DNA of 64,000 nt, from contig NZ_CP144914.1 in the NCBI RefSeq assembly GCF_008014775.2, positions 1,364,001-1,428,000 on the forward strand, read 5' to 3'. The position numbers and the translations under genes were made by a program. The notes beneath the pieces were generated by a model. That model was not told where the DNA came from. It saw only the letters and a program-made list of their open reading frames with translations, and did no database searches. Positions 1 through 64,000 of this stretch are shown in pieces. Numbering within the stretch: position 1 is the stretch's first letter; each line of letters begins with the position of its first letter. The DNA is from Alkalicoccus halolimnae. GTDB taxonomy: Bacteria > Bacillota > Bacilli > Bacillales > Salisediminibacteriaceae.

Positions 1-959
1 TGGTAACAGATGTCGGCGGGGTTGATGACCGTTCCTTTAACGAATCAGCATGGGCAGGATTGACACAATTCGGTGAAGACTATCCCGAAGCGGATGTGGA
101 TTATGTACAGTCCGGCGATGCTGCCGATTATCTGCCAAACCTGCAGCAGCTTGCACGTGAAGGCACGGATATAACGTTTGCTATCGGCTTTTTAATGGCG
201 GATGATGTACTCACAGTAGCCGAGCAGAATCCAGAGCAGAACTTTGCAATTGTTGACGAAGTGGTAACAGATGGCGACGGAAACCCAGTTGATAACCTTG
301 CAAGCATTACGTTTGCTGAACACGAAGGTTCTTTTCTTGTTGGAGCTATAGCTGCAATGCACTCGGAAAACGATGAAGTAGGCTTTATCGGCGGCGTGGA
401 AAGCCCGCTGATCAAAAAGTTCGAAAATGGATTCAAGGCCGGAGTAAAGCATGTAGATTCAGATATTGAAGTTGCTGTTCAATATGCACAGGACTTTAAT
501 GATGCTTCAACAGGTCAGAATATTGCGGATACTATGTATTCCAACGGAGCGGATATTATTTATCATGCTGCCGGTGGTACAGGAAATGGACTATTCACGG
601 AAGCGATTGACCGTAATGAAAGCGGAGAAGAAGTTTGGGCTATCGGCGTGGACCAGGACCAGGCTGTAACGGAAGGTGAATGGTCTGAAGGTAACGTCAT
701 ACTTTCCTCCATGGTCAAACGTGTAGACAATTCCGTATATAATGTATCTGAAGAGACGTTAAATGGAAACTTCCCTGGTGGAGAAGTAATTGAATTAGGA
801 CTTGAAGATGATGGTGTCGGTATTGCTGAAACACAGGATGATGTTTCTCAGGAAGCATTGGATGCTGTGGAAGAATATGAACAGATGATTACTGACGGGG
901 AAATTGAAGTGCCTCAGACAGACGAAGAATATGAAGAATTTCTAAGCTCTCAGGAGTAA
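1..959 (+). CDS. nupN: BMP family nucleoside-binding lipoprotein, 5' partial (NupN-like)
   Basis: Substrate-binding component of an ABC nucleoside importer (BMP/PnrA family; B. subtilis NupN takes up guanosine). The frame is open from the first complete codon at base 3, so the signal peptide and lipobox lie outside the window; 318 residues are visible. The first residues show the family hallmark VTDVGGVDDRSFNESAW, and later segments GFIGGVESPL and YHAAGGTGNG are typical of the fold. An internal TTG at 60 is not the real start because the conserved sequence begins upstream of it. The protein is strongly acidic (tail rich in Glu and Asp). The gene is followed by a small hairpin and then the ATPase and permease genes, matching the nupNOPQ order. 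Guanosine as substrate is inferred from homology and order. Confidence 0.93.
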   Translation, partial: VTDVGGVDDRSFNESAWAGLTQFGEDYPEADVDYVQSGDAADYLPNLQQLAREGTDITFAIGFLMADDVLTVAEQNPEQNFAIVDEVVTDGDGNPVDNLASITFAEHEGSFLVGAIAAMHSENDEVGFIGGVESPLIKKFENGFKAGVKHVDSDIEVAVQYAQDFNDASTGQNIADTMYSNGADIIYHAAGGTGNGLFTEAIDRNESGEEVWAIGVDQDQAVTEGEWSEGNVILSSMVKRVDNSVYNVSEETLNGNFPGGEVIELGLEDDGVGIAETQDDVSQEALDAVEEYEQMITDGEIEVPQTDEEYEEFLSSQE

Positions 960-987
960 GCTGTTCGAACTCTGACATATCAGGACG

Positions 988-1015
988 AAGGCTAGTCGCG
1001 TACTAGCCTTTGTTT
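988..1015 (+). terminator. Small hairpin between nupN and nupO, possible attenuator
   Basis: Inverted repeat AAGGCTAGT / ACTAGCCTT with a 5-base loop, followed by a short T-rich tract. It lies between the binding-protein gene and the ATPase gene. Such hairpins often lower expression of the membrane components relative to the binding protein; that role is inferred. Confidence 0.55.
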
Positions 1016-1138
1016 ATACCCTGATTTAGAGATATTCGATTTAATATTACAAGATTCGACATTTATGATAGCTGCGGATAGGAGCTGGCGGCGTAAGAGC
1101 CTCAGAATCTCTTATGAATCTGATAGGAGTTGTTAATC

Positions 1139-2668
1139 GTGGACTACGTTATTGAAATGAATAACATACGAAAAGAATTCCCCGGTATTGTCGCGAATGA
1201 TAATATTACGCTGCAGGTCAAACAAGGCGAGATTCATGCGTTGTTAGGGGAAAACGGGGCCGGCAAATCTACACTTATGAACGTCTTGTTCGGCTTGTAT
1301 CAACCGGAGCGCGGAGAAATTAAAGTCCGCGGGGAAAAAGTGGACATTACAGATCCTAATAAAGCAAATGATCTTGGAATAGGAATGGTCCATCAGCACT
1401 TTATGCTGGTGCAGAATTTCTCTGTTACTGAGAACATTATTCTCGGGAGTGAACCAACGACTCGAGGACGAATCGACCTTGGCAAGGCAGAGAAGCACGT
1501 CCAGGAAATCTCTGATCGTTATGGGCTCAAAGTGGATCCTAAGGCTAAAATTGAAGATATTTCAGTCGGCATGCAGCAGAGAGCTGAAATTTTAAAAACA
1601 CTTTACCGCGGAGCAGAAATACTTATTTTTGACGAACCAACAGCTTCGCTTACTCCACAGGAAATTAAAGAGCTTATTCAGATCATGAACAATCTCATTG
1701 ATGAAGGAAAATCTATTATTCTTATTACCCATAAACTGAAAGAGATCATGCAGGTTTGTGACCGCTGCACGGTTATCCGCCGGGGAGTTGGAGTAGGGAC
1801 AGTAGATGTGGAAGGAGCCACAGAAGATAGTCTTGCAGAAATGATGGTCGGTCGTGAAGTGAGCTTTAAAGTGGATAAAAAACCAGCTCAACCAGGTGAG
1901 ACCGTTTTATCCATTAAAGATTTAACTGTGGAAGACATCCGTAAAGTAGATGTAGTCAATAAATTAAGCCTTGATGTCAGAGCAGGAGAAATTATGGGTG
2001 TAGCCGGTGTTGATGGTAATGGCCAGACAGAACTTGTAGAAGCACTTACGGGACTTCGTCATTCTAAAAGCGGCTCTGTTTTTGTGGGCGGAAAAGATAT
2101 TTCACATTATAAACCGCGAAAAGTAACTGAAACAGGCATCGGCCATATTCCTCAGGACAGACACAAGCACGGGCTCGTTCTTGATTTCACAATTGGTGAA
2201 AACTTGCTTCTGCAGACATATTATCAAAAGCCTTTTACGAAAACTGGCATCCTGAATTACAACCTTATGTATGAAAAAGCAGAGGAACTGATAAAGGAAT
2301 ATGATGTAAGGACTCCTTCTTCAAAAACAATGGCCCGCTCATTATCAGGTGGTAACCAGCAGAAAGCGATTATAGCAAGAGAAATTGACCGTTCCCCCGA
2401 ATTATTACTGGCTGCACAGCCAACTCGCGGTCTGGACGTCGGGGCTATTGAATTTATTCATAGTAAATTGATCGAAGAAAGAGATAAAGGCCGGGGAATT
2501 TTACTTGTCTCTCTTGAGCTGGAAGAAGTATTGAATGTCAGCGATAGAATAGCTGTTATTTACGAAGGCGAAATAGTAGAGATAGTTGATGCTGATAAAA
2601 CGAACGAGCAGGAACTTGGACTGCTCATGGCCGGAGGCAAAAAGGAAGAAGGTGAACCGACCTCATGA
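1139..2668 (+). CDS. nupO: Nucleoside ABC transporter ATP-binding protein (NupO-like)
   Basis: Tandem-domain ATPase (509 aa) energising nucleoside uptake at the inner face of the membrane. Two ABC domains are visible: the N-terminal half has Walker A GENGAGKST, signature-region ISVGMQQR and Walker B ILIFDEPTASL; the C-terminal half has the signature LSGGNQQKA and a degenerate Walker B (LLLAAQPTRGLD). Start chosen at GTG 1139, with AGGAG 9-10 bases upstream; a TTG nine bases earlier abuts the ribosome binding site. Its 3' end overlaps the permease start by 4 bases (ATGA), indicating translational coupling. The sequence closely follows B. subtilis YufO/NupO from memory. The degenerate second site is normal for this sugar/nucleoside ATPase family. 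Confidence 0.95.
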   Translation: MDYVIEMNNIRKEFPGIVANDNITLQVKQGEIHALLGENGAGKSTLMNVLFGLYQPERGEIKVRGEKVDITDPNKANDLGIGMVHQHFMLVQNFSVTENIILGSEPTTRGRIDLGKAEKHVQEISDRYGLKVDPKAKIEDISVGMQQRAEILKTLYRGAEILIFDEPTASLTPQEIKELIQIMNNLIDEGKSIILITHKLKEIMQVCDRCTVIRRGVGVGTVDVEGATEDSLAEMMVGREVSFKVDKKPAQPGETVLSIKDLTVEDIRKVDVVNKLSLDVRAGEIMGVAGVDGNGQTELVEALTGLRHSKSGSVFVGGKDISHYKPRKVTETGIGHIPQDRHKHGLVLDFTIGENLLLQTYYQKPFTKTGILNYNLMYEKAEELIKEYDVRTPSSKTMARSLSGGNQQKAIIAREIDRSPELLLAAQPTRGLDVGAIEFIHSKLIEERDKGRGILLVSLELEEVLNVSDRIAVIYEGEIVEIVDADKTNEQELGLLMAGGKKEEGEPTS

Positions 2669-3726
2669 TGAATGCACTAAAAGGAAAGGCATTTGCAATT
2701 ATTGTTCCCCTGGTAGCTATTTTATTCGGTTTTTTAGCCGGAGCTCTGATTATGCTGCTCAGTGGAACAAATCCAATAACAGGATACGGAGCTCTTATCT
2801 CCGGGATTGTTGGAACTCCTTATGATTTTGGTGAGACACTGCAGCGCATGACCCCGCTCATTTTCTCAGGTCTTGCAGTAGCATTTGCTTTCAGGACGGG
2901 TCTTCTAAATATTGGTGTAGAAGGACAGCTGATTGTCGGCTGGTTTACGTCTGTATATGTAGGACTCGCCATTGAAGCTCCGATGGTAATTCACCTTCCG
3001 CTTGCTATTGTCGCAGGAGCTGTTGCCGGAGCACTGTGGGGATTTGTGCCGGGCTTGCTGAAAGCACGCTTTCAAGTTCATGAAGTTATCGTAACTATTA
3101 TGATGAATTATATTGCAATGCACGTTACAAATTCTTTAATAAGAACGTACCTGCTGGACAGCGGACAGAGGACATCATTTATTAATCCTACTGCTTCTCT
3201 CGAGTCACCTTTCCTATCGGAACTCACCCAGTTTTCCAGACTTCACTGGGGCTTTTTCGTCGCAGCAGCTGCCTGTGTGCTGATGTGGTTCATTTTATGG
3301 AAGACGCGAAAGGGCTTCGAACTGCGTTCTGTTGGGTATAATAAAAACGCTTCTTTATACGCAGGTATGAGCGTAAATTCTAATATTATTCTCTCCATGT
3401 CCGTATCAGGAGCATTCGCTGGTGCCGGTGGTGCAATGGTAGGCCTGGGTACTTATCAGTATGCAAACATACTCCCGTCTTTTACGAATATAGGATTTGA
3501 CGGTATAGCAGTAGCGCTATTAGGAGGCAGCACGTCTGTAGGGATTTTCCTTTCATCGTTTCTCTTCGGAGGGCTCCAGCAGGGAGCTAATATGATGCAG
3601 TCTCAGGCAGGGGTTGCCCCGGAACTGGTCGAAATTATTATTGCGCTAATCATATTCTTTGTAGCATCAAGCTATGTTATACGCTGGGCTCTCGGCCGCC
3701 TTCAAAGCAGGAAGGAGGAGAAATAA
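2665..3726 (+). CDS. nupP: Nucleoside ABC transporter permease (NupP-like)
   Basis: Membrane permease of 353 aa belonging to the BPD_transp_2/RbsC-type family, with about ten hydrophobic segments, including the family motif region RTGLLNIGVEGQL (near residues 77-90) and AGAGGAMVGLG (near 250-260). Start ATG 2665 overlaps the nupO stop by 4 bases; the next codon is also ATG. It is immediately followed by a second permease gene, so the channel is probably a NupP/NupQ heterodimer. The assignment rests on sequence pattern plus operon order; substrate is inferred. Confidence 0.93.
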   Translation: MMNALKGKAFAIIVPLVAILFGFLAGALIMLLSGTNPITGYGALISGIVGTPYDFGETLQRMTPLIFSGLAVAFAFRTGLLNIGVEGQLIVGWFTSVYVGLAIEAPMVIHLPLAIVAGAVAGALWGFVPGLLKARFQVHEVIVTIMMNYIAMHVTNSLIRTYLLDSGQRTSFINPTASLESPFLSELTQFSRLHWGFFVAAAACVLMWFILWKTRKGFELRSVGYNKNASLYAGMSVNSNIILSMSVSGAFAGAGGAMVGLGTYQYANILPSFTNIGFDGIAVALLGGSTSVGIFLSSFLFGGLQQGANMMQSQAGVAPELVEIIIALIIFFVASSYVIRWALGRLQSRKEEK

Positions 3727-4692
3727 ATGGATGTCATTCTTCAGATATTATATATCATCGTTCCTGCAGCATTGATTGCCGCCACTCCTCTAATGCTGAC
3801 GGCAATGGGTGGGTTGTTCAGTGAACGATCCGGTGTAGTAAACATTGGATTGGAAGGCCTCATGATCATGGGGGCGTTCGGTGGAATTGTTGGTACGCTG
3901 ATGTTCGAATCTTTAGGATTTGGAAATGCTTCACCATGGTTCGGGATAATGTTCGCCGTCCTGATCGGTGCGGTATTTGCTCTCTTCCATGCAGTCGCTT
4001 CCATTTCCTTTCGTGCTGATCAGATTGTAAGCGGGGTTGCCCTGAACTTTCTTGCATTGGGTCTGACTGTCTTTCTCGTCAGGGAGATTTTTGACCGGGG
4101 GCAGACTGATACAATCAGTGCCAGAATTTTCCGGACCGATATACCACTCTTAAGTGATATACCTGTTATTGGCCCTATGCTTTTCTCAAGAGTTTACGTG
4201 ACTACTTATGTCGCCTTATTAATTGTAGTAATAGTATGGTACGTTGTCTTTAAAACACCATTTGGGCTGCGTCTCCGTTCTGTAGGAGAACATCCTATGG
4301 CAGCAGATACGATGGGGATTAAAGTACAGCGGATGCGTTACATTGGTGTAATGCTGAGTGGTGCTTTTGCAGGAGCCGGCGGTTCTGTTTATGCCGTAAC
4401 GATCGCAGGGAACTTCTCGGCGGGTACAATCGTCGGACAGGGGTTCATGGCACTTGCCGCTCTGATTTTCGGCAAATGGACACCGTTCGGAGCCATGGGT
4501 GCAGCCATTTTCTTTGGTTTTGCAATGGCTTTAAGTACGTCTGCACAGCAGCTGCCAGGGCTGCAGAACATTCCGCAGGTGTTTTTCCTTATCCTGCCTT
4601 ATGTATTGACGATACTCGCTTTAGCAGGCTTTGTGGGTAAAGCGGAACCTCCGAAAGCACTCAATCAGCCTTATACAAAAGGAAGCCGTTAA
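3727..4692 (+). CDS. nupQ: Nucleoside ABC transporter permease (NupQ-like)
   Basis: Second permease subunit (321 aa), shorter partner of NupP. The conserved segment ERSGVVNIGLEGLMIMG near residues 33-49 and the later AGAGGSVYAV are family features; about nine to ten transmembrane stretches are visible. The ATG at 3727 directly follows the nupP stop codon, with GGAAGGAG upstream inside nupP. The gene ends a few bases before a strong terminator, so it closes the operon. Confidence 0.93.
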   Translation: MDVILQILYIIVPAALIAATPLMLTAMGGLFSERSGVVNIGLEGLMIMGAFGGIVGTLMFESLGFGNASPWFGIMFAVLIGAVFALFHAVASISFRADQIVSGVALNFLALGLTVFLVREIFDRGQTDTISARIFRTDIPLLSDIPVIGPMLFSRVYVTTYVALLIVVIVWYVVFKTPFGLRLRSVGEHPMAADTMGIKVQRMRYIGVMLSGAFAGAGGSVYAVTIAGNFSAGTIVGQGFMALAALIFGKWTPFGAMGAAIFFGFAMALSTSAQQLPGLQNIPQVFFLILPYVLTILALAGFVGKAEPPKALNQPYTKGSR

Positions 4693-4695
4693 TTA

Positions 4696-4731
4696 TAAAA
4701 AGCACCCAGGAAATTTCCTGGGTGCTTTTTA
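4696..4731 (+). terminator. Rho-independent terminator of the nup operon
   Basis: Perfect long inverted repeat AAAAGCACCCAGGAAA / TTTCCTGGGTGCTTTT ending in a T run, directly after the last nup gene. Confidence 0.93.
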
Positions 4732-4899
4732 TATGAATCGTGAGCCCTGTCCAATCTTAAAATATACTAATAACCGAGCTTAAAATAATGAGTTCTGATA
4801 AACGGTTGAGTATTACTAACAGTACATATAATTAGTATGGATACAGGGGGAAATATGCTAGAATGAGTAAGATGAAACAGAGCAGGGAGTGATACAAAG

Positions 4900-6432
4900 A
4901 TGTCATTGGATATGTCGAAATACGAGAAAAAAATTATTGTCCGCAACATCCAGTATGATGATATAGATGCAATTATTGAGCTTTCCAGATTAAGCTTCCC
5001 CAATATGGATCCCTGGACCCGCCAGCACTTGATCAGCCATATTGAAATTTTTCCGGAAGGTCAGTTTTGTGTGGAAATAGAAGGCGAAATTATCGGTTCC
5101 TGTTCGAGTCTGCTTATCAATTTTGATGAATACGATGATCAGCATACGTGGGATGAAATTACCGATGAAGGGTACATTACCAATCATGATGAAGAGGGAT
5201 ATAACCTTTATGGAATTGAAGTAGCAGTACATCCTGATTACAGGCGTATGAAAATAGGACGCCGGCTTTATGAAGCAAGAAAAGAACTTGCCAGAGAGAA
5301 AAATTTAAAATCAATTATTATAGGCGGACGTATTCCGAACTACCGCAAGTATGCCTCAGAAATGTCTCCCAGGGAGTACGTAGAAGAGGTAATGACTCAT
5401 AATGTATTTGATCCTGTGCTTACCTTTCAGGTAATGAACGGATTCACTTTAAAGCGCGTTAACCGCAATTATCTTGCAGACGACCGGGCATCCATGAAAT
5501 ATGCGACACTTATGGAATGGAACAATGTGGACTACAGACCGACAACGAAAAGGCATTTCAAAACTGCTTTTCCAGTGCGTATCTGCGCGATCCAATATAT
5601 GATGAAAAAAATAGATTCCTTTGAAGAGTTTGCGCAGCAGTGTGAATACTACGCAGACGTAGGAGCGAGCTATTCTTCGGATTTCGTCGTTTTTCCGGAA
5701 ATTTTTACGACACAGCTGCTTTCTTTTATTGAAGAAAAAAGCCCAAGCCGTGCTATTAGAAGACTGACTGATTTCACGGAGGATTATATAAATCTTTTTA
5801 CAGACCTCGCTATCAAATATAATGTTAATATTATCGGCGGTTCCCACTTTGTTGAAGAAGACGGGGATATATATAACATTGCCTATCTGTTCCGACGGGA
5901 TGGGACGATCGAAAAACAGTACAAAATTCATATCACTTCCAATGAAAAAAGATTCTGGGGTATTAAGGGGGGCGATAAAGTAGAAGTGTTCGATACGGAC
6001 TGTGGTAAAATTTCAATTCAAATCTGTTACGACATTGAATTTCCGGAGATATCCCGGATTGCTGTTGAAAAAGGAGCTAATATCATTTTCAGTCCTTTCT
6101 GTACAGATGACAGGCAGGGATACCTGCGCGTAAAATACTGTTCCCAGGCCAGAGCGGTAGAAAATCAGGTTTATACGATGATTGCAGGTACAGTTGGGAA
6201 TCTAACCCATGTTGAGAATATGGATATTCAATATGCGCAGTCCGGTATTTACACACCGTCGGATTTTGCCTTTCCTAGAGATGGAATTATTGGGGAATGT
6301 CATCCTAATATTGAAACGGTGGTTGTCGGGGATGTTGATCTGGAAATACTGCGGCGCTCCCGTAAATCCGGCAATGTGACTCAATGGAGAGATCGAAGAA
6401 AAGACCTTTACCAAGTGAAATTTGACTGCTGA
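4900..6432 (+). CDS. yhcX: GNAT acetyltransferase-nitrilase fusion protein (YhcX-like)
   Basis: A 510-residue two-domain protein. Residues about 11-200 form a GNAT acyltransferase domain, with the acetyl-CoA binding region VHPDYRRMKIGRRLYE around 110-125. Residues about 225-500 form a carbon-nitrogen hydrolase (nitrilase superfamily) domain with the catalytic triad visible: Glu267 in VVFPEIF, Lys342 in EKQYKIHIT and Cys376 in QICYDIEFPE. This arrangement and length match B. subtilis YhcX, annotated as a putative hydrolase; the true substrate is not known to me. Start ATG 4900 follows AGGGAGTG. It stands alone between two terminators, so it is likely monocistronic. Confidence 0.93.
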   Translation: MSLDMSKYEKKIIVRNIQYDDIDAIIELSRLSFPNMDPWTRQHLISHIEIFPEGQFCVEIEGEIIGSCSSLLINFDEYDDQHTWDEITDEGYITNHDEEGYNLYGIEVAVHPDYRRMKIGRRLYEARKELAREKNLKSIIIGGRIPNYRKYASEMSPREYVEEVMTHNVFDPVLTFQVMNGFTLKRVNRNYLADDRASMKYATLMEWNNVDYRPTTKRHFKTAFPVRICAIQYMMKKIDSFEEFAQQCEYYADVGASYSSDFVVFPEIFTTQLLSFIEEKSPSRAIRRLTDFTEDYINLFTDLAIKYNVNIIGGSHFVEEDGDIYNIAYLFRRDGTIEKQYKIHITSNEKRFWGIKGGDKVEVFDTDCGKISIQICYDIEFPEISRIAVEKGANIIFSPFCTDDRQGYLRVKYCSQARAVENQVYTMIAGTVGNLTHVENMDIQYAQSGIYTPSDFAFPRDGIIGECHPNIETVVVGDVDLEILRRSRKSGNVTQWRDRRKDLYQVKFDC

Positions 6433-6437
6433 AGTTA

Positions 6438-6482
6438 ACTGAAAAGGTGCGCAGGAAGAAACCCTGTGCACCTTTTCCAGTT
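6438..6482 (+). terminator. Terminator after the GNAT-nitrilase gene
   Basis: Inverted repeat AAAAGGTGCGCAGG / CCTGTGCACCTTTT (one G-U pair) around a short loop, ending in TTTT, just downstream of the stop codon. Confidence 0.85.
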
Positions 6483-6535
6483 ATGCAAATCGAAGAGGTT
6501 CAATACATAGCGAAAATACGAGGAGGTTGGATGAC

Positions 6536-7528
6536 ATGGAGAAAAAAGCAGTATTTCAAGGAAAAGACGTCATTGAATATACGATCGAAAATAAAAACGG
6601 AATGAAACTTAAAGCTTTAAATTACGGGGGTGCCATTACTGGACTCTATCCCCCAACAAAGGAAGAAATGACTAATCTCATTCTTTCCTACGATGATTAC
6701 GGTTTATATGAAATGAACCCCTATTATCTCGGGGCTATTATCGGCAGAACTTCCGGCCGAACAGCGGAAGGACTAGCAAACGTTGAGGGAGAAGTATTCG
6801 AGCTTGCAAAAAATGACGGAAACAATCATCTGCACGGCGGAGAAAAAGGGTTCGCCCGCAGTTTTTTTGATGTAGAAGCAAAACAACAGGATTTAATTTT
6901 CCGATATTCAAGTCCTGATGGAGAAGATGGTTATCCAGGCACAGTAGATTTAAAAGTTACCTATACCCTTTCTGATGACAATCAGCTTATTATTGACTAT
7001 CAGGCAGAAACAGATCAGACAACACCTCTTAATTTAACAAACCACAGCTATTTTATATTAAACGGCGATACGATCCTGGATCATGAACTTCTACTAAACA
7101 GTGAATTTTTCTATGAGCTTAAAGAGGGATCTCTTCCTGATAAAATGACAAATGTGAATGATAACAGCCATTTCGATTTTCAGAATGCAAAATTGCTGGG
7201 GGAAGTATTAACAAAGAACGATCCTCAGCTGAACATTGCTGGAGGCGGTATAGACCATCCATTTTTATTGAAATCCGGTACACCAGCGGCTGTTCTTTCT
7301 CATCCGGAAAGCGGACGCATGCTTAATGTATTCACAAATGATTCCGCTGTTGTCGTATATACAGGCAATCAGATTAAAGAGGATATTAAAATGAACGGCC
7401 GTGCCGGCATTAAGCATGGGGCAGTGTGTCTGGAAACGCAGTCCATTCCTGATCATGTGGAGGATATCCTTCTTCGGCCTGAAGACACGTATAAAAAACG
7501 AACAGTTATCCAGTATCTGAAAAAGTAA
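6536..7528 (+). CDS. galM: Aldose 1-epimerase (galactose mutarotase)
   Basis: Interconverts alpha and beta anomers of aldohexoses in the cytoplasm (330 aa, normal for the family). Recognisable segments are LNYGGAITGLYPP near the N terminus, IGRTSGRTAEG, NNHLHGGEKGFARS (substrate-contacting region), NLTNHSYFIL, which carries the catalytic His region, and CLETQSIPDH near the C terminus with the catalytic Glu. Start chosen at ATG 6536, nine bases after AGGAGG; an in-frame TTG at 6527 directly abuts the ribosome binding site and is unlikely. It is followed 54 bases later by glpP without an evident terminator. Confidence 0.93.
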   Translation: MEKKAVFQGKDVIEYTIENKNGMKLKALNYGGAITGLYPPTKEEMTNLILSYDDYGLYEMNPYYLGAIIGRTSGRTAEGLANVEGEVFELAKNDGNNHLHGGEKGFARSFFDVEAKQQDLIFRYSSPDGEDGYPGTVDLKVTYTLSDDNQLIIDYQAETDQTTPLNLTNHSYFILNGDTILDHELLLNSEFFYELKEGSLPDKMTNVNDNSHFDFQNAKLLGEVLTKNDPQLNIAGGGIDHPFLLKSGTPAAVLSHPESGRMLNVFTNDSAVVVYTGNQIKEDIKMNGRAGIKHGAVCLETQSIPDHVEDILLRPEDTYKKRTVIQYLKK

Positions 7529-7582
7529 TAAATAGCAGCAGCTTTCCATTTGCTGTAGACTTGGTAGTGAAGGAGGCTTATT

Positions 7583-8128
7583 ATGTTTAACAACACAGAA
7601 ATACTGCCTGCAATAAGAGATTTAAAGGACATTGATAAAGCACTTGCCACTGACAGTAACTATATTGTCCTGCTTAATACCCACGTAGGTCAGCTGAAAA
7701 GCCTGGTAAAAATGATTAAAAGCAATAATAAAAAAGTTCTTCTTCACGCCGATCTGGTACAAGGGTTAAAAAATGATGAATATGCAGCACAGTACCTGGC
7801 TCAGGACATAAGGCCTGATGGTTTAATTTCAACACGTAAAAATGTACTTATGACAGCGAAGAAGTCGAATTTGATGACAGTTCAGCGCCTTTTTCTGCTC
7901 GATTCGCTGGCCCTTCAATCAAGCTATCATATGCTGGAGACTATTCAGCCGGACTGCGTCGAAATTCTGCCGGGTGTTATTCCTCATATCATTGAAGAAG
8001 TCTATCTTAAAACAAAAATACCTATTATTGCCGGAGGGCTGATCCGTACCAGGGAAGAAGTGGAGGCGGCTATTAAAGCCGGGGCAGTAGCAGTAACGAC
8101 TTCGAACAGAAAAATCTGGACAAATTAA
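7583..8128 (+). CDS. glpP: Glycerol uptake operon antiterminator regulatory protein GlpP
   Basis: RNA-binding antiterminator (181 aa) that, when bound to glycerol-3-phosphate, lets transcription pass the terminators ahead of glpFK and glpD in Bacillus. The sequence has the GlpP family pattern: LLNTHVGQLKSLV, KKVLLHADLVQGL, YLAQDIRPDGLISTR and the C-terminal IIAGGLIRTREEVEAA, a TIM-barrel-like phosphate-binding region. Start ATG 7583 lies seven bases after AAGGAGG. Its location directly upstream of glpF, and leaders with a shared motif before glpF and glpD, support the role. It is the usual length. Confidence 0.95.
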   Translation: MFNNTEILPAIRDLKDIDKALATDSNYIVLLNTHVGQLKSLVKMIKSNNKKVLLHADLVQGLKNDEYAAQYLAQDIRPDGLISTRKNVLMTAKKSNLMTVQRLFLLDSLALQSSYHMLETIQPDCVEILPGVIPHIIEEVYLKTKIPIIAGGLIRTREEVEAAIKAGAVAVTTSNRKIWTN

Positions 8129-8146
8129 TTAAATTTTCTAAAAATA

Positions 8147-8175
8147 TTGACACGGTTATGAATATCTGATTTAAT
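8147..8175 (+). promoter_or_regulatory. Sigma-A type promoter of glpFK
   Basis: TTGACA (8147-8152) and TTTAAT (8170-8175) with a 17-base spacer, in the gap after glpP. Transcription would start near 8182, about 20 bases before the antiterminator leader. Confidence 0.75.
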
Positions 8176-8200
8176 ATAAAGTAAGTTAATAATTTATTCA

Positions 8201-8277
8201 TGGAGACAACGGAGACCAATGAATATTTGCTCAGTCCTTGCTGTAACTGGGTCAAATTTTTATTGGTCTCTTTTTTT
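8201..8277 (+). promoter_or_regulatory. GlpP-responsive leader with conditional terminator, upstream of glpF
   Basis: The leader carries TGGAGAC-AAC-GGAGA at its 5' side; the second GGAGA overlaps the 5' arm GAGACCAAT (8212-8220) of a hairpin whose 3' arm ATTGGTCTC is at 8262-8270, followed by seven T residues. The same TGGAGAC-N3-GGAGA motif precedes the glpD terminator. Known Bacillus GlpP acts on such leaders; the motif as the GlpP contact site is inferred. Confidence 0.85.
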
Positions 8278-8311
8278 GTCTCCAAAAATTAAAAAGAGGA
8301 GGAAGATGATT

Positions 8312-9157
8312 ATGTCGCCGTTCTGGGGAGAAGTAATTGGCACAATGATTCTCATTATTTTTGGTGGCGGGGTAGTGGCGGGGGTCGTTTTAAAGGATTC
8401 AAAGGCAGCAGCGGGCGGCTGGATCGTTATTACGGCTGGGTGGGGTCTTGGAGTAGCGCTTGCGATTTATGCTGTCGGAAACATCAGCGGTGCACACATT
8501 AACCCGGCGGTAACAATTGGTCTTGCAACTATCGGAGAATTTCCATGGAGCTCCGTTCCGAGCTATATCGCAGCTCAGGTACTCGGGGCAATGATTGGTG
8601 CCTCGCTTGTTTATTTCCAGTATTCTGCTCATTTCAAGAAAACGGAAGATGAAGGAGCTAAGCTTGCCGTCTTTTCCACGAGTCCGGCTATAAAACATAC
8701 TCCTTCCAACGTCTTCAGTGAGGTTCTCGGCACGTTCGTTCTCGTATTGGGAATTTTGTTTATCGGTGCAAACACCTTTACAGACGGATTGAACCCTCTG
8801 ATTGTCGGGCTTCTAATTATGGCAATCGGGCTGTCTCTTGGCGGAACGACCGGTTATGCCATCAACCCTGCGCGTGATCTGGGACCTAGAATTGTGCATG
8901 CATTAATGCCGTTCAAAGGTAAGGGATCTTCGGAATGGTCGTATTCCTGGGTTCCAATTGTAGGTCCTGTCATCGGCGGCGGTCTCGGCGGTATGTTTTA
9001 CGCTGCTATGTTTGAAGGCATTCTCCATCCGCTGTTATGGGTGTTCCTAGCTCTGTTTGCTGGAGTTATGGTGTATTCCTTTATGATGGAGAAGAAGCAG
9101 GGAGATGAAAAAGATAAAAAATTCGTGTATCCTAGTTTTAAGGGAAAAAAAGCCTAA
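8312..9157 (+). CDS. glpF: Glycerol uptake facilitator (aquaglyceroporin)
   Basis: MIP-family channel (281 aa) for glycerol diffusion across the membrane. Both NPA boxes are present: GAHINPAVTIG in the first half and YAINPARDLGPR in the second, with six transmembrane stretches; the Asp after the second NPAR is the aquaglyceroporin signature. Start chosen at ATG 8312, nine bases after AGGAGG, beginning MSPFWGE like B. subtilis GlpF; the frame is open upstream to 8219, but that runs through the leader terminator. glpK follows after 14 bases, so the two form an operon. Confidence 0.96.
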   Translation: MSPFWGEVIGTMILIIFGGGVVAGVVLKDSKAAAGGWIVITAGWGLGVALAIYAVGNISGAHINPAVTIGLATIGEFPWSSVPSYIAAQVLGAMIGASLVYFQYSAHFKKTEDEGAKLAVFSTSPAIKHTPSNVFSEVLGTFVLVLGILFIGANTFTDGLNPLIVGLLIMAIGLSLGGTTGYAINPARDLGPRIVHALMPFKGKGSSEWSYSWVPIVGPVIGGGLGGMFYAAMFEGILHPLLWVFLALFAGVMVYSFMMEKKQGDEKDKKFVYPSFKGKKA

Positions 9158-9168
9158 GGAGGAAATAA

Positions 9169-10668
<1,500 letters not shown>

Positions 10669-10670
10669 AT

Positions 10671-10700
10671 TTGTGACGTTAAAACTATTTATGGTATAAT
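10671..10700 (+). promoter_or_regulatory. Sigma-A type promoter of glpD
   Basis: TTGTGA (10671-10676) and TATAAT (10695-10700), 18-base spacer, just after the glpK stop codon. The start point would be near 10707, ahead of the conditional terminator. Confidence 0.75.
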
Positions 10701-10722
10701 AGCTTTAAATTAATAGAAGGTC

Positions 10723-10795
10723 TGGAGACTTTGGAGAGACCGCAGCATGAAAGTAAGCTTAATAGCCGGCTTTCGATGTTGTGGTCTCTTTTTTT
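10723..10795 (+). promoter_or_regulatory. GlpP-responsive leader with conditional terminator, upstream of glpD
   Basis: TGGAGAC-TTT-GGAGA at 10723-10737, then a hairpin with arms AGAGACCGCAGCA (10735-10747) and TGTTGTGGTCTCT (10777-10789), G-U pairs allowed, followed by a run of seven T. The layout repeats that of the glpF leader, including the 3-base gap in the motif. Confidence 0.85.
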
Positions 10796-10840
10796 CTTCA
10801 TTTCCATATTCTTCTAAATGTAATGAAAGGGTGTTTAACT

Positions 10841-12508
10841 ATGGCAAAACCGTTCTCGGCACTACAAAGAGAAAAATACTTAAAGAAAATGAGCCAGACT
10901 GAACTGGATGTCCTCGTAATAGGAGGGGGGATAACGGGAGCAGGTATTGCGCTGGATGCGGTAACGAGAGGTCTGAAAACAGGACTTGTAGAGATGCAGG
11001 ATTTTGCTGCCGGAACTTCCAGCCGTTCAACAAAACTTGTCCATGGCGGGCTCCGCTATTTAAAACAGCTGGAATTTAAAATTGTAAAAGAAACCGGACA
11101 GGAACGGGCAATTGTTTATGAAAATGCTCCGCATGTGACCAAACCGGAGTGGATGCTGCTTCCTATTGTAAAAGGAGGAACATACGGCAAAGCTGCTACG
11201 TCAGTAGGTCTCAAAGTTTATGATACGCTTGCCGGTGTAAATAAGCATGAGCGCCGTCAAATGCTGAGTAGAGAACAGACGCTTGAAAAAGAACCGCTGC
11301 TCAGAGACGATGACAGCTTAAAAGGCGGCGGTTACTATGTTGAATATAAAACTGATGATGCACGTCTGACGCTGGAAACTTTAAAAGAAGCCGTTTACCG
11401 TGGAGCCACCGCTGTAAACTATGCGAAAGCAGAGCATTTGATTTATGAAAACGGCAAAGTGGTTGGTGCTCGTATTACTGACAGACGAACAGGCGAAACA
11501 CACGATATCCGTGCAAAACATGTAGTAAATGCGGCAGGTCCCTGGGTCGATGAACTGAGAGAAAAGGATGGGTCCAAACAGGGGAAATATTTATATTTAA
11601 CAAAAGGTGTTCACATTGTTGTTGATCAGTCCAAGTTTCCGCTTAAACAGGCCGTTTATTTTGATACGGAAGATGACGGGCGGATGGTCTTTGCTATTCC
11701 AAGAGGAAAAAAAGCATATATAGGTACGACGGACACCCATTATGTAGATGACATTGCTACACCCAGAATGACGGAAGCGGACATGGATTATTTAATCAAG
11801 GCGGCCAATTACATGTTTACGACACAAAAGATTACCCGAGAAGATGTAGAGTCAAGCTGGAGCGGCCTCCGCCCATTAATCCATGAAGAAGGAAAGAAAG
11901 CTTCTGAAATATCCAGAAAAGATGAAACGTTCATCTCGGAAACGGGTCTTATCTCCATTGCAGGAGGAAAATTGACGGGTTACCGAAAAATGGCAGAACG
12001 TATAATAGACAGAATCGTTAAGGAAGAGGGAATAAAAAAGAAATGCGTGACACATAAGATTAAACTTTCCGGAGGGGAAGTTGGAGGTTCACAAAAACTG
12101 ACTTCCTTTGTTAAAAATGCCGCGGAAATAGGAGTAAGTCTTGGTCTTAGTGCAGAAGAAGCTGAACACCTGGCTAATTTATATGGTTCGAACGTAACGA
12201 GAGTATTCGAAATTTTAGAAACTCAAGGTGAAGAGGCTAAAAATTACGGTCTTTCCCCCGGCGTATTTGCTTCTCTTGTTTACGGAATTGAAGAAGAAAT
12301 GGTTTATTCTCCGATAGATTTTCTGAACCGCCGGACAAGTGCTCTTTTCTTTGATATCGATTACGTTCAAAAATATAAGGATGGGGTAATCAGATACATG
12401 GCAGGAAGATTTAATTGGACCTCTGCAGAGATTGACTCACACATTACTATGTTGGAAGAAGAAATTTACTTTGCTAAAAACCCTGTTGCTACAAAAGAGA
12501 AAAATTAA
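10841..12508 (+). CDS. glpD: Aerobic glycerol-3-phosphate dehydrogenase
   Basis: FAD-dependent membrane-associated oxidation of glycerol-3-phosphate to dihydroxyacetone phosphate, feeding electrons to quinone. 555 aa, equal to the B. subtilis protein. The N-terminal dinucleotide fold VIGGGITGAGIALD, GTSSRSTKLVHGGLRYL (the FAD/GlpD signature) and SWSGLRPLIHEEGK are visible. Start taken at ATG 10841, eight bases after GAAAGGGTG; the frame extends upstream into the leader, which is not coding. It is followed by pgcA 75 bases later with no terminator between, so cotranscription is likely. Confidence 0.96.
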   Translation: MAKPFSALQREKYLKKMSQTELDVLVIGGGITGAGIALDAVTRGLKTGLVEMQDFAAGTSSRSTKLVHGGLRYLKQLEFKIVKETGQERAIVYENAPHVTKPEWMLLPIVKGGTYGKAATSVGLKVYDTLAGVNKHERRQMLSREQTLEKEPLLRDDDSLKGGGYYVEYKTDDARLTLETLKEAVYRGATAVNYAKAEHLIYENGKVVGARITDRRTGETHDIRAKHVVNAAGPWVDELREKDGSKQGKYLYLTKGVHIVVDQSKFPLKQAVYFDTEDDGRMVFAIPRGKKAYIGTTDTHYVDDIATPRMTEADMDYLIKAANYMFTTQKITREDVESSWSGLRPLIHEEGKKASEISRKDETFISETGLISIAGGKLTGYRKMAERIIDRIVKEEGIKKKCVTHKIKLSGGEVGGSQKLTSFVKNAAEIGVSLGLSAEEAEHLANLYGSNVTRVFEILETQGEEAKNYGLSPGVFASLVYGIEEEMVYSPIDFLNRRTSALFFDIDYVQKYKDGVIRYMAGRFNWTSAEIDSHITMLEEEIYFAKNPVATKEKN

Positions 12509-12583
12509 CAATTCAACCTTTACTAACGCATTAAAAATGGGTATAACTGAAGTATAAGACAATGTCTGGAGGGTGATGTGTAT

Positions 12584-14317
12584 ATGGAATGGAAAGCTCA
12601 ATACGAAAAGTGGAAATCGAAACTGAATCTAGACGCGTCCATTGCCGAGGAGCTTAAAAAGTCCGAGGGGAACGAATCCCTTCTGGAAGACAGCTTTTAT
12701 AAAACGCTGGAATTTGGGACAGGCGGTATGCGCGGCGAAATAGGTCCCGGCACCAACAGGATGAATATCTATACTATTCGTAAAGGAGCACAGGGCCTCG
12801 CAGACTTTATAGCAGAAGCAGGGGAAGAAGCGAAGAAAAAAGGGGTGGTTATCGCCTATGATAACCGCCGTATGTCAAAAGAATTTTCTCTTGAAACAGC
12901 TCTTACTCTCGGGGCAAATGGTGTAAAAACCTATTTATTTAAAGAACTGCGCCCGACACCTGAGCTTTCCTACGCGGTTCGCAGGCTTGGAACTTTTTCC
13001 GGGGTTATGGTTACGGCAAGTCATAATCCTCCGGAATATAATGGGTTTAAAGCTTATGGAGAGGATGGTGCCCAGCTTATTCCCGAAGATGCAGACCGGC
13101 TGATCGAAAAAGTGAATGCTGTAGAAGATGAACTGGAAGTTAAAACGGCTGAAGCTGATGACCTCGAAAAGCAAGGCTTGCTGGAGTGGGTACTTGAAGA
13201 TATTGATGAGGCTTATATTAAGGAAATGGAAAGTATTACTCTCGACAGAAAGCTGATAGAAGAGCACGGGAGCAATCTTTCCATTGTTTTTACTCCTCTT
13301 CACGGGACTGCAACTGTTCCTATGCAGCGAAGCTTAAAAAATGCAGGGTTTACGAATGTTCATACTGTAACTGAACAGGCAGTGCCGGATACGGAGTTTT
13401 CAACAGTTCGTTCCCCAAATCCGGAGGAAGCAGACGCTTTTGAACTGGCAGTAAAGCTCGGAAATGAAAAAAACGCCGATCTTTTGATAGCTACAGATCC
13501 CGATGCCGATAGAATTGGACTGGTCGTCCGAAATGATCAGGGTGAATTTACGGTCCTCTCAGGTAATCAGACAGGAGCACTGCTTTTGGATTACCTTCTC
13601 ACAAAAAAACAGGAGAAGCAGGAGCTTCCGGATAATGGAATCGTAATTAAAACAATTGTAACGTCTGAACTTGGACGGGAAATTGCAGAATCCTTTGGAA
13701 TGAGTACTCTCGATGTATTAACCGGATTCAAATTTATCGGGGAGAAAATCCGCGAGTATGAAACTACAAAAGCCCATACGTTTCTATTCGGATATGAGGA
13801 AAGCTACGGTTACTTAATTGAGCCGTTTGCCCGTGATAAAGATGCAATTCAGCCTGCGGTCCTTGCTGCAGAAATGACTGCCTTTTACAAATCAAAAGGG
13901 ATGACTCTTTACGAAGGTCTTCAGAATCTTTATAAAAAATACGGTTTCTTTTATGAAGATCTGGCCTCTTTTACTTTTAAAGGAAAAGAAGGAGCCGAAA
14001 AAATTCAGCGGATTATGAATGTATTTCGCGATAGCGTGGAACAGGGGGAACTCCCTGATAATGTTACCTTTGTGGAAGATTATCTTCGTTCAACGAGAAC
14101 TTTTATGGATGGCAGAGATAAAGAAAAAATCGACCTTCCCCAGTCCAACGTTTTAAAATTATTTTTAAATGATGGTTCCTGGTACTGCCTGCGTCCTTCA
14201 GGAACAGAACCAAAAATTAAGTGTTATTTTGGAGTGAACGGAAAAACTTCTGAAGAAGCTTCTTCAAAACTTATGGAAGTAAAAAAAGAAGTACTAGCAA
14301 AGCTGGAAGCTATATAA
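12584..14317 (+). CDS. pgcA: Alpha-phosphoglucomutase / phosphomannomutase family enzyme
   Basis: Interconverts glucose-1-phosphate and glucose-6-phosphate, supplying UDP-glucose for glycolipids and teichoic acid modification (577 aa). Active-site loop VTASHNPPEYNG with phospho-Ser146, metal loop ATDPDADRIG, sugar-binding FGYEESYGYL and phosphate-binding CLRPSGTEPK are in family order. Start ATG 12584, ten bases after GGAGGG; the in-frame GTG at 12578 is too near the ribosome binding site. The gene order glpD-pgcA (yhxB) is as in B. subtilis. A strong terminator follows. Confidence 0.95.
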   Translation: MEWKAQYEKWKSKLNLDASIAEELKKSEGNESLLEDSFYKTLEFGTGGMRGEIGPGTNRMNIYTIRKGAQGLADFIAEAGEEAKKKGVVIAYDNRRMSKEFSLETALTLGANGVKTYLFKELRPTPELSYAVRRLGTFSGVMVTASHNPPEYNGFKAYGEDGAQLIPEDADRLIEKVNAVEDELEVKTAEADDLEKQGLLEWVLEDIDEAYIKEMESITLDRKLIEEHGSNLSIVFTPLHGTATVPMQRSLKNAGFTNVHTVTEQAVPDTEFSTVRSPNPEEADAFELAVKLGNEKNADLLIATDPDADRIGLVVRNDQGEFTVLSGNQTGALLLDYLLTKKQEKQELPDNGIVIKTIVTSELGREIAESFGMSTLDVLTGFKFIGEKIREYETTKAHTFLFGYEESYGYLIEPFARDKDAIQPAVLAAEMTAFYKSKGMTLYEGLQNLYKKYGFFYEDLASFTFKGKEGAEKIQRIMNVFRDSVEQGELPDNVTFVEDYLRSTRTFMDGRDKEKIDLPQSNVLKLFLNDGSWYCLRPSGTEPKIKCYFGVNGKTSEEASSKLMEVKKEVLAKLEAI

Positions 14318-14348
14318 TCTTTAGTATCCGATGTTGAATAATTCAAAT

Positions 14349-14390
14349 TAAAAAGATCTCTGCCAATTTGTCAGGCAGGGATCTTTTTTA
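14349..14390 (+). terminator. Terminator after pgcA
   Basis: AAAAAGATC-TCTGCC / GGCAGGG-ATCTTTTTT hairpin with T run, 30 bases after the pgcA stop. Confidence 0.9.
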
Positions 14391-14397
14391 GGTATGG

Positions 14398-14994
14398 AGC
14401 ATAAAGTTAGTAACTTTTCCTGCTGCAGCGGAAGAGCCGTTACATATGTTCATTAATTAACAGAAATTAATTAAAAAACGAGATCCCAAACAGCATTTTG
14501 CAAATATTAATAACAACCAGCATAAAATAAACTTCTGTTCATGAATAAATAAAAAATATTTCAAAACAAAGCATTATTGTAGATGAAATCGGGAAAATAT
14601 GGTAGGATGTTACTTAATAATACATTTATTAAATAATCCTTTGTCGATTCTTCTATAGTATATTTTCAGCAGAAGCTTAATTAGTAAGGCGTTTTAAAGT
14701 TAAATAATAATAAGAGGAGGGGCCTGTGCTCTCCCACCTGCTGCAGAGAAAGCGTGCGGCTCTCCTTGCGCCCGGGATGATCTTCGCGCCTTTCGCAGAC
14801 GTTTCAAAATATCACCTGGAGGTACGTCTTCTGAATGGAAAGTTCGTTAATAAAAAGCAGAACTTCTATTAGTATTATTCATAAAAACGAATCGGAAACT
14901 GATTGCCGCTTTTGGAATAAGCATGCCGGAATCGAAGTTGTCCATAACAAAAACGAGTAGGAACAGAGCTAAATTGAAAAAAGGTGAGGGGAAT
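14398..14994 (+). other. Long A+T-rich gap upstream of the Spo0E-like gene, with a possible micro-ORF
   Basis: No convincing gene is seen in most of this gap. TTTGTCGATT at 14639-14648 differs by one base from the core of a Spo0A box. GTG 14726 to TAG 14872 is a 48-codon frame (begins MLSHLLQRKRAALLAPG) preceded by GAGGAGGGG; it lies in a short stretch clearly richer in G+C than its surroundings. I cannot tell whether it is translated or whether the stretch is a decayed repeat. Confidence 0.35.
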
Positions 14995-15195
14995 ATGAGT
15001 TGGAATAATGAGCTTATAAAGCAGATGGAACATAAGAGAAATCTCATGGTTATAACAGCAAACAAATATGGATATACTTCTGCAGAAACTATTCAGTACA
15101 GTCAGGAACTCGACAGATTAATGAATATTTATAGGTGTGTATCAAAGTATGATTACTCAGAACGCTTATGGGAAAAGCAGGCTCTCAAAAATTAA
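14995..15195 (+). CDS. Spo0E-like aspartyl-phosphate phosphatase
   Basis: Small protein of 66 aa, the size and pattern of the Spo0E family, which remove phosphate from Spo0A~P and so hold back sporulation. The two-helix pattern with IKQMEHKRNLMV, YGYTSAETIQYSQELD and LDRLMNIY is visible; SQELD at residues 36-40 is the signature that contacts the target. Start ATG 14995 after AAGGTGAGGGG; the frame is open upstream but without a ribosome binding site. It is monocistronic, followed by a terminator shared with the convergent exporter gene. Which phospho-protein it acts on cannot be told. Confidence 0.9.
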   Translation: MSWNNELIKQMEHKRNLMVITANKYGYTSAETIQYSQELDRLMNIYRCVSKYDYSERLWEKQALKN

Positions 15196-15220
15196 TATAA
15201 GAGCATCTATCACTTCCAAT

Positions 15221-15262
15221 AAAAAGCGGGATAACGAAAACTCTTCGTCATCCCGCTTTTTA
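15221..15262. terminator. Bidirectional terminator between Spo0E-like gene and EamA exporter
   Basis: AAAAAGCGGGAT / ATCCCGCTTTTT arms with a small inner stem, flanked by A and T runs so that it can work on both strands of this convergent pair. Confidence 0.9.
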
Positions 15263-15340
15263 TTATGGACAGAACCACTTCCTGGAGGGCACTTTAGCAG
15301 TAAAACTGTCATTAACTTAATAACGAGCAAAATAGAAGGT

Positions 15341-16225
15341 TTAATATTTACGCCCTGCAGCAAAATAAACTCCGATTAATACGGCGGCCCCTCCTGAGAA
15401 TTGATGGACAGTAAAATTTTCTCCTAAAAAAATTACTGCCATCAATGTAGTAAAAAGAGGAACTAAATTAAAAAATACAGAGGCCTTCGAAGGACCAACT
15501 TCTCCTACTCCCTTATACCATAGGAGCAGAGCAATCGCAGAAGGGAAAATCCCTATATAAAGCAGTCCACCTGCTACGGAAGAGCTCGTAAGAGCTGGAA
15601 AACCGATGAGAAAAACTTCTGCGAGTGTAAAGGGGAGCAGCATTAACCATCCAATTATCATTGTTACAGTCAGTCCTGCTACAGGAGGAAATTTGTAACT
15701 GTGCCGTTTTATAACGATAGAATAGACTGCCCAGCAGCATACCCCGGCAAACATTATGACATCGCCGATATTAACAGATAATTGAAGCAGGAGAGCAGGA
15801 CGTCCTTCCGTAATTATCCATAGTACTCCGAGGAATGAAAAAAGCACTCCGAAATTCTGCATGATATGGAGTCTTTCTTTTAACAAAATGTAGCCAAGAA
15901 CTGCGGCAACCGCAGGTGTAAGTGCATCTACTATGGAAGCATTAATCGTGCTTGTGTAATTAACAGCGGCATATAAAGAGACATTAAATAGAACAATACC
16001 GCTCAAAGACAGAGACGTTAAAGCTTTCCATTCACGTTTCCAGAGCGGCATATTCCTGACAATTTCCTTGAAACAGAGAGGAATAAGCACAATGCTGCCT
16101 AAGAATGCCCGGAAAAATGCAAGAGTTATTGGATCAATAATACCTTCAAATGCTTTGCCTGCAATAAAATTACCTGAGAAAAAAAGCATCGCAAGCGTTA
16201 TCAAAAAATATGGATGAAGAGACAT
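15341..16225 (-). CDS. EamA (DMT) family transporter
   Basis: Integral membrane protein of 294 aa with about ten transmembrane segments and two EamA repeats (residues about 5-135 and 148-290). Typical pieces are FSGNFIAGKAF near the start, SIVDALTPAVAAVLGYILLKER at the end of repeat one (ending in the family ERL motif), and FFNLVPLFTTLMAVIFLGE in repeat two. These drug/metabolite transporters usually export amino acids or other small metabolites; the substrate is unknown. Start at 16225 has AGGAGAT upstream on the minus strand. It is a single gene, not obviously linked to its neighbours. Confidence 0.9.
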   Translation of the reverse strand: MSLHPYFLITLAMLFFSGNFIAGKAFEGIIDPITLAFFRAFLGSIVLIPLCFKEIVRNMPLWKREWKALTSLSLSGIVLFNVSLYAAVNYTSTINASIVDALTPAVAAVLGYILLKERLHIMQNFGVLFSFLGVLWIITEGRPALLLQLSVNIGDVIMFAGVCCWAVYSIVIKRHSYKFPPVAGLTVTMIIGWLMLLPFTLAEVFLIGFPALTSSSVAGGLLYIGIFPSAIALLLWYKGVGEVGPSKASVFFNLVPLFTTLMAVIFLGENFTVHQFSGGAAVLIGVYFAAGRKY

Positions 16226-16395
16226 TAGAAGAGATCTCCTTTTACTGAATAATCCTGATCAATTTTAAGGGAGTAATCCGATCAGGAGAAAAGTTTTCCT
16301 TTAATATAAAAACTGCGACTACTAATGAAGCCTGAGATAAAAATCAGCCTGTTTTCACACAGGGATTTTAAGAGAAATTAAATTAAGGGCCGTAT

Positions 16396-16426
16396 AAAAG
16401 CGGATCCGGCGAGCGAATCCGCTTTT
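16396..16426 (-). terminator. Terminator of the DUF1538/PII operon
   Basis: AAAAGCGGAT / ATCCGCTTTT hairpin a few bases downstream of the PII-family stop codon on the minus strand. Confidence 0.85.
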
Positions 16427-16430
16427 CTTA

Positions 16431-17141
16431 CTACTCTTTAGTTTCGGTTTCTTCGAGGAGGTGGTGAATACCAACGGTTTCTTCGACTGGAAGGACGAAA
16501 GAAATACCTTTACCAGGCTCATTTATTTTCACGTCTTCTTCAATTGCTTTCAGAACATCACGCGTCTGACTGCGTTTAATTAATGTTAAAACCACGTCTT
16601 TTTCCGGTTCAATCTGGATAGAAAACAACTTTGCTTTTTCATGAATTCCGCTGCCTCTTCCGCTCATTACGGTGCCGCCCTCTGCACCTCCGCGGTTTGA
16701 AGCGTCAATTACTTTTCCGGATTCCCCCTTGTTTACTATAGTAATAATTAAGTCAAACCCTTTATGTGTTACGTCATCTGTCATCATATCCAGATCCTCC
16801 TTTTCAATTTCTTCATATTCCATATGAGAAATCCCGATGGTTTTCTTTATATCTATTATAAAACCTATACCTTTCCCCGGCTCGTTCAGTTTGGCGGCTT
16901 CTGAAACTTCTTTTACAACGTCGGCCAGAATGTCTTCCGGAATCAAAGTTAGAATTAATTCTTTTTCATGAATGGCATCAATACCGAATATCTGCTTTTT
17001 TTCGTGAATGCCTACTCCGGTTCCGAGCATGATCGTGCCACCCTCAGATCCTGCATCTTTCGCCGCTTTCATTACTTTTTTTGCACGGCCTTTTTTTACA
17101 ATTGTAACGAGTAATTTATGATCTTTGCGAAGTATGCTCAT
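16431..17141 (-). CDS. Tandem PII-family signalling protein
   Basis: 236 aa made of two PII-like domains in one chain (residues about 8-113 and 128-230). Each half contains GGT(I/V)MxGxGxGIHEK and the C-terminal PII pattern NEPGKGI followed by a VGI/IGI strand, so this is a fused duplication; normal PII proteins are about 112 aa trimers. The T-loop residues differ from classical GlnB, so glutamine signalling should not be assumed. Start set at ATG 17141: it overlaps the upstream DUF1538 stop by 4 bases and has GGAAGGAG before it. Being last in an operon of two predicted membrane proteins, it is probably a nucleotide-sensing regulator of them, as GlnK is for AmtB; that is inference. Confidence 0.88.
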   Translation of the reverse strand: MSILRKDHKLLVTIVKKGRAKKVMKAAKDAGSEGGTIMLGTGVGIHEKKQIFGIDAIHEKELILTLIPEDILADVVKEVSEAAKLNEPGKGIGFIIDIKKTIGISHMEYEEIEKEDLDMMTDDVTHKGFDLIITIVNKGESGKVIDASNRGGAEGGTVMSGRGSGIHEKAKLFSIQIEPEKDVVLTLIKRSQTRDVLKAIEEDVKINEPGKGISFVLPVEETVGIHHLLEETETKE

Positions 17142-17869
17142 GTATTGGACCGCTCCTTCCATTTAAATAACAAACCAAGTATAAGCACAGCGAGGATAGG
17201 GGTCAATGCTACAAGAGCAATCATTCCGAAGCCGTCTAATAGAGGATCCCTTCCTTCTGTTACTTCCGCAACACCTACCGCAATAGCCATAATGAAAGTT
17301 ACCGTCATAGGACCGGTAGCTACCCCTCCAGCATCAAAAGCAATAGAAACGAATCGATCGCTGGAAATAAATACAAGAATAAAAGCAAGAGCATATCCTG
17401 GCACGATTAAATACCAAAGAGGAAATCCCATTACTATTCTGATCATTGCCAGGGCAATAGACACCCCGACTCCGAGAGAAAGCGTAAGAAGCATTACGTT
17501 TTTTGATATCGAACCAGCAGTTACTTTTTCTACTTCATAGTTAAGTATTCTTATTGCCGGTTCAGCAAAAGTTGCTACTAAGCCAAATATAAAACCGAGG
17601 ATGGGAAGAAGGATAATTGTGTTATCACGCTGGCCGAGCAGTTCCCCAATAGCTTCGCCCGCGGGAAAGAAACCTACTTCGACACCTTGGAGAAAAAGTA
17701 CAAGCCCTAGAAATGTAAAAATCAGTCCAACAAATATGTTTTTTAGTCTTTGTTTATCCAGGTCTAAAAAGAAAATTTGAAAAATAAGAAAGAAAATCAG
17801 TAAAGGAATTACTGCCAGAGCTACTTCGTATATCACATGGCCTATCCCATCAAACAAGTCCATTATCAT
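17138..17869 (-). CDS. DUF1538 family membrane protein, second copy
   Basis: 243 aa, about six hydrophobic segments, with the family motif AFDAGGVATGPMTVTFI near residues 175-191 and AEPAIRILNYEV near 102-113. It is clearly paralogous to the gene just upstream (same motif positions, same length). Function unknown; the pattern of conserved GG and GP motifs inside membrane segments suggests a transporter or channel. Start ATG 17869 overlaps the previous stop by 4 bases and its own stop overlaps the PII start by 4 bases, so all three products are translationally coupled. Confidence 0.87.
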   Translation of the reverse strand: MIMDLFDGIGHVIYEVALAVIPLLIFFLIFQIFFLDLDKQRLKNIFVGLIFTFLGLVLFLQGVEVGFFPAGEAIGELLGQRDNTIILLPILGFIFGLVATFAEPAIRILNYEVEKVTAGSISKNVMLLTLSLGVGVSIALAMIRIVMGFPLWYLIVPGYALAFILVFISSDRFVSIAFDAGGVATGPMTVTFIMAIAVGVAEVTEGRDPLLDGFGMIALVALTPILAVLILGLLFKWKERSNT

Positions 17870-18558
17870 CCGTATATCACTCCCAGCACCATAACGGCAA
17901 GAATAGGACCGATGGAAGCCAGCGCGACGAGGCCGAAGCCGTCACTTGTTGATGATTTTCCTCTAAGCACGGATGCTACTCCCACTCCTAGTGCCAGAAT
18001 GAAAGGCACGGTCATCGGTCCTGTCGTCACGCCCCCGGCATCAAAAGAAATCGGTATAAATGTGGCGGGCGTAAAAAGTGCGAGCAGACCTACTATAGAG
18101 TACCCGCCTGCGAGCAGCCATTTTAACGGAATGTTGAAAACAGTTCTTGCCATAGCTGTCATTACAAAAAAGCCGACACCAAGAGCTACCGAATAAACGA
18201 GCACAAGATTAGGTATCTCCCCTCCGGAAACATCGTCAATCTGCGATGCGAGAACTCTTACATCGGGTTCTGCGATTGTAACTACAACTCCAAGAACAAA
18301 ACCAACCGACAAGATAAGCCAGATTTTGTTTGTTTTAGGAAGAGTGGAACCTATTAGTTCACCGATAGGGAGCAGACCAATATGTACACCAACCAGAAAA
18401 AGAAAAAGCCCTAATCCAACCATAACAACTCCAGCAATAAAGCGGAAAAACAGATCAGGAGGCAGGCCGATTAAAGTGTATTGAAGAATTATAATCACGA
18501 CTGCCAAAGGAAGTATAGCCATTACTACTTCTTTTAACTGATCAAAAATATCACTCAT
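17866..18558 (-). CDS. DUF1538 family membrane protein, first copy
   Basis: 230 aa with about six to seven transmembrane stretches and the family motif SFDAGGVTTGPMTVPFI near residues 170-186; AEPDVRVLASQI occurs in mid-protein. It is the first gene of the DUF1538-DUF1538-PII operon. Start chosen at ATG 18558, seven bases after GGAGG on the minus strand; a longer frame up to 18621 has no ribosome binding site. Each copy looks complete, so the pair is unlikely to be a split single gene. Function is not known to me. Confidence 0.87.
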   Translation of the reverse strand: MSDIFDQLKEVVMAILPLAVVIIILQYTLIGLPPDLFFRFIAGVVMVGLGLFLFLVGVHIGLLPIGELIGSTLPKTNKIWLILSVGFVLGVVVTIAEPDVRVLASQIDDVSGGEIPNLVLVYSVALGVGFFVMTAMARTVFNIPLKWLLAGGYSIVGLLALFTPATFIPISFDAGGVTTGPMTVPFILALGVGVASVLRGKSSTSDGFGLVALASIGPILAVMVLGVIYG

Positions 18559-18679
18559 GTTCATTCCTCCTTTTCTTAAAGCTGTGATTAAGCCTGTGGT
18601 TCTTACGCAAAAAAGAATCATTCCTGCTCTTTATCATTTACAGGCTGTTTCTTTATTTAGAAGTCAGCTCCCGCTCTGT

Positions 18680-18847
18680 CTTTTTACCGTAAGCTGAAGA
18701 GGACATAGGGCGACTCCTGGGAGATGAAGGACGAGCCCCACTCCGCCCCCGACGGAAGGGAGGACGGAATTAGCTGAGGCCGGCCCTGCGCCCGCATGAA
18801 ACGAAAGCGTACGTCTATCGGTTATCTACTTTATTTTCAAGGCAGCC
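18680..18847. repeat. Dispersed intergenic repeat, copy A
   Basis: About 170 bases starting near TTTTTACCGTAAGCTG and ending near TTTATTTTCAAGGCAG, richer in G+C than its flanks. It aligns along its whole length with 58035-58207; shared blocks include GGCGACTCC, AAGGACGAG, GGGAGGACGGAAT, AGCTGAGGCCGG and ACGAAAGCG. No good frame or transposase is seen. It lies upstream of the DUF1538 operon and the zinc-finger gene. Confidence 0.8.
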
Positions 18848-19028
18848 TTCTTCAATAGCAGCAACATCGCTAATTATCCAGAAAGTAACTGTCTTCCTCT
18901 CCTTTAAAAAGCCATTATTGATGTATTAATCGTATCGTAAAATAATAAGAAATGCGAATGCGATCAATTTGTGGAAATATTCTGATAAATAAAGTATACT
19001 AATAAAAAGACTGAAGGAGGGACCTTCT

Positions 19029-19184
19029 GTGGCTATAATTTATATCTGTAAAGATTGCAAAGGGAAGGGGAAAGTGCAGCAGCGGGTCTGGATTGTCCAT
19101 AGAACATCTGTGTGCCGTACATGCGGAGGAACTGGAAAAAGAAAGTATGCTAAAGCGGCCATTTTTGAAACGGTTACAAAGTAA
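19029..19184 (+). CDS. Small DnaJ-type zinc-finger protein
   Basis: A 51-residue frame starting at GTG 19029, eight bases after GAAGGAGG. It has two cysteine pairs, CKDCKGKGK near residues 7-15 and CRTCGGTGKRK near 29-39, the CxxCxGxG pattern of DnaJ-type zinc fingers. Small proteins with one such module bind zinc and protein or RNA partners (anti-TRAP is one, but this sequence does not resemble it otherwise). Basic C-terminal half. It is followed by a terminator shared with prfC. Target unknown. Confidence 0.72.
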   Translation: MAIIYICKDCKGKGKVQQRVWIVHRTSVCRTCGGTGKRKYAKAAIFETVTK

Positions 19185-19251
19185 AGATTTCAGTCAGAGG
19201 AAGCAAGGGGAGCAGCTGATGAACCAAGTTATGGTTTACGTACTGGGTGAT

Positions 19252-19294
19252 AAAAAAACACCGTGACAAAGTTATAATGTCACGGTGTTTTTTT
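19252..19294. terminator. Bidirectional terminator between zinc-finger gene and prfC
   Basis: Perfect stem AAAAAAACACCGTGAC / GTCACGGTGTTTTTTT serving both convergent transcripts. Confidence 0.93.
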
Positions 19295-19390
19295 ATACTT
19301 AGAGCAAGCTACAGTTATAACTTTTAGTAGTGAAAGCCATTTATTAATTATCAGAAATATAGAACGTGTATTTTTCGAAAAATTTCAAAC

Positions 19391-20932
19391 CTACTCTAAA
19401 ATTTCCCACCCGCTTGCAAGCTCTATATCGGTGTGCTTATCCCTGAACCAGCGCAGAGCAAAGTCGTTTTCAAAAAGCAGCACCGGACGCTTCTGCTGAT
19501 CCAGCACGAGCATTTTACGGCTGTCCGTCATACTTTCGTCTACTGAGCCTTTCGTGACCCAGCGGGCGAGCTCATGAGACATGTGCTGGAACTCAATATC
19601 CACATTGTACTCATTCTTCATACGGTACTCAAACACCTGGAACTGCAGCTCACCAACCGCACCAATAATATAATCCTCAAAATAAGGTGTTTTATAGAGC
19701 TGTATCGTTCCTTCCTGTACAAGCTGCTGCATCCCTTTATGATACTGCTTATGTTTCAGGGCATTTTTTGCGCTGACTTTTGCGAATTTCTCAGGAGGGA
19801 ACTGCGGCATTTCTTCGTATTGAATTAATTTCGAACCGGTACATAATGTATCGCCGACCTGGAAGCTGCCTGAATCGTATAAACCAACAATGTCTCCGGG
19901 CTTGGCAGACTCCACAGTTTCACGATCCGAGGCAAAGAAGGAATGTGATTGGCTCAATTTCAATTTTTTGCCGGTTCGGGACATTTTAACTTCCATCCCT
20001 CTGTCAAAGGATCCGGAACAGACGCGAAGAAAAGCAATACGATCCCGGTGGTTAGGGTTCATGTTGGCCTGAATTTTAAAAATAAAGCCGCTGAAATCAG
20101 GAGACTCCGGCGGGATTAATTCACCTGAAGCTTTCCTCGGTTGTGGATCAGCTGCAAGGTCTACGAACTGATCAAGAAATGACTGCACTCCGAAATTAGC
20201 CAGGGCGCTCCCAAAAAATACTGGGGTCATCTGACCTTCCTGAACCTTTTTACTGGAAAATTCATTGCCTGCTTCTTCGAGGAGGGAGATATCTTCCTGA
20301 AGGTTCTGTTTTTCATAATTCTCGAGCATGTCAGCCTGTTCAAATGGAATTACTTTTCTTTCATGATCACTATCAAACACTTCCACTGTTTTATCGGACA
20401 TGCTGTAAATGCCTTTCAGACGTTTGCCCATTCCAATTGGCCAGTTCATCGGATAGGTTTCCATATCAAGTGTCTCTTCAATTTCTTCAAGCAGATCGAG
20501 CGGTTCCTTACCTTCACGATCAAGCTTATTTATAAAAGTGAGGATTGGAATTCCCCGCATTCGGCAGACCCGGAATAATTTAAGTGTCTGTGCTTCAATC
20601 CCTTTTACACAGTCAATCACCATTACCGCTGTATCTACTGCTGTTAAAGTACGGTACGTATCTTCACTAAAGTCCTGGTGTCCAGGTGTGTCGAGAATGT
20701 TGATTTGTGTATCATCGTAATGAAGCTGCATGACACTGGATGTAACTGAAATACCGCGCTGTTTTTCGATCTCCATCCAGTCTGAAGTTGCATATTTTCC
20801 GGACTTTTTCCCTTTTACGGTTCCGGCGCTGCGTATGCTTCCTCCTAGAAGGAGAACCTTTTCAGTGAGCGTCGTTTTACCAGCGTCCGGATGGGAAATA
20901 ATTGCAAATGTTTTTCTCGGTTTTTCCTGCAT
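19391..20932 (-). CDS. prfC: Peptide chain release factor 3 (RF3)
   Basis: Translational GTPase that recycles RF1 and RF2 from the ribosome after termination (513 aa). G-domain motifs: P-loop SHPDAGKTT near residues 13-21, RGISVT switch I, DTPGHQDF switch II and NKLDRE. The RF3-specific [16 protein letters not shown] segment and a C-terminal domain of normal length separate it from EF-G. On the minus strand AAAGGA lies about ten bases before the ATG. It is monocistronic, ending at the shared terminator. RF3 is absent from some Bacillus, so presence is a modest lineage marker. Confidence 0.95.
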
Positions 20933-21040
20933 AGGCCTGATAATCCTTTCTATTCTGTAAATTATATCCGTACATGAGTTCCAACAAATAATTATAACTT
21001 ATTATGAAGGCTTTGAGAACAGAATTGGGAAGACTCACGA

Positions 21041-21080
21041 AAAAAACCGCTCCAACCGATGTACGGTTTCATAGGAGCGG
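21041..21080 (-). terminator. Terminator of the ilv-leu operon
   Basis: CCGCTCC / GGAGCGG outer stem enclosing a small AACCG/CGGTT pairing, followed on the minus strand by a T run, just after leuD. Confidence 0.88.
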
Positions 21081-21088
21081 AGTTCCGA

Positions 21089-21673
21089 TTATGAACGTTT
21101 TGCTTCGAATTCAGTAATTTTATCTTCCTGGGTTAACGTGACCGAAATCTCATCCCAGCCGTTTAAAAGCATTTCCCTCATATAAGAAGTAATTTGGAAG
21201 GAAGCCTCAAAACCATCGTTATCATACACTTTCTGGGTTTCAAGATCTGCTGTCAGACGATATCCGGCATGGGAGGCTTTTTTCATTAACTCCTGAACTT
21301 CCGTTCCATCGAGCTGTATCGGAAGAATACCATTTTTTGAACAGTTGCTGTAAAAAATATCAGCAAAACTGGGTGCAATAATGACTCGGAATCCGAAGTC
21401 CTGTAAAGACCAGGGAGCATGTTCCCTGGAGGAGCCGCACCCGAAATTTTCACCGGCTACAAGTATGGAAGCTCCTTTATACTGTTTATCGTTCAGTGAA
21501 AAATCTTCCCGTGGTTCATCGTTATCATTAAAACGCCAGTTATAGAATAAAAACTGCCCAAAGCCCTGGCGTTCTATACGTTTTAAAAACTGTTTAGGAA
21601 TTATCTGGTCTGTGTCTACGTTAGAACGGTTAAGTGGGTAAACGAGCCCTTCATGCTGACGGATAGGTTCCAT
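21089..21673 (-). CDS. leuD: 3-isopropylmalate dehydratase small subunit
   Basis: Swivelling small subunit of isopropylmalate isomerase (194 aa), which converts 2- to 3-isopropylmalate with LeuC. NVDTDQIIPKQFLK near the N terminus and the substrate-binding loop GENFGCGSSREHAPW near residues 74-88 are diagnostic. Start at 21673, eight bases after GGAAGGAG. It is the last gene of the operon; the 164-base gap from leuC is the largest within the run of ilvB-leuD genes and contains a hairpin, so separate processing or expression is possible. Confidence 0.96.
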   Translation of the reverse strand: MEPIRQHEGLVYPLNRSNVDTDQIIPKQFLKRIERQGFGQFLFYNWRFNDNDEPREDFSLNDKQYKGASILVAGENFGCGSSREHAPWSLQDFGFRVIIAPSFADIFYSNCSKNGILPIQLDGTEVQELMKKASHAGYRLTADLETQKVYDNDGFEASFQITSYMREMLLNGWDEISVTLTQEDKITEFEAKRS

Positions 21674-21837
21674 TTATACAGCTCCTTCCCTTATATATTA
21701 TTTTATGCATTCACGGACGGATAGAAATCGGATTTGTGAACGGGCAGCCTCTTCCTGAGGTAAGATCTTGTTACAAGATCCGAACTGATTTGTTTGCAGT
21801 GAGGCATGAAATAATTATATTCATCCCTGATTACAAT

Positions 21838-23253
21838 TTATACCGGCGTTGAGGAGAAGTTTCTTACATCTACAAAGCGGCCTTCGACAGCTGCCGCCGC
21901 TGCCATTTCGGGAGCAACGAGGTGGGTGCGGGCACCATTGCCCTGTCTGCCTTCAAAGTTCCGGTTTGAAGTGGAAGCGCAGCGTTCACCGGGAGGGACA
22001 ATATCATCGTTCATGGCAAGACACATTGAGCAGCCTGCTTCACGCCATTCAAACCCTGCTTCAATGAAGATTTTATCCAGTCCTTTTTCTTCCGCTGCTT
22101 TTTTTACAGTCTGCGAACCGGGGACGACAAGGGCGCGCACCCCTGGATGGACTTTACGTCCCTCAATAATTTTGGAAGCTCTTTCCAAGTCGCTTAATCT
22201 TGAATTGGTGCAGGATCCGATAAACACATGCTGTATTTCCACGGAAGAGATAGGCTGTCCGGCTTTCAGGCCCATATATTCAAGTGCTCTCTCAATTTCT
22301 TCCTGTTCAGCGTCGTTTTTGGCATCTTCCGGAGACGGGATTTGTCCACTTACAGGCAGGCACATGCCAGGATTAATACCCCACGTTACCTGAGGCTCTA
22401 CTTCATCTGCATCAATTTCCACTACAGCATCATACTCTGCTCCAGGATCAGTTGCGAGTGAACTCCAGTAGGCAACCGCTTCATCGAAAGCTTCTCCTTG
22501 TGGAACATGGCGGCGTCCTTCAAGATAATCGAACGTAGTTTTGTCGGGGCTGATAAGTCCGGCTCTGGCTCCTGCTTCAATAGACATATTACAGATCGTC
22601 ATCCGTTCTTCCATTGTCAAATCACGGATAGCTTCACCCGTGTATTCCAGAACATACCCGGTACCGAACCTTACTCCAAATTTACCTATAATAGCAAGTA
22701 TTAAATCTTTCGATGTTATGGAAGGAGAGAGGCGGCCATTAACTTTTACGTTCATCGTTTTAGGAGGGGTCTGCCAAATAGACTGAGTGGCAAGCACATG
22801 TTCCACTTCACTTGTGCCGATTCCGAAAGCCAGCGCCCCGAAAGCACCATGGGTAGAGGTGTGGCTGTCCCCGCAGACAATTGTTTTGCCCGGCTGCGTT
22901 AAACCGAGTTCCGGACCAATGACATGAACAATCCCCTGATCAGGATGATTGATATCTGCGAGAGTAATATTGAACTCCTGACAGTTATCATAGAGTGTTT
23001 CCATCTGCTTTCGGGATACCGGGTCACTGATGAAATGTCTCGCAATTGTTGGAACGTTGTGATCCATCGTCGCAAAGGTTAAATCGGGCCGTCTGACTTT
23101 CCGATTTTGCATCCGCAGACCTTCGAAAGCTTGAGGGGAAGTAACCTCATGAATAAGGTGCAGATCAATATAAAGAAGATCGGGTTTATTATTTTCCTGA
23201 TGAACCAGATGATCAGCCCAGATTTTGTCAACTATCGTTTTTGGTTGTGACAT
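21838..23253 (-). CDS. leuC: 3-isopropylmalate dehydratase large subunit
   Basis: Iron-sulfur aconitase-family large subunit (471 aa) acting with LeuD in leucine synthesis. Visible features are [33 protein letters not shown] (first cluster cysteine) and [11 protein letters not shown] (the other two), giving the three cysteine ligands of a [4Fe-4S] cluster. Start ATG 23253 after AAGGAGGG. It follows leuB by 17 bases in the same operon. Confidence 0.97.
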
Positions 23254-23270
23254 TTGAAGCCCTCCTTGAA

Positions 23271-24377
23271 TTACACATAGCAGCTCATGATGTTTGCCGT
23301 CGTACTATCTGCTTTTAACAGGTCTATGACAAGGTGAGTCATTTTATCGGTATCTACCCGGCTTCCGCCTGGAATATGAAGGTCACTTGTATGATACCCC
23401 TGCTCAAGTGCCTGATTTACTGCTGATTCAATTCGCTGGGCTTCATGTTCCATATGAAAAGAATGGCGGAGCATGAGGGCAGCGGAAAGGATAGTAGCAA
23501 GCGGGTTGGCGATGCCCTGACCTGCAATATCCGGAGCGGAACCATGTACTGGTTCATACAGGCCGAAACCTTTTTCATTCATACTTGCAGAAGGGAGCAT
23601 GCCAAGCGATCCTGTAAGAACAGAAGCCTCATCTGAAAGAATGTCGCCGAACATATTTTCCGTTACGAGAACATCAAATTGTGCCGGATTAGTTATCAGT
23701 TTCATTGCAGCAGCATCAACGAGCATATGCTCGACGGTAACTTGGGGATAATCTTCCTTTATTTCTTCGACAACTTCCCGCCACATTTTACTTGATTCGA
23801 GAACGTTAGCTTTATCGACAGAAGTAAGGTGTTTTCTGCGCAGCATAGCGGCGTCGAATGACCGGCGAACGATTCGTTCAATCTCATGCCGCTCGTAAGC
23901 GAGAGTATCAACTACGGACTGGCCGTTGTTTCTCCGTTCGCTTGGAGTCCCAAAGTATAAACCGCCTGTAAGCTCTCTTACAATCAGCAGATCACTGTCT
24001 TCAACAACTTCGCGCTTTAAAGGAGAAGCATGAAGTAAGTTGGAAAAACCTTTAACAGGACGAAGATTTGCAAAAAGGTTCAATTCCTTCCTGATTCCAA
24101 GAAGCCCCTTTTCCGGGCGTAGGTGGGAGGGGTTATTATCCCACTCCGGTCCACCGACTGCTCCCAATAAAACAGCGTCAGCGTTACGGCAGGCAGACGT
24201 AGTTTCTTCAGGAAGGGGAGTGCCGTGGTTATTTATGGCAGATCCTCCAATGTCTTTTGATTCAAAAGTAAATGTGTGATCGAATTCTTCTGCTACAGCT
24301 TCGAGGACATCCTTGGCAGCCAATGTAACCTCCATACCAATTCCATCTCCAGGAAGTAATACAATATGCTTTTTCAT
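23271..24377 (-). CDS. leuB: 3-isopropylmalate dehydrogenase
   Basis: NAD-dependent oxidative decarboxylation of 3-isopropylmalate (368 aa). [11 protein letters not shown] at the N terminus, [11 protein letters not shown], the [10 protein letters not shown] substrate loop and the metal-binding region [20 protein letters not shown] (near residue 240-260) are typical. NAD preference is suggested by [15 protein letters not shown]. Start ATG 24377 eight bases after GAGGAGG. It lies between leuA and leuC in the usual order. Confidence 0.97.
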
Positions 24378-24440
24378 TTACAGTTCCTCCTCAAATTTTC
24401 AACTCCAGCGGCTGCCGGGATGGGACATCAAATATATCTA

Positions 24441-27012
<2,572 letters not shown>

Positions 27013-27049
27013 TCATCCTCTCAACTTGTTTTTTAGTAGTTTCACTGCC

Positions 27050-27571
27050 TTATTTGAGTAAAGAATACTGGTTCAGCTCCGCTGCCTGCGGCTGCTGCCC
27101 TCTGGAGAAGGCAGTCAGGCCGGTACGGGCAATATCTTTTATGCCGTAAGGGCGGAGCAGATCGATTAAGGCTTCAATCTTTTCAGGCTTGCCTGTTACT
27201 TGAACAGATAGAGTATCTTTACTGACATCAATGATAGATGCTCTAAACGGTTCGATAATTCCCTGAACTTCATTTCTTATTGCTGCGTTACTGACTATTT
27301 TTATTAAAGCCAGCTCGCGGGCGACGATTGCTTTTTCAGAAAGATCGGTAACTTTCAGTACATCAATCTGTTTATTCAGCTGTTTAGTAAGCTGTTCCAG
27401 CTTGCGATGATCTTCGACTTCAACGACGAACGTCATTTTTGATATACCTTCTTTTTCGGTTCTGCCGACGGAAATACTTTCAATATTAAACTGTCGTTTA
27501 AACATTAAGCCGGTTACCCTGTTTAAAACTCCGCTTCGATTTTGCACAACGAGCGTTACGATTCGTTTCAT
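27050..27571 (-). CDS. ilvN: Acetolactate synthase small (regulatory) subunit
   Basis: Regulatory subunit (173 aa, also called IlvH) with an N-terminal ACT domain, [20 protein letters not shown], and a C-terminal ALS_ss domain with [14 protein letters not shown]. It activates the large subunit and confers valine feedback. The start overlaps the ilvB stop by 4 bases (ATGA), indicating coupled translation and matched stoichiometry. Confidence 0.96.
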
Positions 27572-29295
27572 AGTGGTTTCACTCCTACCATGTCATTAAT
27601 TCCTTTTCCCGGCGAAACCATAGGGAAGACGTTTTCCTGCTGCATGACCCGTGCATCGATCAGTACAGGACCTTCGTAATCAAGAAGTTCTCCGATTTGT
27701 TTCTCGAAATCTTCCTGTGTTTCAATTTTTACTCCACGGATACTGTAGCTTTCCGCCAGCTTTACGAAATCAGGCTGGCAGGCAACAATGGATTCGGAAT
27801 AACGTTTCTCATAGAATGATTCCTGCCATTGTCGTACCATACCCAGTGCCTGGTTATTAAGAATGACAATTTTCACCGGCAGATGTCTTTCCTGCAGCAT
27901 GGAAAGTTCCTGGAGAGTCATTTGAAAACCACCATCTCCAACTAAGGCAATTACTTTCTCGTCAGGGAGAGCGAGCTGGCAGCCGATCGCTGCCGGAAAG
28001 CCGAAGCCCATCGTACCGAGACCCCCTGAAGTTACCCATTTATCCGGTTTGGAAAATTTGTAATACTGGGCGGCCCACATCTGGTGCTGGCCGACATCAG
28101 TCGTAACAATTGCTTCACCACCGGTCGCTTCGTAAATCTTTTTAATAGTCCACTGAGCCACCATTTCTTTTGGCGGCTGGTTAAACCAGTAAGGGTAGGC
28201 GACCTTATTTTCCTGAAGTTCGTCGAGCCATGCCTGATGATTTTCCGGGCCTGCTTTCAGCTGTCGTTTCCATTCTTTTAATGCTGCCCCGGCATCAGAA
28301 ACGATCGGGATATCCGTCGGTACGTTTTTACCGATTTCAGCGGGATCAATGTCAATATGAGCTACGACAGCGTTTTTCGCGAAATGTTCCAGATTTCCAG
28401 TTAAGCGGTCATCAAACCGGGCACCGATATTAATCAGCAGGTCACAATCAGTGATTGCCATATTGGAAGTATAAGTGCCATGCATCCCGGCCATTCCTAA
28501 AAACAATTCGTGGTCTCCTGGAAAGGCTCCAAGACCAAGGAGAGTGGATGTTACGGGAATTTGAAAAGTTTCAACAATTTCTTTTAAGTCGGCGGAACCA
28601 CCCCCGTGCAGAATTCCTGCACCGGTTAGAATCAGCGGTTTTTCCGCTTTTTTAAGTGCTTCTGAAAGTTTTTTAATCTGCAGCGGGTTCGGTTTGAATG
28701 TCGGCTTATAACCCGGAAGATGGAAAGGAGACCGGTCGGTTTCAAAGCATGGATTGGCCGAAATATCTTTCGGTATATCAACGACTACCGGTCCGGGTCT
28801 GCCTGTAGAAGCTATATGAAATGCTTCTTTAATAATTTTAGGAATTTCATAAGCAGACTGTACTTGATAGTTGTGTTTTGTTATTGGGGTAGTAATCCCC
28901 ATAATATCTGCTTCCTGGAAAGCATCTGTACCAGTAACTGTTGTAGCTACCTGACCAGTTAATACTACGAGTGGCAGAGAATCCATCATTGCGTCTGCGA
29001 TGCCGGTAACCAGATTTGTTGCTCCAGGACCGGAAGTAGCAAGTACAACTCCAGGCTTTCTCCTTACTCTTGCATAGCCTTCAGCAGCATGAATGGCTCC
29101 CTGCTCGTGACGTGTCAGGATATGCTGAAAATCAGCTTCTGACCTGTATAAAGCATCATAAATTGGAAGGACTGCGCCACCAGGGTAGCCAAAAATAGTT
29201 TCAACATTTTCTTCCACTAGAGCCTGGACTAATACATCAGCACCTGTCTGCACCGTCGTTTCCGGTTCTGCATTTGCTTTCGTTTCAAGATTCAT
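27568..29295 (-). CDS. ilvB: Acetolactate synthase large (catalytic) subunit
   Basis: Thiamine diphosphate enzyme making acetolactate or acetohydroxybutyrate (575 aa). Catalytic Glu in [22 protein letters not shown] region in the middle, and the thiamine/metal motif [12 protein letters not shown] near the C terminus, followed by the conserved [12 protein letters not shown]. Start chosen at ATG 29295 directly after AAGGAGGGATC; the frame continues upstream to 29346 into the T-box terminator, which is not coding. It is the first gene behind the T-box leader. Confidence 0.96.
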
Positions 29296-29330
29296 TTTCG
29301 ATCCCTCCTTGGATTTCTGAAAAAACAACG

Positions 29331-29620
29331 AAAAAAGACTTTTCACCCCACATGCGCTTCCGTCAATAAATATGACAAAGCTGCAAAGCGGGGAGAAAAG
29401 CCTTTCTTTTCACGGTACCACCCGGTTTCACATTATCCTCGCGGATAATGCCTTACGAAGCCTGAACAGGCTTCTTTTGATAACAGGTGTCGAGCACCTG
29501 GCTTTACCTACTCAAAAAGACTTTTCAGTAAAGCACTCAAGGACGATGTCGGATCAAGCTGTTATTCCGGGCTTCCACCATCCCCGGATCTCTGGAAAAA
29601 CAGAACCATGAACCTTTATT
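29331..29620 (-). promoter_or_regulatory. T-box leader (tRNA-sensing riboswitch) upstream of ilvB
   Basis: On the minus strand the T-box consensus GGGTGGTACCGTG is at 29423-29411, stem I distal elements (GAGAT..GATGGTGGAAG) lie near 29590-29568, and a terminator follows, built from CTTTTCTCCCC and GGGGTGAAAAG arms (29331-29405) with a T run. By position relative to the conserved downstream sequence the specifier codon is probably AUC (29547-29545), which would sense uncharged tRNA-Ile. The T-box identity is firm; the specifier is inferred by eye. Confidence 0.92.
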
Positions 29621-29650
29621 CCTATCATCGAATTTATTGATATTAAAATG

Positions 29651-30553
29651 TTAAACAGCATTAACTTTCTCAGCCGGATAGCAGTGAACTCCATCTACTG
29701 TAACAATTTTTCTGAATTCCGTTAACAGGTGATTAGTAATTTCTCCGGGAATACCGTCAGAAATTACCCGGCCGTCTACGTCGACAACAGCGATGACTTC
29801 AACGGCAGTTCCGGTTAAGAACACTTCATCCGCCGTGTAAACATCGTGACGGGTAAAAGGAGTTTCACTTATGCTGTAGTCAAGTTCAGAAGCAAGATCA
29901 ATGATCGCATTACGTGTTATTCCTTCAAGAGCACCCAGATAAACCGGCGGGGTAAAGATTTTTTTGTTTTTAACGATAAAAATATTGTCTGCGGAACCTT
30001 CTGTAACATATCCCTGGTCGTTAAGCATCAGTGCTTCATCCACACCAGCCTGGTTGGCTTCAAGCTTAACGAGAATATTATTTAAATAGTTGAGCGATTT
30101 TACCTGGGGGCTTAAAACGTCCGGTCGATTGCGGCGGCTGGCAACAGAACCCATTTTTAATCCTCTTTGATATAATTCCTGCGGGAAAAGCGCAAGAGGT
30201 TCAGCAATGACGATAACATTGGGTTTTGTACAATTCACGGGATCAAGACCTAAATTGCCAGGCCCTCGGGAAACAACAACCCGTATATAAGCAGTCTCGA
30301 GTTTATTGCGGCGGATGGTCTCGACAATAACATCTTCCATCTCCTCTTTCGAGTATGGGAGGTGGAGCATGATGGATTGAGCTGACTGGTACAGCCTTTC
30401 AATGTGTTCATGCAGTTTAAAAATATTTCCATTGTAAGCGCGGAGACCTTCAAAAACACCATCTCCATAGAGAAAGCCGTGATCGAAAACAGAAACGACC
30501 GCGTCTTCTTTTTTCACGAATCGATCGTCGAGGTAAATCCACTGACTGCTCAT
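29651..30553 (-). CDS. ilvE: Branched-chain amino acid aminotransferase (class IV)
   Basis: PLP-dependent transamination of branched-chain keto acids (300 aa, fold type IV). VFDHGFLYGDGVFEGLRAYNG near residues 22-42, the PLP lysine in SPQVKSLNYLNNIL, EALMLNDQGYVTEGSADNIF and FLTGTAVEVIAV form the family pattern. Start at ATG 30553, eight bases after AGGAG; a long open frame to 30670 crosses the promoter. It is upstream of the T-box, so its own expression is outside T-box control, although read-through into the leader is possible. Confidence 0.95.
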   Translation of the reverse strand: MSSQWIYLDDRFVKKEDAVVSVFDHGFLYGDGVFEGLRAYNGNIFKLHEHIERLYQSAQSIMLHLPYSKEEMEDVIVETIRRNKLETAYIRVVVSRGPGNLGLDPVNCTKPNVIVIAEPLALFPQELYQRGLKMGSVASRRNRPDVLSPQVKSLNYLNNILVKLEANQAGVDEALMLNDQGYVTEGSADNIFIVKNKKIFTPPVYLGALEGITRNAIIDLASELDYSISETPFTRHDVYTADEVFLTGTAVEVIAVVDVDGRVISDGIPGEITNHLLTEFRKIVTVDGVHCYPAEKVNAV

Positions 30554-30617
30554 ACCGTTTGCTCCTTTACTGAAATGTTCAACTGGGCCGCAGTGATTAA
30601 AGTTGATGTTGAAACTT

Positions 30618-30646
30618 ATCTTACTCCCATAGGAAGAGAGCGTCAA
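30618..30646 (-). promoter_or_regulatory. Sigma-A promoter of ilvE
   Basis: On the minus strand TTGACG (30646-30641), 17-base spacer, TAAGAT (30623-30618). Transcription should start near 30611, about 58 bases before the ilvE start codon. Confidence 0.8.
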
Positions 30647-30692
30647 CAGCTGTTTGTGAAAAATTCTCACATTTCAAAACAATCTAACATCA

Positions 30693-30706
30693 GGAAATCG
30701 CTTTCA
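30693..30706. promoter_or_regulatory. Possible cre (CcpA) site upstream of the ilvE promoter
   Basis: GGAAATCGCTTTCA matches 12 of 14 positions of the cre consensus TGWAARCGYTWNCW on either strand. Its centre is about 89 bases upstream of the predicted ilvE start, similar to the activating position reported for CcpA at the B. subtilis ilv-leu operon. Confidence 0.45.
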
Positions 30707-30760
30707 ACTCTGCCACTGAAGGAAATAGTAGAATATTCAGATTATTTGTTAATATTTATA

Positions 30761-30774
30761 AAGCGCTTTCAAAA
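30761..30774. promoter_or_regulatory. Possible cre (CcpA) site upstream of the TVP38 gene
   Basis: On the minus strand TGAAAGCGCTTTAT matches 13 of 14 cre positions. It is about 150 bases upstream of the ilvE start point and 120 bases upstream of the divergent TVP38-family gene, so either or both could be regulated. Confidence 0.5.
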
Positions 30775-30892
30775 AGTGAGAGATGCTTAGTGGAAAGGGG
30801 TTTAGGGAATGCAGAAGAAAAGGGTTTATGTATTTTTTAAACGAGGAGGCACTGAGGAATCCGCTAATTTAGTCGATTGGAGAGTAGTAAAA

Positions 30893-31558
30893 GTGAAAAT
30901 AAATAAAATTATGGTATTTAAAATTTTTGCTGTTTTGATTATTTTTGGCGGACTTCTTTGGATTAACTCGAGATTTATTAATGTGACTCCTGAGGCGTTA
31001 AGAAATTTTATAGAATACGCAGGATGGTTTGCCCCTTTTTTATATATTATTATCTACACCTTCCGGCCTCTGATTCTATTTCCGGCATCGATACTTTCGT
31101 TAGCAGGAGGGCTTCTGTTCGGTCCAGCTGCTGGAACTGTTTTAATATTAATCGGGGCAACAGCCGGGGCCGCATTATCTTTTATCATTGCGAGAAAACT
31201 CGGGAAAAATATAGCAGGAAAAGAGTGGACTGGAAGGGCAGCAGAACTGCAGAGGCAGCTTACCGAGCATGGCTTCGTATATGTAGTGCTTATTCGGCTC
31301 GTGCCTGTATTTAATTTTGATTTTATCAGCTACCTGTGTGGAATATCTAAACTTAGGATTAAAGCTTTTATTTTTGGAACTTTTATTGGGATCATCCCGG
31401 GAGCTTTCGCATACAGTTTTTTAGGTTCGAGTCTTATTATAGGTGACAGAGAACAAATTGTTGCCGCAATTATAATATTTTTGGCAGTAAGTACCATACC
31501 GCTGTTATTCAGGAAAAAAATCAGCAGAAAATTTAATACTTCTAAAGAGGAGAGATAG
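30893..31558 (+). CDS. TVP38/TMEM64 family (VTT domain) membrane protein
   Basis: Membrane protein of about 221 aa with a central VTT (SNARE-associated/DedA-like) domain: FRPLILFPASILSLAGGLLFGP and the later RLVPVFNFDFISYLCGIS with the conserved Arg and Asp residues, five to six membrane segments in all. Related proteins are proposed lipid scramblases or transporters. Start uncertain: GTG 30893 has GGAG ten bases upstream and gives the usual family N terminus; an in-frame ATG at 30809 behind GAAAGGGG would add 28 hydrophilic residues. The next gene follows after 4 bases, and this pair is commonly found together in bacteria. Confidence 0.85.
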   Translation: MKINKIMVFKIFAVLIIFGGLLWINSRFINVTPEALRNFIEYAGWFAPFLYIIIYTFRPLILFPASILSLAGGLLFGPAAGTVLILIGATAGAALSFIIARKLGKNIAGKEWTGRAAELQRQLTEHGFVYVVLIRLVPVFNFDFISYLCGISKLRIKAFIFGTFIGIIPGAFAYSFLGSSLIIGDREQIVAAIIIFLAVSTIPLLFRKKISRKFNTSKEER

Positions 31559-31562
31559 CTGT

Positions 31563-32984
31563 ATGAAAAAGTATGACATTATTGTAATAGGAGGAGGTTC
31601 CGGCGGACTCACAGCAGCTTCGGGAGCCGCGCAATTTGGCGCTAAAACGGCTCTGATAGAGAAGCAGAACAGCCTTGGGGGAGATTGTCTTCATTACGGG
31701 TGCGTTCCTTCCAAGGCGTTAATTGCGGCAGCTTCAGAACTGCATGACACGCATGTTTCCGCGAAGAAACACGGACTTGTAATTGATGGGAAGCCAGATT
31801 GGCAGAAAGTACGAAGTCAAATTCAAAAGGCAGTTGATACAATACAGGAGCATGACAGTACAGAGAGGTTTCAGAAACTTGGAGTGGACGTCATTTATGC
31901 AGAAGCTTCCTTTGAAGATGCACACCGTTTAAGGTTATCTAATGGTCAGGTTATTAAAGGGAAAAGGATTGTAATAGCTACAGGTTCACGTCCGATTATT
32001 CCTGAAATTGAAAATGTAAATTTGGTGGATGTTATTACTAACGAATCTGTTTTTTACATGGAAAAGCTGCCGGAAAATATTGTGATGGTGGGAGGAGGAG
32101 CTATAGGACTGGAAATGGCTCAGGCTCTTTCTAGAGTTGGAGCTTCCGTTACTGTGGTGGATAATGCTCCTGATCTTCTTTTACAGGAAGATGAAGACAT
32201 ATCAGTTCGCGCCTCCAGAGAATTCAAAAAAGAAGTTACTATTCACCTCAAATCTACAGTGAAAAAGCTGGAACGTCATGACGATGGAGTTTTTGCTGTG
32301 ATTGAAGGCGAGGTGAACAAGAAAGTGAAGACAGATGCCCTGTTTTTGGCAGTCGGCAGAAACCCAAATATCGATTTGCTTAAACTCGATAATGCGGGAG
32401 TAGAACGAAATGAAAAGGCAGCTATCTCTGTTAATGAGCGAATGCAGACTAGTGTCCCTCATATTTATGCGGTGGGGGATGTAAACGGAAAATTCCCCTT
32501 CACGCATGGGGCAGGGGAAGAAGCAAAGGTAGTAATCGCTAATGCTGTGTTTGGGCTGAAAATGAAAATGGATTATTCAAATCTTCCATGGGCATTTTAC
32601 ACGCAGCCGGAAATCTTTCACCTCGGACAGACGGAAAAAGAAGTAATTGAACAGTCAGGAAAAGATTATGAAGTAATCAAAGCTGATAATCCGGACAGAA
32701 TGATTGCAGAACAGGATGAGGTTTCATTTGTGAAAGTGATCATCGATAGAAAGGGATTCATACTGGGAGCTCATGGAATAGGTAAAAATGCGAGTGACTG
32801 GATGCAGACGCTCGTATATATGAAAACGAAGGGTCATAAAATAAAAGATATTTCAGAAGTAGTTCATCCCTATCCTGCCCGTACTGAAATCGTAAAGCAG
32901 CTTGCAGATCAATACTGGAATAAAAAATTGTTTAAAAGCAGACTGACAGGATTTACAAAAACATATATCAAGTACCTCAGGTAA
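31563..32984 (+). CDS. FAD-dependent disulfide reductase, mercuric reductase/lipoamide dehydrogenase-like
   Basis: Class I pyridine nucleotide-disulfide oxidoreductase of 473 aa. FAD-binding VIGGGSGGLTAASGAA at the N terminus, redox-active disulfide GGDCLHYGCVPSK (Cys42 and Cys47), NAD(P)-binding VMVGGGAIGLEMAQALSRVG, second FAD motif YAVGDVNG and C-terminal HPYPARTE carrying the catalytic His. No N-terminal heavy-metal domain and no C-terminal vicinal cysteines, so a true mercuric reductase is unlikely; no other pyruvate dehydrogenase genes are nearby. Coupled to the TVP38 gene, it may modify a substrate in the membrane or act on quinones; this is inference. RBS GAGGAGAG. Confidence 0.87.
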   Translation: MKKYDIIVIGGGSGGLTAASGAAQFGAKTALIEKQNSLGGDCLHYGCVPSKALIAAASELHDTHVSAKKHGLVIDGKPDWQKVRSQIQKAVDTIQEHDSTERFQKLGVDVIYAEASFEDAHRLRLSNGQVIKGKRIVIATGSRPIIPEIENVNLVDVITNESVFYMEKLPENIVMVGGGAIGLEMAQALSRVGASVTVVDNAPDLLLQEDEDISVRASREFKKEVTIHLKSTVKKLERHDDGVFAVIEGEVNKKVKTDALFLAVGRNPNIDLLKLDNAGVERNEKAAISVNERMQTSVPHIYAVGDVNGKFPFTHGAGEEAKVVIANAVFGLKMKMDYSNLPWAFYTQPEIFHLGQTEKEVIEQSGKDYEVIKADNPDRMIAEQDEVSFVKVIIDRKGFILGAHGIGKNASDWMQTLVYMKTKGHKIKDISEVVHPYPARTEIVKQLADQYWNKKLFKSRLTGFTKTYIKYLR

Positions 32985-33010
32985 GTTATCGTAAAGAGGG
33001 CTTGAAGCTG

Positions 33011-33051
33011 AAAAATGCCTTCGTGACTAGAATGTCATGAAGGCATTTTAA
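33011..33051. terminator. Bidirectional terminator between the flavin reductase gene and pgeF
   Basis: AAAATGCCTTC-GTGAC / GTCAT-GAAGGCATTTT hairpin with A and T flanks, in a convergent gap. Confidence 0.9.
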
Positions 33052-33120
33052 AGATGAAGAGTATCGTCCCCAATAAAAAATTTTTTACCATTTATTAGGG
33101 GTGGTTTTTCAAGCTGGCAT

Positions 33121-33936
33121 TTATTTTTCTAATGAACCTATGAAACCCGTCATTCTTCCGGTTTTACCTTTATCCCTGCGGTGTGAAAAAAAGAGATCTT
33201 CGTTACAGCTTGTACAGTATGAAGACACAAAAATATGTTCCGGTGGCACACCTTCATTAATAAGCAGGTGATAATTTGCTTCCTTAAGCTGCAAAGCATA
33301 TTGTCCTTCTGAAACTTCATTATATGGTTTGTGATCAGGCAGCGTTTCCTGGAGAGCTTTGATGACGCGGTCATCCACCGTATAGCAGCAGGAATCAATA
33401 GAAGGGCCGATGGCAGCATAAATAGTACCGGGATGCACACCTTCCATATATCTCCAAAGATGAACCATTTTTCCGGCAATGTTCTTAGCTGTTCCCTGCC
33501 AGCCGGCATGGACAATTCCTACGAGACCTTTTTCTTTTGATAAAAAGTAGACTGGTACGCAGTCGGCGAAGCCCATCGTAAGGAGGATGCCCTGCTCTGA
33601 CGTATAAAATCCATCGGTTTTTTTAATAGAATCTGCATAAGACACAGAGCCGCTGCCGGCAAGTGGTTTTGATACTTTCACAATCTGATCTCCGTGGGTC
33701 TGTTCGGCAGCAGTCCATGAGGTAACAGGGAAACCGATAGATTCTGCTGTGCGCCGTCGGTTTTCAAGTACGTATTCTTCTCGATCATTCACGTGCAGCC
33801 CTGTATTTTTAGAATCAAAAGGCTTCGGGCTGATTCCACCTTTTCTGGTAGTGAATCCAGCGGTAAGACCTGGTAGTAGGTTTTCCCATTTATTTAAATG
33901 GAGATTATTATTGGATAGTAAGAATGGTTCTTTCAT
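33121..33936 (-). CDS. pgeF: Peptidoglycan editing factor / multicopper polyphenol oxidase family protein (YlmD-like)
   Basis: 271 aa DUF152 family protein. Conserved metal-site residues are visible: His in AAEQTHGDQIV, Cys in MGFADCVPVYFL and His in VGIVHAGWQGTAKNI. E. coli YfiH (PgeF) removes misincorporated residues from peptidoglycan precursors, and relatives show purine nucleoside phosphorylase-like activity. Start chosen at ATG 33936; ATG 33948 abuts the AAGGA ribosome binding site. In B. subtilis the homologue lies in the ylm cell-division cluster; here it is apart, beside a small membrane protein. Confidence 0.92.
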   Translation of the reverse strand: MKEPFLLSNNNLHLNKWENLLPGLTAGFTTRKGGISPKPFDSKNTGLHVNDREEYVLENRRRTAESIGFPVTSWTAAEQTHGDQIVKVSKPLAGSGSVSYADSIKKTDGFYTSEQGILLTMGFADCVPVYFLSKEKGLVGIVHAGWQGTAKNIAGKMVHLWRYMEGVHPGTIYAAIGPSIDSCCYTVDDRVIKALQETLPDHKPYNEVSEGQYALQLKEANYHLLINEGVPPEHIFVSSYCTSCNEDLFFSHRRDKGKTGRMTGFIGSLEK

Positions 33937-33972
33937 GAGCTGTATCATCCTTCTTTCAAAAAGAATAGATTA

Positions 33973-34209
33973 TTATGCAGGCGGACCGTCCTGCTTTTGA
34001 TTCTTCGTTTCATTTTTTTGTTTTTCTTCATGTTCCTCTTTCGTTTCATACATTTCATATACAACAGGTTCTTTCTGCTTTTCTGTTTTCTTCCCAGCTT
34101 TTTTAAAGCGGTAAACAAGAAAAGCTGCTATAGCGAGCATCAGTGCCATAAAAAGATAGGCATATCCCATCGTCGGGTCACCAGGACTGGGAACTGTAAA
34201 AACGTCCAT
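33973..34209 (-). CDS. Small single-span membrane protein of unknown function
   Basis: 78 aa: short N terminus, one transmembrane helix near residues 15-33 (YAYLFMALMLAIAAFLVY), then a very charged tail rich in Lys, Glu and Gln that is probably cytoplasmic and unstructured. Start ATG 34209 is nine bases after AAAGGA. It lies just upstream of pgeF on the same strand, 36 bases apart, so may be cotranscribed. I do not recognise the family. Confidence 0.68.
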   Translation of the reverse strand: MDVFTVPSPGDPTMGYAYLFMALMLAIAAFLVYRFKKAGKKTEKQKEPVVYEMYETKEEHEEKQKNETKNQKQDGPPA

Positions 34210-34281
34210 TGGGCATCATCCTTTCCAATTCATCTTGTTCCCTTAGTATAGCAGGGAGAAGGAGGGGGATACCAATAGAAA

Positions 34282-35532
34282 CTATGACGTTTTCTTGACA
34301 GGCTTTGGTGAAAGGAGGCAGGCTGCCACTCCGATTACCGGAAAGACTAAAGAGATTAGAAGAATTTCCTGATAGCCTCCAAAAAGATCATAAGCAATTC
34401 CAAACGGGAGAGGACCAAAGGCAGAGCCGCCTACAGTAACAGTCGCAGCAATACTTTTGATGCTGCCAATATGTTTCCTTCCAAAATAATCAGGAAAAAC
34501 AATAGAAATACAAATCCGTTCGACTCCTCCTGTGAATCCCCACATCAGTCCAAATATAACAGCCATTGCAAACGAATTAGTGAAATAGAGAATGATAATA
34601 AAAATGAACTGACCTACGAAAACGAGGGCAAATATATAGTGGACTTTTACCTTCTCTAAAACGAATCCGGCAAGCATTGTTACGGGAAAACCTACTGCAG
34701 CCATTAAGCTGAGAACAAAGGCAGCTGTTCCAATTCCAAGACCGGAGCTTGAAACAATGGATACAAGATGAAAGGTCAGTCCGGTGTTTATCATTGAAGG
34801 AATACCCAGGCACAGAAGAAGCAGCCAGAATTGGCGTGTGCGTGCAGCTTCCCGAAGCGTCCAGGAAATATCCTTTTTTCTAACATCGGAACTGTCAATA
34901 TCTGTGTTGTTACTTGCATTATCAGGAAGCAGTCCTATATCTTCGGGTTTATTTCTCATGAAAAAATAAACGAGAGGAACGAAGATTAATAAAATGGTTA
35001 CTCCGAGAATACGCCAGGTTATTTCCCAGCCGAACTCTGTTATTAACCAGGCGTTTAAAGGCGGATAAAGAACAGAGCTGGCAAACCCTCCCAGCATCAT
35101 AAAACTGAAGGCACGCCCTCTCCGCATAATAAACCATTGAGGTATCAAAGTATTGGGGACTAGAGTCATAGAGCCCTGCCCCAGAAAACGAATTAGGAAA
35201 AATCCGATGAACAGCATCCAGGGGCTGATGACGTAACTATTCCATATACAGGCAGCTGCAAGCAGAATACTTACGATTAATGAAACATTTCTCTGGCCAA
35301 ATCGATCAATGCTGTTTCCTACAAAAAACAGCAGTAACCCTGCAGATAGTGTGGCGCCGGAATATATACCGGATACGAGCGATCTTTCCCATCCAAAGTC
35401 GGATATGTAAAAATCAATAAACACAGAGTTAGAATATGTTTGTCCGGGTCCTGAAAAGAATAGACTGAGAGCTCCTAAAGCTACTATGTACCATCCGTAA
35501 TAAATACCTCCGCTTTTTTCGTTAGTTGACAT
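34282..35532 (-). CDS. Major facilitator superfamily transporter
   Basis: 416 aa with twelve hydrophobic segments. The N-terminal half has GWYIVALGALSLFFSGPGQT and the loop motif DRFGQRNVSL between segments 2 and 3; the pattern resembles the oxalate:formate antiporter/monocarboxylate branch of the superfamily, so a carboxylate substrate is a guess. Start chosen at ATG 35532, eight bases after AAAGGAG; the frame also opens at 35553 without a ribosome binding site. It is divergent from the small gene at 35667. Confidence 0.88.
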   Translation of the reverse strand: MSTNEKSGGIYYGWYIVALGALSLFFSGPGQTYSNSVFIDFYISDFGWERSLVSGIYSGATLSAGLLLFFVGNSIDRFGQRNVSLIVSILLAAACIWNSYVISPWMLFIGFFLIRFLGQGSMTLVPNTLIPQWFIMRRGRAFSFMMLGGFASSVLYPPLNAWLITEFGWEITWRILGVTILLIFVPLVYFFMRNKPEDIGLLPDNASNNTDIDSSDVRKKDISWTLREAARTRQFWLLLLCLGIPSMINTGLTFHLVSIVSSSGLGIGTAAFVLSLMAAVGFPVTMLAGFVLEKVKVHYIFALVFVGQFIFIIILYFTNSFAMAVIFGLMWGFTGGVERICISIVFPDYFGRKHIGSIKSIAATVTVGGSAFGPLPFGIAYDLFGGYQEILLISLVFPVIGVAACLLSPKPVKKTS

Positions 35533-35666
35533 CGCAGCAACTCCTTTTAACAATAGGATTACTATCCTACATTGTAGCAGATAATTCGTGGTGCTAAATA
35601 TTTTATTAATACTGTTTATATTACTTCCTGTCCGTTTAGGTTAAACTAGAAGCAGGAGGGATCTGC

Positions 35667-35981
35667 ATGGATTATATAGCCAAACACCCTTATTATAAAG
35701 TGGAAAGAGAAGTAACCGCTATCGAACAAAAAAATATTGAATATGATCGAATGCTTTATCTTTATGAAGATAAAATAAAGACTTACAGAAGGGAATTCCC
35801 GGCAGAACAGGTCTTTGACATATCTTACAGAGAGGTTACCTCAGGTGAAGCGATTCTTTATCTTCACACAAGCAGAGGAGTTTTTTCCTATCCAACTAAA
35901 GAAGATCCAACGGATTTTATTTCGGCGTTCAAAGAGTTGGAAAAACGGGTACTTGAAAGAGAGGCCCGAAAATACGATTAG
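35667..35981 (+). CDS. Conserved-looking hypothetical protein, 104 aa
   Basis: Well-formed small gene: AGGAGGG six bases before ATG 35667, no signal peptide or membrane segment. The N-terminal half looks helical and charged (IEQKNIEYDRMLYLYEDKI); the C-terminal part, FDISYREVTSGEAILYLH and YPTKEDPTDFISAFKELEKR, has the strand-strand-helix feel of a bacterial PH-like domain. I do not recognise it. It may share a transcript with the aldo/keto reductase 46 bases downstream. Confidence 0.75.
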   Translation: MDYIAKHPYYKVEREVTAIEQKNIEYDRMLYLYEDKIKTYRREFPAEQVFDISYREVTSGEAILYLHTSRGVFSYPTKEDPTDFISAFKELEKRVLEREARKYD

Positions 35982-36027
35982 ATTCCTGCAGAATTGACTA
36001 TACTATATTATAATAGGAGTGACTGAA

Positions 36028-37005
36028 ATGAACTACAGAGATCTTGGATCGACCGGCATGAAAATAAGCGAAATCAGCTTTGGTACTTGGGCAATTGGGG
36101 GTTCATGGGGCAACTCAAATGATACAGAAGCAGTTAAAGGTCTGGAGAGAGCTGTTTCTGAAGGAGTGAATTTTTTCGATACAGCTGATGTTTACGGGGA
36201 CGGTCACGCAGAAGAGCTGCTCGGCCGGACTGTGAAGCCTCAGGACGCATATATTGCCAGTAAATTCTGCCGCAGCGGGGACATACATGACCCACAGACG
36301 TATTCTGAGAATAATGTAAGAAGTTACCTGGAAGCCACTCTGCGCCGTTTAAAACGTGACGAACTGGACCTCTATCAGATTCACTGCCCTCCAAAGGAGA
36401 TAATAGAAAATGCAGACGTATTTGCAGTTTTAGATAAACTGAAACAAGAAGGGAAAATCAAGCACTATGGTGTGAGCGTGGAAACAGTTGAGGAAGGACT
36501 GCTTTGTCTTGAGTATCCTGGAGTGAGCACTCTGCAGGTTATTTATAACATTTTCCGGCAGAAGCCGGCACAGGAATTGTTCCCTCAGGCAGTGGAAAAG
36601 AACGTCGGAATATTAGCGCGCGTACCTTTGGCAAGCGGACTGCTTACGGGGAAATTTAAAGAAAATCATCAATTTGAAAATGATGACCACCGCAATTTTA
36701 ATGCTGACGGTGAACACTTTAATGTTGGAGAGACATTTGGAGGAATTCCCTTTTCTACGGGTGTAGCTTTGAGCAGGGAACTGGACTGGATCAGTGAAGG
36801 CAGAGGCAGTATGACGCGTGCATCGCTCAAATGGGTTCTGGAGCACGAAGCAGTATCAGCTGTCATTCCCGGTTTTAAAAGGGAAGAGCAGGTCTCAGAC
36901 AGCATCGAAGCTGTAAACGTAAAAGGTTTCAGAACTGAAGAAATGGAAAGACTGGAGCAGTTTTACGACCGGCAGGTTCACGACGTGATCCGCGGAGCTT
37001 ATTAA
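36028..37005 (+). CDS. Aldo/keto reductase
   Basis: NADPH-dependent oxidoreductase of 325 aa with the full catalytic tetrad: Asp51 and Tyr56 in FDTADVYGDGHAE, Lys79 in YIASKFC and His119 in LYQIHCPP. The cofactor-binding C-terminal SAVIPGFKREEQV is present. Start ATG 36028, eight bases after AGGAG; the GTG at 36019 overlaps the ribosome binding site. The substrate is unknown; the form resembles B. subtilis YhdN/IolS-type reductases. A strong terminator follows. Confidence 0.92.
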   Translation: MNYRDLGSTGMKISEISFGTWAIGGSWGNSNDTEAVKGLERAVSEGVNFFDTADVYGDGHAEELLGRTVKPQDAYIASKFCRSGDIHDPQTYSENNVRSYLEATLRRLKRDELDLYQIHCPPKEIIENADVFAVLDKLKQEGKIKHYGVSVETVEEGLLCLEYPGVSTLQVIYNIFRQKPAQELFPQAVEKNVGILARVPLASGLLTGKFKENHQFENDDHRNFNADGEHFNVGETFGGIPFSTGVALSRELDWISEGRGSMTRASLKWVLEHEAVSAVIPGFKREEQVSDSIEAVNVKGFRTEEMERLEQFYDRQVHDVIRGAY

Positions 37006-37037
37006 ACGGTTTTTGTATAAATATTAACTGCTCCTCT

Positions 37038-37085
37038 CTAAAAAGAAGACCCCCGCTTAAACAAAAGCGGGGGTCTTCTTTTTAG
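37038..37085. terminator. Bidirectional terminator between aldo/keto reductase and M3 peptidase
   Basis: Long perfect stem CTAAAAAGAAGACCCCCGCTT / AAGCGGGGGTCTTCTTTTTAG around a short loop, in a convergent gap. Confidence 0.95.
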
Positions 37086-37185
37086 AAGTTTTAAAAACAC
37101 CTGAAAGTCTTTTCCGCATAGCGGAAGCGGAGATTTACCTATAGCAGCAGGACTGAATGCTGTAAAAGCTTTATTTAAAGAAATC

Positions 37186-38877
37186 CTACTTTAAAGCTTC
37201 AAGTTCTTCCTGAAGGAACAGCATAAGTTCTTCAATAATTTCAGATGAAAAATCGAATTTAATACCGGCAGCGTCATAAACGTCCGGAAGAGGGACAGAA
37301 GATCCTAATTTCAAAGCTGAAGTGAAATTTTCAAGAGCCTTTTCTGGATCCTTCCGATACTGCTTATACACCTGCAGAGCACCAATTTGTGCAATGACGT
37401 ACTCAATGAAATAAAAAGGCACTTCAAATATGTGAAGGATGCGCAGCCAGGAAATTTCCTGCCAATTCTCCAAACCTTCCCAGTTCACATGTCCGGCATC
37501 ATAATATTCCTGCAGAGCACGGAATTTTTGTTTTCTCTCGTTTTCAGAGTGGTGTGGATTCTCATATATCCAGTGCTGAAATTGATCAATGACGACTCCC
37601 AGCGGAAGAAAATCTATTATGTCCTGAAGGTGATTACGCTTCGCCTGTTTTAGAGATTCACCGTCTTCATAAAAATAATTCCAATGATCCATTGTTAACA
37701 ATTCCATAGACATACTTGCCAGCTCAGCAGATTCCATAGGTGTTTCTTTATAATCAGCAAGTTTAAAATGCTGAGTGAAATCGTTATGAATACAGTGGCC
37801 CATTTCATGCAGAAGAGTGACGACATCGTCGTGGGTTTGGGAGGCATTCATAAAAATAAAAGAAGTTCCTGTAACCGGAAGAGGAGTGCAAAAACCGCCT
37901 GGAGATTTCCCTTTTCTCGCGGTCAGATCAAGCATCCCTTTTTCGTCCATAATACGAAGCAATTCGGCAAAGCGGCCATCAAGTTTATCAAAAATTTCAC
38001 CTGCTTTGGAAACGAGTGCATCACGTGTCTCAAATGGCATAAGTGTTTTTTCAGAAGCAGGTGTCCCTTTTCGATCCCATGGTCTGTAATCTTCCACGTT
38101 AAGTTTTTCATGATGTTGTCTTTGAAGCTCGGTTTTCAGCGGTGTAACATATTTTTTAACCGAGTCTGCGAGTCTGGCACAGTCATTTGGAGTGTAATCA
38201 AAGCGTTCATATTTTTTAAACATGTAATCTCTGTAATTTGCGGTATTTGCGTTTGCTGCTTTTTTCTCACGAAGTCGAATTAATTTACTCATTATGTCCT
38301 GCAGGTCATTCTCTTTTTCGTGAAACGCTTCAAACATAAGAGTCATTGCTTTTTTGCGGGTTTCCCTATTTTTATCTTCCATATAAGGAGAAAGTTCGCT
38401 TAAAGATTTTTCATCTCCATTCCATTTCACTGTCAGACTTCCTGTGATTTCAAAATAATCTGTTGTCAGTTTATCTTCTTCTACTTCAAGGTCTACATTT
38501 TCCTTACGAAATAATTCTTTGGCGTTCCTTTTGGAGTTCACCAGCTGAGCGTATTCCCGTGTTGGAAGCTGCTCAGCAAAAGGAGAGTCAAGAAATTTTT
38601 CATCGAGCTGTGCAGTGTAGGTTTTTATCAATGGTTCAATATGTATCTGGTCATATTCAACCTGCTTTTTTGCCTCGACTGAATCACTGTGACATTGAAA
38701 ATCAATGTAATGACCGGACAAACCTTCTTCCAATTCCTCCTGAAGACGTGACAGTCGAATGAGCCAGTCTTCCAATTGCCTCACAGAGTTAATTTCTTCG
38801 TGCAGCAGCTTCTCGTATGCTGCTTTAATTTCATTAATATTTTGAAAATCAATTGTTTCCTGATAAAACGAATTCAT
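37186..38877 (-). CDS. M3 family oligoendopeptidase (PepF-like)
   Basis: Cytoplasmic zinc metallopeptidase that trims oligopeptides (563 aa). Zinc-binding motif HEMGHCIHN with His357, Glu358 and His361, and a downstream Glu in METPMESAELA serving as third ligand. The long helical N-terminal domain (coiled, Glu/Lys rich) is typical of oligoendopeptidase F relatives. Start chosen at ATG 38877, eight bases after AGGAGGG; the frame runs open to 38934 without signals. It stands alone between terminators. Confidence 0.92.
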   Translation of the reverse strand: MNSFYQETIDFQNINEIKAAYEKLLHEEINSVRQLEDWLIRLSRLQEELEEGLSGHYIDFQCHSDSVEAKKQVEYDQIHIEPLIKTYTAQLDEKFLDSPFAEQLPTREYAQLVNSKRNAKELFRKENVDLEVEEDKLTTDYFEITGSLTVKWNGDEKSLSELSPYMEDKNRETRKKAMTLMFEAFHEKENDLQDIMSKLIRLREKKAANANTANYRDYMFKKYERFDYTPNDCARLADSVKKYVTPLKTELQRQHHEKLNVEDYRPWDRKGTPASEKTLMPFETRDALVSKAGEIFDKLDGRFAELLRIMDEKGMLDLTARKGKSPGGFCTPLPVTGTSFIFMNASQTHDDVVTLLHEMGHCIHNDFTQHFKLADYKETPMESAELASMSMELLTMDHWNYFYEDGESLKQAKRNHLQDIIDFLPLGVVIDQFQHWIYENPHHSENERKQKFRALQEYYDAGHVNWEGLENWQEISWLRILHIFEVPFYFIEYVIAQIGALQVYKQYRKDPEKALENFTSALKLGSSVPLPDVYDAAGIKFDFSSEIIEELMLFLQEELEALK

Positions 38878-39063
38878 ATGTATTTCCCTCCTTAATTTTA
38901 CTGTACAGGAAGAGCTGTTAAAAATAAATAGCATGAAGCATTTTATGTAAAAAATTGGATTCTATATTGCGTTTTATCTGTCATTTACTTTATTTCAAAG
39001 GATCCTAGTTGATCCACACAGGTTATTCGACTCAGCAGATAACAAAATTTAAGTATGCAAAGT

Positions 39064-39103
39064 AAAAAAAAAGTGGTTTGAGAAAATACAATCTCAAACC
39101 ACT
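39064..39103 (-). terminator. Terminator of the 3D-domain protein gene
   Basis: AGTGGTTTGAGA / TCTCAAACCACT stem followed on the minus strand by nine T residues. Confidence 0.92.
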
Positions 39104-39120
39104 CTTTTAAAATTCTTTTA

Positions 39121-40326
39121 TTATGGTGTATCAACAATAGTTACTTCAAGGCTTCGTCGTCCGAAATCAATTGCGTCACTTCGTTCAGGCATGAAGAGAT
39201 CAATTTTATTTCCGTTGATTGCTCCACCAGTGTCGCCAGCTACAGCTGTTCCGTAACCTTCAACATGAACAGTGGATCCGAGTGGAATGACGTCCGGGTC
39301 TACTGCAATAACTTTTTGATTCGGATTGCTTCGAAGATCGATGCCGGTAGCAGTTACACCGGAACATCCGTTACAGAATGCCGTATAAGCAGTTGCTTCA
39401 ACATTGATTGTTTCTCCATCTACATCGCTGGTAGACTGTGTGTCTTCTTCAGCGGCTTCCTGGGCAGCAGCCTCTTCTTCAGCGGCTTCCTGAGCAGCCT
39501 CTTCTTCAGCAGCTTCCTGGGCAGCCTCTTCTTCAGCGGCTTCCTGGGCAGCAGCCTCTTCTTCAGCAGCTTCCTGGGCAGCAGCCTCTTCTTCAGCGGC
39601 TTCCTGGGCAGCAGCCTCTTCTTCAGCGGCTTCCTGGGCAGCAGCCTCTTCTTCAGCGGCTTCCTGGGCAGCAGCCTCTTCTTCAGCGGCTTCATCGGAA
39701 GAGGACTCTTCTTCAGCAGCTTCATCGGATGAAGACTCTTCTTCAGAGGCCTCTTCGGATGAAGAAGAGTCGGAAGATTCTTGAACCGGCTCGGAATCAT
39801 CAGAGCTTGCTGCGTCAGCAGAGTAGTAAAGCTGTGCGTACATTTCAGCACCAGCTACGCCGCTTTCGCCGTCAATGTTATGCTCTTCCTGAAAATCTGC
39901 GACGGCTTCCTCAGTGATTGGACCATATATGCCGTCTACTTTGTAATCATAAAGGCCAAGGAATGCAAGCTTTTCCTGGAGCTCTTCTACGAGAAAACCA
40001 GTGTCTCCCTTAGAAAGTTCAGAAACTGCACCTGCTGTTTGAACTCCGGCAAGACCATCTACAAGAAGATCGTTATCTTCCTGGAAAGATCGAACAGCTT
40101 CTGTTGTGCTTGAAGTATAAGTGGAACCTGTATCTTCATCCAGGTAATCCTGATCAGCAAGTAGTTCGTTCAATTCTGCTACATGAGAATGACTTTTACC
40201 TTCAAACAGTAAATCTTCACCAAACTCAGTTCCTTCGTCCGCGCTTGCAGCGTTTCCGCCTGCAAAAAGAATGGAACCTGCTACTGCTGCTGAAATACCT
40301 AGTGATTTAAATGAATATTTTTTCAT
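39121..40326 (-). CDS. Secreted 3D-domain cell-wall protein with two peptidoglycan-binding domains and acidic repeat linker
   Basis: 401 aa. Signal peptide with probable cleavage after Ala29 (NAASA-DE). Two peptidoglycan-binding-1-like domains at about 45-105 and 107-165 (SKGDTGFLVEELQEKLAFLG and YGPITEEAVADFQEEH). Then a Ser/Glu-rich stretch and eight copies of an EEEAAAQEAA unit (about 215-300), and a C-terminal 3D domain at about 308-401 with the three Asp in VDPDVIP, AGDTGG and KIDLFM; 3D domains are the catalytic part of MltA/YocH-type lytic enzymes. It is likely a wall hydrolase tethered by a flexible acidic spacer. Start ATG 40326 after AGGAGG. Confidence 0.9.
   Translation of the reverse strand: MKKYSFKSLGISAAVAGSILFAGGNAASADEGTEFGEDLLFEGKSHSHVAELNELLADQDYLDEDTGSTYTSSTTEAVRSFQEDNDLLVDGLAGVQTAGAVSELSKGDTGFLVEELQEKLAFLGLYDYKVDGIYGPITEEAVADFQEEHNIDGESGVAGAEMYAQLYYSADAASSDDSEPVQESSDSSSSEEASEEESSSDEAAEEESSSDEAAEEEAAAQEAAEEEAAAQEAAEEEAAAQEAAEEEAAAQEAAEEEAAAQEAAEEEAAQEAAEEEAAQEAAEEEAAAQEAAEEDTQSTSDVDGETINVEATAYTAFCNGCSGVTATGIDLRSNPNQKVIAVDPDVIPLGSTVHVEGYGTAVAGDTGGAINGNKIDLFMPERSDAIDFGRRSLEVTIVDTP
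39442..39690 (-). repeat. In-frame tandem repeat coding the EEEAAAQEAA linker
   Basis: Eight tandem units: six of 30 bases and two of 27 bases lacking one Ala codon, differing by a few synonymous changes. The near identity at DNA level suggests recent expansion by slippage or unequal exchange, so copy number is probably variable between strains. Confidence 0.9.
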
Positions 40327-40482
40327 GGTTATAAAAACCTCCTATTTACATTTGTTGCTCTTTACTCAACGAGGCCTATCGTATCAGCCTGCACGTAAAG
40401 GAGCAAGAGGTTTTCATGTTATTTAATATACTGATATTACATTGTCACAGTTTGAAACATTCCTGTTATATATTAGAGATTG

Positions 40483-41007
40483 TTACAGATTTCGTAAAGT
40501 GTTGGTAAATTCCGGTTTGAGGATGGACATTTCTGTCAAACTCCAAAATGTTCCTTCTACGAAACGGTAGTCCCTTAACACTCCTTCGACCTTGAAACCG
40601 AATTGTTCGTATATCCTTTTGGCACGTATGTTGTTATTGAAAACACCTAATGCAACTCTGTGTAAATGAAGCTCCTCAAAAGCAATACACAGTAACTTAT
40701 GTAATATTATAGGAGTATATCCCTGCCCGCGGAATGATGGTTCTACAAATAATTTTCCAATCCTAGCAGAGCGGTGAGAGAAGTCTATTTTTCTGAGTGC
40801 AGCGTGTCCGCAGGGGATATGATTTTCATCCATTGCCATATAAATCCGGGCATCTTTTTCTGAGTTGTATTCCAGAAGTTGACGGTCAGTAAGAGGAAAG
40901 GTAAAGGTGGTCCCGGACCAGCGGATCATTTCTTCGGAACTTGTTTCGTTAATCCATGTTTTTAATACTGAAAAATGTTCCTGATTAAAGGGGGTTAAAT
41001 ATATCAT
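40483..41007 (-). CDS. GNAT family N-acetyltransferase, RimJ/RimL type
   Basis: 174 aa with the GNAT fold: motif A IGKLFVEPSFRGQGYTPIIL (Q/RxxGxG/A form RGQGYT) around residues 82-102 and the RimJ/RimL-like motif B HRVALGVFNNNIRAKRIYEQFGF near 116-138. It transfers an acetyl group from acetyl-CoA to an amine of an unknown acceptor. Start ATG 41007 with AAGGAG close upstream. Its start lies 16 bases after the stop of the pseudopilin gene on the same strand, so the two may be cotranscribed. Confidence 0.88.
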   Translation of the reverse strand: MIYLTPFNQEHFSVLKTWINETSSEEMIRWSGTTFTFPLTDRQLLEYNSEKDARIYMAMDENHIPCGHAALRKIDFSHRSARIGKLFVEPSFRGQGYTPIILHKLLCIAFEELHLHRVALGVFNNNIRAKRIYEQFGFKVEGVLRDYRFVEGTFWSLTEMSILKPEFTNTLRNL

Positions 41008-41023
41008 GGAATCTCCTTATCTG

Positions 41024-42334
41024 CTACTGGTTTAATACATAAATCGTACCTTCAGGCTGGTTGCTGCAACTGGAAACATCGTTTCTGACAATGACAGGAT
41101 TTGGAATTGAACCCGTTACTTCCAAACTTCCTTCTACGCACAATTTCCCAGCATCCCAGCGTATATTAGATGCCACGTTCCCGTTTATAACTGCATCTCC
41201 CTGTATATAGAACTGCGAGCCTCTTTGGAAATCAAGGTTTCCATTGAAGTAGGCATTTCCCGCAACCTGAAGCTGAGGACTTTGTCTTAAAATAGTGTCC
41301 CCGTTTACGGTAAGGTTATTGCCAATTTGAATAGAAGGAGCGTTCTCCGTGCTCAAGCCATTATTAAATTCAGCATCATTTTGTACGGTAAGGCGGGAAT
41401 CGAGGAGCATTCTGGTATAGCCCTCGACAATTAAATTGTTCGTTTCCACAGCGGCATTATTCTCCAAAGTTAAATTTTCATTTACAATAAGCGGGCCCTG
41501 CGTTTCGATCCTTCCATTTGTGAACATATGCAGGTTATTTCCGATCCAAATATACTCAGATGCTGTTAAAAGCGGAGCATTATACATTATTAAATTATTC
41601 CGAAACATAACGCCTCCGTCAACTTCCAATGAAAATGGAGAATCTCCATGGAATGTGGATGGATTATTGAAATATAAATTTCCGTCTGAATGAATATTTC
41701 TCGTACAGACTTCCCATGAATTAACGTCGTTTTGCCCATATACAGCATTTCCTGAGGAAGTGCAGTTATTTGTCTGGCGGCTGTAGACAACTTCAGATAT
41801 ACTCCGGATTTCATCCTCTCCTGGATAAGACAGGTCTTCTTCCTGAGGCGGGGGAGGGTTATCATTCCCATTATTACCAGCAGCCATCACAAATTCTTCG
41901 GAGAAATCCCCAAGAGTCTGCAGAGTCGTTTCCATTTCATGTTCATAGGAACCATTTATAAGCATTGAAGTTATGTGGGAACTTTCTTCTGTAAAGGTGA
42001 CTGAATTGCCGGGTGTCACCATCTCACTATTCACTGAAAGGCCGGAAAGAGTAATATCTGGATGTGTAATCAATCTGCCATCGGCGCTGTTTCCTTCGTA
42101 CAACCGCCGGTCCTGGGAATAGAAAAATGCGGATTCATTCTCGTGTAAAGATCGAAGTTCTGCTGAAAGAACGATACCCTCCTGCACGAGCCGCACTCGT
42201 TCCTCTGATCGTTCCTGAAAAGTGAAGCTGTTGAATATAAACATATAGGCTGCCGCGCCGACAAAAGAGAGAAGCACCATAGCTGCCAGAAGTTCAAGTA
42301 AAGTGACACCGCGCTGATTAGAAAGAATTGTCAT
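41024..42334 (-). CDS. Prepilin-like protein with C-terminal beta-helix-like domain
   Basis: 436 aa. Type IV prepilin signature: short basic leader ending in Gly9, then VTLLELLAAMVLLSF with Glu at +5, so it should be cut and methylated by a prepilin peptidase. Residues 35-150 form a pilin-like region, followed by an Asn/Pro-rich hinge. Residues about 215-410 are short repeating strands (IGNNLTVNGDTIL, AGNAYFNGNLDFQ, IQGDAVINGNV) about 20 residues apart, like bactofilin or beta-helix coils. Four cysteines at 191, 210, 399 and 423. Divergent from two other pilin-like genes. Assembly genes are not in this window; surface display is inferred. Confidence 0.82.
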   Translation of the reverse strand: MTILSNQRGVTLLELLAAMVLLSFVGAAAYMFIFNSFTFQERSEERVRLVQEGIVLSAELRSLHENESAFFYSQDRRLYEGNSADGRLITHPDITLSGLSVNSEMVTPGNSVTFTEESSHITSMLINGSYEHEMETTLQTLGDFSEEFVMAAGNNGNDNPPPPQEEDLSYPGEDEIRSISEVVYSRQTNNCTSSGNAVYGQNDVNSWEVCTRNIHSDGNLYFNNPSTFHGDSPFSLEVDGGVMFRNNLIMYNAPLLTASEYIWIGNNLHMFTNGRIETQGPLIVNENLTLENNAAVETNNLIVEGYTRMLLDSRLTVQNDAEFNNGLSTENAPSIQIGNNLTVNGDTILRQSPQLQVAGNAYFNGNLDFQRGSQFYIQGDAVINGNVASNIRWDAGKLCVEGSLEVTGSIPNPVIVRNDVSSCSNQPEGTIYVLNQ

Positions 42335-42402
42335 AAGGCGTTCCTTTCCATATGTAAAATAGTATAATTAAATGGACGAATGAATGTGGAGGAATGCTGA
42401 TA

Positions 42403-42894
42403 ATGAAAAACAAAATTTTTAACGAAGAGGGAGTTACCCTGCTGGAACTATTGGCTTCTTTAGTCATTTTAACATTAATAGGATTTACATTCGTTTCTTT
42501 TTTTACACAATCGATGCTGTTTACAGAGCGCACAGAAGATAACCTCGATTATATAAATATAAATCAGCAGCTTCTGAATGAGGCAGTGGAGGAACTTCAA
42601 AACTATGAAGAGCCGGTAATGGAAAGCAGTTTCAGCGGAGAACAGAATGACTTTTTTCACTTCATAGAATCAGAAGACGGCATTGGTTATTTCGTTGAAA
42701 CGAACAGCGGCAACTATGTATACCCGGACATTTCTGTCCAGTCTATTGAGCAGCTGGCATTAGAGGAAGGACGTGCAGGTATAAACGCTTATCACGTTAC
42801 GGTAGTGCTACTTGATGAAAGCATGGAAATAATTAGTGAAAGATACCGGCTGATTTACGAGCAGGAACTTCAGGAGGGAGAGGGCAGTCAATGA
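42403..42894 (+). CDS. Prepilin-like protein (minor pseudopilin type)
   Basis: 163 aa with the leader MKNKIFNEEG followed by VTLLELLASLVILTLIGFT: cleavage after Gly10 and Glu at +5. The rest is short and acidic without a recognised domain, similar in size to minor pseudopilins such as ComGF or GspI/J types. Start chosen at ATG 42403, ten bases after GGAGG; ATG 42394 is too near. The stop overlaps the next gene by 4 bases. Only 68 bases separate it from the divergent pilin-like gene. Confidence 0.82.
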   Translation: MKNKIFNEEGVTLLELLASLVILTLIGFTFVSFFTQSMLFTERTEDNLDYININQQLLNEAVEELQNYEEPVMESSFSGEQNDFFHFIESEDGIGYFVETNSGNYVYPDISVQSIEQLALEEGRAGINAYHVTVVLLDESMEIISERYRLIYEQELQEGEGSQ

Positions 42895-43964
42895 AATACA
42901 TAAAAAGTGACAAAGGGTATGCACTGCTTCTCGTTCTTTTAACAATAGTAATCACTGGAATGCTGGCAGTCCCGATTATTAATAACGCATTAAACAGTGC
43001 CTCTCAAGCGAGCGTTTTAGAAGAAGAGATCAAAGTGGATGAATTGATAGATTATGGAAAGAAATATTTCCGTCAGCGTGTAATGATCGCTCTGGAAGAG
43101 AAGTTGTCAGAAAGAGAGGGAGAAAGTCAGGCGCCACCTTTAACAGGCAGTTCTTTGGAGGAAGCGATACCTGAAAGGATTCTGCTGGATCATTTTTCAG
43201 GTTTTGAAGAAAGTCGAGACCAAGTAAGTATAGAAAACATTCAAATTTCAGAAGAAGAACAGATAGTTCTTACTTATTTCGTTTCTGCACGCAGCGGCAG
43301 TACCGAAGATAATAAGTCAGAGTCTTTAAGGCTGCGTCGTGTGGAAAATGGTGACGGTGGAGAACCGCAGGGCGTTTACGAAGTATATCTAAGAAACACT
43401 AATCCACAGGCTTTTGCCGCCAACGGAACTTACTATGAGGACAGAATTAATTATGATGCGACTTCCTCGAGAACTGTTGAAGGAAACCAGTACTATAATT
43501 CCCGTCTGACCCTTGAAAATAACACGGGTCGAATAAGGGTAAGTGGTGACTTTTACGCAGCAGACGAAGTCAGGATAAGGAGAAATGCATCACTTATTGT
43601 AGATGGCTACTTTTATCTTAAACAAGAAGGCGCTGTTCAGTCGCAGAATTCCACTGACAGTTTAATTATCGTTGAGAAAGACTTTTTAGCCGGGGAATTC
43701 GACCTGCAGAATCAGACAAGAATGTGTGTTAAAGGTTCCGTTTATCAAGTGGGGGAAGACAATGCAATAAACAAAAAGTATGCTCCTGCAGAAAACGCGC
43801 TTCTACAGGATACTTCTGATATGCTGCATAGAGTGAGCTCATGCGGGGAAAACAGTATTTCAGAATGGGAGCAGGGGAAAGTTAATTATGCTGGAGAAGA
43901 TTTTACTGCGCGCGAAAGGTCGGGAACAACTTGGGAAATCAGCACCCTGCAAGATAATCAATAA
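42891..43964 (+). CDS. Pilin-like protein lacking Glu+5, with C-terminal strand repeats
   Basis: 357 aa. The N terminus MKYIKSDKG-YALLLVLLTIVITGM has a leader and hydrophobic helix, but the residue at +5 is Leu instead of Glu, as in tip pseudopilins of the GspK/PilX/ComGG type. Residues about 195-290 contain strand-rich segments (LTLENNTGRIRVSGDFY, NASLIVDGYFYL) and a MCVKGSV motif with Cys279, then VSSC with Cys318. The divergent 436-aa protein has the matching LCVEGSL and VSSC, so the C-terminal modules are probably homologous and disulfide bonded. ATGA overlap with the previous gene. Confidence 0.8.
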   Translation: MKYIKSDKGYALLLVLLTIVITGMLAVPIINNALNSASQASVLEEEIKVDELIDYGKKYFRQRVMIALEEKLSEREGESQAPPLTGSSLEEAIPERILLDHFSGFEESRDQVSIENIQISEEEQIVLTYFVSARSGSTEDNKSESLRLRRVENGDGGEPQGVYEVYLRNTNPQAFAANGTYYEDRINYDATSSRTVEGNQYYNSRLTLENNTGRIRVSGDFYAADEVRIRRNASLIVDGYFYLKQEGAVQSQNSTDSLIIVEKDFLAGEFDLQNQTRMCVKGSVYQVGEDNAINKKYAPAENALLQDTSDMLHRVSSCGENSISEWEQGKVNYAGEDFTARERSGTTWEISTLQDNQ

Positions 43965-44061
43965 GTGACCGAAGAATCCCGGCATATAAAAGTTGAGGGA
44001 AAGTTCCTCACTTGGTATGATAGACAGCGGAATAAACGTAAACGAAAAAGGATGTGTCAGC

Positions 44062-44832
44062 ATGATTCAAAGAAAATCACAGAGAGAGATAGAATTGATG
44101 AAAGAAGCAGGAATTCTCGTAGCAAGTATTCATAAGAAAATAGCAGGAATGATTGAACCGGGAATATCTACTAAAGAAATCGATAACTTTGTTGAAAAAA
44201 CACTTGAAAAATACGGTGCCAAAGCGGCTCAAAAAGGATATCAGGGCTATAAATTTGCTACTTGCGCTTCCGTAAATGACGAAATATGCCATGGTTTTCC
44301 CCGCAAAGAAAAGTTGGAAGAGGGGGATATCGTTACGATGGATTTCGTTGTCGATTTGAACGGAGGACTTGCTGATTCAGCTTGGACTTACGAAGTTGGA
44401 AGCGTTTCTGAAGAAGCTAAAAAGTTAAATCAAGTAACGAAAGAAGCTCTTTATAAAGGGATTGAACAGGCGAAGCACGGGAATCGAATTGGGGATATTG
44501 GCGCAGCTATCCAGAACTATGTTGAGCCTTTTGGATATGGGATTGTAAGAGATTTTGCGGGACATGGTATAGGTCCGACTATTCATGAAGAACCGAATAT
44601 TCCTCACTATGGGAAAGCAGGGAAAGGTCCTCGTCTAAAAGAGGGGACAGTAATAACGATCGAGCCAATGATTAATACAGGCGGCTGGCAGTCAAAGATG
44701 GACAATAACGGCTGGACAGCAAGAACGAAAGATGGCTCCCTTTCTTCCCAGTATGAACATACTCTCGTTATTCAGAATGGAGAGCCTATCATAACGACGG
44801 AACAGAATCGTGAAGATCTGCTCGACTTATAG
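44062..44832 (+). CDS. map: Type I methionine aminopeptidase
   Basis: Removes the initiator Met from nascent proteins (256 aa). All five metal ligands are recognisable: Asp94, Asp105, His168 (GHGIG), Glu201 (ITIEPMI) and Glu232 (QYEHTL), plus His77 in the active site. Start ATG 44062 after AAAAAGGATG; an upstream in-frame extension to 43993 lacks a ribosome binding site. It is not in a ribosomal protein cluster, so it is probably the second, B. subtilis YflG-like paralogue rather than the essential spc-operon copy. Confidence 0.93.
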   Translation: MIQRKSQREIELMKEAGILVASIHKKIAGMIEPGISTKEIDNFVEKTLEKYGAKAAQKGYQGYKFATCASVNDEICHGFPRKEKLEEGDIVTMDFVVDLNGGLADSAWTYEVGSVSEEAKKLNQVTKEALYKGIEQAKHGNRIGDIGAAIQNYVEPFGYGIVRDFAGHGIGPTIHEEPNIPHYGKAGKGPRLKEGTVITIEPMINTGGWQSKMDNNGWTARTKDGSLSSQYEHTLVIQNGEPIITTEQNREDLLDL

Positions 44833-45066
44833 TTATACTCTTTTAAAGAAGGGCTTAATTTAAAGCCGTCTAAAAATAAACTAAAAAAATGCTGCTTTCG
44901 GAGGCGTCAGCCGGTTTCTGCTTCGTTTTCCCTTCAAAAAAAATACAAGTAATGCTGTTTTATTCCATAAAAACAGCACCAGGGCATAGATAGATACGGA
45001 AGGCGGGCAGATCTTCCCGGACGTAAGATTTGAATGGTTATTACTGGTACTATAAGAAATTGATAG
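44833..45066. other. Intergenic stretch without a gene
   Basis: No coding frame with a ribosome binding site is seen. It contains a hairpin GCTGTTTT / AAAACAGC near 44953-44977 and a segment at 44989-45035 similar to one in the leuC-leuD gap (CGGGCAG, TCTTCC, GTAAGAT in the same order). Confidence 0.5.
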
Positions 45067-45114
45067 TAAAAACAGTGGTTTTTTCTTCACGTAGTTGAAA
45101 CCGCTGTTTTTTTC
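45067..45114 (+). terminator. Hairpin with T run upstream of the RsbR-like gene
   Basis: AAAAACAGTGGTTT / AAACCGCTGTTTTT arms, one G-U pair, followed by more T. It probably ends the methionine aminopeptidase transcript. Confidence 0.75.
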
Positions 45115-45183
45115 GTTATAATTTTTATTGAAAGCAGGGTATTTATTAATATTATTCGAATACATTGTAAAGGGGGTTATGCT

Positions 45184-46041
45184 GTGGCTTCTGGAAATGA
45201 GTATATGAAATATATAGGTGAAAAAATCAGCTCAATGAAATATGTGCTCGCAGAAGAAATCAGTTTAAAATTTCAAAGTTTTCACGAAATTAATTTTAAT
45301 AAAATGCCGGAAACGGAAATTAAAGAACATATTGCTGAACTCGTTGAGCAATTTGCAGACGGTTTTATTACAGCTGATGTCGAAAAAGGAAAAGCGGAAG
45401 TTCATAAATGGGGGAGAGGTTTTGGCGAAAAGGCAGCCATACTGAACCTTTCGCCCGACAAAGCGATGCTGGTCGTTCCAATATTAAGAAAAGTGGTTTA
45501 TAAACATATGCGAAAAGAATTTACTGAAGGTAAACAAACATTTTCCCAGTATTATGAAATTGCTGATACAATTAATCCGTTAATTGATCAGGCTATCTAT
45601 TCCTTTACCCAGGCCTATGTGGAAAAGAACGAAAAAAATTACCAGGAAGCAAAAGATGAAATATCAGAGCTGTCTGTACCTGTCGTTCCGATTACTAGGG
45701 AAGTTGCCATTCTACCTGTCATTGGCAGCGTGGATTCAAAAAGGGCCGAACTTCTGTTAACTCAGGCATTATCAAAAGGAAATGAACTGAAGCTGTCCAC
45801 ACTAATTGTCGATCTGTCCGGTGTGCAGATGATTGATACGTATGTAGCTCAAAATCTATTCCAATTAAATGATGCGCTTCGGGTTATTGGAATCAGGGTT
45901 ATTTTTTCAGGTCTCCGCCCTGAACTTGCCCAGACAGTAGTCAACCTGGGAATTTCTTTCGAAAATATGACAGTAGTCAACTCCCTGCCCCAGGCTTTGG
46001 CAGAAACTGGATTGGCAGTAGGCGAGGACAAAAGACGATAG
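45184..46041 (+). CDS. RsbR-type stressosome co-antagonist with STAS domain
   Basis: 285 aa. N-terminal non-haem globin-like sensor half (about 1-155) of RsbR paralogues and a C-terminal STAS domain (about 165-280) with VPITREVAILPVIGSVDSKRA and STLIVDLSGVQMIDTYVAQNL. Thr219 in IDTYVA matches the RsbT-phosphorylated Thr205 of RsbRA; the position of Thr171 appears to be Ser185. Stressosomes of RsbR and RsbS proteins hold RsbT and control sigma-B. No rsbS or rsbT is adjacent, so this is a stand-alone paralogue like YkoB, YojH or YqhA. Start GTG 45184 after AAAGGGGG. Confidence 0.9.
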   Translation: MASGNEYMKYIGEKISSMKYVLAEEISLKFQSFHEINFNKMPETEIKEHIAELVEQFADGFITADVEKGKAEVHKWGRGFGEKAAILNLSPDKAMLVVPILRKVVYKHMRKEFTEGKQTFSQYYEIADTINPLIDQAIYSFTQAYVEKNEKNYQEAKDEISELSVPVVPITREVAILPVIGSVDSKRAELLLTQALSKGNELKLSTLIVDLSGVQMIDTYVAQNLFQLNDALRVIGIRVIFSGLRPELAQTVVNLGISFENMTVVNSLPQALAETGLAVGEDKRR

Positions 46042-46066
46042 GATAAAGGAAAGGAGAAGCTGCACA

Positions 46067-46921
46067 ATGGAATTTAAAAAGTATGAATACGCCACTGGAC
46101 TTCTCAACCATATTGGATCGTTTTTAGAGGAACAGGAAGTTCAGCACAATCTTCCGCTCGGAGTTCTAAAGCAGCTTTCAAAAGAAGAAGAAGCGGGGCA
46201 GTACTCACAGCCTTTTATCGCAACTGCGGAAAAAGACAATAAACCTTATGCTATTTTTATTCAGACTCCTCCACGCAAAATGATTGTATGCGGCAGGTCA
46301 GAAGCGATGGATGAAGCAGCCGCCTGGCTGCTTAAAGAGAAGCAGCAGCTTTCGGGTATCATTGGTTGTGAAAAGGTCGTTACCGCGTTTGCAGAAGCGT
46401 GGGAAAAATTGACGTCGAAAAAAGCAGTTCTCGTAAAAAAACAGTTTATATATGAACTGAATCATGTGAAGAACTGGGAACAGCCGCCGGGTAAATTAAC
46501 ATTTGCGAGCGAGGACGATGCGGCCCTGGTGATGGATTGGACAGAATCTTTTGCTATGGGATCGCTCAGAGAGGAAGACCTATTAATATTAGAAAAAAAT
46601 GTATTAAACCAGATTAAGCATAACCAGGTTTTTCTTTGGAGGGACGACAATTATACTCCGGTTTCCATGGCAAAAAGAGCGAGGGAACTTACAAATGGAG
46701 TTGTAGTAAATTATGTTTATACTCCGGAAGAATACGAAAAGCACGGTTTTGCAACCGCATGTGTCGGTGCTCTGGCGGAAAGGCTTCTCGATGAGGGGTT
46801 TAAGTTCTGCACTGTAAACACTAATGTAGAAAACGAAGCTTCGAACACAATTTACCAGAAGCTTGGATTCACTGTTGCTGGTAAATCGTTAGAGTATGAG
46901 TTTATTTCACATGATAGTTAA
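46067..46921 (+). CDS. GNAT family acetyltransferase, two-domain
   Basis: 284 aa. The N-terminal half resembles the first domain of DUF3749/FR47-like acetyltransferases; the C-terminal half has the acetyl-CoA-binding pattern VVVNYVYTPEEYEKHGFATACVGAL near 215-240 and NPIYQKLGF-like NTIYQKLGF near the end. Acceptor unknown. AAAGGAGAAG precedes the ATG, 25 bases after the RsbR-like gene, so they form a probable operon; a stress role is only suggested by this. Confidence 0.85.
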   Translation: MEFKKYEYATGLLNHIGSFLEEQEVQHNLPLGVLKQLSKEEEAGQYSQPFIATAEKDNKPYAIFIQTPPRKMIVCGRSEAMDEAAAWLLKEKQQLSGIIGCEKVVTAFAEAWEKLTSKKAVLVKKQFIYELNHVKNWEQPPGKLTFASEDDAALVMDWTESFAMGSLREEDLLILEKNVLNQIKHNQVFLWRDDNYTPVSMAKRARELTNGVVVNYVYTPEEYEKHGFATACVGALAERLLDEGFKFCTVNTNVENEASNTIYQKLGFTVAGKSLEYEFISHDS

Positions 46922-46966
46922 AGATGGAACTTAGTCTGGTAAAACTTCCAAGAGGCCGCATATAGA

Positions 46967-47005
46967 AATAAGGACCCGGGCTCAAAGAGCTTCCGGTTCC
47001 TTATT
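46967..47005. terminator. Probable terminator in convergent gap
   Basis: AATAAGGACCCGGGCTC / GAGCTTCCGGTTCCTTATT imperfect stem between the acetyltransferase and phasin genes. Confidence 0.6.
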
Positions 47006-47094
47006 GTGAGAAATTTTGAAAACAATTAGAGATAAAATGCAGAAGCCGGGGAAAAGAGATTCAGTGTCATCTGATTTACTGAGTATTTCCCGTA

Positions 47095-47421
47095 TTAAAG
47101 GTCTGATTGCCTGCTGTTCGCTTCCAGGCTTTTTAATCTTTCTTCGAGCTCTTTCGTTCGTTCTTTTAATGCTTCGTGTTCATCTTTGGACACTAAATTT
47201 AAATCCTCAAAAAATGTGCGGAGTCGTTCTTTAGAGTGTCTGTTCCATTCTTCTTCGGTTTCTTCGCCTTTTTTTATTAAAGTCTGATAAAGATCATCTG
47301 CTTCTGAAGGAGTGACTTTTCCTTTGGAAATTAATTCATCAAGATATTTTTCAACTTTCTCTTTACTCGAAACAGCAGCTCCGAGCCCCAGTAAAATTCC
47401 GCTTTTGAATAGATTATTCAC
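47095..47421 (-). CDS. Phasin-like small coiled-coil protein
   Basis: 108 aa, predicted largely helical, starting NLFKSGILLGLGAAVSSKEKVEKYLDELISKGKVT, the pattern of the phasin/PhaF-like family of polyhydroxyalkanoate-granule proteins found in Gram-positive genomes; the tail LKERTKELEERLKSLE is a heptad coiled coil. It begins 15 bases after the UbiB-family stop codon, so the pair is an operon. No polyhydroxyalkanoate synthase is in the window; granule association is therefore uncertain. Confidence 0.8.
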   Translation of the reverse strand: MNNLFKSGILLGLGAAVSSKEKVEKYLDELISKGKVTPSEADDLYQTLIKKGEETEEEWNRHSKERLRTFFEDLNLVSKDEHEALKERTKELEERLKSLEANSRQSDL

Positions 47422-47436
47422 TATACATTCCTCCAG

Positions 47437-49083
47437 TTAATAAGTATTTTCTTTGAATTTCGACACCCATCTGGCATGTCGGTATAAAACGAAAACTGCA
47501 GTGATCATTGTTGCTCCGGCAAAGGATGCAGCGGTATATAAGAGCAGTAAATGCTCTATCCACACCCCTATAAAAAGAAAGGGCATAGCGCTGAATGTAA
47601 GAATTCCCAACCCTGTGTATCCCAATAAGTAGCGGTGGTGGTTAAACTGCCGGAGCTGCTTTCTTTCATCCGACCGCCGCTGATAATTTGGTGATTCGAG
47701 CCATTCTGTCATATTACGTGGGAGAGAGAGAAGAGGTTTCAAAGTATCTTTTAAGACCTGGGACTGAATACTTCCCTGCTGTTCATCGGCTTCGTCCAGC
47801 CATTCCTTAACGACAGGTTTTCCCAGTTCGATAAAGTCAATGTCCGGATCCACGATCGTAAGTACGCCGAGACCGATCGAAGCAGCGCGTCCGAGAAAAG
47901 CAAACTCGGAAGGAAGCTGGATAGGCTGTTCACGAACGATTTTCTGCATATCCTCAAATATTTCTTCCACAGTTTCCTGGTCAAGCTGAGAGAGATCAGA
48001 GGATAGATACATATTCACATAATTTCGAAGTACTTGTTCCAGAAGTGATTTATTGGCATGGGGCAGTAGAAAGCCAAGGTGCTGAAGCTCGGAAATGACC
48101 AGCTGGTAATCGTCAAGCACAAAGCCTTGTATCATGCGCCTTATACTTGCAGAGTCCTGGCCGGTTATATAGCCTACCATACCGAAGTCCAGAATAGCGA
48201 GTGTCCCATCTTTCTGAACTAAAATATTGCCCTGGTGCGGGTCAGCGTGAAAACGTCCCTGATCCAGCAGCTGATCGACGAAGAACTGGAATATTTTAGC
48301 GGCTGTTTCTTTGCGGTTGATGCCATTTTCGCGCATATAGGAAAGGTCAGTCACTTTTCTTCCTTCTATCCATTCCATAACCAGCACTCTTCTTGTACAG
48401 TACTCTTCATAAAATTGAGGGATGTAGTAAGCAGAACTGCCGGAAAAACGCCGCTGAAAATTTTGGGCGTTTCTCATTTCTTTGCCATAATCCAGCTCGT
48501 CACCAATTACCTGGACAACTTCCTTATATAAGGAAGCTGTATTAATTTCTTTACCTAATTTAGTGAAATTTTTTGTGATCCAGAGGACAATTTTTAAAGA
48601 TTTAAAATCAGTCTTTATAATTCTGTCAACTTTTGCCCTCTGTATTTTAATCGCTACTTCCTGCCCATTATGAAGCTTTCCTTTGTAAACTTCTCCTATA
48701 GAAGCAGAAGCAACCGGCCGGTCACTGATCTCAGCTAAACGGTTATCGAGAGGCTGGCCCCATTCATTTTCGAGTATTTCTTTGGATACTTCTGAGGGGA
48801 CAGGGGGGACCTGGTCGATAAGATCTGCAAGTTCTTTAATGAATACATCAGGCATAATATCAGCCCGTGTACTTAGAAACTGACCAACTTTAATCATCAA
48901 GCCCTCTAAATGAAGAGCTTTTTCACGGTATTCCTTAGCCTGGCTCTGGACGAGTTTTTCCCATTTATCCTGGGTATGGGAATCCCAGTCAGGGTGGCGT
49001 TTATTAAAAATATAAAGCTGAAGAACAAATTTAAGAAACATAATGACCGTAACGATAATTCGGTAAAAAGAATTATTTTTCAC
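47437..49083 (-). CDS. ABC1/UbiB (AarF) family atypical kinase
   Basis: 548 aa. The UbiB-type kinase-like domain shows the KxGQ motif (MIKVGQFLSTRADIMP), an Ala-rich loop in place of the glycine loop (ASASIGEVYKG), VAIKIQR, the HADPHQGNIL catalytic loop and LDFGMVG metal motif; two membrane helices close the C terminus. Family members support quinone lipid biosynthesis or transport, with ATPase rather than protein kinase activity. Start chosen at GTG 49083, six bases after AGGAGG; the ATG at 49104 lies upstream of that site. Menaquinone-related function is inferred. Confidence 0.9.
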   Translation of the reverse strand: MKNNSFYRIIVTVIMFLKFVLQLYIFNKRHPDWDSHTQDKWEKLVQSQAKEYREKALHLEGLMIKVGQFLSTRADIMPDVFIKELADLIDQVPPVPSEVSKEILENEWGQPLDNRLAEISDRPVASASIGEVYKGKLHNGQEVAIKIQRAKVDRIIKTDFKSLKIVLWITKNFTKLGKEINTASLYKEVVQVIGDELDYGKEMRNAQNFQRRFSGSSAYYIPQFYEEYCTRRVLVMEWIEGRKVTDLSYMRENGINRKETAAKIFQFFVDQLLDQGRFHADPHQGNILVQKDGTLAILDFGMVGYITGQDSASIRRMIQGFVLDDYQLVISELQHLGFLLPHANKSLLEQVLRNYVNMYLSSDLSQLDQETVEEIFEDMQKIVREQPIQLPSEFAFLGRAASIGLGVLTIVDPDIDFIELGKPVVKEWLDEADEQQGSIQSQVLKDTLKPLLSLPRNMTEWLESPNYQRRSDERKQLRQFNHHRYLLGYTGLGILTFSAMPFLFIGVWIEHLLLLYTAASFAGATMITAVFVLYRHARWVSKFKENTY

Positions 49084-49104
49084 TCCACTCCTCCTGACTC
49101 GCAT

Positions 49105-49380
49105 TGTAGTGCTTTCCCCATTATAATACCTTAAAGATTAAAAATATATGTAATAGACCTGCGATTAATATATTTATAGCATATTGCAGCTGACTTTTCA
49201 GAGGAGGTGCTTGACTGAGGGTCTCCTAATTCGAATAACATAATGTATTACTAAAGCAGGTTTCGTTTTCGGGATTATGCTGTTAAAAGGAAATATGTGC
49301 GCAGACGTAAAAAAGTAAGAACACGTGAATCGGCTGTTAACAGTCATTTGAAGCTATGTTCAAAAGCAGATTCAAACAGG
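49105..49380. other. Intergenic stretch without a gene
   Basis: A+T-rich. Apart from a TATAAT on the minus strand near 49119-49124, which may belong to the UbiB promoter, nothing convincing is seen; short frames lack ribosome binding sites. Confidence 0.4.
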
Positions 49381-49415
49381 AAAGCGCCATGACGAAAAAT
49401 CGTCATGGCGCTTTT
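49381..49415 (-). terminator. Terminator of treP
   Basis: AAAGCGCCATGACG / CGTCATGGCGCTTT perfect stem about 50 bases past the treP stop codon. Confidence 0.85.
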
Positions 49416-49464
49416 GACAATGCTTTTCAAGAGTCCTATTACACTCTACAATTCAAATGACTCT

Positions 49465-50892
49465 TTATTTCTCAGGAACGAAAGTTTTTTTCGCAATAGT
49501 TTTACCGTATAAAAGGGTTAGAACAAATGGAATAACAATAGCTATAACCATACCGATAATAAATGGAATCCATGATTCAGGCACAATGGAGAGAATCCCT
49601 GGAAGTCCACCTACGCCTATGGAAGTAGCAAGTACACCATTTATTGCTATAAATGTACCAGCAAGCGATGCTCCGATAATGGCACATATAAATGGGAATT
49701 TAAAGCGGATATTTACACCGAACATAGCTGGTTCCGTAACACCAAGATAGGCAGAAACAGCTGACGTTCCAGAAAGTCCTTTTACATTTTCACTGCGGCT
49801 CACAAAAATCATCGCCAGAGCTGCCGACCCCTGTGCAATATTGGAAAGAGCAAGAATTGGCCACAGGAACGTTCCGTTTCCGGAGCCTGTCAGCTGTAAA
49901 TCCACTGCGAGAAAGGCATGGTGCATACCTGTTACAACGAGTGGAGCATACAGAAGTCCGTAAACTAAGCCGCCAAGAGCTGGAAGAACATCAAACATCC
50001 AGATAAATATGTCAGTAATTCCGTTTCCAAGAGCAAAAGTAATTGGTCCGATGATAACAAAGGTTAACAGTCCTGTAACGAGAAGAGCTACGGGAGCTAC
50101 AATCAGGAGCTGAATAGAATCCGGAACTCTTTCACGAAGCCAGAGTTCAATTTTAGCCAGGAGAAAGGATGCAACGAGTACAGGAAGGACCTGCCCCTGA
50201 TAACCGATAGCCTCCACATCATAGCCGAACAAATTCCAGACTGGAACTTCTCCTGCTTCCTGAGCGTCAGCATATCCCCAGGCGTTTAAAAGATCCGGGT
50301 GAACAAGAATTAAACCTAGGACAATACCGAGAAGATCACTGCCCCCAAAGCGTTTCACAGCTGACCAGCCAATTAAAGCAGGTAAAAAGGCGAATGCGGC
50401 GCTGGCTATAATGTTGATCATTTCAGCCAGACCAGCCCACTGCGGATAAGCTTCTACTATGGATTCTTCAAAGAAAATTCCTGGTCCCGTAAGGACATTG
50501 TTAAGACCGAGAAGCAGCCCGGCCGTTACGATAGCCGGTAAAATGGGAATGAACACATCTGCGAGAAGTTTGACTGCTCGCTGAAGGGGATTCATTTTTT
50601 GGGAAGAAGCTGATTTCACATCGGATTTCGATGATTCACCTATGTCGGTAAGCTCCACAATATCCCGGTAAACCTGATCGACTGTTCCCTGACCGATAAT
50701 AACCTGAAACTGCCCATTCGTTGAGAAAGACCCTTTAACAAGGTCAATCGCTTCGAGCTTATCTGTGTCAACGAGACTTTCATCTTTTAGAGCAAAGCGC
50801 AGTCTTGTCACACAATGGGTAGCTTTATCGACGTTTTCTTCGCCGCCGATGGCTTCAAGAATTTCACGAACCTGCTGTTCATATTTTGCCAT
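49465..50892 (-). CDS. treP: PTS trehalose-specific enzyme IIBC
   Basis: 475 aa: N-terminal EIIB domain (about 1-85) with the phosphocysteine Cys27 in ATHCVTRLRF, and a C-terminal EIIC channel (about 105-470) with ten membrane segments, including SAYLGVTEPAMFG. No IIA domain, so it borrows a glucose-type IIA. It imports trehalose as trehalose-6-phosphate. The sequence follows B. subtilis TreP closely from memory, and the gene is preceded by two TreR-type operators. The phosphotrehalase treA and the regulator treR, usually downstream, are not next to it; they must be elsewhere or missing. Confidence 0.94.
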   Translation of the reverse strand: MAKYEQQVREILEAIGGEENVDKATHCVTRLRFALKDESLVDTDKLEAIDLVKGSFSTNGQFQVIIGQGTVDQVYRDIVELTDIGESSKSDVKSASSQKMNPLQRAVKLLADVFIPILPAIVTAGLLLGLNNVLTGPGIFFEESIVEAYPQWAGLAEMINIIASAAFAFLPALIGWSAVKRFGGSDLLGIVLGLILVHPDLLNAWGYADAQEAGEVPVWNLFGYDVEAIGYQGQVLPVLVASFLLAKIELWLRERVPDSIQLLIVAPVALLVTGLLTFVIIGPITFALGNGITDIFIWMFDVLPALGGLVYGLLYAPLVVTGMHHAFLAVDLQLTGSGNGTFLWPILALSNIAQGSAALAMIFVSRSENVKGLSGTSAVSAYLGVTEPAMFGVNIRFKFPFICAIIGASLAGTFIAINGVLATSIGVGGLPGILSIVPESWIPFIIGMVIAIVIPFVLTLLYGKTIAKKTFVPEK

Positions 50893-50930
50893 TTGGATAC
50901 CCTCCTAAACCGTTTTCACAAAAAACAAAC

Positions 50931-50942
50931 TTGTATATACAA
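50931..50942. promoter_or_regulatory. TreR-type operator, downstream copy
   Basis: Perfect palindrome TTGTATATACAA, the core of the B. subtilis TreR operator. It is located between the predicted treP transcription start and the start codon. Confidence 0.88.
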
Positions 50943-50958
50943 CATTTCTACAAATCCA

Positions 50959-50987
50959 ATTATAAGTTGTATATACAAGTTTTGCAA
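50959..50987 (-). promoter_or_regulatory. Sigma-A promoter of treP
   Basis: On the minus strand TTGCAA (50987-50982), 17-base spacer, TATAAT (50964-50959). The upstream operator sits within the spacer, so bound TreR would block RNA polymerase. Cre-like sequence nearby is weak. Confidence 0.82.
50967..50978. promoter_or_regulatory. TreR-type operator, upstream copy
   Basis: Second perfect TTGTATATACAA, its centre 36 bases from the first, inside the -35/-10 spacer. Two operators spaced this way would favour cooperative or looping repression. Confidence 0.88.
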
Positions 50988-51173
50988 CCGTTTTATTTTA
51001 ATAGTTTACTTAAACGATTCACCTTCATTTACTTCCAATGATTATAATTCAATTGAGGAAGATTTTGAGTGTTTTTTGATGATGAAAAGTAATCAATCTC
51101 TGAAGAAAAGCAGGAAAACCCTTTCGTTTGGAAAGAGCTTTCCAGTCACAGAACTTCTTAACTTATTTCTGAG

Positions 51174-52199
51174 TTAAGTCGGTTTGCCTGTAAAAGTAAC
51201 ATTCATTGCTGCAAGCCTGCGTATGAACAATAAAGCAAAGAGCAGGAAAGTAGTAAATCCTATCCAGTAAGAAAGGATACGGAGTACGTTAGCCCCCCAT
51301 GGAGCTAAAGAGGATAAAAGAAGTCCGCCGAACAAGGAAATAAGAACGGTCAATAACACCATAAATATGGGGTTTAAACTTTTAAATACTAAAAACTCCC
51401 CATTGTGTTCTATTTTATTGTTTCGATAGAGGAGACTTCCACCCCATAGACTGAGTGTGGTAAACACTATAGCTGCAAAAATTCCTACTACTTCTCCCAT
51501 TTCCCCAATGGCATAATATACTGGAGTAATATATTCCACCCAACGGGGTTGAGAGCCGATGCTGAATAAGAAAAAGTCATGGACTCTCATAAATTCCTGA
51601 ATCAAAATGAGAATCATCTGCGGAAGAAAACCTAAAATAAAAGTGAGGAAAATCTGGGAAATCATTTCCCCGGTTATTGTGCCGATCAACAGGGCAAAAG
51701 TATAGAAAAATATATATCCTAACAGAGGTCCCCAAAATATCTCCAAGGAAGTAACGAGATTGAGACCGCTGTTAAAATCCGACTGCTGAACAATAAAATA
51801 AGCAGGCACGAAGTTTATAATAAAGAAGACAGTAATGATAACGGTGCCAAGTGCCCATTTAGCGAGGAAAAGAGTTTCCCTCTTAAATGGGAGAGAGAAG
51901 GTAAAATCATTTCTCCTCGTATTACGTTCGAGGCCGATCAATAACACGGCGAGCATAACAATGGCTATCGTTACAAAAATAGTAAACATGCCTTCTGAAA
52001 AAATCTGCAGAATATCCCATGCCTGGATTTCATAAACGTATTCCTCGGCCTGATCAGCCTGAGCTGCTCTTTCCTTCCAGGATTCGATAGATAAAATAGC
52101 CTGGATAGGCATTTGAAGGATAAAAAGAGCAAGCATCATCCAGATGATCATTTTCGCTTGTTTATAATTTTGAAACCACAGAGCTTTTTCAAACATCAT
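51174..52199 (-). CDS. ABC-2 type transporter permease
   Basis: 341 aa membrane protein with about eight hydrophobic segments: the first near 18-38, then a large outward loop containing AAQADQAEEY, and a cluster in the C-terminal two thirds. The position after a YtrA-type regulator and an ATPase suggests the permease of an antimicrobial-peptide-responsive exporter. It overlaps the ATPase end by 11 bases; ATG 52199 or the adjacent ATG 52196 could be used, both just after GGGGGGAAG. The substrate is unknown. Confidence 0.85.
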   Translation of the reverse strand: MMFEKALWFQNYKQAKMIIWMMLALFILQMPIQAILSIESWKERAAQADQAEEYVYEIQAWDILQIFSEGMFTIFVTIAIVMLAVLLIGLERNTRRNDFTFSLPFKRETLFLAKWALGTVIITVFFIINFVPAYFIVQQSDFNSGLNLVTSLEIFWGPLLGYIFFYTFALLIGTITGEMISQIFLTFILGFLPQMILILIQEFMRVHDFFLFSIGSQPRWVEYITPVYYAIGEMGEVVGIFAAIVFTTLSLWGGSLLYRNNKIEHNGEFLVFKSLNPIFMVLLTVLISLFGGLLLSSLAPWGANVLRILSYWIGFTTFLLFALLFIRRLAAMNVTFTGKPT

Positions 52200-53061
52200 C
52201 GCTTCCCCCCAGTTTAGCTATAAAATAATCTTCGAGTGATAGGGATAGTTCTTCGTAAAGAAGAGGGGAGTGACTTTTGATTAATTCTTCTGTTGAATGG
52301 TCACTTTTATCTATCAGCACAGTATAAACCCTGCCGGTTTGATCGAGAAGATAGACCTTATCCTTTATTATTTCCGGCATAGATTCTTCAAAAGCGAGCT
52401 GAGCCTTTTTATATTCCAGTTTCATTATATCCAGTTCATAATGACTGTCTACCCGTCCATCTTTTATCAGAATGACATCATTGACCATGTATTCCAGTTC
52501 ATCCAGACGATGGGATGAAATGATGACAGCAATATCTTTTTGTGAAACTTCCTCAACGAGAATCTGCAGAACCTGTTTTTTAATAATTACATCGAGGCCG
52601 TCTGTAGGCTCGTCCAGTAAAATATATTTTGCGTTGGTAGAAAAGGCAGCTATGAGAATAAAAAGTGCCTTCTGGCCCTTGGAGTAGTTTCCTATTTTTG
52701 AAATTGGCTCCAGTCTAAACCTGTGCATGAGAGAGTGCATATATTCTTCATCGAATTTAGGATAAATATGTTTGTATAGATAGATGAGTTCTTTTGTGCT
52801 GTAATTCTTCAAGGCTTCCGAGGAATCCGGGACGAAAATAATCTGTTCTTTCAGACCAGGCTTTTTGAAAATACTAAAACCATCAATGAGAACATCACCG
52901 TGGGTAGGTTTGAGAATCCCGGCCATTGTCCTTAACAATGTCGTTTTTCCTGCTCCATTTCTTCCTACGATTCCGATAATGTTACCTGTGAGAGCATCAA
53001 AGTCTATATCGGATAAGATGGCCTGATGATGGATATATTTAGAAATGTGTTTAACTCTCAT
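52189..53061 (-). CDS. ABC transporter ATP-binding protein
   Basis: 290 aa with one nucleotide-binding domain: Walker A GRNGAGKTTLLR near residues 33-44, an unusual signature YSKGQKAL in place of LSGGQ, Walker B YILLDEPTDGLD and the switch His in ISSHRLDELE. The C-terminal 70 residues are an extra domain typical of YtrB/YhcG-type ATPases. The start overlaps the regulator stop by 4 bases (ATGA). It works with the ABC-2 permease encoded next. Confidence 0.9.
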   Translation of the reverse strand: MRVKHISKYIHHQAILSDIDFDALTGNIIGIVGRNGAGKTTLLRTMAGILKPTHGDVLIDGFSIFKKPGLKEQIIFVPDSSEALKNYSTKELIYLYKHIYPKFDEEYMHSLMHRFRLEPISKIGNYSKGQKALFILIAAFSTNAKYILLDEPTDGLDVIIKKQVLQILVEEVSQKDIAVIISSHRLDELEYMVNDVILIKDGRVDSHYELDIMKLEYKKAQLAFEESMPEIIKDKVYLLDQTGRVYTVLIDKSDHSTEELIKSHSPLLYEELSLSLEDYFIAKLGGSDDV

Positions 53062-53447
53062 GAAGATCTGTCCTCCATTTCAGCAAAGCACTGTTCTGTC
53101 CATTCCAGGAGGCGCTGTTTACTTATGCCTGCATAATGGCAGTCAATTACAAGCTGGCGCACCTGGCTTTGGATTTTTTTCTCCTTTTCCGGAAGGGGGG
53201 TTAAAGGGAAATCTTCAGCAATAAAAGTACCTTTTCCACGTATGGTAACTATTATTCCTGAACGCTCCAGTTCCTGATAAGCTTTATTGACAGTGTTCGG
53301 GTTAATGACCATTTGAGAAGACAAATCTCTAATAGACGGCAGCTTCTCGCCGGGCCGAAGCAGTCCTGTTAAGCACATATCCTTTATTTGATAAATGATC
53401 TGTTCATACAAAGGAGTACTGCTTTTCGTATCAATTCGAAAAAACAT
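53058..53447 (-). CDS. GntR family regulator, YtrA subfamily
   Basis: 129 aa. N-terminal winged helix (about 1-75) with STPLYEQIIYQIKDMCLTG, PGEKLPSIRDLSSQMVINPNTVNKAYQELE and RGKGTFIAE, and only a short helical C-terminal tail, which defines the YtrA subfamily of ABC-transporter-linked GntR repressors. It leads the operon with ATPase and permease. In B. subtilis YtrA responds to cell-wall-active antibiotics; the signal here is unknown. Start ATG 53447 follows GGAG. Confidence 0.92.
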   Translation of the reverse strand: MFFRIDTKSSTPLYEQIIYQIKDMCLTGLLRPGEKLPSIRDLSSQMVINPNTVNKAYQELERSGIIVTIRGKGTFIAEDFPLTPLPEKEKKIQSQVRQLVIDCHYAGISKQRLLEWTEQCFAEMEDRSS

Positions 53448-53475
53448 TGCAAGTTGCTCCTTCCGAGTGTATTAT

Positions 53476-53489
53476 CTGCACTAGTACAG
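53476..53489. promoter_or_regulatory. Probable autoregulatory operator of the YtrA-type regulator
   Basis: Near-perfect palindrome CTGCACTAGTACAG (one mismatch) located just upstream of a TAATAC -10-like hexamer (53474-53469, minus strand). The position fits repression by the encoded GntR protein. Confidence 0.65.
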
Positions 53490-53591
53490 ACCAAACATAA
53501 ACTGGAATTTCAGGCTTGTCAATTAAAATTTGTACTTTATGGAACACGAAAACCAGCGGGAATTATTCACATAGCAGGAGGGAGTAAGAAC

Positions 53592-54488
53592 ATGAAAAAA
53601 GTGCTGATACTTGGCGGTACACGTTTTTTCGGTAAAAGACTAGCTGAAAAACTCGAAGAATTAGGCTGTGACATCACTATAGCAACGAGGGGAAATGCGG
53701 ATACCAGTTTCTTGAAAAACGGCCGTCACTTGGAAATTGACCGTTTCAATAGAAAATCCCTGGAAAAAGCAGCTCAGGAAAAATGGGATGTTATATATGA
53801 CCAAATCTGTTTCAGCTCTGAAGATGCGCTGAATGCAGCAGAAATATTTAAAGACAGAGTGAATAAATATATTTTTACATCTACATTATCGGTCTATGAT
53901 ATAAACGAAAAAGAAGAAAAATACGAACACGATTTTGACCCGTGGAAGTATCCTCTTAAACGTGGAAGAAGGGAGGATTTTTCCTATGGTGAAGGTAAAA
54001 GGCAGGCCGAGGCACTATTCTTTCAGAAGGCCTCCTTTCCTGTAACTGCCGTACGCCCGCCGATTGTACTGGGGGAAGATGATTACACAGAGCGGCTTCA
54101 TAAACTGGTAAGGAAGGTATTGAAAAATGAAGCAATCGGCATTGACCAGCTGGATAACAAACTCTCTTTTGTCGACTCTGATGATTTGGCTTCTTTTCTT
54201 CTCTGGTGCGGAGAACAAAAAATTGAAGGACCAGTAAATGCATCCGCCCCAGATCAAATTTCTCACCAGAAAATGATAAAGGAGATCGAGAGGGCGGCAG
54301 GAAAAGAAGCTATCCTCGTTTCATCTTCAGAAGCAGAAGCTTCGCCAATGAATTTTGCGGAGTCTATTTATCAAAATACAGATCGTGTCGAACAATTCGG
54401 ATATTATTTCCGTCCGCTGAGCAGCTGGTTTAGACCGCTTGTCGAACTGATTGTGGAAAAAGAGAAGCAGGAAATGTCAGAGAATTAG
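53592..54488 (+). CDS. NAD-dependent epimerase/dehydratase family protein
   Basis: Extended short-chain dehydrogenase/reductase-like protein of 298 aa. N-terminal ILGGTRFFGKRLAE is the Rossmann glycine motif, and YGEGKRQAE carries the YxxxK pair; VRPPIVLGEDDY is the substrate-side segment. It may act on a nucleotide sugar or isoflavone-like substrate; it resembles B. subtilis-type NAD-dependent sugar epimerase homologues. Start ATG 53592 after GCAGGAGGG. Monocistronic with a strong terminator downstream. Confidence 0.87.
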   Translation: MKKVLILGGTRFFGKRLAEKLEELGCDITIATRGNADTSFLKNGRHLEIDRFNRKSLEKAAQEKWDVIYDQICFSSEDALNAAEIFKDRVNKYIFTSTLSVYDINEKEEKYEHDFDPWKYPLKRGRREDFSYGEGKRQAEALFFQKASFPVTAVRPPIVLGEDDYTERLHKLVRKVLKNEAIGIDQLDNKLSFVDSDDLASFLLWCGEQKIEGPVNASAPDQISHQKMIKEIERAAGKEAILVSSSEAEASPMNFAESIYQNTDRVEQFGYYFRPLSSWFRPLVELIVEKEKQEMSEN

Positions 54489-54559
54489 GCTGTTGTCAGC
54501 CTTTGTAGTAGTTCCAGCTGGGATTGCAGGAGAGGTTTTAATTACATTATAAAAAAATA

Positions 54560-54607
54560 AAAAAATCAAGCGGATGCTCATTCCCAGGCATCCGCTTGAT
54601 TTTTTTT
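54560..54607. terminator. Bidirectional terminator between SDR gene and cyd operon
   Basis: AAAAATCAAGCGGATGC / GCATCCGCTTGATTTTT perfect stem with long A and T flanks. It overlaps the cydS stop codon. Confidence 0.94.
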
Positions 54608-54788
54608 ATAGATCATTTTTTTCGTTTGTATATTTTTCTTCGTTAGCACTGTTCTTATATTCTGCCTGTTCTGTGTTTTCAATAAATGCAGGGGGGCCTG
54701 CTTTAGCTCCCCATACAAAAACTAGAACAACACATATGACAAGAACGATCAGAGGAGCTGCGAAAATCAAAAATTCTGTCATACCCAT
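54606..54788 (-). CDS. cydS: CydS-like small subunit of cytochrome bd oxidase
   Basis: 60 aa with a single transmembrane helix, MTEFLIFAAPLIVLVICVV followed by LVFVWGAKAG, then an acidic tail. The pattern, FLIxxAPxxV then FxWGxK, resembles the small CydS subunit found in the Geobacillus cytochrome bd structure (33 aa), though this one has an extra tail of about 28 residues. It is last in the cydA-cydB operon, 18 bases after cydB. Start ATG 54788, seven bases after AGGAGG. Confidence 0.78.
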   Translation of the reverse strand: MGMTEFLIFAAPLIVLVICVVLVFVWGAKAGPPAFIENTEQAEYKNSANEEKYTNEKNDL

Positions 54789-54806
54789 GTAATAACCTCC
54801 TTCAAT

Positions 54807-55820
54807 TTAACGGCGTCCTTCTACGTATTCAGCGTCAAACAGAAACAGCCGCATCAGCAGATATAAGGAAGGAATAAGCAGAAACAACCCTGCTATAAAA
54901 GCAATGATAAGAGCCGCAGCCATTGCCTCATTCGTAAATCCGTCATAAATTGTTAAGTGCGGATAAAGCAGATAAGGAAGATGGGAAGCACCGTAAGCAA
55001 AAAATGCTGCGAAATATTGTATCATTACCATAATAAAAGCGATGCCGAGATTTTTCTTTTTCCAAATAAGCCATGCTGCGGTCAGGAAAGCCATAAAAGA
55101 AATGCCAAACATCCACCAATATTCCAGCATACTGGCAAAATGTTCAGGATTCCGCTGTTCAAGCAGTGCGAAGACAATGATTCCCATGATAATAGAAGGG
55201 AAGGCCCATGTGAGTGCGTACTTGCGCAGCAGAGAAAAAGCTTCGTTGTCTTTTGCCCTGGCGGCATAATAAGTTAAAAAGGCTGCGGATATAAAGAGTA
55301 CACTTACGACTGCCAGAATAACGACTCCCCAGGAATACAGACTGCTGAATAATTCTCCATATAATAAACTTACATTCCCATCATCAACGGATATATATCC
55401 TCCTTCTGAAATTGTCAAAACAGTTGTCAGAGAAGCAGGAATTAAAAGCCCTGTTGCACCATAAAGAAAGCTGTAAAAATTGCTTTCCTTTGCACCATAA
55501 GTTGCAAAAGCATAGTAGGATCCCCTTATAGCGAGGAGAATAATAGCTACACTCCCGGGTATCAAAAGGGCAGTTCCATAATAATAGGCCGTATCAGGAA
55601 AGAAACCGACAATTCCGATAAAGAAAAAGACGAGAAATACGTTTGTAACTTCCCATACAGGAGAAAGGTAACGCTGAATAATCGAATGGATGACGCTTTC
55701 CTTGTTTTTACGCTTCGAGTAATAGCTGAAGAAACCGGCTCCGAAATCAACAGAAGCGACAATCAGATAACCGTATAAAAACAGCCATAAAACTGTGATA
55801 CCTACTACTTCATACGTCAT
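54807..55820 (-). CDS. cydB: Cytochrome bd quinol oxidase subunit II
   Basis: 337 aa integral membrane subunit with about nine helices. WLFLYGYLIVASVDFGAGF at the N terminus with the Asp in VDFGAG, SPVWEVTNVFLVFFFIG and WAFPS later are CydB features. With CydA it reduces oxygen to water using menaquinol at low oxygen. It is 32 bases after cydA and followed by cydS. Form resembles B. subtilis YthB rather than the classical CydB by the order and length. Confidence 0.93.
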   Translation of the reverse strand: MTYEVVGITVLWLFLYGYLIVASVDFGAGFFSYYSKRKNKESVIHSIIQRYLSPVWEVTNVFLVFFFIGIVGFFPDTAYYYGTALLIPGSVAIILLAIRGSYYAFATYGAKESNFYSFLYGATGLLIPASLTTVLTISEGGYISVDDGNVSLLYGELFSSLYSWGVVILAVVSVLFISAAFLTYYAARAKDNEAFSLLRKYALTWAFPSIIMGIIVFALLEQRNPEHFASMLEYWWMFGISFMAFLTAAWLIWKKKNLGIAFIMVMIQYFAAFFAYGASHLPYLLYPHLTIYDGFTNEAMAAALIIAFIAGLFLLIPSLYLLMRLFLFDAEYVEGRR

Positions 55821-55852
55821 TGTGGCACTCCTTCCCAGGAATAAATAAATTA

Positions 55853-57199
55853 TTAAACTTCATAGTTATTAATCCCCCGCTTGTACATTTCTCTTTCGAC
55901 CGGGTTACTTCTAAACATTTTGCGGAGAACGCCCGCACAGGTGACGCCCAGTACTGTGTACAGCAAAGCGAAAAGAATGAGCATTAAACCGACATGCTCG
56001 GAGCTCGTGGCTCCTTCAGAAGTCCTCATAATTCCGTTTAAAATCCAAGGCTGTCGACCGACTTCAGTAAAGATCCATCCTGATTCCATAGCAAGTATGG
56101 AAAGTGGTCCTCCTGCAGCAATCATCATAAGCAGAGGCTTATTAAAAGCGTTCCACTTCTTCGTCCAATTGAGAAATACAAAAAGCGTGCTGACGAAGGC
56201 AAGGTACATGCCTATAAAGACCATCGTATCAAAAAAGTAATGAATAAAAAGAGGCGGCAGAACATCGTCCTCAAATTCATTCAGCCCTACAACTTCCGTA
56301 TCCGGTGAAAATCCGGACAAAATACTTAAAGCATATGGAAGCTCCAGTGCATATTTCACTTCATTATCTTCTGTCAGGTAGCCGCCGAGAATAAGCGGGG
56401 CACCTCTTTCAGTTTCAAAGTGCCACTCTGCAGCAGCGAGTTTTTCAGGCTGATATTCGTGAAGGTATTTACCTGACAGGTCACCAATAACAGCGGTGCC
56501 TACGGCAAATACAGCCGCCGCCACCATCGTCATATGCAGAGCTTTCCGGTGATAGACGGATTTATTTCCTTTTAATATTTTTACAGCTGCAATTGTTGCC
56601 AGTACGAAAGCTGACGTCAAATAGCAGATAATAATAACATGGGATATTTTAGTAGGTGTAGCAGGATTAAACATGGCTTCAATTGGATTAACGTTTGTTA
56701 CGATTCCATCTACGATTTCAAAGCCCTGTGGGACGTTCATAAAAGCATTCACTGTTGTAATAAAGAAAGCGCTCGCCGTAGCTCCTATAACAATAGGAAT
56801 TAACAGCAGGAAATGCTTCATTTTAGTTTTAAACCGATCCCACGTGTAAAGGTAAATACCGAGGAAAATCGCTTCAAAGAAAAAGGCAAATGTCTCCATA
56901 AACATCGGCAGACCTATCGTATGGCCGGCTGCCTGCATGAAGTTCGGCCACAGCAGACTGAGCTGAAGGCCGATAGCTGTACCGGTGACAACCCCAATAG
57001 CGACAGTAATAACAAATCCTCGCGCCCAGCGTCTTGCAAGCAGAGTGTAATGAGGATCTTTTCTTTTCATTCCCATCCATTCAGCTATAGCAATCATCAT
57101 AGGTATTCCAACACCAATAGTAGCAAAGATCGCATGAAAGCCCAGCGTTAAATAAGTTAATATTCTGCTCAAGAGGACCGGATCATTATCGAACAGCAT
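55853..57199 (-). CDS. cydA: Cytochrome bd quinol oxidase subunit I
   Basis: 448 aa haem-bearing subunit. His22 in LGFHAIFATIG matches the haem b595/d ligand His19 of E. coli; the Q-loop is short, as in Firmicutes. MFNPATPTKISHVII holds the haem b558 His, and EVGRQPWILNGIMRTSEG is the conserved quinol-side motif. Start ATG 57199 after GGGGGAG. It opens the operon cydA-cydB-cydS and is divergent from a LuxR-family regulator, with a perfect palindrome in the gap. Confidence 0.95.
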   Translation of the reverse strand: MLFDNDPVLLSRILTYLTLGFHAIFATIGVGIPMMIAIAEWMGMKRKDPHYTLLARRWARGFVITVAIGVVTGTAIGLQLSLLWPNFMQAAGHTIGLPMFMETFAFFFEAIFLGIYLYTWDRFKTKMKHFLLLIPIVIGATASAFFITTVNAFMNVPQGFEIVDGIVTNVNPIEAMFNPATPTKISHVIIICYLTSAFVLATIAAVKILKGNKSVYHRKALHMTMVAAAVFAVGTAVIGDLSGKYLHEYQPEKLAAAEWHFETERGAPLILGGYLTEDNEVKYALELPYALSILSGFSPDTEVVGLNEFEDDVLPPLFIHYFFDTMVFIGMYLAFVSTLFVFLNWTKKWNAFNKPLLMMIAAGGPLSILAMESGWIFTEVGRQPWILNGIMRTSEGATSSEHVGLMLILFALLYTVLGVTCAGVLRKMFRSNPVEREMYKRGINNYEV

Positions 57200-57281
57200 A
57201 TATTCTCCCCCTCAATTTTATTGATAAATGTAGTCGCAAAAGTACACTAACGGTATAATAATAAATATCAGCACTTACGTT

Positions 57282-57301
57282 TATAGGGGATAACCCCTAT
57301 A
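57282..57301. promoter_or_regulatory. Perfect palindrome between cydA and the LuxR-type regulator
   Basis: TATAGGGG-ATAA-CCCCTATA, 8-base arms and 4-base spacer, 83 bases upstream of cydA and 59 bases upstream of the divergent regulator. It resembles the GC-rich TAGGG/CCCTA inverted repeat bound by NreC-type LuxR regulators. It is a candidate operator for the adjacent protein. Confidence 0.65.
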
Positions 57302-57359
57302 TTATGTGAATTTGTGAGCAAATATTGAACATGCACCTATTGTGCAGGGAGGTTTAAAT

Positions 57360-57932
57360 ATGAAAGTGCTTATTGGAATGGAACATGAACTTACAACGTA
57401 TGGATTAATTCAATTAATTAAAGATCTAAGACCGGTTGAATATATTGTAACAGCAAAGAATGGAGAAGAGGTATTAAAAAACCTCCGTCGATATTCCTTT
57501 GATTTACTCATTATTCAAGAAGCACTTCCCGGAGCAATCAGTATCAAATCGCTGCTGAATTCGGTGGAAGAAAAGACTATCACGACTTTAATTTGTGATG
57601 ATCCGGTGTGTGAAAACAGTGCCGGGGCAGACGCCGTTATTTTTGAAAAGCTGCCTCTGGATGACTGGATGAAAAACCTGGACAGAATTATCCGCGGAGA
57701 AAAAATGCAGCAGTCCCCCTCTTTAATCAACGAAGAAACAGAGACACTTACAAGGAGGGAAGAGGAAGTTTATCGTCTTAAAATACAGGGATATTCTGTA
57801 AGAGAATCTGCGGGCTTTCTAAATATATCTGAAAAAACCATTGAGAATCATCGCAGAAACATAGCTAAAAAGCTGCAATTGCATTCCAAGAGGGACTGGA
57901 TAGAAAAAGGAAAAATTCTCGGATTTCTGTGA
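57360..57932 (+). CDS. NarL/LuxR-family regulator with degenerate receiver domain
   Basis: 190 aa: N-terminal receiver-like domain (about 1-118) and a C-terminal LuxR helix-turn-helix (about 128-186: LTRREEEVYRLKIQGYSVRE, ISEKTIENHRRNIAKKL). At the phosphoacceptor position the strand LLIIQEALPG has Gln53 in place of Asp, so phosphorylation is not expected. Cys79 and Cys84 lie close together in LICDDPVC and could act as a redox pair; this is speculation. No sensor kinase is adjacent. Start ATG 57360 after GGGAGG; upstream in-frame ATG 57342 has none. Divergent from cydABS, likely its regulator. Confidence 0.86.
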   Translation: MKVLIGMEHELTTYGLIQLIKDLRPVEYIVTAKNGEEVLKNLRRYSFDLLIIQEALPGAISIKSLLNSVEEKTITTLICDDPVCENSAGADAVIFEKLPLDDWMKNLDRIIRGEKMQQSPSLINEETETLTRREEEVYRLKIQGYSVRESAGFLNISEKTIENHRRNIAKKLQLHSKRDWIEKGKILGFL

Positions 57933-58034
57933 ATGAGAAAATGCCATTTTACAGAAATGGAATTTCCCATCTAGAAAGGTGGTATGAATGATTTTCAAGA
58001 AGGGATTTTCTTTATTAGATCGCAGATACTTCTC

Positions 58035-58207
58035 TATCTTTTTACCATAAGCTGGAGTTGAGATGGGGCGACTCCGGGGCGATGTGAAGGACGAGTCGAA
58101 GATTCATTCCGCCCGACCACAGGGAGGACGGAATCAGCTGAGGCCGGTCCTGCGTCCCCATGGAAACGAAAGCGCCCGTTCATCGCTTATCTACTTTACT
58201 TTCAAGG
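58035..58207. repeat. Dispersed intergenic repeat, copy B
   Basis: About 170 bases from CTTTTTACCATAAGCTG to CTTTACTTTCAAGGTAGG. Roughly four of five bases match copy A at 18680-18847 in the same orientation. An internal inverted repeat ATTCCG/CGGAAT and CGACT/AGTCG suggests structure as RNA or DNA. No coding frame seen. Confidence 0.8.
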
Positions 58208-58215
58208 TAGGCAAA

Positions 58216-58250
58216 TAAAAAAAGCGGCCTCCGGTAATGGGCCGCTTCAG
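58216..58250 (-). terminator. Terminator of the NAD(P)-binding protein gene
   Basis: AAGCGGCC / GGCCGCTT stem followed on the minus strand by seven T. Confidence 0.82.
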
Positions 58251-58351
58251 AGCATAAATAAATTCTCTTTTTGGGATGTTTTCGATACTTTTATTTAAAC
58301 AGCAGCTATCTATTTCCAGCGATCATAAGCTCCGTTTTCTTAAAAAGGAAG

Positions 58352-58990
58352 TTATCCTTTTTCAACAATCCCTACGCGTTTTCGGTAAAAAGCCTTGTTT
58401 AATAAGTTCTCATAAGCAAAAAAAGCAGTGTTTCCAGTGGATATTTGTGTGCCTTCTTCGGGCAGGTAGTCTATCTCACTTGCTATTTCTCCTCCTGCGG
58501 GACCTTCCGGCAGATAGGTAGGACAGAATATGGTCCATTCTAATCCTGATTTTTCAAGTAAGGAATAAACAGCTTCATGTTCTTCAGCAGCAGCGGTCAT
58601 TTTTCGTTTTGATTCTTTTGCTTTATAACGAAGAGTTTCAGGCTGGGAGCGGGCCTGAAGTATTCCAGCGGTTCCAATTGTCACAAGTCTTGTTATATTT
58701 TTCTTTTTCATTTCTTTAATTATCAAAGGCACACCTTTACTTAATGTATCTGTTTTATCCGTGGACAGGGCACTGAATACTAAATCAGTATCATCATGAA
58801 TAATTTTCTTTATGTCTTCCTCGTTTTTTGCGTCCCCGGTAATGAAGGTAAAATTACGGTCATTTTGTATGGAAAGAGGCAGATTTTTTTGATTTCTAAT
58901 TAGTGCTGTTATATGATGGCCTTCAGCCAAAGCCCGTTCAGTAAAAATCCTGCCTACTCTTCCGGTAGATCCAAACAGCGCGATTTTCAT
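58352..58990 (-). CDS. NAD(P)-binding (SDR/NmrA-like) protein
   Basis: 212 aa atypical short-chain dehydrogenase of the flavin-reductase/NmrA group: IALFGSTGRVGRIFTERAL is the glycine-rich cofactor motif, followed by HHITALIRNQKNLP and TGDAKNEEDIKKII. No YxxxK pair is evident. Such proteins act as NADPH-linked reductases or redox-state sensors. Start ATG 58990 after AGGAGGGTG. It ends in front of a terminator; it is not linked to neighbouring genes. Confidence 0.85.
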   Translation of the reverse strand: MKIALFGSTGRVGRIFTERALAEGHHITALIRNQKNLPLSIQNDRNFTFITGDAKNEEDIKKIIHDDTDLVFSALSTDKTDTLSKGVPLIIKEMKKKNITRLVTIGTAGILQARSQPETLRYKAKESKRKMTAAAEEHEAVYSLLEKSGLEWTIFCPTYLPEGPAGGEIASEIDYLPEEGTQISTGNTAFFAYENLLNKAFYRKRVGIVEKG

Positions 58991-59089
58991 GTTACACCCT
59001 CCTTATTATAATATACAGTGATATCTTCCCTAAACAAAGCTGTCTTAACCTTGTACCCGGTAACCGGACTGAAGGGGGATAAGCTAACC

Positions 59090-59115
59090 TTCTTCGCTTT
59101 ATTTTCAAGGCAGAC
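59090..59115. repeat. Short remnant of the dispersed repeat
   Basis: CTTTATTTTCAAGGCAG at the 3' end is identical to the end of copy A; the rest of the element is absent or too diverged to align. Confidence 0.5.
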
Positions 59116-59174
59116 TTTAAAAAAGAGGGCAGAAAACCAAAATCTATTCCAAAGCAGCAGAAATGGAGGAAGCT

Positions 59175-59897
59175 ATGTTTGAAACGATTGACTCCTTGTC
59201 ACAAATAATTCGAGAACCGTTTATGAATGCAGCCCGTCAGACAGAATCGATCCCGCTGCTTTTTGCTTTTTTATTAGGCATAGTAGGGGCGCTTGCTCCC
59301 TGCCAGCTGTCAGGAAATGTAAGTGCAATTACGCTCTATGGGACGAATTCTTTAAGGAAAGGCATCTCATGGAGCGAGACAATTTTTTATGTACTCGGTA
59401 AAATTACAGCCTTCAGTGGACTGGGATTGATCGTAGTTTTATTGGGACAGGAATTTCAGCGCCAGCTGCCAATCTTTTTTGAACCTTTCAGAATGCTTCT
59501 CGGCCCGCTTCTCATAGTGATCGGACTGTACATGATGGGAGTATTTACACTTCGCTTTTTAATACCACTTTGGAAGCACAAACAGAAAAAAAGGGGGAAG
59601 TGGGGAGCTTTCCTGCTTGGATTCAGTTTTTCATTAGGATTCTGTCCTACAATGTTTCTGCTCTTTTTTGTCCTTTTACTACCGGTGGCCGTAACTTCTT
59701 CTTCAGGAGCTGCGCTTCCGGCTGTATTTGCGGTTGGCACCTCGCTTCCGTTTTTATTGGTTATTTTCGTCATCTGGTATCTGGAACTTGGAGGACAAGC
59801 CGTAAAAACGGGAAGAAAGATCGGCGGAGTGGTCCAGAAGGGTGCAGGAGTGCTTATGGTCTTGTGGGGAATTCTGGATGTATTAACTTTTTGGTAG
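59175..59897 (+). CDS. CcdA/DsbD-type thiol-disulfide transport membrane protein
   Basis: 240 aa with six predicted membrane helices. Cys43 in LGIVGALAPCQLSGN and Cys157 in SFSLGFCPTM lie in two separate helices and match the cysteine pair through which CcdA/DsbD proteins move reducing power across the membrane. It belongs to the DsbD_2/sulfite-exporter-like branch rather than B. subtilis CcdA itself. Possible roles are cytochrome c or copper-centre maturation. Start ATG 59175, five bases after GGAGG; ATG 59163 lies upstream of that site. Confidence 0.82.
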   Translation: MFETIDSLSQIIREPFMNAARQTESIPLLFAFLLGIVGALAPCQLSGNVSAITLYGTNSLRKGISWSETIFYVLGKITAFSGLGLIVVLLGQEFQRQLPIFFEPFRMLLGPLLIVIGLYMMGVFTLRFLIPLWKHKQKKRGKWGAFLLGFSFSLGFCPTMFLLFFVLLLPVAVTSSSGAALPAVFAVGTSLPFLLVIFVIWYLELGGQAVKTGRKIGGVVQKGAGVLMVLWGILDVLTFW

Positions 59898-59909
59898 TGT
59901 ATATTTTTA

Positions 59910-59938
59910 TTTACATTACCAAAAATTTCTTATATAAT
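59910..59938 (+). promoter_or_regulatory. Sigma-A promoter of the acyl-CoA/leucine catabolism operon
   Basis: TTTACA (59910-59915), 17-base spacer, TATAAT (59933-59938). Transcription would begin near 59945, about 97 bases before the acyl-CoA dehydrogenase start. Confidence 0.85.
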
Positions 59939-59959
59939 CATAATGTCAGCGGTAACAAC

Positions 59960-59979
59960 CTGAACGAATGCTCAGTCAG
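59960..59979. promoter_or_regulatory. Candidate TetR-type operator in the 5' leader
   Basis: CTGAACGA-ATGC-TCAGTCAG is an imperfect palindrome (6 of 8 arm positions) placed about 15-35 bases past the expected start point, where a TetR-type repressor of fatty or branched acyl-CoA genes could block transcription. The regulator gene is not visible here. Confidence 0.45.
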
Positions 59980-60041
59980 TTTCCGTTTGTTTTTTGAAGT
60001 TTCATGTAAGCCCTTACATAATAGAGAGGAGAAGGTATAAA

Positions 60042-61193
60042 ATGGATTTTTCATTAACGAAAGAACAGCGCATGATACAGGAAATGGTCCGCGACTTTGC
60101 CGAAAAAGAAATTGCTCCTAAAGCAGAAGCAATCGATAAAGAGGAGAGATTCCCTGATGAAATATTTAAAAAAATGGGGGATCTTGGTTTAATGGGAATA
60201 CCATTTCCTGAAGAGTATGGCGGATCGGGCGGGGATACACTTTCCTACATTCTTGCAGTTGAAGAAATCGGGAAAGCATGCGGAAGTACAGGATTGAGTT
60301 ACGCAGCGGCCGTCTCATTGGGAGCTTCTCCAATTTATCATTTTGGAACAGAAGCTCAGAAGCAGGAGCACCTCGTACCTCTTGCAAGCGGCCAGAGTCT
60401 TGCTTCATTTGGGTTAACGGAACCTAATGCCGGATCCGATGCAGGAGGTACTCGTACAAAAGCAGTTAAACAGGGAGACAAATATGTAATTAACGGAGAA
60501 AAGTGCTGGATTACCAACGCTTCGTACGCAAGAACGGTTACTGTTACCGCTGTAACAGGAGAGGATGAGCGGGGACGGAAAAAAATCTCTGCATTTATTG
60601 TCCCTACCGATGCTCCGGGACTAACAATCCGGGCGGAGTATGAAAAAATGGGGGTAAAAGGCTCCAATACAACAGAGCTTATTCTGGAGGATGTTGAAGT
60701 GCCGGAAGAGAATATTCTGGGGGATCCAGAGAAAGGATTCCACCAGTTTTTGTACACGCTTGACGGGGGGAGAATTTCTATTGCTGCTCTTGCGCTCGGA
60801 ATTGGGCGTGCTGCATATGAAGCGGCTCTTCATTACAGTCAGGAAAGGAAACAGTTCGGTAAAAACATAGGCAGTTTTCAGGCTATTCAATTCAAGCTCT
60901 CTGATATGGCGATGGAACTTGAACTTGCTAAAAATATGATTGTTAAAGCTGCATGGCTTAAAGACAATAACAAGCCGTTCAAAAAAGAGGCAGCCATGGC
61001 TAAATTGTTTGCATCTGAAGCGGCAACGAGAGCCTGCAATCAATCTCTGCAGATCCATGGAGGCTACGGCTACATGCGGGAATATAAAATTGAAAGATTT
61101 CTCCGCGATGCCAAATTAATGGAAATTGGGGAAGGCACTTCAGAAATCCAGCGTCTCGTCATCGCAAGAGAAATCGGCTGTCCATCGAAATAA
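60042..61193 (+). CDS. Acyl-CoA dehydrogenase (isovaleryl/short branched chain, YngJ/LiuA-like)
   Basis: 383 aa flavoprotein. FAD/substrate signature FGLTEPNAGSDAGGTRT near residues 123-139, the QERKQFGKNIGSFQAIQF region and HGGYGYMREYKIERFLRD are typical. The catalytic base is probably Glu364 in GEGTSEIQR, the usual place in short-chain enzymes; isovaleryl-CoA dehydrogenases use a Glu on another helix, where this protein has DGGR. The operon (carboxylase, biotin carrier, HMG-CoA lyase, hydratase) points to leucine breakdown, but 2-methylbutyryl- or isobutyryl-CoA are alternatives. Start ATG 60042, after GAGAGGAGAAGG. Confidence 0.93.
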   Translation: MDFSLTKEQRMIQEMVRDFAEKEIAPKAEAIDKEERFPDEIFKKMGDLGLMGIPFPEEYGGSGGDTLSYILAVEEIGKACGSTGLSYAAAVSLGASPIYHFGTEAQKQEHLVPLASGQSLASFGLTEPNAGSDAGGTRTKAVKQGDKYVINGEKCWITNASYARTVTVTAVTGEDERGRKKISAFIVPTDAPGLTIRAEYEKMGVKGSNTTELILEDVEVPEENILGDPEKGFHQFLYTLDGGRISIAALALGIGRAAYEAALHYSQERKQFGKNIGSFQAIQFKLSDMAMELELAKNMIVKAAWLKDNNKPFKKEAAMAKLFASEAATRACNQSLQIHGGYGYMREYKIERFLRDAKLMEIGEGTSEIQRLVIAREIGCPSK

Positions 61194-61211
61194 TTTTAAG
61201 GAGCTGAAAAA

Positions 61212-62546
61212 ATGGTTAAAAAGTTACTTATTGCAAACCGTGGAGAAATAGCCTGCAGAATTATCCGTACATGTAAAAGATTAAATATTATCAGCGTAGC
61301 TGTCTATTCAGAAGCGGACGCTTCCAGCATGCACGTGAAGATGGCAGACGAAGCGGCAGCAATCGGAGGTTCCAGGGTAAAAGAAAGTTATTTGAATATA
61401 GACCACGTTCTTCAGGCAGCAAAAGATACAGGGGCAGATGCTGTGCACCCCGGCTATGGTTTGTTATCAGAAAATGCTGAATTTGCTGCGAGGGTAAAAG
61501 AGGAAGGAATTTTATTCATCGGTCCCGAAGAGCATATTATCGAAAAAATGGGGGATAAAATCGAAGCCCGTCAGCTGATGATACAAGCTGGAGTTCCCGT
61601 CGTTCCAGGAGTGGAACTGGCATCAACAGAAGAAGCACAGGTTGTAAGCGCAGCCCGGGACATTGGTTATCCCCTGATGGTTAAAGCCGCTGCCGGCGGT
61701 GGAGGAATTGGCATGCAGAAGGTGGAAAACGAAGCAGCTTTAATGAAAGCGGTATCTTCTGTCATAAAAAAAGCAGAAACTTTTTTTGGATCTGCTGCGC
61801 TTTTTCTCGAAAAGTATATTGAAGAACCCCGCCATATAGAAGCTCAGATCGCCGGAGATGTGCACGGGGAAATTCGGGCAATTGGCACACGCGACTGCTC
61901 TATCCAAAGACGTCATCAAAAAGTCGTAGAAGAAGCCCCGCCTCCGAACTTTTCCGAAGCGGGAGAGGAAGCTCTAAAGAAAGCAGCTGAAAAAGCAGCA
62001 GGAGCTCTTAACTATACGAATGTAGGAACTGTAGAATTCCTTGTAGATGAAGCGGAAAACGTATATTTCCTTGAAATGAATACAAGGCTCCAGGTGGAAC
62101 ATCCGGTAACGGAGGAAACAACTGGTATCGATCTGGTGGAATGGCAGATTCTGCTTGCAGAAGGAGAGCGTATCTCTGAGCTTCCTGTGACCGGGAAAGC
62201 TGAAAATTGTTCTTTGGAAGTACGTCTTTATGCAGAGGATCCAAAAACATTTTTTCCTTCTCCCGGAAAAATAACAGCCTGGTCTTTCCCGGAAGTACAG
62301 GGAGTCCGGTACGATTCCGGATTTACTTCAGGGGACACCATTACTCCTTACTATGATCCGATGATCGGAAAAGTTATTGTAAGCGGTGAAAAGAGAGAAG
62401 ATGTAATTAAGAAATTAATCTACGTACTGGAAGAAGCAGAAGTAACCGGAATTAAAACAAACATTCCAATGCTGATCGAAGTATTAAAAGACGTTCGATT
62501 TCAAAATGGAGAAGTATCTACCCACTTTCTCATGCAGACATTATAA
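61212..62546 (+). CDS. Biotin carboxylase subunit, methylcrotonyl-CoA carboxylase type (YngH-like)
   Basis: 444 aa ATP-grasp enzyme that carboxylates biotin with bicarbonate. ANRGEIACRIIRTCKRL at the N terminus, VHPGYGLLSENAEFA, the glycine loop AAAGGGGIGMQK, RDCSIQRRHQKVVEEAPPP and EMNTRLQVEHPVTEETTG are all family marks. It is the stand-alone biotin carboxylase type, with the biotin carrier encoded next. The carboxyltransferase subunit is expected further on, outside the window. Start ATG 61212 after AAGGAG. Confidence 0.93.
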   Translation: MVKKLLIANRGEIACRIIRTCKRLNIISVAVYSEADASSMHVKMADEAAAIGGSRVKESYLNIDHVLQAAKDTGADAVHPGYGLLSENAEFAARVKEEGILFIGPEEHIIEKMGDKIEARQLMIQAGVPVVPGVELASTEEAQVVSAARDIGYPLMVKAAAGGGGIGMQKVENEAALMKAVSSVIKKAETFFGSAALFLEKYIEEPRHIEAQIAGDVHGEIRAIGTRDCSIQRRHQKVVEEAPPPNFSEAGEEALKKAAEKAAGALNYTNVGTVEFLVDEAENVYFLEMNTRLQVEHPVTEETTGIDLVEWQILLAEGERISELPVTGKAENCSLEVRLYAEDPKTFFPSPGKITAWSFPEVQGVRYDSGFTSGDTITPYYDPMIGKVIVSGEKREDVIKKLIYVLEEAEVTGIKTNIPMLIEVLKDVRFQNGEVSTHFLMQTL

Positions 62547-62559
62547 GGAGGCACTTACT

Positions 62560-62772
62560 ATGGCATCAATCATGACAACAATGGCAGGAAACGTATGGAA
62601 AATAAATGTAAAAGTTGGAGATGAAATTTCTCCAGGGGATGAAGTAGTTATTTTAGAATCGATGAAAATGGAAATCCCAATTGAAGCAGAAACAGGAGGA
62701 ACGGTTTCAGAAATTCTTGTAGAAGAAGGCAGCTTCGTAAACGAAGAGGAAGTCATAGTAAAACTTGACTAA
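62560..62772 (+). CDS. Biotin carboxyl carrier protein (YngHB-like)
   Basis: 70 aa single biotinyl domain. ILESMKMEIPI carries the biotinylated Lys between two Met, and the rest is the flattened beta-barrel pattern (VKVGDEISPGDEVV, GTVSEILVEEGSFV). Start ATG 62560, eight bases after AAGGAGG; the longer frame upstream overlaps the carboxylase. Homologues were reported in B. subtilis between yngG and yngH. It serves the carboxylase upstream. Confidence 0.94.
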   Translation: MASIMTTMAGNVWKINVKVGDEISPGDEVVILESMKMEIPIEAETGGTVSEILVEEGSFVNEEEVIVKLD

Positions 62773-62787
62773 TAGGGAGGGGTTGCT

Positions 62788-63699
62788 GTGAGTATTCCTA
62801 AGCAGGTCATGCTTAAGGAAGTAGGGCCAAGAGATGGTCTTCAAAATGAGTCCTCTATTATTTCAACAGAAAAGAAAATAGCATGGATCGATAAACTTGT
62901 TGAAGCAGGCCTGAAGTATATCGAAGTCAGTTCATTTGTTTCACCGAAATGGATACCCGCCCTCGCTGATGCAGATGATGTTTTCCGTTATTTAAAGCGG
63001 GAGGATGATGTGACATATGCTGCACTTGTGCCTAACGAAAAGGGGCTGGAGCGGGCGCTAAGGGCCGATGTTGATGAAATAGGTATTTTCATTTCTGCAA
63101 GTGAGGCTCATAACCGAAGAAATGTGAACAAATCGATCGATGAAACTCTCTCAGTCCTGAAAGAAGTAGTATCGACGGCTAAACAGGAAGGGAAAACAGC
63201 GCGGGGCTATGTGTCAGCTGTTTTCGGCTGCCCATTTGAAGGGCATGTATCGATAGGACAGGTGGAACGTGTCAGCCACGCACTTCTCGACATGGGAATT
63301 GATGAATTGTCGCTCGGAGATACGATAGGAGTAGCCAACCCACTGCAGGTTAAGCAGGTAGTCAGACAGTTAAAAACAACTATCCCTACAGGAAAACTCG
63401 CTCTGCATCTGCATAATACACGGGGACTTGCCCAGGCAAATATTATGGCCGGTCTCGAAGAAAATATTCAGGTTTTTGACGGAGCTACGGGCGGACTCGG
63501 AGGATGCCCCTATGCTAAAGGAGCAACCGGAAATGTAGCTACAGAAGATGTTCAGTATTTAATGGAGTCTCTTGGTATCGAAACAGGTGTAAGTCTGAAA
63601 GGTCTTATTAATGCTGCAAAATATATCGAGCCTTATGTTGGAAATGAACTTCCGAGCTATCAGCTGAAACTTTCCCAAGAAGAGGGGGATGGCGCGTGA
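62788..63699 (+). CDS. Hydroxymethylglutaryl-CoA lyase (YngG/LiuE-like)
   Basis: 303 aa TIM-barrel lyase splitting HMG-CoA to acetyl-CoA and acetoacetate, the last step of leucine degradation. LKEVGPRDGLQNES at the N terminus carries the metal Asp and Arg; HLHNTRGLAQAN has the metal His pair; GGCPYAKGATGNVATED carries the catalytic Cys loop. Start GTG 62788 after GGGAGGGG. Its stop overlaps the next start by 4 bases (GTGA). Confidence 0.95.
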   Translation: MSIPKQVMLKEVGPRDGLQNESSIISTEKKIAWIDKLVEAGLKYIEVSSFVSPKWIPALADADDVFRYLKREDDVTYAALVPNEKGLERALRADVDEIGIFISASEAHNRRNVNKSIDETLSVLKEVVSTAKQEGKTARGYVSAVFGCPFEGHVSIGQVERVSHALLDMGIDELSLGDTIGVANPLQVKQVVRQLKTTIPTGKLALHLHNTRGLAQANIMAGLEENIQVFDGATGGLGGCPYAKGATGNVATEDVQYLMESLGIETGVSLKGLINAAKYIEPYVGNELPSYQLKLSQEEGDGA

Positions 63700-64000
63700 T
63701 TAAAACAAATATTGCTGAAGGAACAGCTGTTTTAACGCTGGACCGTCCCGAGGCTGCAAACGCGCTTTCCAGGCAGCTGCTTGCTGAAGCGGGGACTGTG
63801 CTCCAGAACTGGCGTGAGAACAGTGAGATCAAAGCTGTCGTGATTACCGGAAGCGGCGAAAAAGTTTTCTGTGCAGGGGCAGATTTAAAAGAAAGAGCCG
63901 AAATGAAGCAGGAGGAAGTCTGGGAAGCCGTGCAGGCTATACGCAGCTTTGTAGAAACCGTTTACTCCATGCCTCAGCCTGTTATCTGCTCCTTAAATGG
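63696..64000 (+). CDS. Enoyl-CoA hydratase/isomerase family protein, 3' partial (YngF-like)
   Basis: The first 101 codons of a crotonase family protein, cut by the window edge. Starts at GTG 63696, eight bases after AGAGGGGG, overlapping the lyase stop. VLTLDRPEAANALSRQLLAE and VVITGSGEKVFCAGADLKER, the oxyanion-hole region, are clear. By position in the operon it is probably methylglutaconyl-CoA hydratase, the step between the carboxylase and the lyase. Confidence 0.9.
   Translation, partial: MIKTNIAEGTAVLTLDRPEAANALSRQLLAEAGTVLQNWRENSEIKAVVITGSGEKVFCAGADLKERAEMKQEEVWEAVQAIRSFVETVYSMPQPVICSLN

Follow-up and report, generated by a model that had tools for sequence, protein, structure and literature searches.

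The window analysed here, a stretch of 64,000 nucleotides from Alkalicoccus halolimnae, raises the question of what two DUF1538 membrane proteins and a duplicated PII-like protein do together when they are encoded by three overlapping genes (Table 1). An earlier note on this DNA had seen in them a regulated transport system responding to nucleotides, built on a membrane family of unknown function.

Table 1. Positions of the operon features in the window, and loci of the related cousin PII gene
Feature	Position	Strand	Remarks
DUF1538-A, first membrane subunit	17866..18558	-	230 aa; conserved AEP (Glu) and FDAGG (Asp) motifs
DUF1538-B, second membrane subunit, paralogue of A	17138..17869	-	243 aa
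Fused double PII-like protein	16431..17141	-	236 aa
ATGA overlap, stop of A / start of B	17866..17869	-	4 bases
ATGA overlap, stop of B / start of PII	17138..17141	-	4 bases
13-pair hairpin directly 3' of the PII stop codon	16396..16426	-	possible intrinsic terminator
Cousin PII beside NhaP2-type K+/H+ antiporter	L197, L200, L231, L232; remnant in L198		

Analysis of the gene products agreed with the composition first proposed. Pfam model PF07556 recognises both membrane proteins far above its cut-off of 22.6 bits (6.5e-76 and 254.8 bits for DUF1538-A, 3e-77 and 259.1 bits for DUF1538-B), no other transporter family is matched, and the two paralogues share 40.5% identity. PF00543 matches the third product in two stretches (9.6e-14, 52 bits vs a cut-off of 25) and its halves are 45% identical, so the PII chain is indeed duplicated. 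The motifs FDAGGVxTGPMTVxFI and GGTxMxGxGxGIHEK were found where they had been described, as FDAGGVTTGPMTVPFI and FDAGGVATGPMTVTFI in DUF1538-A and -B and as GGTIMLGTGVGIHEK and GGTVMSGRGSGIHEK in the two PII halves. That all four modules are functional is a fair reading for the window; it does not carry over to the clostridial fused proteins, where the GIHE motif is mostly gone from the first PII half.

The start of DUF1538-A at 18558 is preceded by the Shine-Dalgarno sequence AAGGAGG, and an alternative upstream ATG at 18621 would give a longer open reading frame; the shorter form was adopted because relatives such as L005 and L006 also have 230 residues. For the double PII, with an alternative ATG at 17162, the start at 17141 was favoured because of the ATGA overlap and the AAGGAG ahead of it. 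Both exact 4-base overlaps were confirmed. From this gene arrangement coupled translation is favoured, and the fixed proportion of products once deduced from it is left unproven by the overlap alone. Across loci, ATGA was found at only 18/172 DUF1538-PII junctions, against 73/93 DUF1538-DUF1538 junctions, with a 1-base overlap at 11 more of the latter. The region of the hairpin (16380-16430) has a predicted energy of -18.2 kcal/mol (z -2.5); its U run lies within the stem and not 3' of it, and a consensus terminator scan listed a portion, 16411-16424, on the + strand and none on the - strand. Riboswitch searches gave two matches in the window, both far below gathering scores (best E 0.72). In 17 loci there was none at the operon 5' end on the operon strand, the FMN, BsrF, TPP and Bacillaceae-1 matches all lying away from that end or strand (BsrF in L009, for example, at 3624-3730 on the opposite strand).

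In the 3.69 Mb genome of this organism the double PII is the only PF00543 gene found, and the operon holds the only DUF1538 pair. On these grounds chance adjacency was rejected. Nitrogen regulation, the function given to the PII-like partner genes in public annotation, was rejected as well, in view of this sole PF00543 gene and of the window ORFs, among which inspection by eye revealed no Amt-type neighbour.

The pairing extends well beyond this genome. A PII gene lies downstream of DUF1538 on the same strand in 134/140 loci, and in the remaining six a contig ends at, or no more than 127 bases from, the DUF1538 gene. These loci are not a random sample, being the best matches to the window protein or to the Pfam model together with chosen genomes; the window itself (L001-L004), the E. 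coli control (L085) and repeat genomes (L091, L098-L105) were left out of the count. Since three pairs (L032/L111, L037/L121 and L046/L047) have an identical DUF1538 domain, 137 loci are distinct, with PII downstream in 131. Among 198 Desulfobacterota genomes searched, all eight with DUF1538 have a PII partner, seen in one of them only as the cut start of the gene. In the family of the window organism the same 31 of 35 genomes, its own included, carry both genes, and in 299 Bacilli genomes, again including its own, PII was downstream of DUF1538 in 22/22 genomes with a PII match. Bacillota genomes chosen for weaker or odd-copy DUF1538 matches had the partner in 16/17 cases, the exception (G291) having a broken DUF1538. 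One of the 16, G489, has its PII on a contig with N stretches; an apparent DUF1538-PII fusion there (L184) was discarded because its frame crosses N stretches, and its PII domains still count for that genome. Overall, Bacillota, Thermodesulfobacteriota, Thermotogota, Atribacterota and Pseudomonadota are represented.

Clustering of neighbouring ORFs revealed no constant third partner, the commonest other family occurring in 10 loci and in varied places. Two DUF1538 genes with a single PII are a common form (17 whole loci), so a strict ratio of modules does not hold. These data establish, at the level of sequence, that the DUF1538 pair and its PII-like companion are conserved as a single gene unit, in which a PII-family protein is constantly paired with a transport protein. 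Absence of co-occurrence, an outcome that by the earlier note's own terms would have refuted it, is clearly ruled out, and the near-universal pairing in every sample supports its idea of a regulated transport system. In the open-licence literature we recognised no paper making this link: neither PII nor P-II is mentioned in PMC5996927 or PMC6055358, and PMC13255231, a passage of which counts DUF1538 with the gene families most important for the optimal pH of growth, mentions neither P-II nor GlnB nor PF00543.

The double PII belongs to the PII superfamily by its PF00543 score and by its fold. Its AlphaFold2 model, predicted like the others as a single chain, has a mean pLDDT of 76.1 and two PII (ferredoxin-like) domains, and Foldseek matched it to GlnK1/GlnK in the PDB (E about 1e-5), including the GlnK of the AmtB-GlnK complex (2ns1). 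In canonical PII, according to PMC8395244, Gln39, Lys58, Lys90, Arg101 and Arg103 are side-chain ligands of Mg-ATP/2-oxoglutarate, with Gln39, Lys90 and Arg101 holding the ATP phosphates and Mg. Among 303 PII domains compared (three of 306 were dropped as short), Gln39 is present in 0, Lys90 in 1, Arg101 in 0, Arg103 in 65 and Lys58 in 281, and the base-side residues Thr29 and Phe92 are mostly kept. In the window halves, positions 39, 58, 90, 101 and 103 are occupied by H, K, I, G and S/H. Tyr51 occurs in 3/303 domains, in a T-loop about 5 residues shorter whose alignment is uncertain. The protein thus departs from the canonical nitrogen PII (GlnB/GlnK) both in its Mg-ATP/2-oxoglutarate ligands and in the uridylylation site of a full-length T-loop. 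Because Gln39, Arg101 and Lys90 are lost, canonical Mg-ATP/2-oxoglutarate sensing appears doubtful, and the response to nucleotides initially attributed to this protein should not be taken for granted in its canonical form.

Regarding the membrane proteins, an acid (Glu/Asp) in the AEP motif and an Asp in the FD[AS]GG-type motif were present in all 88 DUF1538 domains compared. The DUF1538 model was predicted with high confidence and had no PDB match at E <= 0.001 in Foldseek, a search that may miss a fold; the best match was EAAT3 (E 0.02, TM 0.15), and no similarity to a known antiporter fold was detected. An internal inverted repeat was considered and rejected, half-vs-half profile comparison not being significant (E 0.11-0.32). 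In two of the three cuts the AEP-motif stretch aligned to the FDxGG-motif stretch.

Contrary to what had been assumed, a function has been reported for one pair of the DUF1538 family. In 2017 UmpAB of Halomonas zhaodongensis was described as a two-component Na+(Li+,K+)/H+ antiporter, with UmpA and UmpB forming a heterodimer and with antiport of Na+, Li+ and K+ in everted vesicles, in one laboratory and for this one homologue, following a screen for complementation of E. coli KNabc (PMC5484666). This screen has also yielded several unrelated 'antiporters'. The phenotype in E. coli arose from an insert with no PII gene listed (PMC5484666); activity in that setting therefore does not strictly require PII. 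A second lead comes from a cousin PII gene, present only in close relatives of the window genome (6/35 family genomes) and located ahead of a K+/H+ antiporter gene in five of the six, one of these being a truncated remnant.

In our judgement it is moderately probable that the products of the operon are a monovalent cation/proton antiporter belonging to the DUF1538 (UmpAB) family and a PII-like regulator dedicated to it. This reading is favoured by operon conservation, by UmpAB antiport, by the PII gene that the UmpAB-like Desulfobacterota clade also has, and by the cousin PII. Transport would be carried out by DUF1538-A and -B jointly, on the pattern reported for UmpA and UmpB, and the two conserved acids would lie in the ion or proton path. 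The two halves of the PII-like protein may assemble as a ring that docks on the cytoplasmic face of the transporter, where the shortened T-loop would hold or release it, by analogy with GlnK on AmtB and SbtB on SbtA. The ligand is probably not Mg-ATP/2-oxoglutarate in the classical mode; it may be a small adenine compound carrying fewer phosphates, or else an ion or proton, with His39 of the T-loop marking the site of sensing. To judge from relatives, the likely role is rapid adjustment, at the post-translational level, of Na+(K+)/H+ exchange in a bacterium adapted to salt and alkali. Against this reading stand the single homologue and laboratory behind the antiport, the lack of a match to a known antiporter fold in Foldseek, and the tree, in which window A and B do not come out as orthologues of UmpA and UmpB. 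Many named family members, moreover, come from gut Clostridia, with no obvious need there related to alkali or salt stress, and known PII partners, according to the review PMC10710835, are transporters able to work as trimers, whereas UmpAB was reported as a heterodimer.

As a rival explanation, DUF1538 pairs may transport something else, such as bicarbonate or an organic anion, perhaps coupled to Na+. The salt phenotype of UmpAB would then be secondary, and the PII-like protein would still regulate the transporter, as SbtB does bicarbonate uptake by SbtA. PII-family control of SbtA and AmtB is known (PMC10710835); DUF1538 is present in 139/398 sampled Bacillota genomes, with many of the named matches from gut Clostridia; and the antiport claim derives from one complementation-based study. 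We nevertheless consider another substrate unlikely, given the vesicle antiport of three cations, the K+/H+ antiporter gene next to the cousin PII, the match to DUF1538 and no other transporter family in Pfam, and the cultured Bacilli among the matches, which to judge by their names appear to be largely salt or alkali species.

The two remaining explanations change the part played by one of the components. If the PII-like protein reported on the transporter instead of controlling it, staying bound at the membrane until set free to act elsewhere on a target of its own, it would follow the theme of GlnK sequestration by AmtB (a work cited in PMC10710835), and its standing as the only PF00543 gene found in the genome would fit. 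This is highly improbable, since the neighbourhoods showed no further partner gene that recurs constantly and DUF1538 and PII module counts match in most forms, suggesting a stoichiometric complex. Alternatively, DUF1538 pairs might be an ion channel or leak pathway gated by the PII ring, in the way GlnK plugs AmtB (PMC10710835), as the missing similarity to a known antiporter fold in Foldseek would allow; the salt-tolerance complementation and vesicle antiport of UmpAB, as well as two conserved acids per subunit, which coupled exchange would be expected to have, make it highly improbable.

Returning to an antiporter with its own PII-like regulator, a wider proposal can be put forward tentatively, as possible rather than probable. 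A widespread branch of the PII superfamily may have left nitrogen sensing to become a dedicated regulator of cation/proton antiporters, with DUF1538 wherever examined and also with an NhaP2-type K+/H+ antiporter in the family of the window organism. The branch would have given up the ATP-phosphate, Mg and uridylylation residues and mostly kept the base-side pocket and Lys58, and so would have a different ligand (a small adenine compound, or pH or cations via the T-loop His). Its domain count would tend to track the transporter's: 1+1, 2+2, fused 2 with fused 2, and perhaps a three-unit PII-like chain.

If correct, the antiporter family described as 'two-component' would gain a third member, a regulator absent from the published description of the exchanger, and PII control, known for ammonium, nitrate, urea and bicarbonate transport (PMC10710835), would extend to monovalent cation/proton exchange. 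The system would be a well-defined place to look for a new PII ligand. Given the incidence of DUF1538 in Bacillota and among gut Clostridia, it is common, and the high-confidence model without a significant Foldseek match in the PDB means that a structure could reveal a new transporter architecture. Altogether, the family is not wholly uncharacterised, antiport having been reported for UmpAB (PMC5484666), and the data suggest that its PII partner is a regulator.

Among known systems, UmpAB (NF041627/NF041628) resembles the window pair in belonging to PF07556, in consisting of paralogous membrane proteins encoded by adjacent overlapping genes, and in its conserved acidic residues. The window proteins, on the other hand, score 121.7-129.6 bits against NCBIfam equivalog cut-offs of 490-500 bits (490/500), which the UmpAB-like Desulfobacterota proteins do not reach either, and in the tree the UmpA-like rows cluster with the UmpB-like ones (100/99), a duplication separate from that of window A and B, which places the window proteins outside both equivalogs. 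PII, present in the window operon, is mentioned nowhere in the main text of the UmpAB paper, also not as P-II (PMC5484666). The cousin PII is recognised by the same PII profile, shares the EPGxGI motif and also neighbours a monovalent cation/proton antiporter; it differs in having a single domain and a PF00999+TrkA_C partner. Like GlnK-AmtB, the window operon encodes a protein of PII fold and family with a membrane transport protein, whereas its partner is DUF1538 and not Amt, and its PII is doubled, with Gln39, Lys90, Arg101 and Tyr51 replaced and the T-loop shortened. SbtA belongs to a transporter family other than DUF1538, the only one matched by the window membrane proteins in Pfam, and its substrate, bicarbonate, differs from that of the window if the antiporter reading holds. 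What SbtB-SbtA shares with the window, as described in PMC10710835, is the pairing of a PII-family protein with a transporter.

The three-gene operon that the earlier note had described was recognised in the window as open reading frames for two DUF1538 membrane proteins (DUF1538-A and DUF1538-B) and a fused double PII protein, with ATGA overlaps joining DUF1538-A to DUF1538-B and DUF1538-B to the double PII gene and with the expected Pfam matches (see table). Searches of the organism's genome revealed no second DUF1538 or second PF00543 gene. The 13-pair hairpin that follows the PII stop is only a possible terminator because its U run sits within the stem, and no Rfam element scored above threshold at the operon. 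A short G+C-rich motif upstream recurs once elsewhere in the window, the two copies differing at 2 positions (0.04 matches of any kind expected by chance), and is possibly a dispersed repeat of the Alkalicoccus halolimnae genome.

Coordinates of features in the window and in loci (L) of other genomes
Feature	Location	Strand	Remark
DUF1538-A	window 18558-17866	minus	Pfam PF07556
DUF1538-B	window 17869-17138	minus	Pfam PF07556
Double PII protein	window 17141-16431	minus	Pfam PF00543, two stretches
13-pair hairpin	window 16396-16426		possible terminator
G+C-rich motif	window 18708-18725
G+C-rich motif, second copy	window 58066-58083
Cousin PII	L197:4892-5215
Cousin PII	L198:5022-5345
Cousin PII	L199:5172-5522
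Cousin PII	L200:5071-5376
Cousin PII	L231:4823-5071
Cousin PII	L232:1-210
Fused DUF1538, gut Clostridia	L081:3986-5524		acidic tail
Shortened DUF1538, Chelativorans	L087:3252-3800		plasmid
369-381 aa protein	L096:328-1437		Desulfobacterota
369-381 aa protein	L097:287-1432		Desulfobacterota
Broken DUF1538 locus L192	G291:C1:2158500-2164500		several stop codons

The association of DUF1538 with PII-like genes, in fused and separate forms, held in other genomes. Among 140 loci (80 around DUF1538-A relatives and 60 further ones), 134 carry a same-strand PII gene downstream of DUF1538, and in the other six the DUF1538 locus runs up to the end of its contig or, in L084, to 127 bases short of that end. 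When loci that share the same DUF1538 domain sequence are counted once, the figure is 131/137. The commonest form in whole loci is a fused DUF1538 pair with a fused double PII (57), followed by two DUF1538 with a double PII (25), with one PII (17) or with two PII (11), and by one DUF1538 with one PII (5), smaller classes and cut loci existing besides. In the window's family, DUF1538 and PII profiles match the same 31 of 35 genomes, its own included, and miss the same four. A profile of the cousin type (single-domain PII-like genes of the window's family) matches 22/299 Bacilli genomes at E <= 1e-6, its own included, with the best match behind DUF1538 in all 22. DUF1538 occurs in 8/198 Desulfobacterota genomes, all eight with PII, although in one it is known solely from a cut gene start. 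Of 17 further Bacillota genomes chosen for weaker or odd-copy DUF1538 matches, 16 have PII, that of G489 lying on a contig interrupted by N stretches; in the remaining one, G291, DUF1538 is broken and no PII was seen beside it, so that both were perhaps lost together. Gene order is identical in plasmid copies of the Alphaproteobacteria Methylocystis and Chelativorans, whose PII is annotated 'P-II family nitrogen regulator'; on the Chelativorans plasmid the family model aligns to the first DUF1538 through its final third only, and the second copy and the PII look whole. The pairing is real and conserved. Tandem pairs of DUF1538-PII operons were also seen within one genome region (L138, L148, L149).

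In a tree of 88 DUF1538 domains, midpoint-rooted for drawing only, support is 100/99 for the split between a B clade (40 rows) and all other rows and 100/96 for an A clade (38 rows), and fused genes have one origin; two rows labelled S are B copies whose A copy is cut by the locus end (L213) or shortened (L087). A third group (100/96), between A and B, holds single-copy L135, L137, L144 and L145 and the Desulfobacterota pairs L092-L094. Since the paired copies of the latter cluster with each other (100/99), outside both clades, the two-gene state has, on this tree, arisen at least twice. The best NCBIfam matches of these copies are UmpA (332-360 bits) for one and UmpB (316-325 bits) for the other, with the gene order of umpAB and with scores still below the cut-offs; PII also sits behind this UmpAB-like branch. 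In two other Desulfobacterota loci (L096, L097), an extended fused DUF1538 precedes a 369-381 aa protein in which a PII profile of our own finds one unit in one case and two in the other; Pfam matches PII in just one of the two proteins, below threshold. Inspection by eye alone suggests further units, the N-terminal one ending PGRG, and both proteins may carry three diverged PII-like units, possibly a covalent pseudo-trimer.

The earlier note had treated DUF1538 as uncharacterised, which does not stand: a DUF1538 pair of Halomonas zhaodongensis, UmpAB, is reported to form a heterodimer with Na+(Li+,K+)/H+ antiport activity between pH 6.5 and 9.5 (PMC5484666, seen in part). In the parts seen of the sources, that evidence is a complementation screen of a single laboratory, which also yielded unrelated 'antiporters' (PMC5996927, PMC6055358), and a machine-learning study places DUF1538 among gene families important for optimal growth pH (PMC13255231). 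The window proteins score 121.7-129.6 bits against the UmpA/UmpB models (cut-offs 490/500), far too low for equivalogs, and are by sequence members of the family. Within the sequence read, loci L135, L136, L137, L144 and L145 each have just one DUF1538 and one PII gene, and such a DUF1538, unlike UmpAB, would have to function without an adjacent second paralogue. The predicted structure of a natural fused DUF1538 (L081; pLDDT 89.6, pTM 0.87) is all helix, with helix breaks close to the conserved AEP and FDxGG motifs; no PDB chain resembled it at E <= 0.001, and no internal repeat within DUF1538 was shown. Of the 88 domains, 84 have Glu and 4 have Asp in the AEP motif, and the Asp of FDxGG is invariant; we infer that these acids take part in an ion or proton path. 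In fused proteins of gut Clostridia, an acidic C-terminal tail is frequent, with IIEL or a like sequence as its last residues; a loose pattern fits 47/80 multi-domain proteins, some of the 80 being truncated, and PII or a different partner might dock on this tail.

AlphaFold2 (36 sequences) predicted two ferredoxin-like units in the double PII (mean pLDDT 76.1, with low confidence for the linker and the second T-loop), with GlnK1, GlnK and other PII proteins as top Foldseek PDB matches. With M. jannaschii GlnK1 as reference, we compared residues across an alignment of 303 PII domains, 295 of them distinct, taken from 167 loci after the exclusion of 3 short domains; residue counts hinge on this alignment, least certain in the T-loop. 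In the part of PMC8395244 consulted, ATP ligands include Thr29, Gln39 (also the Mg ligand), Gly87, Lys90, Arg101 and Arg103, Phe92 flanks adenine, and Arg9 and Lys58 serve 2-oxoglutarate. Thr29 (252/303), Phe92 (260/303) and Lys58 (281/303) are kept, with Gly87 in 211 and Arg or Lys at 9 in 73, and few or no domains keep Gln39 (0; His in 126), Asp88 (1), Lys90 (1), Arg101 (0), Arg103 (65) or Tyr51 (3). Both window halves have Thr29, His39, Lys58, Gly87, Ile90, Phe92 and Gly101. The base side of the pocket thus appears to survive and the polyphosphate side to be lost, which makes the classical ATP/2-oxoglutarate signal unlikely.

The cousin PII, present in six genomes of the window's family and not found in the window's own genome by PII profile search, lends independent if local support to the view that the process under regulation is cation/proton antiport. 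It directly precedes a full-length NhaP2-type K+/H+ antiporter-like frame in L197, L200, L231 and L232 and just the last third of one in L198; none lies near it in L199. Two of the antiporters were profiled with Pfam and NCBIfam (PF00999 and TrkA_C; potassium/proton antiporter, 610 bits), and the remaining ones were assigned by sequence similarity.

That DUF1538 and PII modules often occur in equal number (1+1, 2+2, fused+fused) points to a stoichiometric complex, although the common two-plus-one form speaks against a strict ratio. Beside the observed gene unit, altered pocket and conserved acids and the predicted PII fold, we propose that DUF1538-A and DUF1538-B would form an exchange unit and that these operons may place antiport under PII control. 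No earlier description of the pairing was found in open-licence literature, and PII-controlled antiporters are absent from the list in the part of PMC10710835 seen, where known PII partners are said to be able to function as trimers; as far as our searches reach, the pairing is an undescribed addition to the theme of PII-regulated transporters. By analogy with GlnK-AmtB and SbtB-SbtA (PMC10710835, in part), PII would dock on the cytoplasmic face of the A-B unit and lock or free it.
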